IMG/VR virus record: IMGVR_UViG_3300042453_000714
Span: 1-35,555 of that record
Direction: 5' to 3' (one strand)
DNA length: 35,555 bases
From: a virus
Below the pieces are notes generated by a model. That model was not told the origin of the DNA. It made no database searches and saw nothing but the letters and a program-made list of their open reading frames with translations. This document shows, in pieces, positions 1 to 35,555 of the stretch (positions within the stretch are counted from its first letter, which is position 1; every line of letters begins with the position of its first letter). The translations under genes were made by a program, and so were the position numbers.

Positions 1-2
1 AG

Positions 3-224
3 TTCATCGATGAATCTATCTTCGAATCCGCTCAAGATGAGCTGTATCTAGATATAGATGGGAAGAAGATCTATTTATGTCATTATCCGGATAGAACACC
101 AGATTATTTCGATCTCTATCTATATGGTCATGTTCATGACAAGTGGATTCCAAAGCCGAAGTATCATTGTGTTTGTGTAGAGAACACAAACTATTTTCCA
201 GTTAATATTTACAATTTAATATGA
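3..224 (+). CDS. Metallophosphoesterase, C-terminal part (cut by window edge)
   Basis: The open frame enters from the left edge and ends with TGA at 222-224, giving the last 73 residues of a longer protein. It contains LCHYPD followed by LYLYGHVHDKW. The GHVH is the last metal-binding motif of calcineurin-like phosphoesterases, and a His-Tyr-Pro about 20 residues before it is typical of small phage and bacterial members. Substrate cannot be told from this fragment. It lies in the same direction as the next gene, with 7 bases between them. The family call rests on one clear motif plus its context. Confidence 0.6.
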   Translation, partial: FIDESIFESAQDELYLDIDGKKIYLCHYPDRTPDYFDLYLYGHVHDKWIPKPKYHCVCVENTNYFPVNIYNLI

Positions 225-231
225 GTATAAT

Positions 232-423
232 ATGCCAAAAATGAATATTGATAGATTTCAAGTTTACGGTACAGACATTGTGAACAGGATGACAGGCGAG
301 ATTATCTATTCGTCTAATGAATCGAATTTGGAGATTCAGAATCACTGCGATGTTCTGAATGGTCGAGTCCAAGCAGTTTGGGCCAGCGAAGAGCATCTGA
401 TGTGGGTTCCAGTCAAAAACTAA
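232..423 (+). CDS. Small hypothetical protein (63 aa)
   Basis: I do not recognise this protein. It is a 63-residue soluble, mildly acidic polypeptide with no membrane segment and ends in WVPVKN. The ATG at 232 directly follows TATAAT at 226-231, and a second in-frame ATG lies at 241. No Shine-Dalgarno is present. If TATAAT is a -10 box, the mRNA would start near 238-241, so residue 4 (ATG 241) could be the real start of a leaderless message. The -35 match (TTAATA at 202-207) is weak. Confidence 0.6.
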   Translation: MPKMNIDRFQVYGTDIVNRMTGEIIYSSNESNLEIQNHCDVLNGRVQAVWASEEHLMWVPVKN

Positions 424-448
424 TTTTGAAAATAATTTTTGAAATCGC

Positions 449-477
449 TTGACACAAAAGATTGAACGAGGTATAAT
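449..477 (+). promoter_or_regulatory. Consensus sigma-70 promoter
   Basis: TTGACA (449-454), a 17-base spacer and TATAAT (472-477) match the bacterial housekeeping promoter exactly. Expected transcription start is about 484, where an in-frame ATG lies. It should drive the small membrane peptide and pseT. Confidence 0.85.
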
Positions 478-558
478 ATGAATATGGATGATTTTAAAGA
501 TTTTCTTTCTCTAGCTGGTGTGATGGTCGTTATCTATATTTCGGTGGTTATTCTATAA
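478..558 (+). CDS. Tiny membrane peptide (26 aa)
   Basis: The frame MNMDDFKDF is followed by a hydrophobic stretch of about 16 residues (LAGVMVVIYISVVIL), so this is a predicted single-span membrane peptide. The promoter upstream would start the RNA near 484, which favours the second ATG (484) and a leaderless message. Its TAA shares one base with the ATG of pseT (TAATG), so translation is probably coupled. It could instead be only a leader whose translation feeds pseT. Function is unknown. Confidence 0.5.
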   Translation: MNMDDFKDFLSLAGVMVVIYISVVIL

Positions 559-1514
559 TGAAGGCTTATATCACAATCGGTCTTCCGGCTTCCGGAAAGA
601 CGACTTGGGCGAAGGAATTTGTAGAAAAGAATTCTACCGATTCTAATAACATCGTGCGAGTTAACAACGATGATATCCGTGCGGCGATTTATGCTGACTC
701 TGGTAATTACGATTGGTCTCCTAAGGTTGAGAGAGAAGTTCGTGTGATTCGTGAAGATCTGATTAAAGAGAGAGCGAGTGTTCGTGCTGATATTGTGATC
801 GACAATACTCATCTGAATCCGAAAACTCTAGAACAGATTAAATCGTTTTGTAAGTCTGAAGGATATGTTATTGAAATTGTAGACTTCAGACACGTTTCTC
901 TCGAAGAATGCATTCGACGTGATTCCTTGCGTGAAGGTCCTTCGAAGGTTGGTGAGAAAGTGATTCGTGATATGTATACTAAATTCATGAGTGATTCATT
1001 AGATCGAAATGTTCCTGAGTGGAATCCAAATTCTCTGCCAGATTGCATTATCGTAGATATCGACGGGACTCTTGCTAAGATGAAGGATCGTGGTCCTTAT
1101 GAAGAGCATAAAGTCTACCAAGACGATGTTCGCAAGCATGTTCTATTCACCATCGCATCGATGATGACTGCGAATCCAGAACTAAAGGTTTTCGTATTCT
1201 CGGGAAGATCAGAGGCTTGTTTAGGCGAAACAATTATATGGATTAACGAAAAGTGTGATCTTGTAGTAGATAATTATCTGAATTGGAATTTTAAAAATGA
1301 TTGTGTTCCAGATTATTCTGTAGAATTACATATGCGTAAAGTAGGAGATAAGCGTCGTGATTCCCTGGTTAAGATGGATTTGTATAATGAGTATGTGAAA
1401 GACAAGTACAATACAATTGTTGTATTTGATGATCGTCCGCAGGTGATTCGTGAATGTTGGAAGGCTCTGAATCTTCCAGTTTTTCAGTGTGGTTTAATTG
1501 ATGTTGAATTCTAA
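558..1514 (+). CDS. pseT: Polynucleotide 5'-kinase / 3'-phosphatase
   Basis: This 318-residue protein matches T4 Pnk (about 300 residues) in domain order. The N-terminal kinase has the P-loop GLPASGKT (residues 8-15) and VIDNTHL. The C-terminal HAD-type phosphatase has IVDIDGTLA (near residue 168), FSGRSE and FDDRP. The enzyme removes 3' phosphate and phosphorylates the 5' end of cleaved RNA, which prepares broken tRNAs for sealing by RNA ligase 1. The partner RnlA is encoded at 15635-16753 on the other strand. Start is the ATG that overlaps the upstream peptide's stop. Known role of the pair in T4: reversing host anticodon-nuclease damage. Confidence 0.95.
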   Translation: MKAYITIGLPASGKTTWAKEFVEKNSTDSNNIVRVNNDDIRAAIYADSGNYDWSPKVEREVRVIREDLIKERASVRADIVIDNTHLNPKTLEQIKSFCKSEGYVIEIVDFRHVSLEECIRRDSLREGPSKVGEKVIRDMYTKFMSDSLDRNVPEWNPNSLPDCIIVDIDGTLAKMKDRGPYEEHKVYQDDVRKHVLFTIASMMTANPELKVFVFSGRSEACLGETIIWINEKCDLVVDNYLNWNFKNDCVPDYSVELHMRKVGDKRRDSLVKMDLYNEYVKDKYNTIVVFDDRPQVIRECWKALNLPVFQCGLIDVEF

Positions 1515-1529
1515 ATAATAGGAGAAATA

Positions 1530-1751
1530 ATGACAAAGCAAAAGCAGAGTGATATGACACAGAAGGAACGAGTATTGAAGGTTCTTTCACGAAAGAATCG
1601 GAATACCCTGACTGTTCGACAAGCAAAGACCGAACTGGGTATTGCTAATGTTCGAGCAGTTGTTTCGAGTCTTCGAAAGGAAGGTCATGATATCCAAACC
1701 GAAGCGAAGACTAATCGAGACGGTAGCGTAGAACTGTATTACGCACTATAA
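1530..1751 (+). CDS. Small winged-helix-like DNA-binding protein (73 aa)
   Basis: The 73 residues are basic. They read as a helix (KERVLKVLSRK), then TLTVRQAKTELGIANVRAVVSSLRKEG, a recognisable helix-turn-helix, then a short beta wing (IQTEAK..GSVELYY). This is the layout of a minimal winged helix. AGGAG at 1520-1524 sits 6 bases before the ATG. It follows pseT by 15 bases and is closed by a hairpin terminator. It may be a regulator, but its target is unknown. Confidence 0.7.
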   Translation: MTKQKQSDMTQKERVLKVLSRKNRNTLTVRQAKTELGIANVRAVVSSLRKEGHDIQTEAKTNRDGSVELYYAL

Positions 1752-1754
1752 ATA
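1747..1754 (+). promoter_or_regulatory. T4-type late promoter box (TATAAATA)
   Basis: An exact TATAAATA, the sequence recognised by T4 gp55-type late sigma factors, lies 28 bases before the ATG at 1782. A gp55 homologue is encoded at 25111-25653. The box overlaps the preceding gene's stop codon, and its expected start point falls beside a hairpin, so activity is uncertain. Confidence 0.45.
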
Positions 1755-1757
1755 TTT

Positions 1758-1776
1758 GGGGCGAAAGCCCCATTTT
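1758..1776 (+). terminator. Hairpin terminator after the winged-helix gene
   Basis: GGGGC-GAAA-GCCCC (1758-1771) is followed by ATTTT. It is a stable 5-bp GC stem on a GAAA tetraloop with a short U tract, placed just after the stop at 1751. Confidence 0.65.
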
Positions 1777-1781
1777 CATAT

Positions 1782-2174
1782 ATGTTACTTAAAACAATAA
1801 CTCATTCGAAGATCTCTGATACTCTAATCGAACACATTATAGAAGACCCTAAGGGATTTAAGATGTTGATGGATGTCACTTTCTTCATCAACATTTTCAT
1901 GTTTATCATTTCCATTTTATGGATAGCTTATCTATTTGTTACTACACCAGAAAATATTTTGTACTATTTTCCGCCATGTTTTCTATTTGTATTCTATTTT
2001 AAAACTCTGTTCTCATACAGAGAATATTTCAGGATTTTCATTGAAACCTTTATTCTACAATATGATATCTTGAAGAAGATTCAGAATATGTCTGATGATG
2101 AAGTAGAATACTTTTTCGCAGGGATCAACAAAGAATCTAAGAACAAGTTCTTATTGCAAAGAAAAATATTGTGA
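1782..2174 (+). CDS. Predicted inner-membrane protein (130 aa)
   Basis: I do not recognise a family. The protein has a soluble N terminus of about 30 residues. Two strongly hydrophobic spans follow, roughly residues 32-53 and 60-78, separated by a short polar turn (TTPENILYY). An amphipathic, Lys/Glu-rich tail of about 45 residues comes last. It starts the membrane-protein run 1782-4023. No strong Shine-Dalgarno is visible. Confidence 0.65.
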   Translation: MLLKTITHSKISDTLIEHIIEDPKGFKMLMDVTFFINIFMFIISILWIAYLFVTTPENILYYFPPCFLFVFYFKTLFSYREYFRIFIETFILQYDILKKIQNMSDDEVEYFFAGINKESKNKFLLQRKIL

Positions 2175-2184
2175 GGTGGGAAAA

Positions 2185-2457
2185 ATGACGAAATCTGAAT
2201 TGAAAGAGGCTATTGATAACCAGAGAAAGATTCTAACATCATTAGAGTTGTATTTTCTGAGTTCTGGAATGCTTCCAACTACAGACGAAACTATGAAATA
2301 TCACTTAGAAAATCTGTGGGCTATAACAGAGTTTATCGGAGAATCGTTTAATCTGGAGTTGCTGAGTTTACAAGAAATTGTCAAAGAGGGACAGACTGCT
2401 ATCGGACTAAATAACTTCTATCGGATGAACGTAAATGACAAAAATTCAATTAACTGA
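2185..2457 (+). CDS. Hypothetical helical protein (90 aa)
   Basis: Unknown 90-residue protein, mostly alpha-helical and acidic. I use ATG 2185 rather than the upstream in-frame GTG at 2176 because GAGGTGG at 2173-2179 is an excellent Shine-Dalgarno for 2185 and would be buried inside the longer form. Its end overlaps the next gene by 23 bases, which implies coupled translation. Confidence 0.65.
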   Translation: MTKSELKEAIDNQRKILTSLELYFLSSGMLPTTDETMKYHLENLWAITEFIGESFNLELLSLQEIVKEGQTAIGLNNFYRMNVNDKNSIN

Positions 2458-2719
2458 TGTAGAAAAATTCAAAGAAGATAATTCATTGTGTATTCTGGTT
2501 TTCGGAGACACAACTTCTATCTTAACCAAGAGTCTATTCAACCTTATGTCTGGATTAGGGTGTGAAGTTCGTCTTCTTGATACAGAAGAAGATCTTCTTT
2601 CATATTCTACATTCAGAATCAGAACTACACCGATGGTTCATGTCTACAAAGATTCTGAGATTGTTGGTACATTTACACTCCCTATAGATATAGAAGGAGT
2701 AAAGAGATGTTTGGTATAA
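2435..2719 (+). CDS. Thioredoxin-fold protein without CxxC (94 aa)
   Basis: Order of elements fits a thioredoxin fold: a strand (SLCILVFGDT), a helix (TKSLFNLMSGLG), a strand (CEVRLLDTEED), then FRIRTTPMVHVYKDSEIVGTF. The Thr-Thr-Pro matches the cis-proline loop of thioredoxins and is followed by the usual strand and Gly. The usual Cys-x-x-Cys is absent (FGDTTS at that place), so redox activity is not expected. It may be a binding or structural relative. It overlaps both neighbours by 13 to 23 bases. A true CxxC thioredoxin is encoded at 7442-7708. Confidence 0.6.
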   Translation: MTKIQLTDVEKFKEDNSLCILVFGDTTSILTKSLFNLMSGLGCEVRLLDTEEDLLSYSTFRIRTTPMVHVYKDSEIVGTFTLPIDIEGVKRCLV

Positions 2720-3417
2720 TAGAAAGAATTCTGATCCTTATCAAAAATTTAAGCATTATCGCATTTTTTTGCGCTTCAATATTCTTTCTATTCAAAATTT
2801 CCAATACAATTGACTCTCTAGAAAAAGAAGTAATACAGACTAATTCTATCATTCGATCTGAGATTCCTCTTATTCGTGGAGAAGTAATCAAGACTACAAA
2901 TACTGCTCTACTCAAAATAGATAATCGTTTAATCTCAATCGAGAAGAATTTATTCTCTAGAATCGATGTTATAGAATCTAAAACATTTAACTCTATCGAT
3001 AAACTACATGCGAATCTAGATAAGATCACAGAAGAATCTATCCTGTTATCCAAGGATTATAGAACTATTCCTGTTAATATTAGTGGGATAATGACACCAT
3101 TGAATGCTAGATTAGATTGCAAATATAATGATTCTTGTTGGCCGAATCTATTCACTGATGTTCTGATAGATACAAGAAACACAGCAAGAACAGCTTCAAG
3201 TTCTTTTATTCTATTCAACAGAGAAGTCCCTAAAATTACTTCTGATGTCAATAAAGTATCAACATCTTTTGCTGTTGGATTACCTGTGGTTATTGACAAC
3301 ACTAGTAAAATCACAAATAATATTAATAGAATCACTAAGCCACGCTGGTACGACCGCCTCATCGGCGCAGGAGTTAACGGGTCTATGATATGGTTTAATA
3401 TTAATAGTTCAAGATAA
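2707..3417 (+). CDS. Membrane-anchored coiled-coil protein (236 aa)
   Basis: One N-terminal membrane span (about residues 8-29, with basic and aromatic flanks) is followed by about 100 residues of Ile/Leu-heptad, Glu/Lys-rich helix likely to be coiled coil. The tail then contains two Cys (CKYNDSC) and a Trp/Arg-rich C terminus (KPRWYDRLIG). No family is recognised. The topology suggests a bitopic protein with most of its mass on one side of the inner membrane. It overlaps the thioredoxin-like gene by 13 bases. Confidence 0.6.
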   Translation: MFGIIERILILIKNLSIIAFFCASIFFLFKISNTIDSLEKEVIQTNSIIRSEIPLIRGEVIKTTNTALLKIDNRLISIEKNLFSRIDVIESKTFNSIDKLHANLDKITEESILLSKDYRTIPVNISGIMTPLNARLDCKYNDSCWPNLFTDVLIDTRNTARTASSSFILFNREVPKITSDVNKVSTSFAVGLPVVIDNTSKITNNINRITKPRWYDRLIGAGVNGSMIWFNINSSR

Positions 3418-3443
3418 ATATATAAAAAGGAGGTAATAACAAA

Positions 3444-3809
3444 ATGAAATGGTTGAAGAATCTATTTGGATCAGTGAAATCTTTCTTCGTTAAGTTATTC
3501 GGAGTTGACGCCGAAGATTTTATGGATCTAATCGAAAAGCTATCGCCGCTAGTCAATAAAGCATATCCTATTGTAAAGAAGATTGCTGATTTGACACCAA
3601 ACAAAACAGACGATGCTATTCTAGCAGCATACGAATCTCTCGGTTTCACTGGAGTGTTCAAACCAGGAACCGATAAAGGTTTAGCTCTTAGAGATCTAGC
3701 AAAGAAAGTTTTGAATGCTACAACTGCAAATCCAGTTTCCGATTATTTGGCAAACACTGCTATTGAATTAGCATATGCTAAATTCAAAGAATCTAAGAAA
3801 GATGAATAA
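3444..3809 (+). CDS. Hypothetical protein with amphipathic N terminus (121 aa)
   Basis: The start is well supported: AAGGAGG at 3427-3433 lies 10 bases before the ATG. Residues 1-20 (MKWLKNLFGSVKSFFVKLFG) form a strongly amphipathic, cationic helix likely to lie on a membrane surface. The rest is helical without a full membrane span. An ATAAATA late-type box lies at 3414-3420. Being between two membrane proteins raises the idea of a lysis or membrane role, but that is a guess. Confidence 0.6.
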   Translation: MKWLKNLFGSVKSFFVKLFGVDAEDFMDLIEKLSPLVNKAYPIVKKIADLTPNKTDDAILAAYESLGFTGVFKPGTDKGLALRDLAKKVLNATTANPVSDYLANTAIELAYAKFKESKKDE

Positions 3810-4023
3810 TTGGTTTAAATTTCTACGTTCTATAGAAAGTGAAGGAGGATCTGTTCTAATACTGATCCTCCTCATAATTATGTTCGCTACATTCGTTAAG
3901 TTAGGATTTAAAGATGCTGAATCACAATTGTACTTTATTTTAGGTGCTCTAGTGGGACTATTAAAAGGAAAAGGTGGAAATTCAGAATCTGATGAGACAG
4001 ATTTGACTGTAAAGAAAAAGTAA
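3802..4023 (+). CDS. Small membrane protein (73 aa)
   Basis: The ATG at 3802 overlaps the preceding stop by 8 bases, which suggests coupling and makes a longer in-frame extension from 3775 unlikely. The sequence has one strong hydrophobic span (about residues 17-35, VLILILLIIMFATFVKLGF), a weaker one (about 41-53) and a charged C-terminal tail. Size and shape fit a phage holin-like protein, but no lysis gene is adjacent: the endolysin is 4.5 kb away. Confidence 0.55.
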   Translation: MNNWFKFLRSIESEGGSVLILILLIIMFATFVKLGFKDAESQLYFILGALVGLLKGKGGNSESDETDLTVKKK

Positions 4024-4031
4024 GGTATAAT
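4003..4031 (+). promoter_or_regulatory. Sigma-70 promoter for dut, implying a leaderless start
   Basis: TTGACT (4003-4008), 17 bases, TATAAT (4026-4031). The predicted start at about 4038-4039 coincides with the dut ATG at 4039, and no Shine-Dalgarno is visible. Confidence 0.8.
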
Positions 4032-4038
4032 TAACTAT

Positions 4039-4545
4039 ATGACTGAATTGAAATATTACAAAATTTATGATGATGTTATGGATCCGCATTATGCGACAGT
4101 AGATTCTGCTTGTTTTGATATCCACGCTTATCTGAAAGACGAAAAGATTCGTATTAAGTGTTATACACCATCAAACAGAGAAATTACTGTCGCAGTTTTT
4201 GAAGACGCAGTTTCAATTAAACCAGGCGACAGGATGTTGATTCCAACTGGTCTTATTTTTGATATTCCTAAGAATAATTCTGTCCGAATTCATGTTAGAT
4301 CTTCTGTTGCATTTAAGCAAGGATTATTTCTAGCGAATGCTGAAGGAGTGATTGATTCAGATTATTTCCATGAAACATTTGTTATGTTAGTCAATACCAG
4401 TATGCATACAGTTGTAATCAGAAATGGTGATAGGATTGCACAAGGCGAACTGGTCAAGATCGAATCGAATGTTCTCGCAAGAACTTTAGATAAACCAGAA
4501 CAATCTACAGATCGTGTCGGGGGAATTGGTTCTACTGGGAGATAA
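4039..4545 (+). CDS. dut: dUTP diphosphatase (dUTPase)
   Basis: All five motifs of the trimeric dUTPase family are present in order: DSACFDIHA (near residue 22), VRSSVAFKQGL, NAEGVIDSDY, GDRIAQGEL and a C-terminal glycine-rich RVGGIGSTGR. The enzyme splits dUTP to dUMP and pyrophosphate, keeping uracil out of phage DNA and feeding dTMP synthesis. Motif 3 keeps the catalytic Asp of GVIDSDY. At 168 residues it is slightly longer than the usual 140-150 because of an insert after motif 1 (DEKIRIKCYTPSNREI). GMP reductase follows 2 bases after its stop. Confidence 0.95.
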   Translation: MTELKYYKIYDDVMDPHYATVDSACFDIHAYLKDEKIRIKCYTPSNREITVAVFEDAVSIKPGDRMLIPTGLIFDIPKNNSVRIHVRSSVAFKQGLFLANAEGVIDSDYFHETFVMLVNTSMHTVVIRNGDRIAQGELVKIESNVLARTLDKPEQSTDRVGGIGSTGR

Positions 4546-4547
4546 TT

Positions 4548-5534
4548 ATGATTGTTAATCGTGATGAATGTTTGGATTTTGATGATGTTATGATCGAACC
4601 TAGGATTACTGGGATCTCTTCAAGATCCCAAGTTAATCTAGAATATGAGTATATTAACGAATCAAAAGGAATATCTTGGAAAGGAGTTCCTATTATTGCA
4701 TCTAATATGGATAAGATTGGTACAATCAAGGTTGCCAATGTATTATCTGGATACAAGATGTTGACTTTTTTACATAAATTCCACACTGTTAGAGAATTGA
4801 GAGGAAGAGATTATGATCCCGAATTTATTGGCATTTCTGCTGGGATTTCTGCTTTTGAATTTGAAAATGTTAAAGAAATATTAACCTATAATCCTAGAAT
4901 CAAATTTATCTGTTTAGATGTTGCTAATGGATATATGTTATCTTTTCAGAAAGAAGTTCGTAGATATTCTAAAGAATTTCCAGATAAGTTTATTGTAGCT
5001 GGAAATGTTGTAGAAAATTCTGGGTCTAATGCACTATTCCATTCTGGCGCAGATCTTATTAAGTGTGGGATTGGTTCTGGGGCTGTTTGTACCACAAGAG
5101 CGAAAACTGGTGTTGGTTTACCTCAATTTTCTTGTATTGATAAATCTATTGGAGTTTGGCCGAATAACTTAGATATTGTTTCTGATGGTGGATGTAAAAC
5201 ACCCGGAGATATTGCTAAAGCTTTCGGTGCTGGTGCTAAATTTGTTATGATCGGTGGAATGCTTGCTGGGCATGATGAAACTGGTACAGAAATCTATGGA
5301 ATGTCTTCCACAGAAGCGATGGACACATACTCTCTTGGATCTAAGGATTATAGAACTTCAGAAGGAAAGAGAGTCGTTCTCGAATCAAAGGGACCATTAG
5401 AAAACACAATTAAAGATATTCTTGGTGGCCTGAGATCTTCTCTTTCATATACAAATTCTGCATACATGAAAGATTTTATCGGAAAGCAGACATTTAATAT
5501 TGTTCGCAGACAGTTGAATAATTTATTCGAATAA
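4548..5534 (+). CDS. guaC: GMP reductase (IMPDH/GMPR family)
   Basis: The sequence reads as the TIM-barrel GMP reductase: DFDDVMIEP near the start, IIASNMD, CLDVANGY, then KCGIGSGAVCTTR with the catalytic Cys near residue 181, TGVGLPQ, SDGGCKTPGDI and FVMIGGMLAG. Its 328 residues match GMPR and it has no CBS domains. The Asp-Val-Ala-Asn-Gly-Tyr signature and overall length favour GMPR over IMP dehydrogenase. Reaction: GMP + NADPH to IMP + NH3. It sits 2 bases after dut, and a PRPP synthetase ends at the right edge of the window. The phage therefore appears to redirect purines, for example recycling host RNA-derived GMP. Confidence 0.88.
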   Translation: MIVNRDECLDFDDVMIEPRITGISSRSQVNLEYEYINESKGISWKGVPIIASNMDKIGTIKVANVLSGYKMLTFLHKFHTVRELRGRDYDPEFIGISAGISAFEFENVKEILTYNPRIKFICLDVANGYMLSFQKEVRRYSKEFPDKFIVAGNVVENSGSNALFHSGADLIKCGIGSGAVCTTRAKTGVGLPQFSCIDKSIGVWPNNLDIVSDGGCKTPGDIAKAFGAGAKFVMIGGMLAGHDETGTEIYGMSSTEAMDTYSLGSKDYRTSEGKRVVLESKGPLENTIKDILGGLRSSLSYTNSAYMKDFIGKQTFNIVRRQLNNLFE

Positions 5535-5535
5535 T

Positions 5536-5931
5536 ATGAAGAACGTTTTTCGTGAATTGAAATCTTGGGCAGAAGAACAAGATATAGAAGTTCAGATTGA
5601 TTCTACATATTACGAATATGCTAAAACTAAACAAGAAGATAGAATCGTAAATGGATTAGCTGGTTCCGATGGTTATATCACTCTATATGTAGATGGAAAT
5701 CGTATAGAAGAATCCTGGGATTATCTAACTTCTATGTTAATACACGAAATAGGTCATGTCCTTCTGTTTCAAGAAGGAAAGGGATGGCATACTGAGAAAC
5801 AAGCATGGATTTGTGGCATCCAGACAGTTCCGAAGAGGTTCCATCCAAAAACTCTAGAACAACATTGTATCGATTGTCTTAAAACGTACAATTACAAGAG
5901 ATTCGGATGGATTAAGAAACTCCTATCTTGA
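5536..5931 (+). CDS. Zinc-metallopeptidase-like protein (HEIGH)
   Basis: A gluzincin-like helix carries H70-E-I-G-H74. This is followed about 12 residues later by HTEKQAW, whose Glu87 could be the third zinc ligand. At 131 residues the protein is a minimal domain. A second protein at 18380-18829 shares the same layout (HEMGH then HTEMDAW), so these are paralogues. Some families of this shape are true peptidases and others are inactive zinc domains, so activity is unproven. Substrate unknown. The gene directly follows guaC by 1 base. Confidence 0.7.
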   Translation: MKNVFRELKSWAEEQDIEVQIDSTYYEYAKTKQEDRIVNGLAGSDGYITLYVDGNRIEESWDYLTSMLIHEIGHVLLFQEGKGWHTEKQAWICGIQTVPKRFHPKTLEQHCIDCLKTYNYKRFGWIKKLLS

Positions 5932-5944
5932 ATATTTGATTTTC

Positions 5945-5951
5945 ATAAATA
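5945..5951 (+). promoter_or_regulatory. Possible late promoter (ATAAATA variant)
   Basis: CATAAATAG, a one-base variant of the T4 late box, lies about 46 bases before the MPLWG virion-like gene. This is the only gap in this stretch and a late promoter would be expected here. Confidence 0.4.
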
Positions 5952-5997
5952 GTTATATATCCTAAAATTATAGCTATAAGGATTAAGGAGATTTTAA

Positions 5998-6732
5998 ATG
6001 CCTCTATGGGGAAATAAAGACAAAGTAACAGTTGGTGGAAATTATACATTATCCGCCACTGGAGTCGTTGGAGTAACTGGTGCAACTGGTTTTCCAACAA
6101 GTGTTATATCGGGAGACTCGATTGTATTCGAGACTTCTCCAGTTTCAGAATATATTGTTAAGACTGTATCTGGTTCTACTGGTTTAACTGTTTTCGTTAA
6201 TGAATATGGTGCTACTGGCGCAAAAGTAATTGGTGCAACTGGTATTTTCTTTCAAGAAAAACCAAAATATATTTTAGATCCAGAAAGAGAACTAGTTTAT
6301 GGTGTAGACACTAAAGAAATGGGTGCTACTGGACCAACTGGTGCACTAATTAATCCAGGACCTGGCCACGCTGGATGGGTTAAAGTGACTCAAGGTGCTG
6401 GATATGTTAAAGAAGTTATCTTAAATACAACTGGTGCGACTGGATATAATCCTTCTGTTCCTCCTCCAGTTACATTCTCTGCTGGTGGTGCGTCAGGTGT
6501 AGCAGTAGTTTCGCCTGCTGGTGCGGTCACTGGTGTCACCGTTACTGTTGGTGGTGTTTATACAACATCTGCGCCAACTGTTACAATCGGTTCTACTGGT
6601 GCGACTGGTGTTGTTGGAACTGTAGTTATGGGTGGAAGATTCAATCGTAAGACTTTCGAAACTCTAGTTGCTATGGGTGTTCCTGCTGCAACAATGGGTG
6701 ATGCTGAAGATACAATCTTCCCAGACGCTTAA
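5998..6732 (+). CDS. Glycine/threonine-rich virion-type protein (GATG repeats)
   Basis: AAGGAG at 5986-5991 precedes the ATG. The 244 residues are low in charge and full of Ala-Thr-Gly and Gly-Ala-Thr-Gly repeats (GVTGATG, GATGAKVIGATG, GATGPTGA), broken by beta-rich segments. The N terminus MPLWGNKD is a signature I associate with a structural protein family of marine T4-like phages. The last 40 residues (GRFNRKTFETLVAMGV) are less repetitive and could be the assembly domain. It is probably a capsid decoration or fibre-like protein; no enzymatic motif is seen. A strong terminator follows. Confidence 0.65.
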   Translation: MPLWGNKDKVTVGGNYTLSATGVVGVTGATGFPTSVISGDSIVFETSPVSEYIVKTVSGSTGLTVFVNEYGATGAKVIGATGIFFQEKPKYILDPERELVYGVDTKEMGATGPTGALINPGPGHAGWVKVTQGAGYVKEVILNTTGATGYNPSVPPPVTFSAGGASGVAVVSPAGAVTGVTVTVGGVYTTSAPTVTIGSTGATGVVGTVVMGGRFNRKTFETLVAMGVPAATMGDAEDTIFPDA

Positions 6733-6740
6733 AACAAACA

Positions 6741-6764
6741 GGGGAACTTCGGTTCCCCTTTCAT
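6741..6764 (+). terminator. Rho-independent terminator (TTCG tetraloop)
   Basis: GGGGAAC-TTCG-GTTCCCC (6741-6758) followed by TTTCATTT, 8 bases after the virion gene's stop. An identical hairpin occurs at 7401-7418 after hsp20. Confidence 0.85.
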
Positions 6765-6779
6765 TTAAAATAAAATAAT

Positions 6780-6875
6780 ATGCATGAACTTTTGAATATA
6801 TTGATCTTGTTGTCTATTGTTTGGGTTTTCGTTTGTCTCTTCGAACATTTCGGTAGAAAAACGAATTTGTTTTAG
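6780..6875 (+). CDS. Possible tiny membrane peptide (31 aa)
   Basis: The ATG frame encodes MHELL, then a hydrophobic stretch (NILILLSIVWVFVCLF), then a polar basic end (EHFGRKTNLF). This is the same shape as the tiny peptides at 478-558 and 19263-19358. There is no clear ribosome binding site, and the following promoter overlaps its 3' end. It could be chance. Confidence 0.35.
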   Translation: MHELLNILILLSIVWVFVCLFEHFGRKTNLF

Positions 6876-6895
6876 AATACAAAATATAGTATAAT
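6867..6895 (+). promoter_or_regulatory. Sigma-70-like promoter for hsp20
   Basis: TTGTTT (6867-6872), 17 bases, TATAAT (6890-6895). The expected leader is about 57 bases, with AGGAG before the hsp20 ATG, so unlike dut or gene 43 this message is leadered. An ATAAATA late-type box (6894-6900) overlaps, so the gene may be transcribed at two stages. Confidence 0.65.
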
Positions 6896-6958
6896 AAATA
6901 GTATACGGAACGCCTAATGGGTTCCATAAAATTAAACTCGCTTAATAGGAGAACAAAC

Positions 6959-7393
6959 ATGACTCTGAGAAGAATCAATTTAGACACACCCACATTTCCT
7001 TCCCTCTATTTTAATAATGATGTAACTTCCTTCTGGACACAAGAAGCTAAGTTAGCTGGATCTTTTCCTCCATATAATCTAACAAAGAATTCAGATTCAA
7101 CACAATTTAATCTGAAATTAGCTCTTGCTGGATTCGGTCCAGAAGATGTTGATGTCACTGTTGAAGATAATCAATTGATTATCAAAGGGAAGGCAGTATC
7201 ACAACCTCTTGATGATGGTAGTGTATATGTTCATAAGGGAATTGCCGAGAGATCGTTCACCAGAACTTTCACTTTGGGTGATTATGTCGAAATTAAAGAA
7301 GTGACTTATAAGAATGGTATTCTAGATGTCTATATGGAACTAGTCTTACCGGAACATAAGAAACCAAAGAAGTTCGACATCGTGACTAAGTAA
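6959..7393 (+). CDS. Small heat-shock protein, Hsp20 family
   Basis: The alpha-crystallin domain runs from about residue 38: FNLKLALAGFGPEDVDVTVEDNQ, LIIKGKA, then IAERSFTRTFTLGDYVEI, and the closing YKNGILDVYMEL. The last two segments are the standard beta7 and beta8/9 of Hsp20. I use ATG 6959, with AGGAG at 6946-6950, giving 144 residues; an upstream in-frame ATG at 6917 lacks a binding site. ATP-independent holdase chaperone; phage copies are common in marine T4-like phages and are thought to aid capsid or photosystem protein folding. It is flanked by two identical terminators. Confidence 0.9.
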   Translation: MTLRRINLDTPTFPSLYFNNDVTSFWTQEAKLAGSFPPYNLTKNSDSTQFNLKLALAGFGPEDVDVTVEDNQLIIKGKAVSQPLDDGSVYVHKGIAERSFTRTFTLGDYVEIKEVTYKNGILDVYMELVLPEHKKPKKFDIVTK

Positions 7394-7400
7394 AACTGAT

Positions 7401-7424
7401 GGGGAACTTCGGTTCCCCAATTTA
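7401..7424 (+). terminator. Rho-independent terminator after hsp20
   Basis: GGGGAAC-TTCG-GTTCCCC (7401-7418) followed by AATTTATT. It is identical in the stem and loop to the terminator at 6741. Confidence 0.75.
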
Positions 7425-7441
7425 TTGTAAAGGATCTATAA

Positions 7442-7708
7442 ATGAAGATTATTAAATTTGGTGCTGAATGGTGCCCTGCTTGTAAAGCACTAGAACCTAT
7501 TATCCAAGAATTAATTCCTGCTAATCCGAATCATGAATTTGTCAGTTTAGATGTTGATGATGAGTCGACAACAGAATTAACACAACAATACAAAATTAAA
7601 TCGCTACCGACAACTGTTATTTTAAATCATCGTGATGAGGAACTCTTTCGATTTGTCGGGATGAAGAAGAAGGCAGTTATCCAAGAGTATATTGATGATC
7701 TATCATGA
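7442..7708 (+). CDS. Thioredoxin
   Basis: An 88-residue thioredoxin with the redox site W-C11-P-A-C14, a central DVDDE strand and the cis-proline loop SLPTTV. It is shorter than bacterial thioredoxins (about 105) but complete in all core elements, as is usual for phage forms. Likely role: reducing ribonucleotide reductase or folding disulfides during infection. AAAGGAT at 7430-7436 precedes the ATG. It overlaps the next start by 4 bases (ATGA). Confidence 0.88.
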   Translation: MKIIKFGAEWCPACKALEPIIQELIPANPNHEFVSLDVDDESTTELTQQYKIKSLPTTVILNHRDEELFRFVGMKKKAVIQEYIDDLS

Positions 7709-7932
7709 GACAGATCACAGATAAAGAGAAGATAGAAAAATACGAAGAAGTTCTGCACAGAATTCAAATTTATGCAGAAGTTGTTATGGATAACGATAAG
7801 TTATCTAAAATCATAAGTAATATTTGTAGATGGTCTTATGCCCATCGAACAGGAAATGGGACATTGAGTGAGGAACAACAAAATGGAATTATCAGAAAAG
7901 CTTTCGATGGATTACTTGAAAGAAAAGATTGA
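7705..7932 (+). CDS. Hypothetical helical protein (75 aa)
   Basis: Unrecognised. Two charged helices (ITDKEKIEKYEEVLHRIQIYAEVV and the segment after LSEEQQNG) flank a short Cys/Trp/His-containing core (ICRWSYAHRTGNG). It is coupled to thioredoxin by an ATGA overlap, and its 3' end overlaps the next gene by 50 bases. Confidence 0.6.
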   Translation: MRQITDKEKIEKYEEVLHRIQIYAEVVMDNDKLSKIISNICRWSYAHRTGNGTLSEEQQNGIIRKAFDGLLERKD

Positions 7933-8518
7933 AGATTTGTTCTACGATGTAGAGAGCAAGTATCTTTTTGCATTGAATTGGTTGAGATACAGAACAACAA
8001 GGAGATATCACGTTGTTGATACTTATCTACAACCTGGTTATTATGATGCAGATGAGAGGATGTTGCACTCCAACTTTTCTATTCTAGTAGATTTCATCGA
8101 GATCGAAAAGGCATGGATGAATACTTGGTCTGATCGTAGTAAGTATTCTAAATTATCATGGTTTGATAAGAAGTTTCGTAGATTCCGATCACCAGAAGAT
8201 GGTATCTCTTATCTGAATTGGGAAATTGAACATACAGAAGCTAACCAAGCGAAAGCAGCAAAAGAGATGATGGATCTATATACATGGTGGAAAGTAACAC
8301 GACCAAACAGAGAATATCCATTCGTGGTTTCTGGATATTACGATCTATTTCCTGATAATTCTGAATCTGACAATTTTTTCGATAGATCTAAGATTCTATC
8401 TTCTAAAAAAGCAAAAGCAGTATTCAAGAAGATTCGTAAGATCGAAGATGGATACGATAAAGAAGACGAGAACATGTTAATTCGTCTTATGAAAGTAAGA
8501 AAATCGATGTGGACCTAA
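7883..8518 (+). CDS. Conserved-looking phage protein, unknown function (211 aa)
   Basis: I start at ATG 7883 because GAGG (7870-7873) is well placed; the in-frame GTG at 7868 is less likely. The protein is rich in Trp, Tyr and charged residues (LNWLRYRTTRRYHVVDTYLQPGYYD, YTWWKVTRPNREYPF) with no membrane span. It is the kind of protein I have seen in large T4-like genomes but cannot name. It overlaps the upstream gene by 50 bases in another frame and is followed after 1 base by the endolysin. Confidence 0.6.
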   Translation: MELSEKLSMDYLKEKIEDLFYDVESKYLFALNWLRYRTTRRYHVVDTYLQPGYYDADERMLHSNFSILVDFIEIEKAWMNTWSDRSKYSKLSWFDKKFRRFRSPEDGISYLNWEIEHTEANQAKAAKEMMDLYTWWKVTRPNREYPFVVSGYYDLFPDNSESDNFFDRSKILSSKKAKAVFKKIRKIEDGYDKEDENMLIRLMKVRKSMWT

Positions 8519-8519
8519 T

Positions 8520-9137
8520 ATGACAAAAGACTTAATACAACCTATTCTAGAAGCATTTGATACATGTGGTATCGAATGCGTTTTTTTAAAAAAAGCAATC
8601 CTAGCAAATATTCAGAAAGAGTGTGGTGGTATTCCTTCTGCAGAAAATCTGAATTATTCTAAAACTTCTAATACAAGAATTAGATCTATTTTTGGATCAA
8701 GAGTAGCCAATTTTTCAGAAGAAGAATTAAATACTGTGAAGAAAACAGCAGAATCTTTTGCTGAAATTGTTTATGGAAACAAGACTACTTTGGGTAGATC
8801 TATGGGTAATCTAGAGCCAGGAGATGGTTGGAAATATCGTGGGAGAGGATATATCCAATTAACAGGAAAGAATAATTATATCACATATGGTAATGCAACT
8901 GGATTTGATTTAATTGATAATCCTGATATTCTGGTTAATGATAGAAAAGCTTCAGCTGTAGTTTCTGTTGAATTTGTGAAGCTTGGATTAGCTGGTAAGT
9001 TGAAATTCTCTTCACAAGAAGAAGCTAATCGTGCAGTAACTCAAGTGATCGGAGGAAGAGGTCTAAACCTAAATGCAGGATACGGCTCCGAATTATTGGC
9101 GAAAGTTAACAAGTTCGCTTCTAATATTGTTCTATGA
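8520..9137 (+). CDS. GH19 chitinase-like endolysin
   Basis: A glycoside hydrolase family 19 (chitinase-like lysozyme) domain fills the 205 residues. Near residue 30 the helix ANIQKECGG carries the candidate catalytic Glu. LNYS then leads to GDGWKYRGRGYIQLTGKNNY, the family's core signature, and VTQVIGGRGLN near the end. Such phage proteins cut peptidoglycan at the end of infection. There is no signal peptide, so it needs a holin. It overlaps the following LpxH-like gene by 4 bases. A second GH19 domain sits in the capsid-targeted protein at 26862-28067. Confidence 0.85.
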   Translation: MTKDLIQPILEAFDTCGIECVFLKKAILANIQKECGGIPSAENLNYSKTSNTRIRSIFGSRVANFSEEELNTVKKTAESFAEIVYGNKTTLGRSMGNLEPGDGWKYRGRGYIQLTGKNNYITYGNATGFDLIDNPDILVNDRKASAVVSVEFVKLGLAGKLKFSSQEEANRAVTQVIGGRGLNLNAGYGSELLAKVNKFASNIVL

Positions 9138-9883
9138 AATATAGAGTGAATGCTCTATTCTTATCAGATCTACATTTAGGTACAAATGCCTGTAATGTAG
9201 ATCTAATTGTTTCTGTACTCAAATATTTCGATCCTGAAATTATTGTATTGAATGGAGATATCATAGATTTTTGGCAGCTTAGTCATTCAAGATCATGGAC
9301 AAAAGATCACAATAATATCCTGAGAATCATATTCAAATTAGCAAGAGACGGAAAGAAGATTATCTACTGCACAGGAAATCATGATGAGATATTAAGAGAG
9401 TATACTCCATTCTCATTAGATAATATCTATGTTGTTGACAGATACGAATATAATTCTGAATACAATAGAATCTTATTTGTACATGGTGATGCTTTCGATT
9501 TTGTGATTAAATCTAATAAGTGGTTGGCTAAGATTGGATCTATTGCTTATGATTTTCTGATTGTTGTTAATAGTTATTTCAACAGATTGAGAAAGATAAT
9601 TGGAATGGATTATTGGTCTCTCTCAAAATATCTGAAAACACAAACTAAAAAGAGAATAGGTATCTTACAGAAATTCGATACATTAGTTGCAGAATATGCT
9701 AAAGATTCTGGTTTTAACAAGATATCTGTTGGACACATACACATTCCAGAATATAAAACAATAGATGATATTCTATACATAAACACTGGTGATATGTGTG
9801 AAACTGGTTCATTTCTCATAGAAACAGTTGATGGTGAATTACAATTAATAACAGATTTTGTTACTTGGAAGAAGAGTAACTAA
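9134..9883 (+). CDS. Metallophosphoesterase, LpxH-like
   Basis: All five calcineurin-fold motifs are present: SDLHLG (residues 11-16), NGDIIDFW, GNHDE, VHGDAFD and GHIHIPE. The DFW after the second motif and the spacing resemble UDP-2,3-diacylglucosamine hydrolase LpxH, a lipid A pathway enzyme. A hydrophobic stretch (about residues 135-150) could sit on a membrane. It overlaps the endolysin by 4 bases, so the two are co-translated. A role in envelope attack or lipid A change is possible but inferred from position; it may be a generic phosphoesterase. Confidence 0.75.
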   Translation: MKYRVNALFLSDLHLGTNACNVDLIVSVLKYFDPEIIVLNGDIIDFWQLSHSRSWTKDHNNILRIIFKLARDGKKIIYCTGNHDEILREYTPFSLDNIYVVDRYEYNSEYNRILFVHGDAFDFVIKSNKWLAKIGSIAYDFLIVVNSYFNRLRKIIGMDYWSLSKYLKTQTKKRIGILQKFDTLVAEYAKDSGFNKISVGHIHIPEYKTIDDILYINTGDMCETGSFLIETVDGELQLITDFVTWKKSN

Positions 9884-9886
9884 CAG

Positions 9887-9915
9887 TTGCTATTACTTTT
9901 AGATTATTATATAAT
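9887..9915 (+). promoter_or_regulatory. Sigma-70-like promoter for gene 43, near-leaderless
   Basis: TTGCTA (9887-9892), 17 bases, TATAAT (9910-9915). The predicted start near 9921-9922 coincides with the polymerase ATG at 9921. Confidence 0.75.
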
Positions 9916-9920
9916 ATATT

Positions 9921-12437
9921 ATGGACAAAATTTACACTAACATTCAGTCATGGGGAAGTACTCTATATGTCCGTTACTTAGAAAATGGACAAAGGTTACA
10001 AGAGAGAGTCACTGATTTCCATCCAAGAGTATGGATTCCTGCTCAATCTTCTTCTGTAGAATCTGATTTTAAGAATCTACAAGATTATCCTGTAATCGAA
10101 TTTGATGCTGGTAATATCAAAGAAACCAGAGAATTCATTGAGAGGAATAAAGGAGTTGGTAACTTTGCTGTATATGGTAATATACAACCGGAATATCAAT
10201 GGATTTCTCAGAATTGTACAGGAACTATTCCTTGGAATGTGGTTGATATCGTTGTTGCATATATCGATATTGAGTGTACTTGCGAGAATGGTTTTCCTTC
10301 TGTTACTGATGCTAATGAAGAGATTAATGCTATTACTATTAAGTTCTCTAATCTAGAGAAGAAAATTGTATTAGGATTTGATTATTTCACTGGTGAGATT
10401 GAAGATGCAATTTATATTCCTTGCGGCACAGAAGAGATTCTTCTTGATAAATTCCTGAAGGTTTGGAAGTCTAATTATCCTGATATTGTTTCAGGATGGC
10501 ACGTTAAATTCTTCGATATTCCTTATCTGATTAATAGAATTAATCGTGTATTCGGTGAAGCAAAAACTAAAACGATCTCTCCATGGAAGATTCTTCGTGA
10601 AGAGACTATCGAGATTATGGGTAAGAAAGTCCAGACCTATGATATGTTTGGGATCGCTGTTTTGGATTATCTTGATCTATACAAGAAATTCACATATTCT
10701 GCGCAAGAGTCTTACAAACTAGATTACATTGCTTCAGTTGAGTTAGGCGAAAAGAAGATAGATTATTCTGAACATGGTTCATTGCATCTTCTATATAAAG
10801 AAGATTATAATAAATTCCTGCAATATAATGCACGAGACGTAGATCTTGTTGTATCTCTAGAAAACAAGATGAAATTAATCGAGTTGGCTATGACAATGGC
10901 TTATGATGCAAAGGTTAATTTCGATGATGTATTCTCACAAGTAAGAATGTGGGATGTGATTATTTATAATCATCTTCTTTCAAAAGGATATGTAATTCCT
11001 GATAGACAAGAATCTAGAAAAGAACAGATTGAAGGTGCATACGTTAAGGATCCTAAACCTGGATTCTATAATTGGGTTGTTTCTTTCGACTTACAATCAC
11101 TCTATCCACACTTGATTATGGGTGGGAATTTTTCTCCGGATACGATTGTAGATAAGATTATTCCGGGTGTAACAGTTGATAAATTGATATCTAAATCTAT
11201 GGATCTCTCTTCTTTGAAAGAAAACGACTATTCAATGTCAGCAACAGGACAATTGTATCGTAGAGATAAGGAAAGTTTTTTGGCACAGCTCATGTCCTGG
11301 ATGTTTGAACAACGTAAGATTTACAAGTCTAAAATGATTCAAGCTGAGAAAGATCTTGAAATAGCAAAGAAAAATGGTCAAGATACGAAACAGATTCTTA
11401 ATGATATCTCCAAGTACAAGAATCTACAGATGGCTAAAAAGATTGCATTGAATTCAGCTTATGGTGCGATCGCTAACAAATATTTTCGCTTCTACGATAA
11501 ACGTATTGCAGAATCTATTACTATCGCAGGTCAATTAGCTATTCGTTGGGTTTCTGATAGATTAAATCTTTATTTACAAAAATTACTTAAAACAAAAAAG
11601 GATTATGTAATAGCTGTAGATACAGATTCTTGTTATTTGAATTTAGAAGACTTAGTTAACAAATTCTTCAAGGATAAATCGAAGGATCAGATTATCGATC
11701 TACTTGATAAGATCTGTAAAGAAGAACTACAGAAGATCATTAATGCTTCGTATGAAGATATGGCAGATTATCTAAATTCTTACTCTCAGAAAATGATTAT
11801 GAAGAGAGAAGCAATTGCCGATCGTGGTATCTGGACCGCAAAGAAGAGATATATGTTAAACGTATATGATTCTGAAGGAGTCAGATATACTGAACCTAAG
11901 ATGAAGATTATGGGTATCGAAGCTATTAAATCTTCGACTCCTAAATTCTGTCGTGATAAGATTAAAGAAGCCATTAAGATTATCATGACTAGTGATCAAC
12001 AAACATTACAAGATTACATTGATAGTGTTAAGACAATCTTCTTATCTCTTTCTCCAGAAGATATTGCATTCCCAAGAGGAGTGAATAATCTATCAACTTA
12101 TTCTTCTAATATCACATTATACACGAAAGGAACACCGATTCATGTAAGAGGATCTTTAATCTACAACAATCTATTGAAGAAACACGATCTCCTCAAATCT
12201 TATACACAAATCTATGAAGGCGATAAGATTAAGTTTTTGTATCTACGAGAACCTAATCCTATTCGTGAGAATATTATCTCTTTTAATTCTGTTCTTCCAA
12301 AAGAGTTTGACTTACATCAATATATCGATTATAATCTACAGTTCCAGAAAACTTTCGTAGAACCTATTTCTACAATTTTAGATGCTATTTCTTGGTCTTC
12401 GGAAAAGAAATCTACCTTAGATTCATTTTTTGACTAA
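9921..12437 (+). CDS. 43: DNA polymerase, family B (gp43)
   Basis: The replicative polymerase of T4-type phages, 838 residues (T4 gp43: 898). The 3'-5' exonuclease begins with VVAYIDIECT (D116/E118) and includes SGWHVKFFDIPYL. The polymerase has motif A DLQSLYP (near residue 390), motif B KKIALNSAYGAIANKY, motif C AVDTDSCYL (catalytic Asp near 567) and a KKRYMLNVYD thumb segment. It ends in a short hydrophobic SFFD tail like the clamp-binding peptide of gp43. It starts a replication block 43, uvsX, unknown, 41, the same order as T4. Confidence 0.97.
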   Translation: MDKIYTNIQSWGSTLYVRYLENGQRLQERVTDFHPRVWIPAQSSSVESDFKNLQDYPVIEFDAGNIKETREFIERNKGVGNFAVYGNIQPEYQWISQNCTGTIPWNVVDIVVAYIDIECTCENGFPSVTDANEEINAITIKFSNLEKKIVLGFDYFTGEIEDAIYIPCGTEEILLDKFLKVWKSNYPDIVSGWHVKFFDIPYLINRINRVFGEAKTKTISPWKILREETIEIMGKKVQTYDMFGIAVLDYLDLYKKFTYSAQESYKLDYIASVELGEKKIDYSEHGSLHLLYKEDYNKFLQYNARDVDLVVSLENKMKLIELAMTMAYDAKVNFDDVFSQVRMWDVIIYNHLLSKGYVIPDRQESRKEQIEGAYVKDPKPGFYNWVVSFDLQSLYPHLIMGGNFSPDTIVDKIIPGVTVDKLISKSMDLSSLKENDYSMSATGQLYRRDKESFLAQLMSWMFEQRKIYKSKMIQAEKDLEIAKKNGQDTKQILNDISKYKNLQMAKKIALNSAYGAIANKYFRFYDKRIAESITIAGQLAIRWVSDRLNLYLQKLLKTKKDYVIAVDTDSCYLNLEDLVNKFFKDKSKDQIIDLLDKICKEELQKIINASYEDMADYLNSYSQKMIMKREAIADRGIWTAKKRYMLNVYDSEGVRYTEPKMKIMGIEAIKSSTPKFCRDKIKEAIKIIMTSDQQTLQDYIDSVKTIFLSLSPEDIAFPRGVNNLSTYSSNITLYTKGTPIHVRGSLIYNNLLKKHDLLKSYTQIYEGDKIKFLYLREPNPIRENIISFNSVLPKEFDLHQYIDYNLQFQKTFVEPISTILDAISWSSEKKSTLDSFFD

Positions 12438-12482
12438 ATATTAAAAACAGGTAGCTCCTGTATCAAACAGCAAAGGAAAAAC

Positions 12483-13514
12483 ATGAGTAAATTATTAGAC
12501 AAGCTTCAAAAAGCTGGATCAGTCAAACACGCAGAGATTCTATCAGAATCTTCTTTCTTTAATGTTAAAGATTGTATTAGTACCGAACTTCCCATTCTGA
12601 ATATTGCATTCTCTGGAGAAGTTAATGGTGGACTAGTTCCTGGTCTGACAGTTATCGCAGGACAATCTAAATCATACAAAACACTTCTTTCATTGTATTG
12701 TATGAAAGCATACTTCAACAAGTATCCAGATTCAGTAGCTCTATTATATGATTCTGAGTTTGGTATCACTCCAGAATATCTTGAGATGTATGGAATTGAT
12801 GCTTCTAGAATCATCCATATTCCTATTGAACATATCGAACAATTGAAATTCGATATTGTTAAGAGATTAACTGAAATTGTACGTGGCGATAAAGTATTCA
12901 TCATGATCGATTCGATTGGTTCTCTATCTTCAAAGAAAGAAGTAGACGATGCTGTTGATGAGAAATCTGTTGCAGATATGACTCGTGCTAAGTCTATCAG
13001 ATCACTACTAAGAATCATCACACCGCATCTCACGATGAAAGATATTCCTTGTCTTGCAATTAATCACACATATCAAACTATGGATTTCATTTCTCGTGCT
13101 GTCATATCTGGCGGAACTGCCTTGACATATTGTGCGAATCAAATCTTTATTGTAACACGTTCACAAGAGAAAGATGGAACAGATCTTGTTGGGTATAACT
13201 TCACTATCAATATCGAGAAATCTCGATTTGTCAAAGAAAAGAGTAAGTTAACATTTAGTGTTAAATTCGATGATGGGATTAACATATATTCTGGGTTAAT
13301 GGATATTGCCTTAGAATCTGGACATGTTACTAAACCTAAGGCTGGATGGTATCAGAAGATTGGTGAAGAGAAACAATATAGATTAGATAAGACTAATACA
13401 GAAGAATTCTGGTCTTCTATTCTTGAAGACGAATCATTCCAGAATTTTGTTATCTATAAATTCAAGTTAACAAATAAGATTCTCGTTGAAGAAGAATTCG
13501 AGGTTGAGGAGTAA
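12483..13514 (+). CDS. uvsX: RecA-like recombinase UvsX
   Basis: The 343-residue RecA/Rad51-class ATPase of T4 phages. It has Walker A GQSKSYKT (residues 60-67), LLYDSEFGI, Walker B KVFIMIDSIGSL, then the L1/L2 DNA-binding region with MTRAKSIRS, AINHTYQT and VISGGTALTY. It polymerises on single-stranded DNA and drives strand exchange for recombination-dependent replication. Its acidic C terminus (LVEEEFEVEE) is typical. AAAGGA precedes the ATG. A small ACAGG/CCTGT hairpin lies in the 45-base gap from gene 43, too weak to be an obvious terminator. Confidence 0.95.
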   Translation: MSKLLDKLQKAGSVKHAEILSESSFFNVKDCISTELPILNIAFSGEVNGGLVPGLTVIAGQSKSYKTLLSLYCMKAYFNKYPDSVALLYDSEFGITPEYLEMYGIDASRIIHIPIEHIEQLKFDIVKRLTEIVRGDKVFIMIDSIGSLSSKKEVDDAVDEKSVADMTRAKSIRSLLRIITPHLTMKDIPCLAINHTYQTMDFISRAVISGGTALTYCANQIFIVTRSQEKDGTDLVGYNFTINIEKSRFVKEKSKLTFSVKFDDGINIYSGLMDIALESGHVTKPKAGWYQKIGEEKQYRLDKTNTEEFWSSILEDESFQNFVIYKFKLTNKILVEEEFEVEE

Positions 13515-13525
13515 TCCTCCTCAAC
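13503..13525 (+). promoter_or_regulatory. Hairpin overlapping the uvsX stop codon
   Basis: GTTGAGGAG (13503-13511) and CTCCTCAAC (13517-13525) pair perfectly across TAATC, enclosing the uvsX stop codon. No U tract follows. It may be a processing or stability element, or may shape translation of the next gene, whose binding site (AAAGGA) begins 3 bases later. Confidence 0.45.
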
Positions 13526-13536
13526 AAAGGAAAGAT

Positions 13537-13884
13537 ATGCCTAAGAAAAAGACAAAACAAAATCCAGAAGATGTATTCACTCCGTTCGGTGATCTACAAG
13601 TATCATTCTTCATTACTAGTGGTGAGAAGAATGAAGATAAAATTGTACTAAGATTAGATGGTGGTTCCCAAATGGGAACTATCTTAGAAATTAAAGATTT
13701 CCGATTTGAAGACGAATCTAAACCTATTCTATCATTTGATATGAGTATTATCCATGTTCCTGATGATATCCAAACTAATGATAAGGAAATTGAAAAGATT
13801 GTAAAAAAGGCAGTTAAACAGATTATCCAATCAACACTAAGAACTGTTATGGCTGATGAAACATCTAATTTTGTAAATATCTAA
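13537..13884 (+). CDS. Hypothetical protein between uvsX and gene 41 (115 aa)
   Basis: Start at ATG 13537 with AAAGGAAAG just upstream; the in-frame extension from 13486 would run through uvsX. The protein has a basic N terminus (MPKKKTKQNP), a beta-rich middle (FGDLQVSFFITSG, KIVLRLDGGSQMGTILEI) and a helical, Lys-rich end. No family is recognised. The position corresponds to that of gene 40 in T4, but no similarity to it can be seen by eye. Confidence 0.65.
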   Translation: MPKKKTKQNPEDVFTPFGDLQVSFFITSGEKNEDKIVLRLDGGSQMGTILEIKDFRFEDESKPILSFDMSIIHVPDDIQTNDKEIEKIVKKAVKQIIQSTLRTVMADETSNFVNI

Positions 13885-13898
13885 CAATAAGGTATAAT
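13871..13898 (+). promoter_or_regulatory. Promoter-like element for gene 41
   Basis: TATAAT (13893-13898) is preceded by TTGTAA (13871-13876) at a 16-base spacing. The predicted start at about 13905 would leave only about 3 bases before the ATG at 13908. Confidence 0.55.
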
Positions 13899-13907
13899 AT
13901 AGTTATA

Positions 13908-15308
13908 ATGAATATTGAACATCTTATCTTAAAGAATTTACTTCATAATGAAGAGTATGTTAGATCAGTTTTACCTTTCATCAAACCTGAATATTTTTCA
14001 GATATCAACGATCGATCTGTATTCAAGTTCATTAAATCTTTCGTTAATGAATACAATAAACAAGCTACTCCGGAAGCCATCAAGATTATGGCTTCTGAGT
14101 CTAAAAAGATCAAGATTGAAGATGCTGAAGTAATCTCCAATCTATTAGACACTTGGGGAAAATCTGAATCAACAGATCTATCATTTCTGATTAAACAGAC
14201 TGAAACATTTTGTAAAGAAAAGGCTCTGCATAATGCAATCTTAGATTCTATCAAGATTATCTCTGACGAGAAAGATACTAGAGATAAAGGAACTATTCCT
14301 GAGATCTTAAAAGAAGCACTTGCTATTACATTTGATCCTTCAGTTGGACACGATTTTGTTATCGACGCCGAATGTAGATACGAATTCTATCATAAGAAAG
14401 AAGAGAGGATCAGATTTGATATTCAGAATTTGAATATGATCACAGGTGGAGGAATTCCTAAGAAAACATTGAATTTGATCATAGCTGGAGTTAATGTTGG
14501 TAAATCTCTAGCAATGTGTCATATGGCTTCAGCAAATGTACTTGATGGCAAAAATGTTTTGTATATCACATGTGAGATGGCAGAAGAAAGGATTGCAGAA
14601 AGAATTGATGCTAATCTATTAGATCTAACACTAGATACACTGAGACAAGTTTCAAAGAAACAATTTATGTCATTAATTGATAATCTACAAAACAAGACTA
14701 CTGGTAAATTAGTTATTAAAGAATATCCTACTGGTTCTGCTAATGTTTCACATTTCAGATATCTTCTTCATGAGTTAGCTTTGAAGAAGAATTTCGTTCC
14801 TGATATCATCTATATTGATTATTTAAATATCTGCTCTTCATCAAGAATCAAGAATAATGGACAAGCAAATTCTTATACTTTAGTTAAGTCAATTGCAGAA
14901 GAAGTTCGTGGATTGGCTGTTGAAGCGAATTTGCCTATAGTATCTGCAACACAATTTACGAGATCTGGGGCCTCTGATTCTGATGCTGATATGTCTGATA
15001 TCGCCGAAAGTTTCGGTGTGGCTGCAACTGCTGATCTGGCAATTGCTCTAATCAACACTGAAGAGTTAGAAACTCTAGGTCAATTAATGATTAAACAGTT
15101 GAAGAATAGATATAATGATGTGACTAAGAATAAGAAATTCTTGGTTGGTGTTGACAGATCTAAAATGCGGTTATTTGATATTGGTGATGTTCAGATTGAT
15201 GGAGATAGTGGATTACACGATCCATATCAGGATCGTTCTTATGGCAATAAACCATCATATGGCGGAGGATCTTCATACAAGAAGAACTTTGATAACTTCA
15301 AATTCTAA
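13908..15308 (+). CDS. 41: Replicative DNA helicase, DnaB-like (gp41)
   Basis: The 466 residues match T4 gp41 (475). An N-terminal helical domain (LKNLLHNEEYVRSVLPFIKPEYF) is followed by a RecA-fold helicase: MITGGGIPKKTLNLIIAGVNVGKS with Walker A near residue 194, VLYITCEMAEERIAERI, Walker B DIIYIDYLNIC, then VSATQFTRSG and a DMSDIAESFG loop. The C terminus (YGNKPSYGGGSSYKK) is a flexible Gly-rich tail. Hexameric 5'-3' helicase at the fork, working with primase and polymerase. A bidirectional terminator follows. Confidence 0.96.
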   Translation: MNIEHLILKNLLHNEEYVRSVLPFIKPEYFSDINDRSVFKFIKSFVNEYNKQATPEAIKIMASESKKIKIEDAEVISNLLDTWGKSESTDLSFLIKQTETFCKEKALHNAILDSIKIISDEKDTRDKGTIPEILKEALAITFDPSVGHDFVIDAECRYEFYHKKEERIRFDIQNLNMITGGGIPKKTLNLIIAGVNVGKSLAMCHMASANVLDGKNVLYITCEMAEERIAERIDANLLDLTLDTLRQVSKKQFMSLIDNLQNKTTGKLVIKEYPTGSANVSHFRYLLHELALKKNFVPDIIYIDYLNICSSSRIKNNGQANSYTLVKSIAEEVRGLAVEANLPIVSATQFTRSGASDSDADMSDIAESFGVAATADLAIALINTEELETLGQLMIKQLKNRYNDVTKNKKFLVGVDRSKMRLFDIGDVQIDGDSGLHDPYQDRSYGNKPSYGGGSSYKKNFDNFKF

Positions 15309-15313
15309 AAGAA

Positions 15314-15339
15314 AAAGGGAACCCGAAAAGGTTCCCTTT
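15314..15339. terminator. Bidirectional terminator between convergent genes
   Basis: AAAGGGAACC (15314-15323), loop CGAAAA, GGTTCCCTTT (15330-15339). With A runs on the left and T runs on the right it can end transcripts of gene 41 (plus) and of the 15346-17398 block (minus). Confidence 0.8.
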
Positions 15340-15345
15340 AACAAT

Positions 15346-15633
15346 TCACCAACAATTTGGAATTCGAAATACATTCCTAATATACATTAGGATAGTTTTC
15401 AGTCGAGACTTTTGTTCAAAATGAGAACAATTTAGATTGACATTCTTAACCTTCCACCAAGGATTTCCATAAGAATCCTGTGTTCTAATTCTGTGTTTTC
15501 CTTTAACTGGATGTTCTCTAATCTGATAGAGGGACGGATGGTTACAATCTAGATCATCAATATTTGGAATCTTAAGATCTAGATGACTGAATCTGTTATA
15601 ATTAAAATGCTTGCAGTCTTTACAAAATACCAT
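15346..15633 (-). CDS. Small Cys-rich, zinc-ribbon-like protein (95 aa)
   Basis: MVFCKDCKHF at the start, then DLDCNHPSL and LNCSHFE give four Cys in a CxxC...C...C pattern typical of small phage zinc-binding proteins. The 25 C-terminal residues are basic. AGGAGT (15638-15643 on the minus strand) is a good binding site. It is the last gene of the rnlA block. Function unknown. Confidence 0.7.
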   Translation of the reverse strand: MVFCKDCKHFNYNRFSHLDLKIPNIDDLDCNHPSLYQIREHPVKGKHRIRTQDSYGNPWWKVKNVNLNCSHFEQKSRLKTILMYIRNVFRIPNCW

Positions 15634-15634
15634 A

Positions 15635-16753
15635 TTAACTCCTGAGATTAATAGTCACATCCAATACTTTTTCTGGCTGAAGCGCAGCCAACCACTCAGT
15701 CGCATTCTTGATCTTTCCAGATCTCCGCATATAGAAATAAGAATGAACCTTTGGATTGAACTCTCTCTGAACTAACAGAGCAAAGTCTTTCTGAGTCCAA
15801 TTCAACATCCCATCCTCTACAATATAAGAGTCCCAAATATCATCTAAATAAGCAACAATCCAGTCTACACACTTTTTAATCTCATCGAAACGAATCTTAA
15901 GATCAGGGAAGTAAGCAAAGACCTCAGAGTCTTCACCAGTGCGGATTAACTCGACAATTCGCTTGTCGTTGATTGCGTCCTTAAGATGGTGTATTAGAAC
16001 ATACTTCTCGGACTTAACTTTGATTCGATTGAAATTCCTATCAACAAGAACGAATCCTTCCTGTTTGGATGGATCTAATTGTTTAGAAGATGTTAAAATC
16101 TCATCGATAGTTTTCATCCCGAAAGATCTAACAACAGAAAACAGATCTGAATACAATTGAGGCCAGAACTCGATTCCGGTCTGGTTATCACGAATACCGA
16201 TAAGAGTCAAGGTCCCTTCATTATCGATCTGTGAAGTCACAACACGATTATACTTGGAAGTCAACTCAAACATATAAGTGTTTCGACGATCAAGATCCAG
16301 GGTACTCAGATTCTGACCATAGAATGTCTCCCAGAATAACTGGGCAAAAGTGAATGATTCTTTCCCAACCGACCCACCAGCATCTGGCGATCCTTTTGTC
16401 GCAACATTCCACTTTCCACTATAATAGTAGACGATCATCAAAGATCCATCGATCTTCTCTTGTGCTACAAACGAAGACCAATCGAAGATATCTTCGTCGA
16501 TGTTTTCACCCCAATTAAAGAATCGATCGAATGGACGAGCAACGACTTGCCAACCATTAGCACGATCTAGGATAATTCCACGAGATTCCCGGACCATCGG
16601 ATGATCTTTAATCTTTGATGCCTCGATCTGATCATAAGTGAATTGATAGAGATCTGGATAATCACGATGCTGCTGCGAAAAGATCCCATACTCTGCACCT
16701 AAAGCAGTTCGATCTCCGTTATTCTCGATTAAGTATTTTTGTAGCTTCAACAT
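15635..16753 (-). CDS. rnlA: RNA ligase 1 (RnlA)
   Basis: The 372-residue protein matches T4 RNA ligase 1 (374). Motif I is EKIDGSL with the adenylated Lys at residue 100 (T4: Lys99), followed by motif Ia/III region YMFELTSKYNRVV, motif IV QEGFVLVD and motif V RIKVKSEKYV. An HPMVRESRGIILD segment precedes the active site as in T4. The C-terminal helical domain for tRNA is present. It seals RNA ends with ATP after PseT (558-1514) has repaired them, most likely to undo anticodon-nuclease cleavage. The two partners are 14 kb apart and on opposite strands. Confidence 0.95.
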   Translation of the reverse strand: MLKLQKYLIENNGDRTALGAEYGIFSQQHRDYPDLYQFTYDQIEASKIKDHPMVRESRGIILDRANGWQVVARPFDRFFNWGENIDEDIFDWSSFVAQEKIDGSLMIVYYYSGKWNVATKGSPDAGGSVGKESFTFAQLFWETFYGQNLSTLDLDRRNTYMFELTSKYNRVVTSQIDNEGTLTLIGIRDNQTGIEFWPQLYSDLFSVVRSFGMKTIDEILTSSKQLDPSKQEGFVLVDRNFNRIKVKSEKYVLIHHLKDAINDKRIVELIRTGEDSEVFAYFPDLKIRFDEIKKCVDWIVAYLDDIWDSYIVEDGMLNWTQKDFALLVQREFNPKVHSYFYMRRSGKIKNATEWLAALQPEKVLDVTINLRS

Positions 16754-16755
16754 AA

Positions 16756-17004
16756 CTAAGATCCATAGACCTCTAAAGATTTCTTCCAGATAATAGAATC
16801 TGAATCAACTAGAACCATCTCGGGTTTTCCGACAAAACAATCTACTCGGAGAAAGTCCGAACTGAAGGCAAGTGCTTCTTCCTTTAAGGAAGAAGCACTT
16901 AGTGCTTCTTCCTCAGTATCAAAATACTGGGTGTCAACAACAGAAACCCAACCAGTTTCTGAAGATGAACAAATATACACTGCCCATTTAACGGTGATTT
17001 TCAT
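16756..17004 (-). CDS. Hypothetical protein with internal palindrome (82 aa)
   Basis: Unrecognised 82-residue protein: beta-rich ends (MKITVKWAVYICSSSETGWVSVVDT, FVGKPEMVLVDSDSIIWKK) and an Ala/Ser/Glu helix in the middle (EEEALSASSLKEEALAFSS) made of two similar units. AGGA lies 8 bases before the ATG. Its stop is 2 bases from the rnlA start, so it is translated just ahead of rnlA. A perfect 31-base palindrome lies inside it. Confidence 0.6.
   Translation of the reverse strand: MKITVKWAVYICSSSETGWVSVVDTQYFDTEEEALSASSLKEEALAFSSDFLRVDCFVGKPEMVLVDSDSIIWKKSLEVYGS
16870..16900. repeat. Perfect 15-bp inverted repeat, one-base centre
   Basis: AAGTGCTTCTTCCTT and its exact complement flank one T. 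A further direct copy of AGTGCTTCTTCC follows at 16901-16912. The elements encode the EEALS and EEALA units of the protein. Confidence 0.85.
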
Positions 17005-17005
17005 G

Positions 17006-17398
17006 TTATAATCCTAATAGATCTCGCTCTTCATCAGTTAACTTCGAGAGTGCGGCAGATTTCTTCCTGAATACTTCTTCTGCCTGTCTACGACGCATCA
17101 AATACCATTCTAATCTCGAAGAGACTCTTTCGAATGAATCAACAACTTCTTCTGACCTGGATTCAGGAAGATGAAATGGAAGACTGACAACGTCTTGGTG
17201 TCTTTCTTCTAAGGTGGAAAAACGGAATTCCTGGGTCTCTTCGGAACGTTCGACCCGAAGATCATGTCCGTTATTGAAATGTTCGAAGACGAGATTCAAC
17301 AAATTGAAATGAAAGTCTTCCTTGAAGGTTTCCCAATGGAGGAGATCACGCTCTTCCTGTTCCATTCTCAATTTTTCGTTTCGTTCACTCTTCTTCAT
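17006..17398 (-). CDS. Hypothetical charged helical protein (130 aa)
   Basis: A highly charged, Glu/Arg-rich protein, probably largely alpha-helical or coiled coil (residues 1-30 and 90-130). It ends in KLTDEERDLLGL, a C-terminal pattern seen in many small phage proteins. No enzyme motif. It is the first gene of the minus block, and its promoter would start RNA at its ATG. Function unknown. Confidence 0.6.
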   Translation of the reverse strand: MKKSERNEKLRMEQEERDLLHWETFKEDFHFNLLNLVFEHFNNGHDLRVERSEETQEFRFSTLEERHQDVVSLPFHLPESRSEEVVDSFERVSSRLEWYLMRRRQAEEVFRKKSAALSKLTDEERDLLGL

Positions 17399-17404
17399 AC
17401 ATTC

Positions 17405-17433
17405 ATTATACCTCGAAAACCAGAAAGATCAAA
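17405..17433 (-). promoter_or_regulatory. Minus-strand promoter for the rnlA block
   Basis: On the minus strand: TTTGAT (17433-17428), 17 bases, TATAAT (17410-17405). The predicted start coincides with the ATG at 17398, again implying a leaderless message. Confidence 0.65.
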
Positions 17434-17455
17434 GATTTTCTGAATATTTATTTCC

Positions 17456-17489
17456 TTTGTTTTCAACAACTTGCGCTAAACTATTGAAA
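17456..17489 (+). repeat. 34-bp direct repeat, copy 1
   Basis: Begins TTTGTTTTCAACAACTTGCG and ends CTATTGAAA; identical to copy 2 (17523-17556) except for one base. The ends TTTCAA/TTGAAA are complementary, so each copy can also form a hairpin. It lies between divergent promoters. Confidence 0.85.
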
Positions 17490-17522
17490 CTAAAGGGAAT
17501 ATTCTTTCGAATCTTTATCTCG

Positions 17523-17556
17523 TTTGTTTTCAACAACTTGCGCTAAACCATTGAAA
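17523..17556 (+). repeat. 34-bp direct repeat, copy 2
   Basis: Second copy, 67 bases downstream of copy 1. Here the arms GTTTTCAA and TTGAAAAC are a perfect 8-bp inverted pair. Each copy is followed after 11-14 bases by ATATTCTTTC, so the repeated unit is larger than 34 bp. Likely a regulator-binding site or a duplicated promoter region. Confidence 0.85.
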
Positions 17557-17583
17557 ACACACGAGATATTCTTTCATAAAAAT

Positions 17584-17612
17584 TTGCTTCTGAAATGTGG
17601 GTACGCTATAAT
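17584..17612 (+). promoter_or_regulatory. Sigma-70-like promoter, leaderless start
   Basis: TTGCTT (17584-17589), 17 bases, TATAAT (17607-17612). Predicted start 17619 is the A of the ATG. Confidence 0.75.
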
Positions 17613-17618
17613 GGTTAT

Positions 17619-18380
17619 ATGGAAAAGCTTACTGCTGTTGAATATCGCCAAATGGCTCGTGGTCACGCTCAGGAGCGTAACGATTCGTTCGATCGGTGTG
17701 ATACCGATGGGTTCCTTTCGCAATGGGCTTCTGGTCTCCACTCTTCCCTTTACCAAACTCTGGCCAACTTAGCCGAAGCTGGATGGGTTTCTGAGTTTCC
17801 TGGTCTTTTCAATGCCAAGACTGGCGAGCGTGTTCCTGCAAAGATTATCTATGTCAAAGATCGATTCTCTTACAATGGTGCTCTGAAGGCACTATGGGCG
17901 ATTGTAGATCCGAAGACCGACAAATTCACTGGTGTTTTCCTTCCGGTTGGTGAGAAATCCCGAAAGCAGAAGCAGCTTGGTTTCATTCAGAAGACTGAGA
18001 TTGCTCCGGCTTATGCTAAGATCGACGGTCGTGGATATGGACTCTCTGGTTCTGCTTGGGTTTCGACTTATCGCACGGATGGTGGATATCCGAAAGAGAT
18101 GCGACAGGTGATGACACGTGATGAAGTCGTCGAGGAAATTATCCAGAACAAGCCGGGAAAGGTTGAGTTGATTACGACGACCAACAAAGTTTCAGGTTCT
18201 GGAAAAGAATTCGTTCGGATGCATTTCAAGAATGGATCTTGTGATCTGACACTTGATGTCTATGGACCGAAATTCATTCTCGGAAAGTGTCAGATTGATC
18301 CCTATGGTCGTCCGGTATTCAATTCTGTGGACGATGCCATCGAATATTTGAATCGAATTAATCCTGAGGCGAATCGGTAA
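17619..18380 (+). CDS. Hypothetical protein (253 aa)
   Basis: I start at ATG 17619 because the promoter's expected first base is exactly there; an in-frame ATG at 17595 lies within the promoter. The N-terminal third is helical (LTAVEYRQMARGHAQERNDSF). The centre is a mixed region with a fold-like RFSYNGALKALWAIVDPKTDKFTGVFLPVG. The C-terminal part has a short IDPYGRPVFNSVDDAIEYL segment. Codons are GC-richer than in the replication genes, like its neighbours. I do not recognise a family. Confidence 0.65.
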   Translation: MEKLTAVEYRQMARGHAQERNDSFDRCDTDGFLSQWASGLHSSLYQTLANLAEAGWVSEFPGLFNAKTGERVPAKIIYVKDRFSYNGALKALWAIVDPKTDKFTGVFLPVGEKSRKQKQLGFIQKTEIAPAYAKIDGRGYGLSGSAWVSTYRTDGGYPKEMRQVMTRDEVVEEIIQNKPGKVELITTTNKVSGSGKEFVRMHFKNGSCDLTLDVYGPKFILGKCQIDPYGRPVFNSVDDAIEYLNRINPEANR

Positions 18381-18829
18381 TGACTACAAACAAAACAGAG
18401 ATCTTCGAAGATCTGGTTGATTTTATCAAAAAAGAATTAGATACTGAAATATCAATTCTTCCTCTGGTAAACGAAGAAGAATACACCGGATTTCCTGTAG
18501 ACGCTGTGGTTTATCTGAATGAAGATCTAAAACATCACATTGACCTTTATGTGAATGACATCTCTAATAATATAGAGACTGTGATTGCTTGTCTAATCCA
18601 TGAAATGGGTCATATTCTCTGTTACGAACAAGTAGGGAATGACCACACTGAGATGGATGCCTGGGATGCTTCTCTCATGAGTTTACCTGAATATCTAATT
18701 CCAAAAAATTTTGAAGAGATCAAAGAATTTGCTCTATCAGAATACGATAAGGTAGAATTAATGAATTATACTTCTCCTTATATAGACATGAATACTCTAA
18801 ACCTGTTGAAAACTTTTTTTGGATGTTAA
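18380..18829 (+). CDS. Zinc-metallopeptidase-like protein (HEMGH), paralogue
   Basis: H74-E-M-G-H78 on a predicted helix, followed by HTEMDAW with a candidate third ligand at Glu91. This is the same spacing as in the HEIGH protein at 5536-5931, so the two are diverged copies of one family. It is 149 residues long, with strands before the helix (AVVYLNEDLK, IDLYVND) as in metzincin/gluzincin mini-domains. Its start overlaps the previous stop by one base (TAATG). Substrate unknown. Confidence 0.7.
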   Translation: MTTNKTEIFEDLVDFIKKELDTEISILPLVNEEEYTGFPVDAVVYLNEDLKHHIDLYVNDISNNIETVIACLIHEMGHILCYEQVGNDHTEMDAWDASLMSLPEYLIPKNFEEIKEFALSEYDKVELMNYTSPYIDMNTLNLLKTFFGC

Positions 18830-18830
18830 T

Positions 18831-19259
18831 ATGAATACAATGACAGAGAATTTTTTGAAAGATCTTTATGGTATCGACGATAGCGAAGAGATGCTCTGGG
18901 TCCATAATTATGATCCTATGATTAATTCTTTTGGTGAGATTATCGAACGTTTAGATCTTGGGTCATACCAGGGCGATACAATCGTTCTTCTTAAAAACGA
19001 TGATCTTTATGGTTTGCTGCAATTCGGATGGGGATCTTGTTCTGGTTGCGATGCTCTCGCATCATGTGAAAATATTAAAGACCTTTCTGAATTATACACT
19101 TCGCTTCGTGATTCGATTAATTGGACTACAAAGGAAGAGATCACCAAATATCTCAAAGAACATGATTGGGAAGGCGATTATTTCTGGTGTCTTCAGACAG
19201 AAGATACAGAAATTGGAAATTTTGTCACCAAATCATTGACTGCTTTGGAGAATAATTAG
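18831..19259 (+). CDS. Hypothetical protein with GSCSGCDAL motif (142 aa)
   Basis: Start chosen at ATG 18831, just after the previous stop; ATGs at 18819 and 18840 are in the same frame. The centre holds LLQFGWGSCSGCDALASC, a Cys-x-x-Cys within a Gly/Ser loop followed by a third Cys, which suggests metal binding. The rest is acidic and mixed alpha/beta. I recall similar GSCSGCDA proteins of unknown function in phages and bacteria, but no activity. Confidence 0.65.
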   Translation: MNTMTENFLKDLYGIDDSEEMLWVHNYDPMINSFGEIIERLDLGSYQGDTIVLLKNDDLYGLLQFGWGSCSGCDALASCENIKDLSELYTSLRDSINWTTKEEITKYLKEHDWEGDYFWCLQTEDTEIGNFVTKSLTALENN

Positions 19260-19262
19260 ATT

Positions 19263-19358
19263 ATGTCTTGGCCTGAAGTTGTGAACAATTCGGTAACACT
19301 GATTTTCTGGGCATTTGTAATTGGTGTATTTGCGACTGGTCGTTGGCCTTGGAAATAA
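19263..19358 (+). CDS. Tiny membrane peptide (31 aa)
   Basis: MSWPEVVNN, then one hydrophobic span (SVTLIFWAFVIGVFA), then TGRWPWK. The Trp/Arg-rich ends are typical of a single-pass inner-membrane peptide. GGAG lies 13 bases upstream. It fills the gap between two genes exactly. Confidence 0.5.
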   Translation: MSWPEVVNNSVTLIFWAFVIGVFATGRWPWK

Positions 19359-19390
19359 TGAAATGAGATTAATTATGGAATTGGTGATAA

Positions 19391-19786
19391 ATGTCTAAAC
19401 CTTGGATTCACTCAGTATCTTCTGCTAAAAAATTTGGTGGTGTTCCTGAAGATTATTTCGAAATCCATAATCTAATGGATTCTTCTAAAGGTGCGATGCC
19501 AGATAATCGACATCGTGCCTTAACTCATAACTCTTGGTTTCTCTCAACTATCTTAGAGAGAATCTTTGGAGTAAATATCAAGAATTCCGATGGTCGTGAT
19601 GTCTCAGTTCGGGATATCGGCGAACAGCATATTCTTGAAGATTTCGGTAATCGTTACATTCCGACCGCATCTGATTATTTGGAAGAAATGGAATACAAGT
19701 CTTGGATGAATGCAGGCAGAGACACTATTCCTTCTTCTCACAAGAAAATCTCTAAAACAGTAAATAGAACAATGAGGATTGATTAA
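19391..19786 (+). CDS. DUF6915-type conserved protein (131 aa)
   Basis: Strong resemblance to a small family found in bacteria and phages: SAKKFGGVPEDYFEIHNLMDSSK, DNRHRALTHNSWFL, NSDGRDVSVRDIGEQH and EDFGNRYIPTASDYL. The conserved His residues (HNLMD, RHRALTHNSW, GEQHILEDF) suggest a metal or catalytic site, but the function of the family is unknown to me. Same direction as its neighbours. Confidence 0.75.
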   Translation: MSKPWIHSVSSAKKFGGVPEDYFEIHNLMDSSKGAMPDNRHRALTHNSWFLSTILERIFGVNIKNSDGRDVSVRDIGEQHILEDFGNRYIPTASDYLEEMEYKSWMNAGRDTIPSSHKKISKTVNRTMRID

Positions 19787-19787
19787 C

Positions 19788-20252
19788 ATGGACAAGAACC
19801 AATTTCTAGATAAGATTAAAGAATTCAAATATATCCAATCAGAACACAAGAGGATGATGAGTGAGAACGCAAAGAACGTTTTCAGTGATATTTCTAAAAG
19901 TATTTTCGAAAAGAATCCTGGATTAGAATCATTTGCGTGGTCTCAATATACTCCTTATTTCAATGATGGTGAAACTTGTAGATTCTCAGTTAATCGAGAT
20001 TACTATACCATTAATGGATCCGAAGAAACTGTCGATGATTGGACTCTAAATAACGAAAAATATAGTCAACAGATCGATCTATCTGATTATGGTTTCGAGA
20101 CTTTGGATCAATTGCGAGCTGCATATAATGATATCAATGAATTAATGAGTATCTTTGAAGATGAAGATCTTGAAGAGATGTTTGGTGATCACGTAGAGAT
20201 TGTCGTGAAACGAGACGGGAATATTCTCATTGAAGACTACGATCACGATTAG
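19788..20252 (+). CDS. Hypothetical acidic protein (154 aa)
   Basis: Start at ATG 19788 with GAGG at 19775-19778. An N-terminal helix (DKNQFLDKIKEFKYIQSEHKRM) leads to an aromatic segment (ESFAWSQYTPYFNDGETCRFSV) and a very acidic C-terminal half ending DYDHD. Charge suggests a DNA-mimic or protein-binding role, but this is speculation. Not recognised. Confidence 0.6.
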   Translation: MDKNQFLDKIKEFKYIQSEHKRMMSENAKNVFSDISKSIFEKNPGLESFAWSQYTPYFNDGETCRFSVNRDYYTINGSEETVDDWTLNNEKYSQQIDLSDYGFETLDQLRAAYNDINELMSIFEDEDLEEMFGDHVEIVVKRDGNILIEDYDHD

Positions 20253-20263
20253 TCTCAGATAGT

Positions 20264-20464
20264 ATGATGGATAATTCTCAATTTAAAATTCAATATTATA
20301 GAACTCCAAGACAGGGTGTTAATGAATGCCCTGTCGGTGTTCGAGTAACTGACTCACTAACTGGTCTGGTTGTAGATTGTGATCGATACGATCGTCTTAT
20401 GGAAAATAGAATGACTGCGATGAAAGAACTGATTTCTGTATTGCGAGAATCAAATCAACAATAA
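20264..20464 (+). CDS. Release-factor-like mini protein lacking GGQ (66 aa)
   Basis: Residues 12-60 line up with the catalytic domain of class I release factors and ArfB-type rescue factors. YRTPRQGVN takes the place of YRTSGAGGQHVN, VRVTDSLTGLVVDC that of VRITHIPTGIVVEC, and YDRLMENRMTAMKEL that of ERSQHKNRAQAMKVL. The Gly-Gly-Gln that triggers peptidyl-tRNA hydrolysis is missing: the loop is three residues shorter and reads PRQ. It is therefore probably a non-hydrolytic ribosome or tRNA binder. It is the last gene before the structured RNA and the tmRNA, which strengthens a translation link. Two tandem ATGs start it; no strong binding site. Confidence 0.6.
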   Translation: MMDNSQFKIQYYRTPRQGVNECPVGVRVTDSLTGLVVDCDRYDRLMENRMTAMKELISVLRESNQQ

Positions 20465-20467
20465 ATA
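20461..20467 (+). promoter_or_regulatory. Late-type box before the structured RNA
   Basis: ATAAATA overlaps the preceding stop codon. A start 6 bases downstream (about 20473) would put the first long helix (20476) at the RNA's 5' end, the same arrangement as at the tmRNA. Confidence 0.35.
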
Positions 20468-20472
20468 GTAAC

Positions 20473-20720
20473 AGTTATCTCTATGCACGATAGACTACCT
20501 TATTGGGTAGGAACATAGCACCGTCGAAAGCCCAGAAAATAGTAGCTTGCGCAGGCGAAATTTAATAACAGGCAGCATATGAGCGGACGCAAGGACTTCG
20601 AAAATCCAAGTGCAGGTGAAATCCGACATAGAGATATTGGATATATGTTGTTTCTGGCCAGTATGTGGGATAAGGTCCACAGTAAACATATCCTAAAGAT
20701 CGCTAGCCACGATTTTGGAC
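20473..20720 (+). ncRNA. Structured RNA of unknown class
   Basis: No credible protein gene lies here. TATCTCTATG (20476-20485) pairs perfectly with CATAGAGATA (20627-20636), closing a 140-base domain. That domain contains CTACC/GGTAG and CTTGCG (20546-20551) with CGCAAG (20588-20593), plus several GAAA and TTCG turns. A second arm follows: GGATAT..GTT with AACATATCC, capped by GTGGG/TCCAC. The 3' part (ATCG-CTAGCCA-CGATTTT) could be a weak terminator. I looked for RNase P, SRP, 6S, group I and T-box signatures and found none convincing. It may be separate from the tmRNA or the 5' part of one long transcript. Confidence 0.55.
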
Positions 20721-20734
20721 AACTATATATTCAA

Positions 20735-20742
20735 TATAAATA
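20735..20742 (+). promoter_or_regulatory. T4-type late promoter of the tmRNA
   Basis: Exact TATAAATA. A late start about 6 bases after the box (about 20748) falls inside the first strand of the 11-bp helix that opens the tmRNA precursor. Confidence 0.55.
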
Positions 20743-20985
20743 AGATTGTACACAGCCAGCGGGAGTGCTTGGGATCAAATATGGTGATCAGAGGAGTATC
20801 AATACTCGACCGATAGTGATATCGGGGCTGAGGCATTCTACCATAAATAGAATGAAGGCTGTTGGAACAACAATATGGCTTCGTAAAGTTGTTTTTACTG
20901 TGTACAATACTAAATATCGATATTGAGTGATGATCTAGACTGAAAGCTTCTTGGACGTGGGAGGCAGAGCCCACCACCTCCACCA

Positions 20986-21084
20986 AAAGCGCATTGTGAG
21001 GAGCTAGTTGCATGGCAAATTCGAACAAAGTGCAACCCAAGATATAATAGTGTACATAAAAATCTTGAGCAGTGCGTTTTTGAT
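20986..21084 (+). other. tmRNA intervening segment (expected to be excised)
   Basis: The 99 bases between encoded CCA (20985) and the 5' acceptor strand (21085). AAAGCGCA (20986-20993) pairs with TGCGTTTT (21073-21080). Inside, GTTGCA/TGCAAC and CAAGAT/ATCTTG form two more hairpins. Removal would leave separate acceptor and coding RNAs held by base pairing. Confidence 0.75.
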
Positions 21085-21168
21085 GGGGGTGAAACAGATT
21101 CGACAGGATGAACTAGGAACAGGGAACTCAGTCGGAAGATGACTCCCGTAACAGCATAAACTATAAAC

Positions 21169-21201
21169 GGCAATGCAAAAGCAATGTCCATGTCTGCCTA
21201 G
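21169..21201 (+). other. tmRNA proteolysis-tag reading frame
   Basis: After the typical ATAAAC context, the frame GGC AAT GCA AAA GCA ATG TCC ATG TCT GCC TAG encodes GNAKAMSMSA, so the full tag would be Ala plus these ten residues. The stop lies in a 9-bp hairpin with a GAAA loop (21192-21213), as in tmRNA helix 5. The resume codon is Gly rather than the usual Ala, and the end is M-S-A, not A-A. Confidence 0.65.
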
Positions 21202-21256
21202 AAATAGGTAGACTGGGTTTTTCGAGATTTCTCCTGGAAACAGAATAAAATCTCAT

Positions 21257-21280
21257 AACCTCACGCAAGTGAGGTTTTTT
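21257..21280 (+). terminator. Rho-independent terminator of the tmRNA
   Basis: AACCTCAC-GCAA-GTGAGGTT followed by TTTT: an 8-bp perfect stem on a GNRA loop. It closes the RNA region and precedes an ATAAATA box (21292-21298) ahead of the ClpA-like gene. Confidence 0.9.
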
Positions 21281-21318
21281 CACGCATATCAATAAATAGA
21301 TCAAGGAGGATCATACTG

Positions 21319-22338
21319 ATGATCTTAAACTCTAAAAGCCTTTCCGGAAAAGCGAAAGAACTAGAAGATAAATTAAATGCAGTTGTTATCGGCCAAGAAG
21401 AAGCTATTAAAGAATTAGCCATAACAACACAGAAATTCTTCAATGGTCTATCAGATCCAAAAAGACCTATCACATCACTTTTCTTTGCAGGAAAGACTGG
21501 TTGTGGAAAAACGAAGGCCGCAGAAGAGTTAGCTAAATTTTTCGGTGTTGAGAAATTCTTGAAGGTTAATTGTGGAGAATTTCAACAATCACATGAGATC
21601 TCTAAGTTAATTGGTTCTCCTCCAGGATATATCGGTCACTCAGAAACAAAAGCTTTCTTCAACAAGAAGGATGTAGAAGAAACTGTTCCGAACATAATTT
21701 TATTTGATGAAGTGGAGAAGGCAACTGATTCTCTATTCCATCTGCTATTGTCTATTCTAGATAAGGGTGAGATTAAGTTAGGTAACAATGATGTGGTGAA
21801 TTTCAGAAATTGTTTCATTATTTTTACTTCGAATATTGGTGTTGAAGAAGTTGCAAAAAGATCGAAATCAATTGGTTTCGTAGAAGACAAGATAAATGAT
21901 ACCGACGAGATCGATCTATTGAATAAATCCATGAAGGCTAAGTTTCGCCCAGAATTCATGAATAGAATTGAATCTGTTATAAAGTTCAACACACTCAACA
22001 CAGATAACATGAAGAAAATTCTGGAATTAGAATTATCTCAAATTCAATATAGAATTATGTCTTCTAAACTGAATAAGAAGAAAGTCTTTTTCGTGATGTC
22101 TGATGATACTAAGACTAAACTGATTGAAGAAGGTTTTTCAGAAGAATATGGGGCGAGAAATTTAAAGAGAGTTATTTCTAAAAAGATAGAAATCCCTCTC
22201 TCATGTGTGCTTGCGGACGATAGATTAGAATCTGGTGATATTATCGAAATTAAGACTGCAGTTGGCGAAGAAGATTTGATCTTCGAAAAGGCGAAGATCA
22301 AAAGAGCGAAAACTAAGACACTTACACTAGATATCTAA
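21319..22338 (+). CDS. Single-ring ClpA-like AAA+ unfoldase with IGF loop
   Basis: The 339 residues are equivalent to only the second ATPase module of ClpA/ClpB. Walker A GKTGCGKT (58-65), pore loop GSPPGYIG (99-106), Walker B ILFDEVEK (127-134), sensor FTSN (169-172), arginine finger FRPEFMNRIE (Arg216), sensor 2 EEYGARNLKR (276-284). Between sensor 1 and the finger it has RSKSIGFVED, with IGF at 185-187. E. coli ClpA has RKSIGLIHQD at this place, the loop that docks into ClpP, while ClpB lacks it. The N domain and first ring are missing. It probably threads proteins into host ClpP. GGAGG (21305-21309) sets the start. It follows the tmRNA terminator and ends convergently with gene 46, the two stop codons overlapping. 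Confidence 0.88.
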   Translation: MILNSKSLSGKAKELEDKLNAVVIGQEEAIKELAITTQKFFNGLSDPKRPITSLFFAGKTGCGKTKAAEELAKFFGVEKFLKVNCGEFQQSHEISKLIGSPPGYIGHSETKAFFNKKDVEETVPNIILFDEVEKATDSLFHLLLSILDKGEIKLGNNDVVNFRNCFIIFTSNIGVEEVAKRSKSIGFVEDKINDTDEIDLLNKSMKAKFRPEFMNRIESVIKFNTLNTDNMKKILELELSQIQYRIMSSKLNKKKVFFVMSDDTKTKLIEEGFSEEYGARNLKRVISKKIEIPLSCVLADDRLESGDIIEIKTAVGEEDLIFEKAKIKRAKTKTLTLDI

Positions 22339-24056
22339 TCGACATTAATCTTAGTGAATCCATTAACTTTCATGAATCTCAATACTCGTTCAAACTTATC
22401 TGCAAGAAATTCTGTCTTGTGAGAAATAACGAAAGTGTTAGTTTTATCTTTATCGGAAGCCAAGATTTTTAAGAATTCATCGATACCAAGCGCATCTAGT
22501 GATGAATCTAAGATTTCATCTAATATTAATAGATTCGTATTCGCTGCATTCTTCATCTTGGCTATTTCTCTCCAAGTGAACAGAATAGCAAGATCGATTC
22601 TTAGTTTCTCGCCTACAGAAAAAGAGTGATAGGTAAACGACTCTTTTGATTTATTCTTGATGACTTCATCGAAGTTTTCATCTAGTGTGAAGTTCACATA
22701 AAAGTCCATTAATTGAAGATACTTGTTAATGATCTTATTCATCATAGGAAGATAGTGACGAATAATCTTAGTCTTGATTCCATCATCTTTCAATAGGATC
22801 GAAGCAATAGATTGGAGATGTTGTCTATTCAAGAGATCATCTCTCTCTTTATTGTAGGAATCTAATTCTTTCTTAATCTGAGTAGAATCTTCTTGGATCT
22901 TTCTTAGATCTTCTTGTTTCTTGCTATGGAGATCGGTAACTTGTTTCGATAATTTAGATAGATAGTTCTGAATAGAATCTATCTCAAATTCTTTCTGTGT
23001 GATCTCACTCTTTCTAGATTTAATAATATCGAGACTCACATTGATAACATCAATCTCTTTCGAAATATTAGTTATCTCTGTTGAACAAGAATCTAAAGCT
23101 GTTGTGTATTTCTTAAGATCTTTGTTTCTGTCTTCAATTGTTTGTGTTTTGAATGATTCTGGAATAGATTGTGTGCATGTTGGACAAGAATCATTAGTGT
23201 CAAAGAACTTAATCTCTTTTGTAAGAGTCTTAGTCTTCTCTTTGAACGTCGCCGAATATTGAGTTAGTTGAGACAACTTAGTATTCAGATTAGATAATTT
23301 AGAATCATTGACAATGATGTCTTGAATCTCATTTTGAATAGATTTGACAGTGACTTCTTTTGTAATCAGTTGTAGTGTATTTCTCTGAATCTCTTTCTCA
23401 ATTTCTGAGATTTGAGCGTCTAGATTTGATGAAGAATCAGATAGTATATTCGAATGAATCTTAATCTTCTCTTTCGTTAGATCTAGTTTATATGATGTAT
23501 TCGTCAGATCTTCTTTTGTTTTAGAAACTTTAGATTTAAGTAAAACATTCATCTTAGAAAAGATATCTATATCTAATAGATTCTCTACGATATTTCTTCT
23601 ATCCACCGGAGACAACTTCATGAACGGCATATAAGTTGCATTCCCAATCACAACAATTTGTGTGAATGACTTATAATTCATCTTCAAAATATTAGTTTCA
23701 AGGAACTCTTGATAATCTTTTGTGAGAGCATCTTGATTTAAGAGTTTCTGATTTTCGTAGATTTCAAAGACATTAGGTTTCATACCACGTCTGACTAGAT
23801 ATGAATCAGAATTAATAGTGAATGTGACCTCAACAAGAAGATCTGAATTATTCGTTGTATTGATTAATTGTGGTTTATTGACTTTTCTGAATGGTTTACC
23901 GTAAAGAACGAATGTTAGTGCGTCTAGAAAAGACGATTTACCCTGAGCGTTAATTCCCACGCAGAGGTTTGTTTTCGCCGCATTCAGAACGATCTCATTG
24001 AATTTATTGCCTGTAGATAATAGATTCTTGTATTTAATCTTCTCAAAGATAATCAT
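22335..24056 (-). CDS. 46: Recombination endonuclease subunit gp46 (SbcC/Rad50-like)
   Basis: An ABC/SMC-type ATPase of 573 residues (T4 gp46: 560). Walker A GINAQGKSS (34-42) follows the N-terminal strand IKYKNLLSTG. Long coiled coils flank a zinc hook CPTC at 291-294. The signature SFSVGEKLRIDLAI and Walker B LLILDEILDSSLD come at the C-terminal end. With gp47 it forms the MR-like complex that resects DNA ends for recombination-dependent replication. It overlaps gene 47 by 4 bases (ATGA). Confidence 0.96.
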   Translation of the reverse strand: MIIFEKIKYKNLLSTGNKFNEIVLNAAKTNLCVGINAQGKSSFLDALTFVLYGKPFRKVNKPQLINTTNNSDLLVEVTFTINSDSYLVRRGMKPNVFEIYENQKLLNQDALTKDYQEFLETNILKMNYKSFTQIVVIGNATYMPFMKLSPVDRRNIVENLLDIDIFSKMNVLLKSKVSKTKEDLTNTSYKLDLTKEKIKIHSNILSDSSSNLDAQISEIEKEIQRNTLQLITKEVTVKSIQNEIQDIIVNDSKLSNLNTKLSQLTQYSATFKEKTKTLTKEIKFFDTNDSCPTCTQSIPESFKTQTIEDRNKDLKKYTTALDSCSTEITNISKEIDVINVSLDIIKSRKSEITQKEFEIDSIQNYLSKLSKQVTDLHSKKQEDLRKIQEDSTQIKKELDSYNKERDDLLNRQHLQSIASILLKDDGIKTKIIRHYLPMMNKIINKYLQLMDFYVNFTLDENFDEVIKNKSKESFTYHSFSVGEKLRIDLAILFTWREIAKMKNAANTNLLILDEILDSSLDALGIDEFLKILASDKDKTNTFVISHKTEFLADKFERVLRFMKVNGFTKINVD

Positions 24057-25111
24057 AATTTAGAGGCCTCAATATATAGATCGGATAACAATAATTCTAA
24101 TTCTGTGATTTTGTTTTCATCAGGAATTAGATCTGAATAATCTGGAATGGAATTTTTCAACAGAGTAAGTGTATCTTCATTTAGATCTGCAACTTCTTCA
24201 GACGATTCAATCTCTAGATATTGTTCTGCATAGATAATAGATTGTGGATTGGCTTCTGTTAATCTATCACAATATCTATCGAAGAATAGAGGATTAGTTT
24301 TCGATTTAATAAAGACCTTTACGAATGTCTTCTCTAGAGACTTATACTTATTATCAGTATAGACAACATCTTGAATCTTCTTTGCTGAAGAATCATCATA
24401 GAATAATTTGTGAAATAACTTATAAGGATTTTCGATGAAAGTTAATTCAGTTGTTACTGTATCTAAGATATGGAATCCTTTAACATCATCAACATCATTG
24501 AACATTAAATCCCAAGGACATCCAAGATAATAGATATTCGAAGAATCGTTTTTCGTATGAAAATGACCAGATAGAACTAGATCATAATTATAGAAGATAT
24601 CTGAAGATAAACCATGATCACAAATAGCTCCTTTGAACATAGTATATCCTTTGACTTCAAGATGACCAAGAAGGATATTTGCTTTCGATTTAGTGATCTT
24701 CTCTAAGCATTCTTTCTTCTTGTCATCTGTAATCCAAGGAACATAGATTAGATTATCTTCTTCATATACATCTTCGAAAATTCGAATATTGTCATAATCA
24801 CCTAATAGGAGATTTGGTGAATTAATCTCATTAGTATTCTTGAAATATGTATCGTGATTACCAACGATAATATCCATAGTGGCAATATCTGCGATCCTAT
24901 CAAAGAAAGAAGATCTCGCCCATGTAAGTGTATTAAAATTAACAAACTTTCTTTTATCGAATACATCACCTAAATGGATAATCTTATCAATTCCTCTCTG
25001 TTCTAGTGTAGGAAAGAACACATTATCCAAAAACTTATCGAAGTATTCGTAAAAAAGAGGAGAATCGTTTTTGATACCGAAATGTGTATCGGTTATAAGA
25101 GCAACTTTCAT
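24053..25111 (-). CDS. 47: Recombination endonuclease subunit gp47 (SbcD/Mre11-like)
   Basis: Mre11-type nuclease of 352 residues (T4 gp47: 339). Phosphoesterase motifs in order: ITDTHFGIKND (7-17), IIHLGDVFDKR, DIIVGNHDTYF, LLGHLEVKG and LSGHFHTKN. The C-terminal third is the capping and gp46-binding region. Acts with gp46 on double-strand ends. Start overlaps the gene 55 stop by one base. Confidence 0.96.
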   Translation of the reverse strand: MKVALITDTHFGIKNDSPLFYEYFDKFLDNVFFPTLEQRGIDKIIHLGDVFDKRKFVNFNTLTWARSSFFDRIADIATMDIIVGNHDTYFKNTNEINSPNLLLGDYDNIRIFEDVYEEDNLIYVPWITDDKKKECLEKITKSKANILLGHLEVKGYTMFKGAICDHGLSSDIFYNYDLVLSGHFHTKNDSSNIYYLGCPWDLMFNDVDDVKGFHILDTVTTELTFIENPYKLFHKLFYDDSSAKKIQDVVYTDNKYKSLEKTFVKVFIKSKTNPLFFDRYCDRLTEANPQSIIYAEQYLEIESSEEVADLNEDTLTLLKNSIPDYSDLIPDENKITELELLLSDLYIEASKL

Positions 25112-25653
25112 TATTCCATAAACTCCTCTAATTTAGTGAGGATCACATCAATATCTTTAGTCTTCTTCTTCCTCAATAACTTATCTTCATATTTTTCGAT
25201 AATATGATGAGTATTCTCATTTAAGACAGATTTGTTCAGATTAACGAATCTCTTAGATTCCATCTTATGATCTGTGAATAGCGGGGAAGCTTCAAGAGAC
25301 TTAAACTTAACATAGGTTTCAGTAGACTCGTGATCGATCCTTCGCAAGAAGGCATACCAAATAATCTTAGAAAAGTATCCGAATGGATTCTTCGAAGAAT
25401 CCTCATTAAAGTTATGAAGATAGAGAAGACAATTCTGGATTGCATCACCTATCATATCTTCTTTAAATGTGTAACCTGAAAAATTCGGTCTCTTTGCAAT
25501 ATTCTCTGTAATCTTGAGAAGACACTCACCAATATACTCTGGTACTCTTGGTTTCGGCAAACCAGAAAATTCTGATGCTTTGATTGACTGTTTGTAGTCA
25601 ATGAGTGCTTGTAAGAACTCTGCATTATTTACATACTCTCTGGGCAAATTCAC
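25111..25653 (-). CDS. 55: Late-transcription sigma factor gp55
   Basis: Hallmarks of T4 gp55: YVNNAEFLQALIDYK near the start, GECLLKITENIAKRPNFSGYTFKEDMIGDAIQNCLLYLHNF (region 2-like) and NPFGYFSKIIWYAFLRRI. At 180 residues it is close to T4 (185). It directs host RNA polymerase to TATAAATA late promoters, of which this window has several. The start is not an ATG: GTG at 25653, or TTG at 25647, which is better spaced from the GAGG. A promoter lies just upstream. The order 55-47-46 is similar to T4. Confidence 0.93.
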   Translation of the reverse strand: MNLPREYVNNAEFLQALIDYKQSIKASEFSGLPKPRVPEYIGECLLKITENIAKRPNFSGYTFKEDMIGDAIQNCLLYLHNFNEDSSKNPFGYFSKIIWYAFLRRIDHESTETYVKFKSLEASPLFTDHKMESKRFVNLNKSVLNENTHHIIEKYEDKLLRKKKTKDIDVILTKLEEFME

Positions 25654-25685
25654 CTCACTACTAATATAGCATATGATATAATTAT

Positions 25686-25714
25686 ATTATACCTTAATGG
25701 ATAAGATAAAGCAA
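25686..25714 (-). promoter_or_regulatory. Sigma-70-like promoter for genes 55-47-46
   Basis: Minus strand: TTGCTT (25714-25709), 17 bases, TATAAT (25691-25686). Expected leader about 26 bases with GAGG before the gene 55 start. Confidence 0.75.
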
Positions 25715-25734
25715 TAGTTAGTTCTTAACAAGAA

Positions 25735-26343
25735 TTATAATAGAGGTTTCCCCAACATAATTTTCATATGTTCTTCTCCACCAATGGTTCTGATATAGAA
25801 CCCTTCGTGACCCGGATAATTACCAATTGGATGTTTTCCAACCCACTTTACTTTCTTGCCTAAAATCTTCTCAACATCTTCTTGATTATCTATAGATTCC
25901 ACACCATATCTAGTCAGAAGAATATGCATAATAGCATCAGAAACTTCTGCATAATTTCCTGGAGTGTCGAGTTTATCAACAAGATTTTTAACATATTGAG
26001 ATTTAGATTCTTTCGATCCATCAGTCGCACCACCAACCGACTTCAAGCCAAACTTAGTTTTTTTGCTAATGTTAACAACATCTGCTTCTGGATCTTCGTC
26101 GAAATCTAAACCATACCAAACGATAGTCCCAGGATCGTCTTTATCCTTACCTAAAGGAATATCTTCTGGTTTTCTGTAATTTACGTGGCCGCCAACGTAA
26201 CTATAAGACTTATCTATCAAATCGAATAATTCTGCAGATAATTCTGGATCGAATTCGTTGTTTGGTATTTGTAGCCAATCACCTTTCTTTGGGTTTAGAT
26301 CTGAGAATGTTTTCTCGAATATGAATTGTTTGAATGTTTTCAT
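25735..26343 (-). CDS. Capsid-targeted GNAT-like protein (202 aa)
   Basis: The N terminus MKTFKQFIFE matches the T4 capsid-targeting sequence (internal proteins II and III begin MKTYQEFIAE), with I-F-E as the predicted prohead-protease cut. The body has DLIDKSYSYVGGHVNYRKPEDIP, SVGGATDGSKESK, NYAEVSDAIMHILLTRYG and HEGFYIRTIGGEEHMKIMLG. I associate this pattern with a phage protein family distantly like GNAT acetyltransferases. A diverged paralogue is at 28100-28687. Likely packaged in the head and injected. It is the last gene of the late block. Confidence 0.7.
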   Translation of the reverse strand: MKTFKQFIFEKTFSDLNPKKGDWLQIPNNEFDPELSAELFDLIDKSYSYVGGHVNYRKPEDIPLGKDKDDPGTIVWYGLDFDEDPEADVVNISKKTKFGLKSVGGATDGSKESKSQYVKNLVDKLDTPGNYAEVSDAIMHILLTRYGVESIDNQEDVEKILGKKVKWVGKHPIGNYPGHEGFYIRTIGGEEHMKIMLGKPLL

Positions 26344-26358
26344 TTCTTAACTCCGATT

Positions 26359-26865
26359 TCAAAAATACTTATATCTATCTTTAAGATTTTTGTAACTCTT
26401 GTCCTTAACTAGTTTGTCGAATTGACCACTCTCACCATCAAGATAAAAACCACTAGGATCTAAGATAATTCCATTAACTTCCACCCAACTATGTGGGATT
26501 AATTTGAAGTCTTCAACTAATCCAGATTTTTCTGCATATGTTTTGATATCTAATTTAGATTTTGGATTCAATCTCATCCCTTTCATTTTAGAGATATCTG
26601 ATTGTGTTAGAGCATCATAATTGTATTCTGGTTCGTCGATTTGGAACCAACCTTGTTTCATAGCACCATTTTTATCTATGAATCCAGTTTTCACTATTTC
26701 GTTATTGATTCGTTTACTATATAAGAATTCTGATAGATCTTTGGCAGCAATACCACAACCACCTCTTTCGAAATAAACATCTAAACGATCTTCATGCGTA
26801 TTCCAAAATTCTTTGAGTAGATCTAAATTTCTATCTTCATTAATATACTGTTTGAAAGTTTTCAT
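26359..26865 (-). CDS. Capsid-targeted papain/transglutaminase-like protein (168 aa)
   Basis: MKTFKQYINE is a capsid-targeting sequence with predicted cleavage after I-N-E (residue 10). The body has FERGGCGIAAKDLSEFL with Cys37 at the start of a helix, then PHSWVEVNGIILDPSGF with His125 and Asp136. A Cys on a helix N terminus followed by His on a strand and Asp on the next is the triad of transglutaminase/papain-fold enzymes. It may be a protease, amidase or cross-linking effector delivered with the DNA. It overlaps the upstream gene by 4 bases. The fold call is from motifs only. Confidence 0.65.
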   Translation of the reverse strand: MKTFKQYINEDRNLDLLKEFWNTHEDRLDVYFERGGCGIAAKDLSEFLYSKRINNEIVKTGFIDKNGAMKQGWFQIDEPEYNYDALTQSDISKMKGMRLNPKSKLDIKTYAEKSGLVEDFKLIPHSWVEVNGIILDPSGFYLDGESGQFDKLVKDKSYKNLKDRYKYF

Positions 26866-28067
26866 CTGACTTTCCTTAACAATCTCTTTCTTCTATCTAG
26901 ATGCTTTTCTTTTCCTGAACCTGCAATTTGCTTTGTTACTCTTTCTACAGCATCTTTACTGGTAAAGGATTTAACTCTTGGAGCTACTCTCCATTTCCAA
27001 TATGCAATTGCTGTTGCAGCAGCAATACCAGGATATCTTGAAACCATACTTGGATTAGAGACAAGATCCAGATTCAATATTTTACCAATCTTATCATAAT
27101 TATACTTACCTGTTAATTGTAAGAATCCTCTACCACGAAATTTCGCACCATCACCAGGAGATACATTTCCTAAAATCTTTCCTTTTCTTGTATCGAATCC
27201 ATACTTCTTCTCGAATTTAGATACAGAACCTATTTCTTCTAGTTTAGAATATCCTAGAGTTTCATGTTGGGCTTGTGATAAGAAATGATTTAACTCAGCA
27301 CCTTTCAATCCAGAAGATATTGCCATCTTTTTCAATAATGCGAGTCTTTCTTCTGGTGTATCTGCTTTAACAGTCATTAAAGTTGATCTTGGATTAGAGA
27401 TAATCTTCTTAGTTTTGGTCGTTTTTTCAACAGGTATTGGAGACAATTTCTCTGCTTCTAAGTCATTTGCAGAGAACAATCCAGCAGCCAACACAATATT
27501 TCTCAACCAATCTTGTAAAGATTCGTCGATGAAATCTTCTGAGATATTTCTTCTTAATTCAAATCTTACGAATTCTTCTCCATCTACTCTGTTTAATGAA
27601 AGATTCAATTCTTTAGATAATCTATTAGATAATCGATCGTACAACTTAACTCTACTCGGTTCAGACTTAGAAGCTTCGAATACATAATATTCGATATCAT
27701 AAATCTTCTCGGCATTAGACGAAAAGTTTTTTGTTATTTGGATAACAGTTGCAAATATTCTTGCGACTTCTGGATCTTTAACATTTGGATCGATTTTAAT
27801 ATCAGTCTTCAGAGATCTCCAGTTAACCTTAAGAGATACTAGATCTTCTATACCAGAATTAATAAGTTTCGAGAAAGAGATAAGCGCAAAATATTTTTCG
27901 TTCTCTGATCCTTCTGTAATTTCTTCTAAATCGATGGCTACTTTATATGGAACTTTAGTCTTTTCTGTGATGAATAATGCTCTGAATTTGTTGTATCCAG
28001 AAGAAACAACTTCATGATCGAATGGATTATCTAGTATTTCTGTAATATAAGTTTTGAAAGATTTCAT
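26862..28067 (-). CDS. Capsid-targeted protein with GH19 lysozyme domain (401 aa)
   Basis: MKSFKTYITE is a capsid-targeting sequence (cut after I-T-E, residue 10). Residues 15-200 form an unrecognised alpha/beta domain. After a linker (about 215-240), residues 245-401 are a GH19 chitinase-like domain: NHFLSQAQHETLGYSKLEE with the candidate catalytic Glu, GDGAKFRGRGFLQLTGKYNYDKIG and VTKQIAGSG. It shares this domain with the endolysin at 8520-9137. A cell-wall hydrolase inside the head is unusual; it could aid entry, or be a virion component acting during DNA delivery. Confidence 0.78.
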   Translation of the reverse strand: MKSFKTYITEILDNPFDHEVVSSGYNKFRALFITEKTKVPYKVAIDLEEITEGSENEKYFALISFSKLINSGIEDLVSLKVNWRSLKTDIKIDPNVKDPEVARIFATVIQITKNFSSNAEKIYDIEYYVFEASKSEPSRVKLYDRLSNRLSKELNLSLNRVDGEEFVRFELRRNISEDFIDESLQDWLRNIVLAAGLFSANDLEAEKLSPIPVEKTTKTKKIISNPRSTLMTVKADTPEERLALLKKMAISSGLKGAELNHFLSQAQHETLGYSKLEEIGSVSKFEKKYGFDTRKGKILGNVSPGDGAKFRGRGFLQLTGKYNYDKIGKILNLDLVSNPSMVSRYPGIAAATAIAYWKWRVAPRVKSFTSKDAVERVTKQIAGSGKEKHLDRRKRLLRKVR

Positions 28068-28099
28068 ATATTCTTATTTTTGTTGAACATTCATGTTAT

Positions 28100-28687
28100 C
28101 TATTTCAGAATCGGATATCCAACAGTTGTTTCTATAACTTGATCATTATTTGATAATGTTCTTCTATATGTGTAATCATCTAACATTGTAAGATTTGGAT
28201 CTTTATATAATTTCTTTAACAATTCAACGTCTTTAATAATATTAATTCTATCCTTATAACGATTCAATAGAACAGATCTTAGAGCATCTGAAACTTCTAT
28301 CCACCAACCAGGTTCATTCACTAATTCGACAATTTTATCTACAGCATATTTTGAAGATTTAACGCCATTATAAATTTTACCATCGTGTCCAATACCTTGT
28401 ATTTTATTTCCAACCCAAGTTTCATTAGGTCTATTTTTCCTATAGAAAACAGATGACTCAATTTCAGGATCAGAATCTAAATTAATTACTTGCCAGTCTG
28501 ATGGTAAAAGATCATTTACAGTTTGTATGAAAGACCCCATTGGAGTATTATTGTATGCCGTTTTAACGAGATCTATTAGATTGTCTGCGTGTTGTTGTTT
28601 CTCATCATCAGATATTAACACTTCCCATCGTCCAATTTCAAATTTCTCAATAATAGTTTCTATATATATTGTTTTGAAAGATTTCAT
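28100..28687 (-). CDS. Capsid-targeted GNAT-like protein, diverged copy (195 aa)
   Basis: MKSFKTIYIETIIE is a capsid-targeting-like start with a possible cut after I-I-E (residue 14). The body parallels the 25735-26343 protein: NLIDLVKTAYNNTPMGSF, DSDPEIESSVFYRK, GIGHDGKIYNGVKSSK and WWIEVSDALRSVLLNRY. The C terminus is shorter in conserved motifs (the HEGFYIR..GEEHMKI block is lost), so it may have a changed substrate. Likely a second packaged effector of the same family. Confidence 0.62.
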   Translation of the reverse strand: MKSFKTIYIETIIEKFEIGRWEVLISDDEKQQHADNLIDLVKTAYNNTPMGSFIQTVNDLLPSDWQVINLDSDPEIESSVFYRKNRPNETWVGNKIQGIGHDGKIYNGVKSSKYAVDKIVELVNEPGWWIEVSDALRSVLLNRYKDRINIIKDVELLKKLYKDPNLTMLDDYTYRRTLSNNDQVIETTVGYPILK

Positions 28688-28693
28688 ATATTC

Positions 28694-29065
28694 TTAATTT
28701 TTCATGAACGTTGTGAATAGATTCATCATTAGAGTTAAGAAAGATAATCCACCAATAATCATCCACTTAGATTTTTCTAATTCAGTTATTCTCGTCTCAT
28801 ATATCTTTTTTTCTGCTTCCATCTTAGACTTAACTTCGCCGATTTCTTCCCAAACATATTTAAAAGTTGTTTCTGAATCTGTGATTTTTTGTTGATGTTG
28901 TGTGGTGATCTGTGTTATATTGTTGATTAGTTCTTGGATCTTATCGTTAGTTGTATCCAATTTATCTACTATTTTCTGGAATTGTTGTATATCTTTCTTT
29001 ACTAGTTCAACTTGAACTTTTATTTCTTGGACATCTTTTTCCATTTGTTCTAGACCTTTGTCCAT
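28694..29065 (-). CDS. Coiled-coil protein with C-terminal membrane anchor (123 aa)
   Basis: About 95 residues of heptad-rich, charged helix (MDKGLEQMEKDVQEIKVQV onward) followed by one membrane span (WMIIGGLSFLTLMMNLFTTFM) and a two-residue tail. The layout resembles XhlA-type phage membrane proteins found near lysis genes and small tail-anchored proteins. It is flanked by packaged-protein genes but has no targeting sequence itself. Possibly a lysis-accessory or injection-channel component. Confidence 0.6.
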   Translation of the reverse strand: MDKGLEQMEKDVQEIKVQVELVKKDIQQFQKIVDKLDTTNDKIQELINNITQITTQHQQKITDSETTFKYVWEEIGEVKSKMEAEKKIYETRITELEKSKWMIIGGLSFLTLMMNLFTTFMKN

Positions 29066-29072
29066 GATACAC

Positions 29073-29609
29073 CTACTTCAATCCATTTCTTCTTTTGAAC
29101 ATTTTAAATGTTATTGGTTTAGCATAAATTGCAATATTTGCTGTTGAGTTGGCAGGAAGATCTTCTGTAACATCATCTTCTTTGAGTGGTTCTACTTCTT
29201 CATGTGATAGGATAATATCAAAATCTGGTGGGACTAATAGTGGTAGAATATTCTCATTCGCCTCAGCATTATATGATACAGTTATATGTGGTTTGTAAGT
29301 TTCATAATCGTAAGAAGCACCAGCATCTATAGCAGATCTATGTATATCTTCTAAATCTTTAGATTCTACTTCAATAACCAGAGCACGACCGTATGTTGCG
29401 ATTCCAAATTCTTTATGATCTAACCTAACATTCGTCTTGTCAGAAGGAAGAATGTCAACTTCAGGATCTACTTTCGAATATGTTGTTGTGATGTGCAACC
29501 CTTCAACATCAACTGGATCTACAATTCCAGAATCTTTAATCCACTGGGCTAACTTTTTAGAGGATTCTTGACTTAATTTAAAACTTCCGTAAACACCTTC
29601 TAGTAACAT
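29073..29609 (-). CDS. 2H phosphoesterase-like protein (178 aa)
   Basis: Two His-x-Thr motifs define the family: GLHITTTYS (H39/T41) and YKPHITVSYN (H108/T110), with the expected strand contexts about 69 residues apart. Family members cleave 2',3'-cyclic or cyclic oligonucleotide phosphodiesters; the T4 anti-CBASS protein Acb1 is one. The extreme N terminus reads MLLEGV, which contains L-L-E|G, a possible prohead-protease site, but a full targeting sequence is absent. RNA repair is the other natural role given PseT and RnlA. Substrate cannot be told from sequence. Confidence 0.75.
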   Translation of the reverse strand: MLLEGVYGSFKLSQESSKKLAQWIKDSGIVDPVDVEGLHITTTYSKVDPEVDILPSDKTNVRLDHKEFGIATYGRALVIEVESKDLEDIHRSAIDAGASYDYETYKPHITVSYNAEANENILPLLVPPDFDIILSHEEVEPLKEDDVTEDLPANSTANIAIYAKPITFKMFKRRNGLK

Positions 29610-29995
29610 TACAGTTCCCTTAATTTTTCTAATAGATTATTATCTATGGATATGGAAGATAGAGTAATAGTTTTACCATCTATCCCTTTAATTTCGTGAG
29701 GCATTAATGATAGATACAATAATATAGTGGCCAAAGCATTCCAAGAAGTTTCAGAAAATTCAGCGAATAATATCTTAGCAGTAGCTTCTCCAGGAAAAAC
29801 ATTGTTAATACATATTATGTGGTTAATCATAATACGAACATTAATTTTCTTGTTATTTAAGTATTTATATAAAAGTGTCTTTAGGTATTTAATCCTCAGA
29901 TAATCTTCTTCGAATTCTAAAAAAGAAGCGCAGCCAGGATTTTGGTAAACACTGGCTGCATATAATTTAATGTTATCTTTTGTTAGATTAACCAT
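29609..29995 (-). CDS. Small conserved T4-like phage protein (128 aa)
   Basis: The segment VRIMINHIICINNVFPGEATAKILFAE, then a hydrophobic helix (SWNALATILLYLSLMPHEI), resembles a small protein I have seen repeatedly in marine T4-like phages (an unknown-function family with INHxIxxxNVFG-type motif). No enzymatic motif. Its ends touch or overlap both neighbours by one to a few bases, so it belongs to the late operon. A TATTTATA inside it may be a minus-strand late box. Confidence 0.6.
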   Translation of the reverse strand: MVNLTKDNIKLYAASVYQNPGCASFLEFEEDYLRIKYLKTLLYKYLNNKKINVRIMINHIICINNVFPGEATAKILFAEFSETSWNALATILLYLSLMPHEIKGIDGKTITLSSISIDNNLLEKLREL

Positions 29996-29997
29996 TA

Positions 29998-30627
29998 CTA
30001 CTTAGTTGTATCTGTTACCTCAATTGGATTAATTGAGTGAACAACATACATAGGCATTTCGTCTGCAACAATCTTTTCTACATCTTCAATAGAATCTGCA
30101 TGAATAATTGAAGATAGATAACGTCTAGTTCCTGGTTTGAATAGGATAACATTAAAGACCTTACCTGTCTCAAATTCTTCTTCGATCTCTTCCATATCAT
30201 CCATGTCGTCCATTTCTTCTTCGTCTTTGTCTACTTCAAATTCGACATCTGTTAAGGCAACAGCCTCACCGTCTTCGAAGTAAACCATAATCTCAGCAGA
30301 AACAGTTACACTCATACCACCTTCGACTTCAGAAATAGTGCACTTAAGAACCATATCTCCTTCTAGTTCATCTTCCACAGTTTCATCTGCAGAAAATACA
30401 GAAAGAATAGCACTATCACCTTCAACGGAATTGAGAGGAATCTCACCATCTTCCAATTTATCAAATGTTAGACCGATTGTTGAAAGTAGATCTTTGATCT
30501 CTGATTCAGCTTCTTCTACAGTATTGAATGGTGATGTAGATAGAACTGACAACCCAATAATAACACCATTGATAACATTGATCTCAGATAACTTCACCGA
30601 TTCATTAAATTCGCTAAATGTCTTCAT
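29998..30627 (-). CDS. Possible internally initiated capsid-targeted product (209 aa)
   Basis: In frame within the 751-residue protein. On the minus strand AGAGGAAG sits 2 to 6 bases before ATG 30627, and the encoded N terminus MKTFSEFNESVKLSE is itself targeting-like, with a cut after L-S-E. It may be made separately, or the arrangement may record fusion of two once-separate internal-protein genes. Confidence 0.4.
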   Translation of the reverse strand: MKTFSEFNESVKLSEINVINGVIIGLSVLSTSPFNTVEEAESEIKDLLSTIGLTFDKLEDGEIPLNSVEGDSAILSVFSADETVEDELEGDMVLKCTISEVEGGMSVTVSAEIMVYFEDGEAVALTDVEFEVDKDEEEMDDMDDMEEIEEEFETGKVFNVILFKPGTRRYLSSIIHADSIEDVEKIVADEMPMYVVHSINPIEVTDTTK

Positions 30628-32253
30628 ATCTTCCTCTTCTTCATTTGATACAGTTTCAACACCATCCCAAGAATCGTAACCTTGCATCCAAGCTTCTTTA
30701 GTAAAATAGTGATTAGAATATGTCTCAGGAACTTCTTTCATCTTACCAGATTCTGCCGCCTTTCTACCTGCACAAGAAGCTTCTTCTAATTCTTTCTTTG
30801 TAGGTAAGATTCCCTTCATCTCTTTCATTACATTGATTCTAATTCTGTTATATAGAGTAGGATCTTTCTTAATGTATGAGATTAATCTATCTAGTAAATC
30901 GAATAGAAGATTTCTTAGATAAGGAACTGTTCCTGCAGCTTTCTTATTGGTTAATGCCTTCTTTGCTCTGCTATAGATCTTTTGATCAACAAGACCTAAT
31001 TTCAAGAGCATATCTAACTTAACATCAACAGTTTCTTCTGAAGTTTTCTTCTTTGATTTCTTCTTTGCTTCTAAGATTACTGATTCTGAAACAGATGCTG
31101 CTGTTGCATTTTTTGTAACTAGAGTTGCTAGATTTCTGTTCGTTGTCAGGACGTCGATTAGATCGAATAAAAAATCAACTAGTGCTCTTTGATCTAAATC
31201 TTGTGTTGTTTTAGATTCATCGGATCCAGATTCAATATAATCAGTTAAGGCTGCAATTACTCTATTTCTATCCGAATTTGTATCAGCATATTTGAATATT
31301 AATTTTGGTTTGATGATATTATCCAAAACAGCTAATTTCTTTTTAATCTCAGGATCGGTTACTGGTTTTTCTTTGTCAGTGTCAGCATTCTCTTTAGAAG
31401 AGTCAATTCCGATTGCTGTAATTAATGTTTGTGTTAAAGTTTCTAGATCATAAACCTTATCATTAATCTCGATAGGATTTCCGTTCAAAGAAGCTTTAAC
31501 AGATCCGGTCTCAGAATTCCAATCAATAGATAATTTGTCTCCATCGATATCAAATTCCTTTCCAACCAATTCCTTTGTATCTGCAGGCAACTTAAATAGA
31601 GTATCTGAAATCTCGTCTTGAGTTAATTCTTCAGTCATAGGATAATCTTGAAGGATTGTTTTAACAGCACCACGGAGGGCTTCTGGATCCTTTACATTAC
31701 GAACAACAAATTCTTTCCCATCAACTTCTACAGAAGCGACTAAACCATCCCAATTAACAACAATAGTTTTACCATCAATTTTAAACTCAATAGGTTCTTC
31801 TAACTGTTCCTTGTCAAGAGGAATTTGTTTTACAACGTCTTCGATCTCAGAATACGATAATTCTTCAGTCATGGGATAATCTTGAAGGATGGTTTTCACA
31901 GCACCACGTAGAGCTTCTGGATCCACAACATCACCAGAAACATCTATTTCTTCACCATCAACTTCAACAGTTGCTTTAGTACCATCCCAATTAATAATCA
32001 CAATATTATTCTTTGTTTGAATAACATAATCTTCTAAACCACCCACATCTAGAGGAATCTGATTCACGATTTGATCAATGTCAGAATCGGTAATTTGCTC
32101 TTTCAGTAGAGTAGCCAAGATTAAATTCTTAGATAAGATATCGATGGACTCAATTAACTTAGATTCATCTAATCCGAAATTTTGAAATTCTTCGGTCAAT
32201 AAACTCTTATTTTGTTTATCTACTTCAGTTCTTATTTGTGAAAATGTTTTCAT
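29998..32253 (-). CDS. Large capsid-targeted repeat protein, probable polyprotein (751 aa)
   Basis: The start MKTFSQIRTE...LLTE is targeting-like, with L-T-E at 19-21. Three tandem units of about 78 residues follow (about 50-285), each with LPLD-type, NWDG..EVDG and DPEALRGAV..ILQDYPMTEEL elements; the first two are near-identical. Residues 300-530 are helical and basic, with two likely protease sites: I-L-E|A at 395 before a Lys-rich run, and L-E-E|A at 491. At Met543 a second targeting sequence appears (MKTFSEFNESVKLSE), preceded by a good ribosome site. The remaining 200 residues are acidic beta-rich, ending in a GKVFNVILFKPG..RRYLSSI domain. Probably an internal head protein cut into pieces. 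Confidence 0.72.
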   Translation of the reverse strand: MKTFSQIRTEVDKQNKSLLTEEFQNFGLDESKLIESIDILSKNLILATLLKEQITDSDIDQIVNQIPLDVGGLEDYVIQTKNNIVIINWDGTKATVEVDGEEIDVSGDVVDPEALRGAVKTILQDYPMTEELSYSEIEDVVKQIPLDKEQLEEPIEFKIDGKTIVVNWDGLVASVEVDGKEFVVRNVKDPEALRGAVKTILQDYPMTEELTQDEISDTLFKLPADTKELVGKEFDIDGDKLSIDWNSETGSVKASLNGNPIEINDKVYDLETLTQTLITAIGIDSSKENADTDKEKPVTDPEIKKKLAVLDNIIKPKLIFKYADTNSDRNRVIAALTDYIESGSDESKTTQDLDQRALVDFLFDLIDVLTTNRNLATLVTKNATAASVSESVILEAKKKSKKKTSEETVDVKLDMLLKLGLVDQKIYSRAKKALTNKKAAGTVPYLRNLLFDLLDRLISYIKKDPTLYNRIRINVMKEMKGILPTKKELEEASCAGRKAAESGKMKEVPETYSNHYFTKEAWMQGYDSWDGVETVSNEEEEDMKTFSEFNESVKLSEINVINGVIIGLSVLSTSPFNTVEEAESEIKDLLSTIGLTFDKLEDGEIPLNSVEGDSAILSVFSADETVEDELEGDMVLKCTISEVEGGMSVTVSAEIMVYFEDGEAVALTDVEFEVDKDEEEMDDMDDMEEIEEEFETGKVFNVILFKPGTRRYLSSIIHADSIEDVEKIVADEMPMYVVHSINPIEVTDTTK
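31625..31690. repeat. 66-bp imperfect direct repeat, copy 1
   Basis: DNA encoding DPEALRGAVKTILQDYPMTEEL in the second repeat of the 751-residue protein. It differs from copy 2 (31859-31924) at only a few bases. The 234-base offset equals 78 codons, so duplication was recent or is maintained by conversion. Confidence 0.75.
31859..31924. repeat. 66-bp imperfect direct repeat, copy 2
   Basis: The matching segment in the first protein repeat. Near-identity at third codon positions contrasts with divergence in the rest of the 78-codon unit. Confidence 0.75.
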
Positions 32254-32268
32254 CTTTTACCCTTTATT

Positions 32269-35091
32269 TTATTTATTGAGATGTTTGAAGAATTCTATCT
32301 GTCTTAGTCTCTTCTTCGCTTTTGTTTCAGAATATGGTCCACCTAATTTCTTACCTTTCTTAGAGAGAACGAAACAAACTTTCTTACCAGTCTTTTTACT
32401 GCATCTGATAGTTTCTGAGATAATTTCTACGGATTCTTGGATATCTTTCGATTCCGAATAATGATAATAATCGAAAATCGCTTCTGCATTATGAGTAGAA
32501 ACTGAGATCTTATCTTGAATCCATGCAGGAATTTCTGATCCATTCTGGATAACATTAAGGGTATCTGTAGATAGATCAATAATCTTTTTCAATTGCCCTG
32601 ATATCATCTCAATTTCGTTATCTTGGTCTTCAGTCATAAGTCCTTTTCTTCTTTCAACACTTAGTTTTAACATAAAAGCTCCTGGATCTTCTACTTCTAT
32701 ACGTTGATATTCTCCAGAATTCCCTAGCCATTCAAAAGAATATTCTTTCGCATTAAGATACTTGTTGACAATACTATTAATGGTTTTTTGTACATTAATA
32801 GATCCATTCCATTTGCTTGTGTTGAATCTCAATTCGTTTTTATCCAATAACCAACGGATCCATCCTTTCTTAGTTACAGAAAATTCTGTTTCATTTTTTG
32901 ATAGATTGTATTTAGATTGTTCTCCCAATCTTCTGAGTATTGAAGTGTGGGTTTTATCAGATTCGATAGGTCTTACAGATATCCCTTCTGGAGTAATCCA
33001 TCCCCAGTCTGTGTATCCGAACATGTGTGCTTCTTTAAGATACTTTCTTGCTTTCTTCGCAAGATTGGCGTCTGCTCCATACCAAGTCTTTCCTTTAGTC
33101 AAGAACGAATTTACTCTTGCAAATGCCCAAGCAGATTGAGTAGCACCAGGTCTATGACCAGTAACCCAAGCAGCCATACCACGATTATAGACTTGTTTTA
33201 GTACAGAATATGGAACACCAGAAGCTTTGGCTTTCTTTTTTAGAGCTGTAACAGATCTTTTCTTTTCTTCACCAAACATCATCTTGTACTTCTTATTATA
33301 TTTTGATGGTCTTGTTTCTTTCGAATCTCCAGGAACTTCATCTGCTTTCTCATATTCAGACTTAGTGAAAGGATACTTCCCTAATCCCTTCCAAAAAGAT
33401 TTTCTCTTCTTCGCAGTAGAATCGGATAATCTTGCAAAATACTTCTTCGGTTGAGCAGCTTCTTCGATATATTTCTGGAGGTAAGTCTTAACTAAATCAA
33501 AATATGCAATCTTCTTACTACCAACAGTGATCTCTGTATCTGCTGAAATTCCAGCAGCTTCTGAGAAAGATCTTTTATCATCATTTTTAACAGCAGCTCG
33601 CAAAGCTGATGCAGAAGATATTCTTTCTGTTGGTCTTAGAATGATGCTAGAGAATAGATAGTTCTTACCATCTCTCAATTCTTTGCCATTGTAATCTTTC
33701 AATAGATCTAATACATATCCCTCATCTGTATAACAGATAAGTGTCATCTTTTTCTTGTATTTTTTGTATTTTTTGTAAACATATGCTGCTAGAGTTAACC
33801 AAGTTTGTTCGAAAACAAAATGATCCTTTATGGCTGGATACAGAGTTTTGATAATAATCTCTTTAACATCAGATGGAAGTGGATCTTTCTTACCGATTGT
33901 ACTTTCATTAGTTCCAACATACCAAGCATCTAGATCAGAATCTTCGTTCATTTGATCCCAAGCAGCAATATGCCCTTTATGTGGAGGATTAAATCTACCG
34001 AACATGATACCAACAGTAAAAGATTCTGCTGCTTCTTCCACAGATTTCTGTTTTGCGATTAAACCTTCCATACCAGATAAGATAAATCTACCAGTTATTT
34101 TCAGTATCTGGCCATTCTTTCGTTTAATCATCAATCCTTCTTGATCAGATCCTTTTCCTAATTCAGATCTAACAGAGTTCATGATAACATCACCAAGATA
34201 GATTGTCGCATAATAGAGTATATAATCTCTAATTTGTGATTCAGTTAACCCAGTTTTATCGCCTGCATCAACTTCTTTATATTCTTTCTTTGTGAAGATA
34301 ATTGCTCTACCGTTCTTCTTTGGAATATCTTCGATACCCAAAATCCAGTTCTTAAGAGATTTAGTTACACCATTAAGTGTTAGAGTACGTGCCAGAACTG
34401 GTTCCAAGTTAATATCAACACTCTTCTTAACTTCGGGATTACCTAATACAACGAATTCTTTCTTTTGTAAGATCTTAGTTAGAGCCTTAGCATAGGCATT
34501 GATATCATCTACATTGTATGGGTAATCTGAAATCTCTCTCTTTTTAAGACCAGTTTTCTTTACAATTTCATCTTTAACTGTGATTAATCTGAGTCCATGA
34601 ATAGCAATAAAATTCTTGATATCATACTTAACAAGATTAACTTGATAATTATCAACATACTCAACATTCAGAATAAGATTTGAATTTTGGATCAAACCTA
34701 ATTTCTTTAGATGATTCATTGTTGAACCAATTGTTGGATTCAATAAATCTAGAAGAATCTTTGCTTTCTGCGTTAAACCAGGATTCATTCCTCTGGCTTC
34801 TAGTTTATCAACGGTGATTCCTTCAACATCTAGTGGATCTTGAGTTCCACGATCTAGAGCAAATTCATATTGTCCGGAGGCATTCTTGACAATTCTAACA
34901 GATAGATTAATTCCATCTAATTTAACCCAAGCAGATCCGGGTTTACCTGCAGAACCTTGCTCTACATAATCAACTACTTCATCAAATAGATCTAAGAATT
35001 CTTTACCATTATCAGCAATTTCGAAGGGGTGTAAAACGTGGCCCCCTGCTCCACCTTCTTGTAATAGAGAAGAATTGAATGGCGAAATCAT
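32269..35091 (-). CDS. Multi-domain packaged enzyme: ligase-like + HxGH nucleotidyltransferase + DUF5824-like (940 aa)
   Basis: Residues 1-12 end in SLLQE|GGAGG, a prohead-protease-type site. Domain 1 (about 15-340) resembles a nucleotidyl-transferring ligase: AWVKLDGIN (Lys57 as motif I), RGTQ, LNVEYVD, EGLMIKR and LKITGRF. Domain 2 (about 357-545) is an adenylyl/cytidylyltransferase: GIMFGRFNPPHKGH (His371/His374) and ISSASALR. Domain 3 (about 552-685) matches a DUF5824-type module: GKYPFTKSEYEKADEVPGD, YNRGMAAWVTGHRPG and WAFARVNSFL. The C-terminal 250 residues are unassigned and end in a basic Cys-Lys module. Further I/L-x-E|A sites at 544 and 687 lie at domain borders. AAAGGAA precedes the ATG. 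Likely packaged and processed; substrates unknown. Confidence 0.78.
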   Translation of the reverse strand: MISPFNSSLLQEGGAGGHVLHPFEIADNGKEFLDLFDEVVDYVEQGSAGKPGSAWVKLDGINLSVRIVKNASGQYEFALDRGTQDPLDVEGITVDKLEARGMNPGLTQKAKILLDLLNPTIGSTMNHLKKLGLIQNSNLILNVEYVDNYQVNLVKYDIKNFIAIHGLRLITVKDEIVKKTGLKKREISDYPYNVDDINAYAKALTKILQKKEFVVLGNPEVKKSVDINLEPVLARTLTLNGVTKSLKNWILGIEDIPKKNGRAIIFTKKEYKEVDAGDKTGLTESQIRDYILYYATIYLGDVIMNSVRSELGKGSDQEGLMIKRKNGQILKITGRFILSGMEGLIAKQKSVEEAAESFTVGIMFGRFNPPHKGHIAAWDQMNEDSDLDAWYVGTNESTIGKKDPLPSDVKEIIIKTLYPAIKDHFVFEQTWLTLAAYVYKKYKKYKKKMTLICYTDEGYVLDLLKDYNGKELRDGKNYLFSSIILRPTERISSASALRAAVKNDDKRSFSEAAGISADTEITVGSKKIAYFDLVKTYLQKYIEEAAQPKKYFARLSDSTAKKRKSFWKGLGKYPFTKSEYEKADEVPGDSKETRPSKYNKKYKMMFGEEKKRSVTALKKKAKASGVPYSVLKQVYNRGMAAWVTGHRPGATQSAWAFARVNSFLTKGKTWYGADANLAKKARKYLKEAHMFGYTDWGWITPEGISVRPIESDKTHTSILRRLGEQSKYNLSKNETEFSVTKKGWIRWLLDKNELRFNTSKWNGSINVQKTINSIVNKYLNAKEYSFEWLGNSGEYQRIEVEDPGAFMLKLSVERRKGLMTEDQDNEIEMISGQLKKIIDLSTDTLNVIQNGSEIPAWIQDKISVSTHNAEAIFDYYHYSESKDIQESVEIISETIRCSKKTGKKVCFVLSKKGKKLGGPYSETKAKKRLRQIEFFKHLNK

Positions 35092-35294
35092 CTTTGTTCC
35101 TTTGAGTTCAATTTAAGTTGTTGAGAAAGATCAATTTCGAATACCTTAGATTTCTTGGCATCTCTAATTATATTTTCGATTTGTCTTTTGAGATTTCTTT
35201 TATCTGTATCTTTCAGCTTAATACTTTCCAACAAATCATCCAGAATTTTTTCAGCTTGTTTTGGATCCGTGTATTGATCAATCTTTATTGCCAT
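35088..35294 (-). CDS. Small helical protein at the head of the late block (68 aa)
   Basis: A charged, all-helical 68-residue protein (IDQYTDPKQAEKILDDLLESIKLKDTDKR...). GGAG on the minus strand lies 9 bases before the ATG and TATAAATA 26 bases before it. It overlaps the 940-residue gene by 4 bases, so it is co-translated with it. A chaperone or scaffold for that protein is possible, but nothing in the sequence proves this. Confidence 0.65.
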   Translation of the reverse strand: MAIKIDQYTDPKQAEKILDDLLESIKLKDTDKRNLKRQIENIIRDAKKSKVFEIDLSQQLKLNSKEQR

Positions 35295-35312
35295 TTAAAT
35301 TATCTCCAACAG

Positions 35313-35320
35313 TATTTATA
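35313..35320 (-). promoter_or_regulatory. T4-type late promoter of the minus-strand late block
   Basis: TATAAATA read on the minus strand (TATTTATA on plus). Expected start about 35307 gives a leader of about 13 bases with GGAG. It follows the PRPP synthetase terminator directly. Confidence 0.75.
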
Positions 35321-35330
35321 AAAAAAGAAA

Positions 35331-35350
35331 AAGGGGACCGAAGTCCCCTT
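35331..35350. terminator. Terminator after the PRPP synthetase gene
   Basis: AAGGGGAC-CGAA-GTCCCCTT with A-rich and T-rich flanks on both sides, so it can work on either strand. On minus the U-rich run follows directly after the stem. Confidence 0.8.
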
Positions 35351-35371
35351 TATTTTCTATTTCACCTAATA

Positions 35372-35554
35372 CTAAAATCTTCGCATAATATCTAAACATT
35401 CTACAATAGGATTGTCGTAATGTTCAGAGAACGAATTTGTCGTATAGATCTTCTCAAAGTATTTCGATAATTCATCAAATCCCTTAGAGAAAATTCCATG
35501 TGTTACATATAACCGAAGTTTAGGAGCAGACAGCAGCTGGGCGATTCCTAAAAA
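35372..35554 (-). CDS. prs: Ribose-phosphate pyrophosphokinase, C-terminal end (cut by window edge)
   Basis: Only the last 60 residues lie in the window. They contain LYVTHGIFSKGFDELSKYF and EKIYTTNSF, matching the THGIFS and TNT/TNS motifs near the end of PRPP synthetase, where the ribose-phosphate loop and last strand lie. The end VECLDIMRRF is typical of phage forms. PRPP feeds purine, pyrimidine and NAD synthesis; in large phages the gene is often beside a nicotinamide phosphoribosyltransferase, which would be outside this window. Confidence 0.72.
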   Translation of the reverse strand, partial: FLGIAQLLSAPKLRLYVTHGIFSKGFDELSKYFEKIYTTNSFSEHYDNPIVECLDIMRRF

Positions 35555-35555
35555 T

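Follow-up and report, generated by a model that had tools for sequence, protein, structure and literature searches.

A circularly permuted tmRNA beside a ClpA/ClpC-type unfoldase gene in a clade of T4-like phages

Phages are known carriers of trans-translation genes. A published survey counted tmRNAs in 402 of 18,146 phages, 53 of them two-piece, and 50 of those 53 were from aquatic phages (PMC9004378), and genes for release factors, SmpB and tmRNA are known from huge phages (PMC7162821). Aquatic T4-like phages with permuted tmRNAs have already been described (PMC9004378). Like the phages described here, Methylophilales phage Melnitz and Pelagibacter phage HTVC008M are aquatic T4-like phages with a two-piece tmRNA that has an alanine-type acceptor and a tag frame (PMC9004378), but their tags end in ALAA and we found neither a ClpP nor an AAA_2 ATPase match in either of them; in Melnitz, moreover, gp33 and gp59 are the neighbours of the tmRNA. 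In the openly licensed literature we found no report joining a tmRNA with a Clp protease in a phage. What is new here is a ClpP in relatives of the phage under study, conserved late promoters of tmRNA and ATPase, and tags that depart from ALAA.

The window, by which we mean the whole stretch of DNA analysed, comes from IMG/VR, where it is a virus record of 35.6 kb, and belongs to a T4-like phage with Pfam matches to DNA polymerase, UvsX, a PseT-like kinase-phosphatase and T4 RNA ligase 1. A previous reading made from the sequence alone had placed PseT and RnlA in the same genome, and both were confirmed (Table 1). Downstream of the tmRNA-ATPase locus are gp46 and gp47, and the closest named relatives of gp46 are cyanophages (about 45%, tblastn); a genome scan with the ATPase, made in search of the host, gave distant bacterial matches only. 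An IMG/VR scan with the ATPase added seven contigs to the window, and these eight form a clade of three lineages at 74-100% identity, apparently freshwater phages judging from the sample identifiers.

Several other genes of the window were noted in passing. An HSP20 small heat-shock protein (6917-7393, E 2e-15) is a further protein quality-control gene of this phage. Two small proteins (5536-5931 and 18380-18829) have similar HExGH motifs, LIHEIGHVL and LIHEMGHIL, and may be paralogous zinc peptidases; a weak DUF2268 match was seen for the second only. The proteins at 26862-28067 and 8520-9137 have a chitinase/lysozyme-like stretch in common (GH19-type, from translations read by eye), fused in one of them to a longer N-terminal part.

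Table 1. Positions of the features discussed, numbered along the window
Feature	Position	Strand	Basis or remarks
PseT-like kinase-phosphatase	558-1514		Pfam
T4 RNA ligase 1	15635-16753		Pfam
66-aa release-factor domain-3 mini protein without GGQ	20264-20464	+	profiles, predicted fold
Late promoter element AATAAATA before the non-coding RNA region	20460-20467	+	T4-type; also in L002
Possible RNA domain, 10-bp perfect inverted repeat (20476-20485 / 20627-20636)	20476-20636	+	weak; interior comparable to shuffles
Structured RNA element, 12-bp basal helix and inner extension	20634-20737	+	z -3.24; compensatory pairs
tmRNA late promoter TATAAATA	20735-20742	+	directly upstream of tmRNA in L002, L003, L004
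Structured insertion, 11-bp terminal inverted repeats (20745-20755 / 20898-20908), TAAATA flanks	20743-20912	+	z -5.45
tmRNA 3' half (T arm, acceptor 3' strand, CCA)	20922-20985	+	RF04321 alignment; six-contig alignment
tmRNA precursor intervening segment	20986-21084	+	six-contig alignment
tmRNA 5' half (D-loop, mRNA-like domain, downstream helices)	21085-21250	+	3' end approximate
Tag reading frame GNAKAMSMSA, UAG stop	21169-21201	+	frame fixed by alignment with L004, L008
Intrinsic terminator CCTCAC-GCAA-GTGAGG-TTTTTT after tmRNA	21259-21280	+	sequence
ATPase late promoter AATAAATA	21291-21298	+	25-28 bp before ATPase start, all lineages
339-aa single-ring ClpA/ClpC-D2-type AAA+ unfoldase	21319-22338	+	profiles, motifs, solved-structure matches
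gp55-like late sigma factor	25111-25653	-	phrog_234, E 2.1e-53

The permuted tmRNA and its tag

The permuted tmRNA that had been proposed from the sequence is genuine, and both its place and its strand were given correctly. The circularly permuted model RF04321 matches positions 20922-21201 with 83 bits against a curated cut-off of 47 (E 1e-14), and all eight clade contigs score between 83 and 100 bits, although ARAGORN did not detect the molecule in the window. The acceptor stem of the window, GGGGGUG/CACCUCC-A-CCA, has the G3-U70 alanine determinant and the CCA end. When it is compared with the stems of L004 (GGGUGAG/CUCAUCC) and L008 (GGGCCUG/CAGGUCC), other pairs of the stem covary, whereas G3-U70 is the same in all three lineages. 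The intervening segment of the precursor varies in length, being some 75 nt shorter in L002. A scan with a DNA pattern of the tmRNA brought up five more contigs, which were rejected as chance matches with neither tmRNA nor ATPase.

The start of the tag frame lies at a constant distance from a conserved ACUAUAA and in the same register in the three lineages. The window, L002 and L003 encode GNAKAMSMSA, L004 encodes VNTNVMAMSAAA, and L006 and L008 encode ANTNVLVMSAAA, so that the tags of the clade end in SAAA or SA. The tags of the four other phages compared all end in ALAA (Melnitz, ANDNYVPVDYALAA; HTVC008M, ANFNEYALAA; BUCT-ZZ01, ANDETFSMALAA; Phosso, ANDNVSTKVALAA). LAA is recognised by ClpX, and the non-ALAA endings of the clade are suggestive with regard to how ClpX or the phage unfoldase may recognise them. 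The earlier suggestion that the locus could replace host trans-translation calls for SmpB, and a search of the clade's eight contigs for that protein gave none; host SmpB must therefore serve, if the tmRNA works at all.

The unfoldase, its linkage to the tmRNA and the ClpP of the clade

The ATPase had been described as single-ring and ClpA-like with a loop of the ClpP-docking type, and this description stands: there is one ring, of the D2 kind, and an IGF loop at residues I185, G186 and F187 (21871-21879). Profiles match it as AAA_2 (E 6.5e-36) and ClpB_D2-small (E 9.8e-16), its motifs include GKTGCGKT (Walker A), LFDE (Walker B), a GYIG pore loop and a GAR sensor 2, and the solved structures closest to it are the D2 rings of ClpC, ClpB and ClpA. 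The N-domain and the second ring (D1) of true ClpA and ClpC are absent. With only D2 in its 339 amino acids, the protein should therefore work like ClpA, but it is not ClpA. An AlphaFold model built from five close sequences reached a pLDDT of 40 and was discarded.

A permuted tmRNA lies upstream of the ATPase gene in all seven relatives, and across the eight contigs the two genes are direct or near neighbours; in L004 and L005 a gene of 370 aa stands between them. Outside the clade, the ATPase was not found in the gp46 flanks of about 76 other T4-like contigs. Among other gp46-bearing T4-like records, none of about 40 searched had a tmRNA, and the ATPase was absent from about 27, barring marginal P-loop matches. 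The pair is thus a trait of this clade, and since the association rests on one clade it may reflect a single historical event.

Three long relatives encode a ClpP with a Ser-His-Asp triad and the CLP_protease fold, about 20-25 kb from the ATPase. In the window that distance runs past the contig end, and no ClpP is seen in it. The closest ClpPs in named phages are those of Phosso (47%) and BUCT-ZZ01 (50%), both of which carry permuted tmRNAs scoring over the cut-off. A role for the clade's ClpP as the prohead protease was considered and rejected because the same contigs carry a separate T4-type prohead protease of the gp21 type (Peptidase_S77), so that head maturation does not depend on ClpP. 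Next to ClpP in two lineages is a lipoprotein-like Band_7/SPFH gene (PF01145, E 2.3e-22; L017 2245-3036; L019 2245-3036).

Promoter-like elements suggest when these genes are expressed. The element directly upstream of the tmRNA is AATAAATA in L006 and L008, and the gp55-like late sigma factor would use the predicted late promoters of the locus. The total number of ATAAATA elements in the window is not above chance; it is their placement that is unusual, with 11 of 14 intergenic where 14% of the sequence is intergenic, and with 9 intergenic against 2.8 expected in a stricter count that models intergenic composition. They often stand 17-47 bp before genes, as expected of T4-type late promoters. 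We rejected a single operon, given the terminator between tmRNA and ATPase and their separate late promoters; with that arrangement the two are probably co-expressed late as separate units. In this the clade's tmRNA, with its late promoter-like element, differs from that of Melnitz, for which an early promoter upstream and a glutamine riboswitch are reported (PMC9004378).

The release-factor-like protein and additional RNAs

Upstream of the tmRNA, the sequence-only reading had seen a release-factor-like mini protein without GGQ, and profiles and predicted fold both identify it as domain 3. It matches phrog_20323 ('RF-1 domain peptide chain release factor') at E 3.8e-8 and the RF-1 domain PF00472 at E 6.5e-6, where its 26.5 bits fall short of the 35-bit cut-off; the predicted fold has a pLDDT of 88, and the closest solved structure is domain 3 of RF2/RF1. 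GGQ is absent from the protein of the window, L006 and L008 and from that of phage 133. The mini protein is therefore not a release factor or ArfB. A tblastn search against named phages returned nothing at E 0.01, but comparison of folds did find similar proteins. In L006 an HNH homing endonuclease gene (4988-5647, phrog_655) sits between the release-factor-like gene and the tmRNA; it is absent in L008.

An unknown structured RNA had also been read here, which holds for part of the region from 20465 to 20912. The segment 20630-20736 folds more stably than all 200 shuffles (z -3.24), the insertion at 20743-20912 is far more stable than its shuffles (z -5.5), and 20465-20614 alone folds no better than shuffles (z +1.05). 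Across the window, L002 and L003 the basal helix of the first element shows two compensatory pairs, no broken pair and 100% of cells paired; three sequences are few, and 48 of 500 shuffles match this covariation. A possible inner pseudoknot, GGAUA/UAUCC, was read by eye. The 170-nt insertion separates the tmRNA of the window from its late promoter and is absent from L002 and L003. Its terminal inverted repeats are ATTGTACACAG/CTGTGTACAAT. It may be MITE-like or represent a novel small RNA, and the loci examined contained no further copy. For the whole region Rfam gave no match at E up to 10, and for both RNA elements IMG/VR pattern scans returned the same clade only, or nothing, and blastn against phages nothing useful.

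These upstream elements vary within the clade. The release-factor-like protein is present in five of eight contigs (the window, L002 and L006-L008) and absent from L003, L004 and L005, and the additional RNAs are confined, in differing parts, to the window and its two closest relatives. The earlier proposal took the co-location of four elements (this protein, the structured RNA, the tmRNA and the ATPase) to suggest one pathway, and named scattered, independently varying elements in related genomes as its refutation. For the four together this is what was seen: they do not always co-occur, their parts separate across phages, and an obligate four-part module is not supported. The tmRNA and the ATPase, linked throughout the clade, and the clade's ClpP are not scattered in that way within the clade.

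Possible roles of the locus and comparison with known systems

We suggest that tmRNA, unfoldase and ClpP plausibly constitute a late trans-translation and proteolysis set that uses host SmpB. Late in infection, the tmRNA precursor would be cut into two pieces, and host AlaRS, recognising G3-U70, would charge it with alanine. Host SmpB and the tmRNA would then be loaded onto ribosomes stalled on broken mRNAs, and the phage tag would be added to the rescued proteins. The unfoldase would dock by its IGF loop on phage ClpP, or on host ClpP, and together they would break down unfinished proteins, whether tagged or not, so that ribosomes and amino acids become available again for making virions. The release-factor-like protein and the additional RNAs would be accessory neighbours outside the core. 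The genes, their motifs, their linkage and the promoter-like elements before them lead us to give such a joint pathway of rescue and degradation something close to an even chance. On this proposal the phage tag would feed the phage protease. It is unlikely, in our estimation, that the circuit is also private, with the SA/SAAA tag read poorly by host ClpXP and well by the phage unfoldase and ClpP; if it were, the phage would both free ribosomes late in infection and control which proteins are destroyed.

It is also quite possible, though rather short of an even chance, that these genes are neighbours with no joint pathway. The tmRNA would then be an ordinary one acting through host SmpB and ClpXP, the ATPase and ClpP would be an independent protease concerned with host takeover or virion-protein quality control, and their adjacency would be historical. 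That tmRNA and Clp genes lie apart in other phages accords with this, as do the genes that adjoin the Melnitz tmRNA instead, the separate promoters and terminator in the locus and the restriction of the adjacency to one clade. However, the linkage has persisted in eight of eight contigs despite 26% protein divergence and an inserted gene, the two closest named relatives of the ClpP also come from phages with permuted tmRNAs, and the C-terminus of the tag has diverged in the clade.

The same divergence from the ALAA of Melnitz, HTVC008M, BUCT-ZZ01 and Phosso would fit a tmRNA that acts as a decoy or override, whether because its MSA/SAAA tag escapes host ClpXP and tagged proteins are spared or because the RNA competes with host tmRNA, and the tag-less tmRNA of phage DS6A has been shown to inhibit host tmRNA (PMC11915505). 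We think this improbable, given that the clade keeps a complete tag frame with an SA(AA) pattern and encodes an unfoldase and a ClpP of its own, and that small C-terminal residues could still be recognised. We consider it very unlikely that the ATPase is a ClpB-like chaperone or disaggregase unrelated to proteolysis: ClpB is among its best profile matches (TIGR03346, E 8e-70), but IGF is invariant between variable flanks in ATPase copies that are 74% identical, ClpP occurs in the same phages and ClpB is not known to have an IGF-type loop.

A clade that links a tmRNA, a Clp unfoldase, ClpP and a non-ALAA tag makes the purpose of a phage tmRNA testable with purified parts. The locus raises the question of whether phage trans-translation only frees ribosomes or also directs proteolysis of the phage's own, and it would be an obvious starting point for an orthogonal tag-protease pair.

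Among described phages, Atu_ph07 and SE_PL have a Clp ATPase and ClpP without a tmRNA. The Sinorhizobium jumbo phage Phosso (PV764938) resembles the clade in having a permuted tmRNA, a Clp ATPase and a related ClpP (the 47% match above), but its ClpA is full-length with two rings, it has a second ClpP, its tag ends in VALAA, and by record coordinates its tmRNA lies more than 200 kb from the Clp genes. The halves of the Phosso tmRNA are about 400 nt apart (L137 1501-2103), an unusually long intervening segment. Synechococcus phage BUCT-ZZ01 (ON615601) likewise has a permuted tmRNA, along with the closest named ClpP, but it shows no AAA_2 match and about 41 kb separate its tmRNA and ClpP. Acinetobacter phages 133 and Henu6 encode mini proteins with an RF-1 domain (phrog_20323) that, like that of the window, have release-factor domain 3 and measure 65-76 aa; in phage 133, however, the gene stands beside a tRNA cluster, and no tmRNA, ClpP or AAA_2 ATPase match is present. 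The clade differs from the bacterial system in that no phage SmpB was found, the unfoldase is D2 without N-domain or D1, and the tag is non-ALAA, but the logic that we propose for it, of rescue, tagging and Clp proteolysis, is the same as that of bacterial tmRNA-SmpB with ClpXP/ClpAP.

Follow-up and report, generated by a model that had tools for sequence, protein, structure and literature searches.

The 35,555-base stretch of viral DNA that we analysed in full (the window), an IMG/VR viral record representing a fragment of a genome, carries a circularly permuted tmRNA gene on its plus strand at 20922-21282. In our judgement the locus, taken as 20917-21282, is probably a working phage copy of the permuted ssrA gene, with a product that would be processed, would rescue stalled ribosomes and would tag protein fragments for Clp proteolysis. 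In the route that we propose, transcription from a T4-type late promoter would yield an RNA in which acceptor stem and spacer pair into a single long helix. Host RNA processing would then cut out the spacer; of the two pieces that stay paired with each other, the first would end near 20985 and the second would start near 21085. The host alanyl-tRNA synthetase would charge this tmRNA by way of G3-U70 and A73, and host SmpB would deliver it to stalled ribosomes; these would switch to the GNAKAMSMSA frame and stop at its end, so that ribosomes would be freed late in infection. The tagged fragments would likely pass to a Clp protease, possibly a phage ClpA/ClpC-like ATPase working with a phage or host ClpP.

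The permuted tmRNA gene and its covarying structure

The first-pass annotation, which had read the 3' part of the tmRNA as lying 5' of the 5' part and had proposed running covariance models of the permuted families, is borne out on this order by the sequence and by the models alike. The Rfam tmRNA_permuted model (RF04321) matches 20922-21201 with 83.0 bits against a gathering score of 47 (E 1.2e-14 in 35 kb), and alpha_tmRNA (RF01849) matches 20876-21255 with 57.7 bits, above its gathering score of 50. With beta_tmRNA (RF01850) the window reaches 70.7 bits and stays below the gathering score of 84, a cut-off that the tmRNAs of two related contigs (L122 and L124) do exceed. The region 20910-21285 folds with a z-score of -5.68 relative to shuffled sequences, none of 100 shuffles being as good.

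Run on the window, ARAGORN called no tmRNA. That the gene is seen there by covariance models only might point to a chance match or an assembly artefact; however, the E-value in 35 kb, the fold z-score and independent contigs that carry the same gene with covarying positions rule this reading out, and its probability is negligible. Divergent phage tmRNAs escape ARAGORN, as the window and the majority of its relatives show, and published counts of phage tmRNAs that are based on ARAGORN are therefore probably low.

Both pieces are placed by RF04321 and alpha_tmRNA, and all parts lie on the plus strand. The 3' (acceptor) piece (20917-20985, its 5' end approximate) comprises the D/P2-side strand, a T arm whose stem GTGGG/CCCAC surrounds the loop AGGCAGAG (20957-20974), the acceptor 3' strand CACCTCC (20975-20981) and an encoded ACCA (20982-20985). 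Beyond a 99-nt internal transcribed spacer (20986-21084), the 5' (mRNA-like) piece (21085-21256, its 3' end approximate) begins with the acceptor 5' strand GGGGGTG (21085-21091), has GATTCGACAGG right behind it, and continues through GATTCGAC and the tag frame to a terminal CCTGGAAACAGAA region. The conserved tmRNA motif GNTTCGAC, found near the start of the 5' piece, is present in the window as GATTCGAC, directly behind GGGGGTGAAACA. The piece boundaries predicted here, at 20985 and 21085, are exactly those of the first-pass annotation. It had also recognised a helix that closes the spacer and continues the acceptor stem, which stands, but had given it 8 bp; the ends of the spacer pair with each other and with the ACCA, and acceptor, ACCA and spacer together form a longer helix, in which 22 of 23 positions pair and the only mismatch is a C-A within the ACCA.

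The tag frame (21169-21201, plus strand) reads GGC AAT GCA AAA GCA ATG TCC ATG TCT GCC TAG and encodes GNAKAMSMSA*. Fold prediction places a 9-bp hairpin over its stop codon (21192-21213) and a terminator-like hairpin, ACCTCACGCAAGTGAGGTTTTTT (21258-21281), at the close of the tmRNA unit, where it aligns with the final helix of beta_tmRNA.

Searching with the gene downstream of the tmRNA recovered seven related contigs, and a wider search for the Clp protein using an alignment returned the same seven. They hold four versions of the locus (close copies in L122/L123, then L124/L125, L126, and L127/L128), and in every one of the seven a permuted tmRNA scores above cut-off. A 7-bp acceptor stem with G3-U70, A73 and CCA, the alanine identity elements, is present in the window and in each relative examined. 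The stem has been rebuilt in three ways (CACCUCC/GGGGGUG, CUCAUCC/GGGUGAG and CAGGUCC/GGGCCUG), each fully paired, and G3-U70 and ACCA are constant across all three. Sequences of the T stem and of the spacer helix vary among the relatives with pairing largely retained. The spacer itself measures 99 nt in the window, 31 in L122, 33 in L124 and 85 in L126. In the family the T arm combines a 5-bp stem with a 7-nt loop. The T loop of the window has 8 bases (AGGCAGAG) and is not of the UUCGANN kind, and the loops of L124 and L126 have 7 nt; the T stem around them is kept and covaries. Such compensatory changes, seen in the acceptor stem, the T stem and the helix of the spacer, are direct evidence of selection on the RNA. 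As a separate observation, one relative (L126) has a gene resembling an HNH-type homing endonuclease inserted directly upstream of its tmRNA, at about 4988-5647.

A tag frame with its stop is found in all relatives examined: L122 and L123 encode the same GNAKAMSMSA* as the window, L124 encodes VNTNVMAMSAAA and L126 ANTNVLVMSAAA, the latter two retaining the ending -AAA*. The -SA end of the window's tag, in place of -AA, is uncommon, most ARAGORN-called permuted phage tags among the matches listed ending in AA, and a few others among these matches also have no final AA.

Could the gene be a functionless host ssrA copy, either recently captured or a decaying remnant? The tag and T loop of the window depart from the usual pattern, ARAGORN rejects the gene, and a 174-nt insert lies ahead of it, all of which would fit such a history. 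Against it stand the compensatory changes in all three helices (acceptor, T stem and spacer), a constant G3-U70 and intact tag frames across relatives with Clp proteins 74-79% identical to that of the window, and two exact tmRNA patterns found no match in bacterial genome contigs; we consider this explanation improbable. SmpB, which was not found in any of the eight contigs (window and relatives), the -SA tag end, the 8-base T loop and the silence of ARAGORN likewise count against a working tmRNA. Nevertheless, the comparative evidence argues strongly for a working phage tmRNA, probably processed into two pieces, charged with alanine and served by the SmpB of the host.

Promoter box and candidate structured RNAs upstream of the gene

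The octamer TATAAATA, the core of T4-type late promoters, immediately precedes the tmRNA in L122, L123 and L124, and AATAAATA is found there in L126 and L127. In the window it occupies 20735-20742 on the plus strand and is separated from the tmRNA by the insert. Over the whole window TATAAATA is not enriched (5 found, 4.3 expected), and the argument therefore rests on its conserved position and not on its count. Among the genes of the window is one for gp55, the late sigma factor. Together, the conserved box and the terminator-like hairpin suggest that the tmRNA is expressed late, in contrast to the early expression proposed for the tmRNA of phage Melnitz.

The 174-nt insert (20743-20916, plus strand) is a candidate structured RNA in the leader of the pre-tmRNA. 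An 11-bp inverted repeat (20745-20755 and 20899-20909) closes it, and it folds into several hairpins (z -4.83); it is absent from L122 and L123 and has no exact-pattern match elsewhere in IMG/VR. The start at 20745 given in the first-pass annotation was thus too early, the insert being a separate element that the relatives lack. Immediately upstream of the promoter box, 20469-20734 on the same strand is a second candidate structured non-coding RNA, whose 3' half (about 20633-20734) forms a long closing helix with compensatory changes: among its 37 predicted pairs, compared across three sequences, two have changed on both sides and several on one. Its counterpart in L122 spans about 5384-5658 and agrees with it base for base in the 5' part, which L123 lacks. 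Neither RNA matches an Rfam family at E values up to 5; further copies of 20469-20734 were found in the nearest relative only, and of the insert none were found. Our guess is that the two RNAs, as leaders of the pre-tmRNA, could control its processing or amount.

Further upstream, the plus strand of the window encodes a 66-aa protein (20264-20464) that resembles domain 3, the catalytic domain, of release factors and has no GGQ motif (PF00472, 26.5 bits, below the cut-off of 35; phrog_20323, E 3.8e-8). PF00472-like matches also occur in four contigs (G001, G005, G006 and G007), and a similar small protein lacking GGQ is encoded upstream of the tmRNA in L126, L127 and L128.

The neighbouring Clp unfoldase and the possible fate of tagged products

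Downstream of the tmRNA, the window encodes a single-ring AAA+ unfoldase of the ClpA/ClpC type with 339 aa (21319-22338, plus strand; PF07724, 6.5e-36; PF10431, 9.8e-16). It resembles the second ring of ClpA, ClpB and ClpC, and its match to phrog_4871 covers only the second-ring half of that family (452-760 of 764); the N-terminal domain and the two AAA rings that define ClpA and ClpC proper are not present in it. It does have AAA_2 and D2-small domains; aligned with ClpC, it shows an I-G-F motif where the ClpP-docking loop lies, and this motif is invariant in the unfoldases of the relatives. A hydrophobic docking loop of the form I/L/V-G-F/L, carried by ClpC and ClpA, marks the AAA+ unfoldases that partner ClpP (ClpA/ClpC/ClpX type), and the I-G-F motif of the phage protein may be used for the same purpose. 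The AlphaFold model of the protein was poor (mean pLDDT 41) and was left out of the analysis.

The Clp ATPase gene is found 0-2 kb downstream of the tmRNA in all seven related contigs, and in five of them the tmRNA ends directly before it; in L124 and L125 a glycosyltransferase-like stretch lies between the two. ClpP is encoded in three of the eight contigs, and comparison with solved ClpP structures shows the catalytic residues Ser, His and Asp at their positions. One contig whose Clp ATPase is identical to that of the window (G001) encodes ClpP, and none is encoded within the window fragment. Because the same three ClpP-encoding contigs carry a separate gp21-type S77 prohead protease, their ClpP is unlikely to serve as the capsid protease.

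In T4-like phages, gene neighbours often stay together for other reasons. Among 20 other virus records with ARAGORN-called permuted tmRNA loci, no Clp ATPase of the window's kind was found and ClpP was found in two, so that a general link between tmRNA and Clp across phages is not seen; the pairing is therefore a feature of a single lineage and not a rule. In two contigs that look like other T4-like phages, a ClpP-like gene follows a permuted tmRNA at a distance of about 1.2 kb (L110, 1577-2134; L118, 634-1218), and L110 has a likely gp32 gene near it.

From the position of the gene, the I-G-F motif and the ClpP of the relatives, we hypothesize that tagged products are handed to the phage Clp ATPase. 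A more far-reaching version, which we put forward tentatively and hold to be possible although on the unlikely side, is that this lineage runs a nearly self-contained system of tagging and destruction, in which a late, permuted tmRNA adds an altered tag that is read by the phage single-ring Clp together with phage ClpP. If this were the case, the choice of stalled products to be degraded late in infection would lie with the virus and not with the host.

An alternative explanation is that the phage RNA acts mainly as a decoy or regulator, either competing with the host tmRNA for SmpB or, through its -MSA tag, sparing rescued phage proteins from host ClpXP. GNAKAMSMSA is without the final AA typical of most phage tags among the matches listed, and there is a precedent in phage DS6A, whose tag-less tmRNA inhibits the endogenous tmRNA (PMC11915505). 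However, a few other phage tags among these matches also have no final AA, the relatives keep -AAA*, and the Clp ATPase is conserved next door; we regard a role mainly as decoy or regulator as rather unlikely. Loci that look like tag-less tmRNAs of the DS6A kind occur in other contigs: L002 (at 1209), L029 and L046 have a tmRNA-like 5' motif with CACCTCCACCA about 66 bases on, and a T arm precedes CACCTCCACCA.

The role of permuted phage tmRNAs has been a matter of speculation in the papers considered here. A lineage that combines a tmRNA with a ClpP-type unfoldase and with ClpP in one phage makes a role in tagging for degradation, one of those proposed, directly testable.

Phage identity, origin and known systems

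The claim in the first-pass annotation that a T4-like phage carries the permuted tmRNA agrees with the gene content: the window encodes T4-like proteins (gp43 DNA polymerase, UvsX, a gp41-type helicase, gp46/47 and gp55, along with an RNA ligase of the tail-fibre-attachment family), and its relatives encode gp21 and a gp23-like capsid protein. By gp43 the closest deposited phages are cyanomyoviruses at about 50% identity, and the window therefore belongs to a distant T4-like lineage. A distant blastn search of the region against deposited phages gave just one 23-base match. Two relatives also carry a tRNA with a CUA anticodon (L144, 4146-4220; L149, 11387-11461), which ARAGORN labels tRNA-Pyl and which is likely a suppressor tRNA; reassignment of the stop codon was considered and rejected, TAG still terminating some long open reading frames in the window and in most relatives.

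The belief that phage tmRNAs are one-piece, which made a permuted gene in such a phage appear unusual at first, does not hold. The Methylophilales phage Melnitz, which is lytic, of the T4 type and infects marine OM43, has a two-piece tmRNA that was published in 2022; by the count of the same paper 53 of 133 unique phage tmRNA structures were two-piece, 50 of those 53 coming from marine or aquatic phages (PMC9004378). Our own scan of IMG/VR with a generic tmRNA motif yielded at least 59 loci that ARAGORN called permuted. A two-piece phage tmRNA is thus not new, and the gene in the window is a divergent addition to a known type.

The initial reading had suggested that the gene was captured from, or had adapted to, a host of a group with permuted ssrA. 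For an alphaproteobacterial host this is plausible: the window scores above the cut-off of the alpha model, and its T loop (AGGCAGAG) and that of L126 (GGCGGAA) look like the alpha consensus. On the other hand, L122 and L124 pass the beta cut-off, and the search with two exact tmRNA patterns gave no bacterial match.

With the tmRNAs of the Rfam families RF04321, RF01849 and RF01850, the gene of the window shares gene order, tRNA-like domain and tag frame, and it differs from them in its divergent T loop, its 99-nt spacer and its -MSA tag end. In common with the ssrA of Melnitz and the Pelagibacter phages (PMC9004378), it is permuted, is carried by a lytic aquatic myophage of the T4 type and has an alpha-like character. 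The setting of the gene is different: in Melnitz ssrA lies upstream of the late transcription coactivator and is accompanied by a glutamine riboswitch (PMC9004378), whereas in the window it lies upstream of the ClpA/ClpC-like ATPase and no riboswitch family matches. Jumbo phages such as Sinorhizobium phage AP-J-162 have a tmRNA and several Clp genes in one genome (PMC11242549). In the part of that account available to us no link between tmRNA and Clp is stated, whereas in the seven contigs related to the window the Clp ATPase adjoins the tmRNA or lies within 2 kb of it. The resemblance to bacterial ClpAP and ClpCP extends to the AAA_2 and D2-small domains, the I-G-F at the docking-loop position and the catalytic triad of the relatives' ClpP; in contrast to the bacterial ATPases, the phage unfoldase has a single AAA ring, with neither N domain nor first ring, and its gene adjoins that of a tmRNA.
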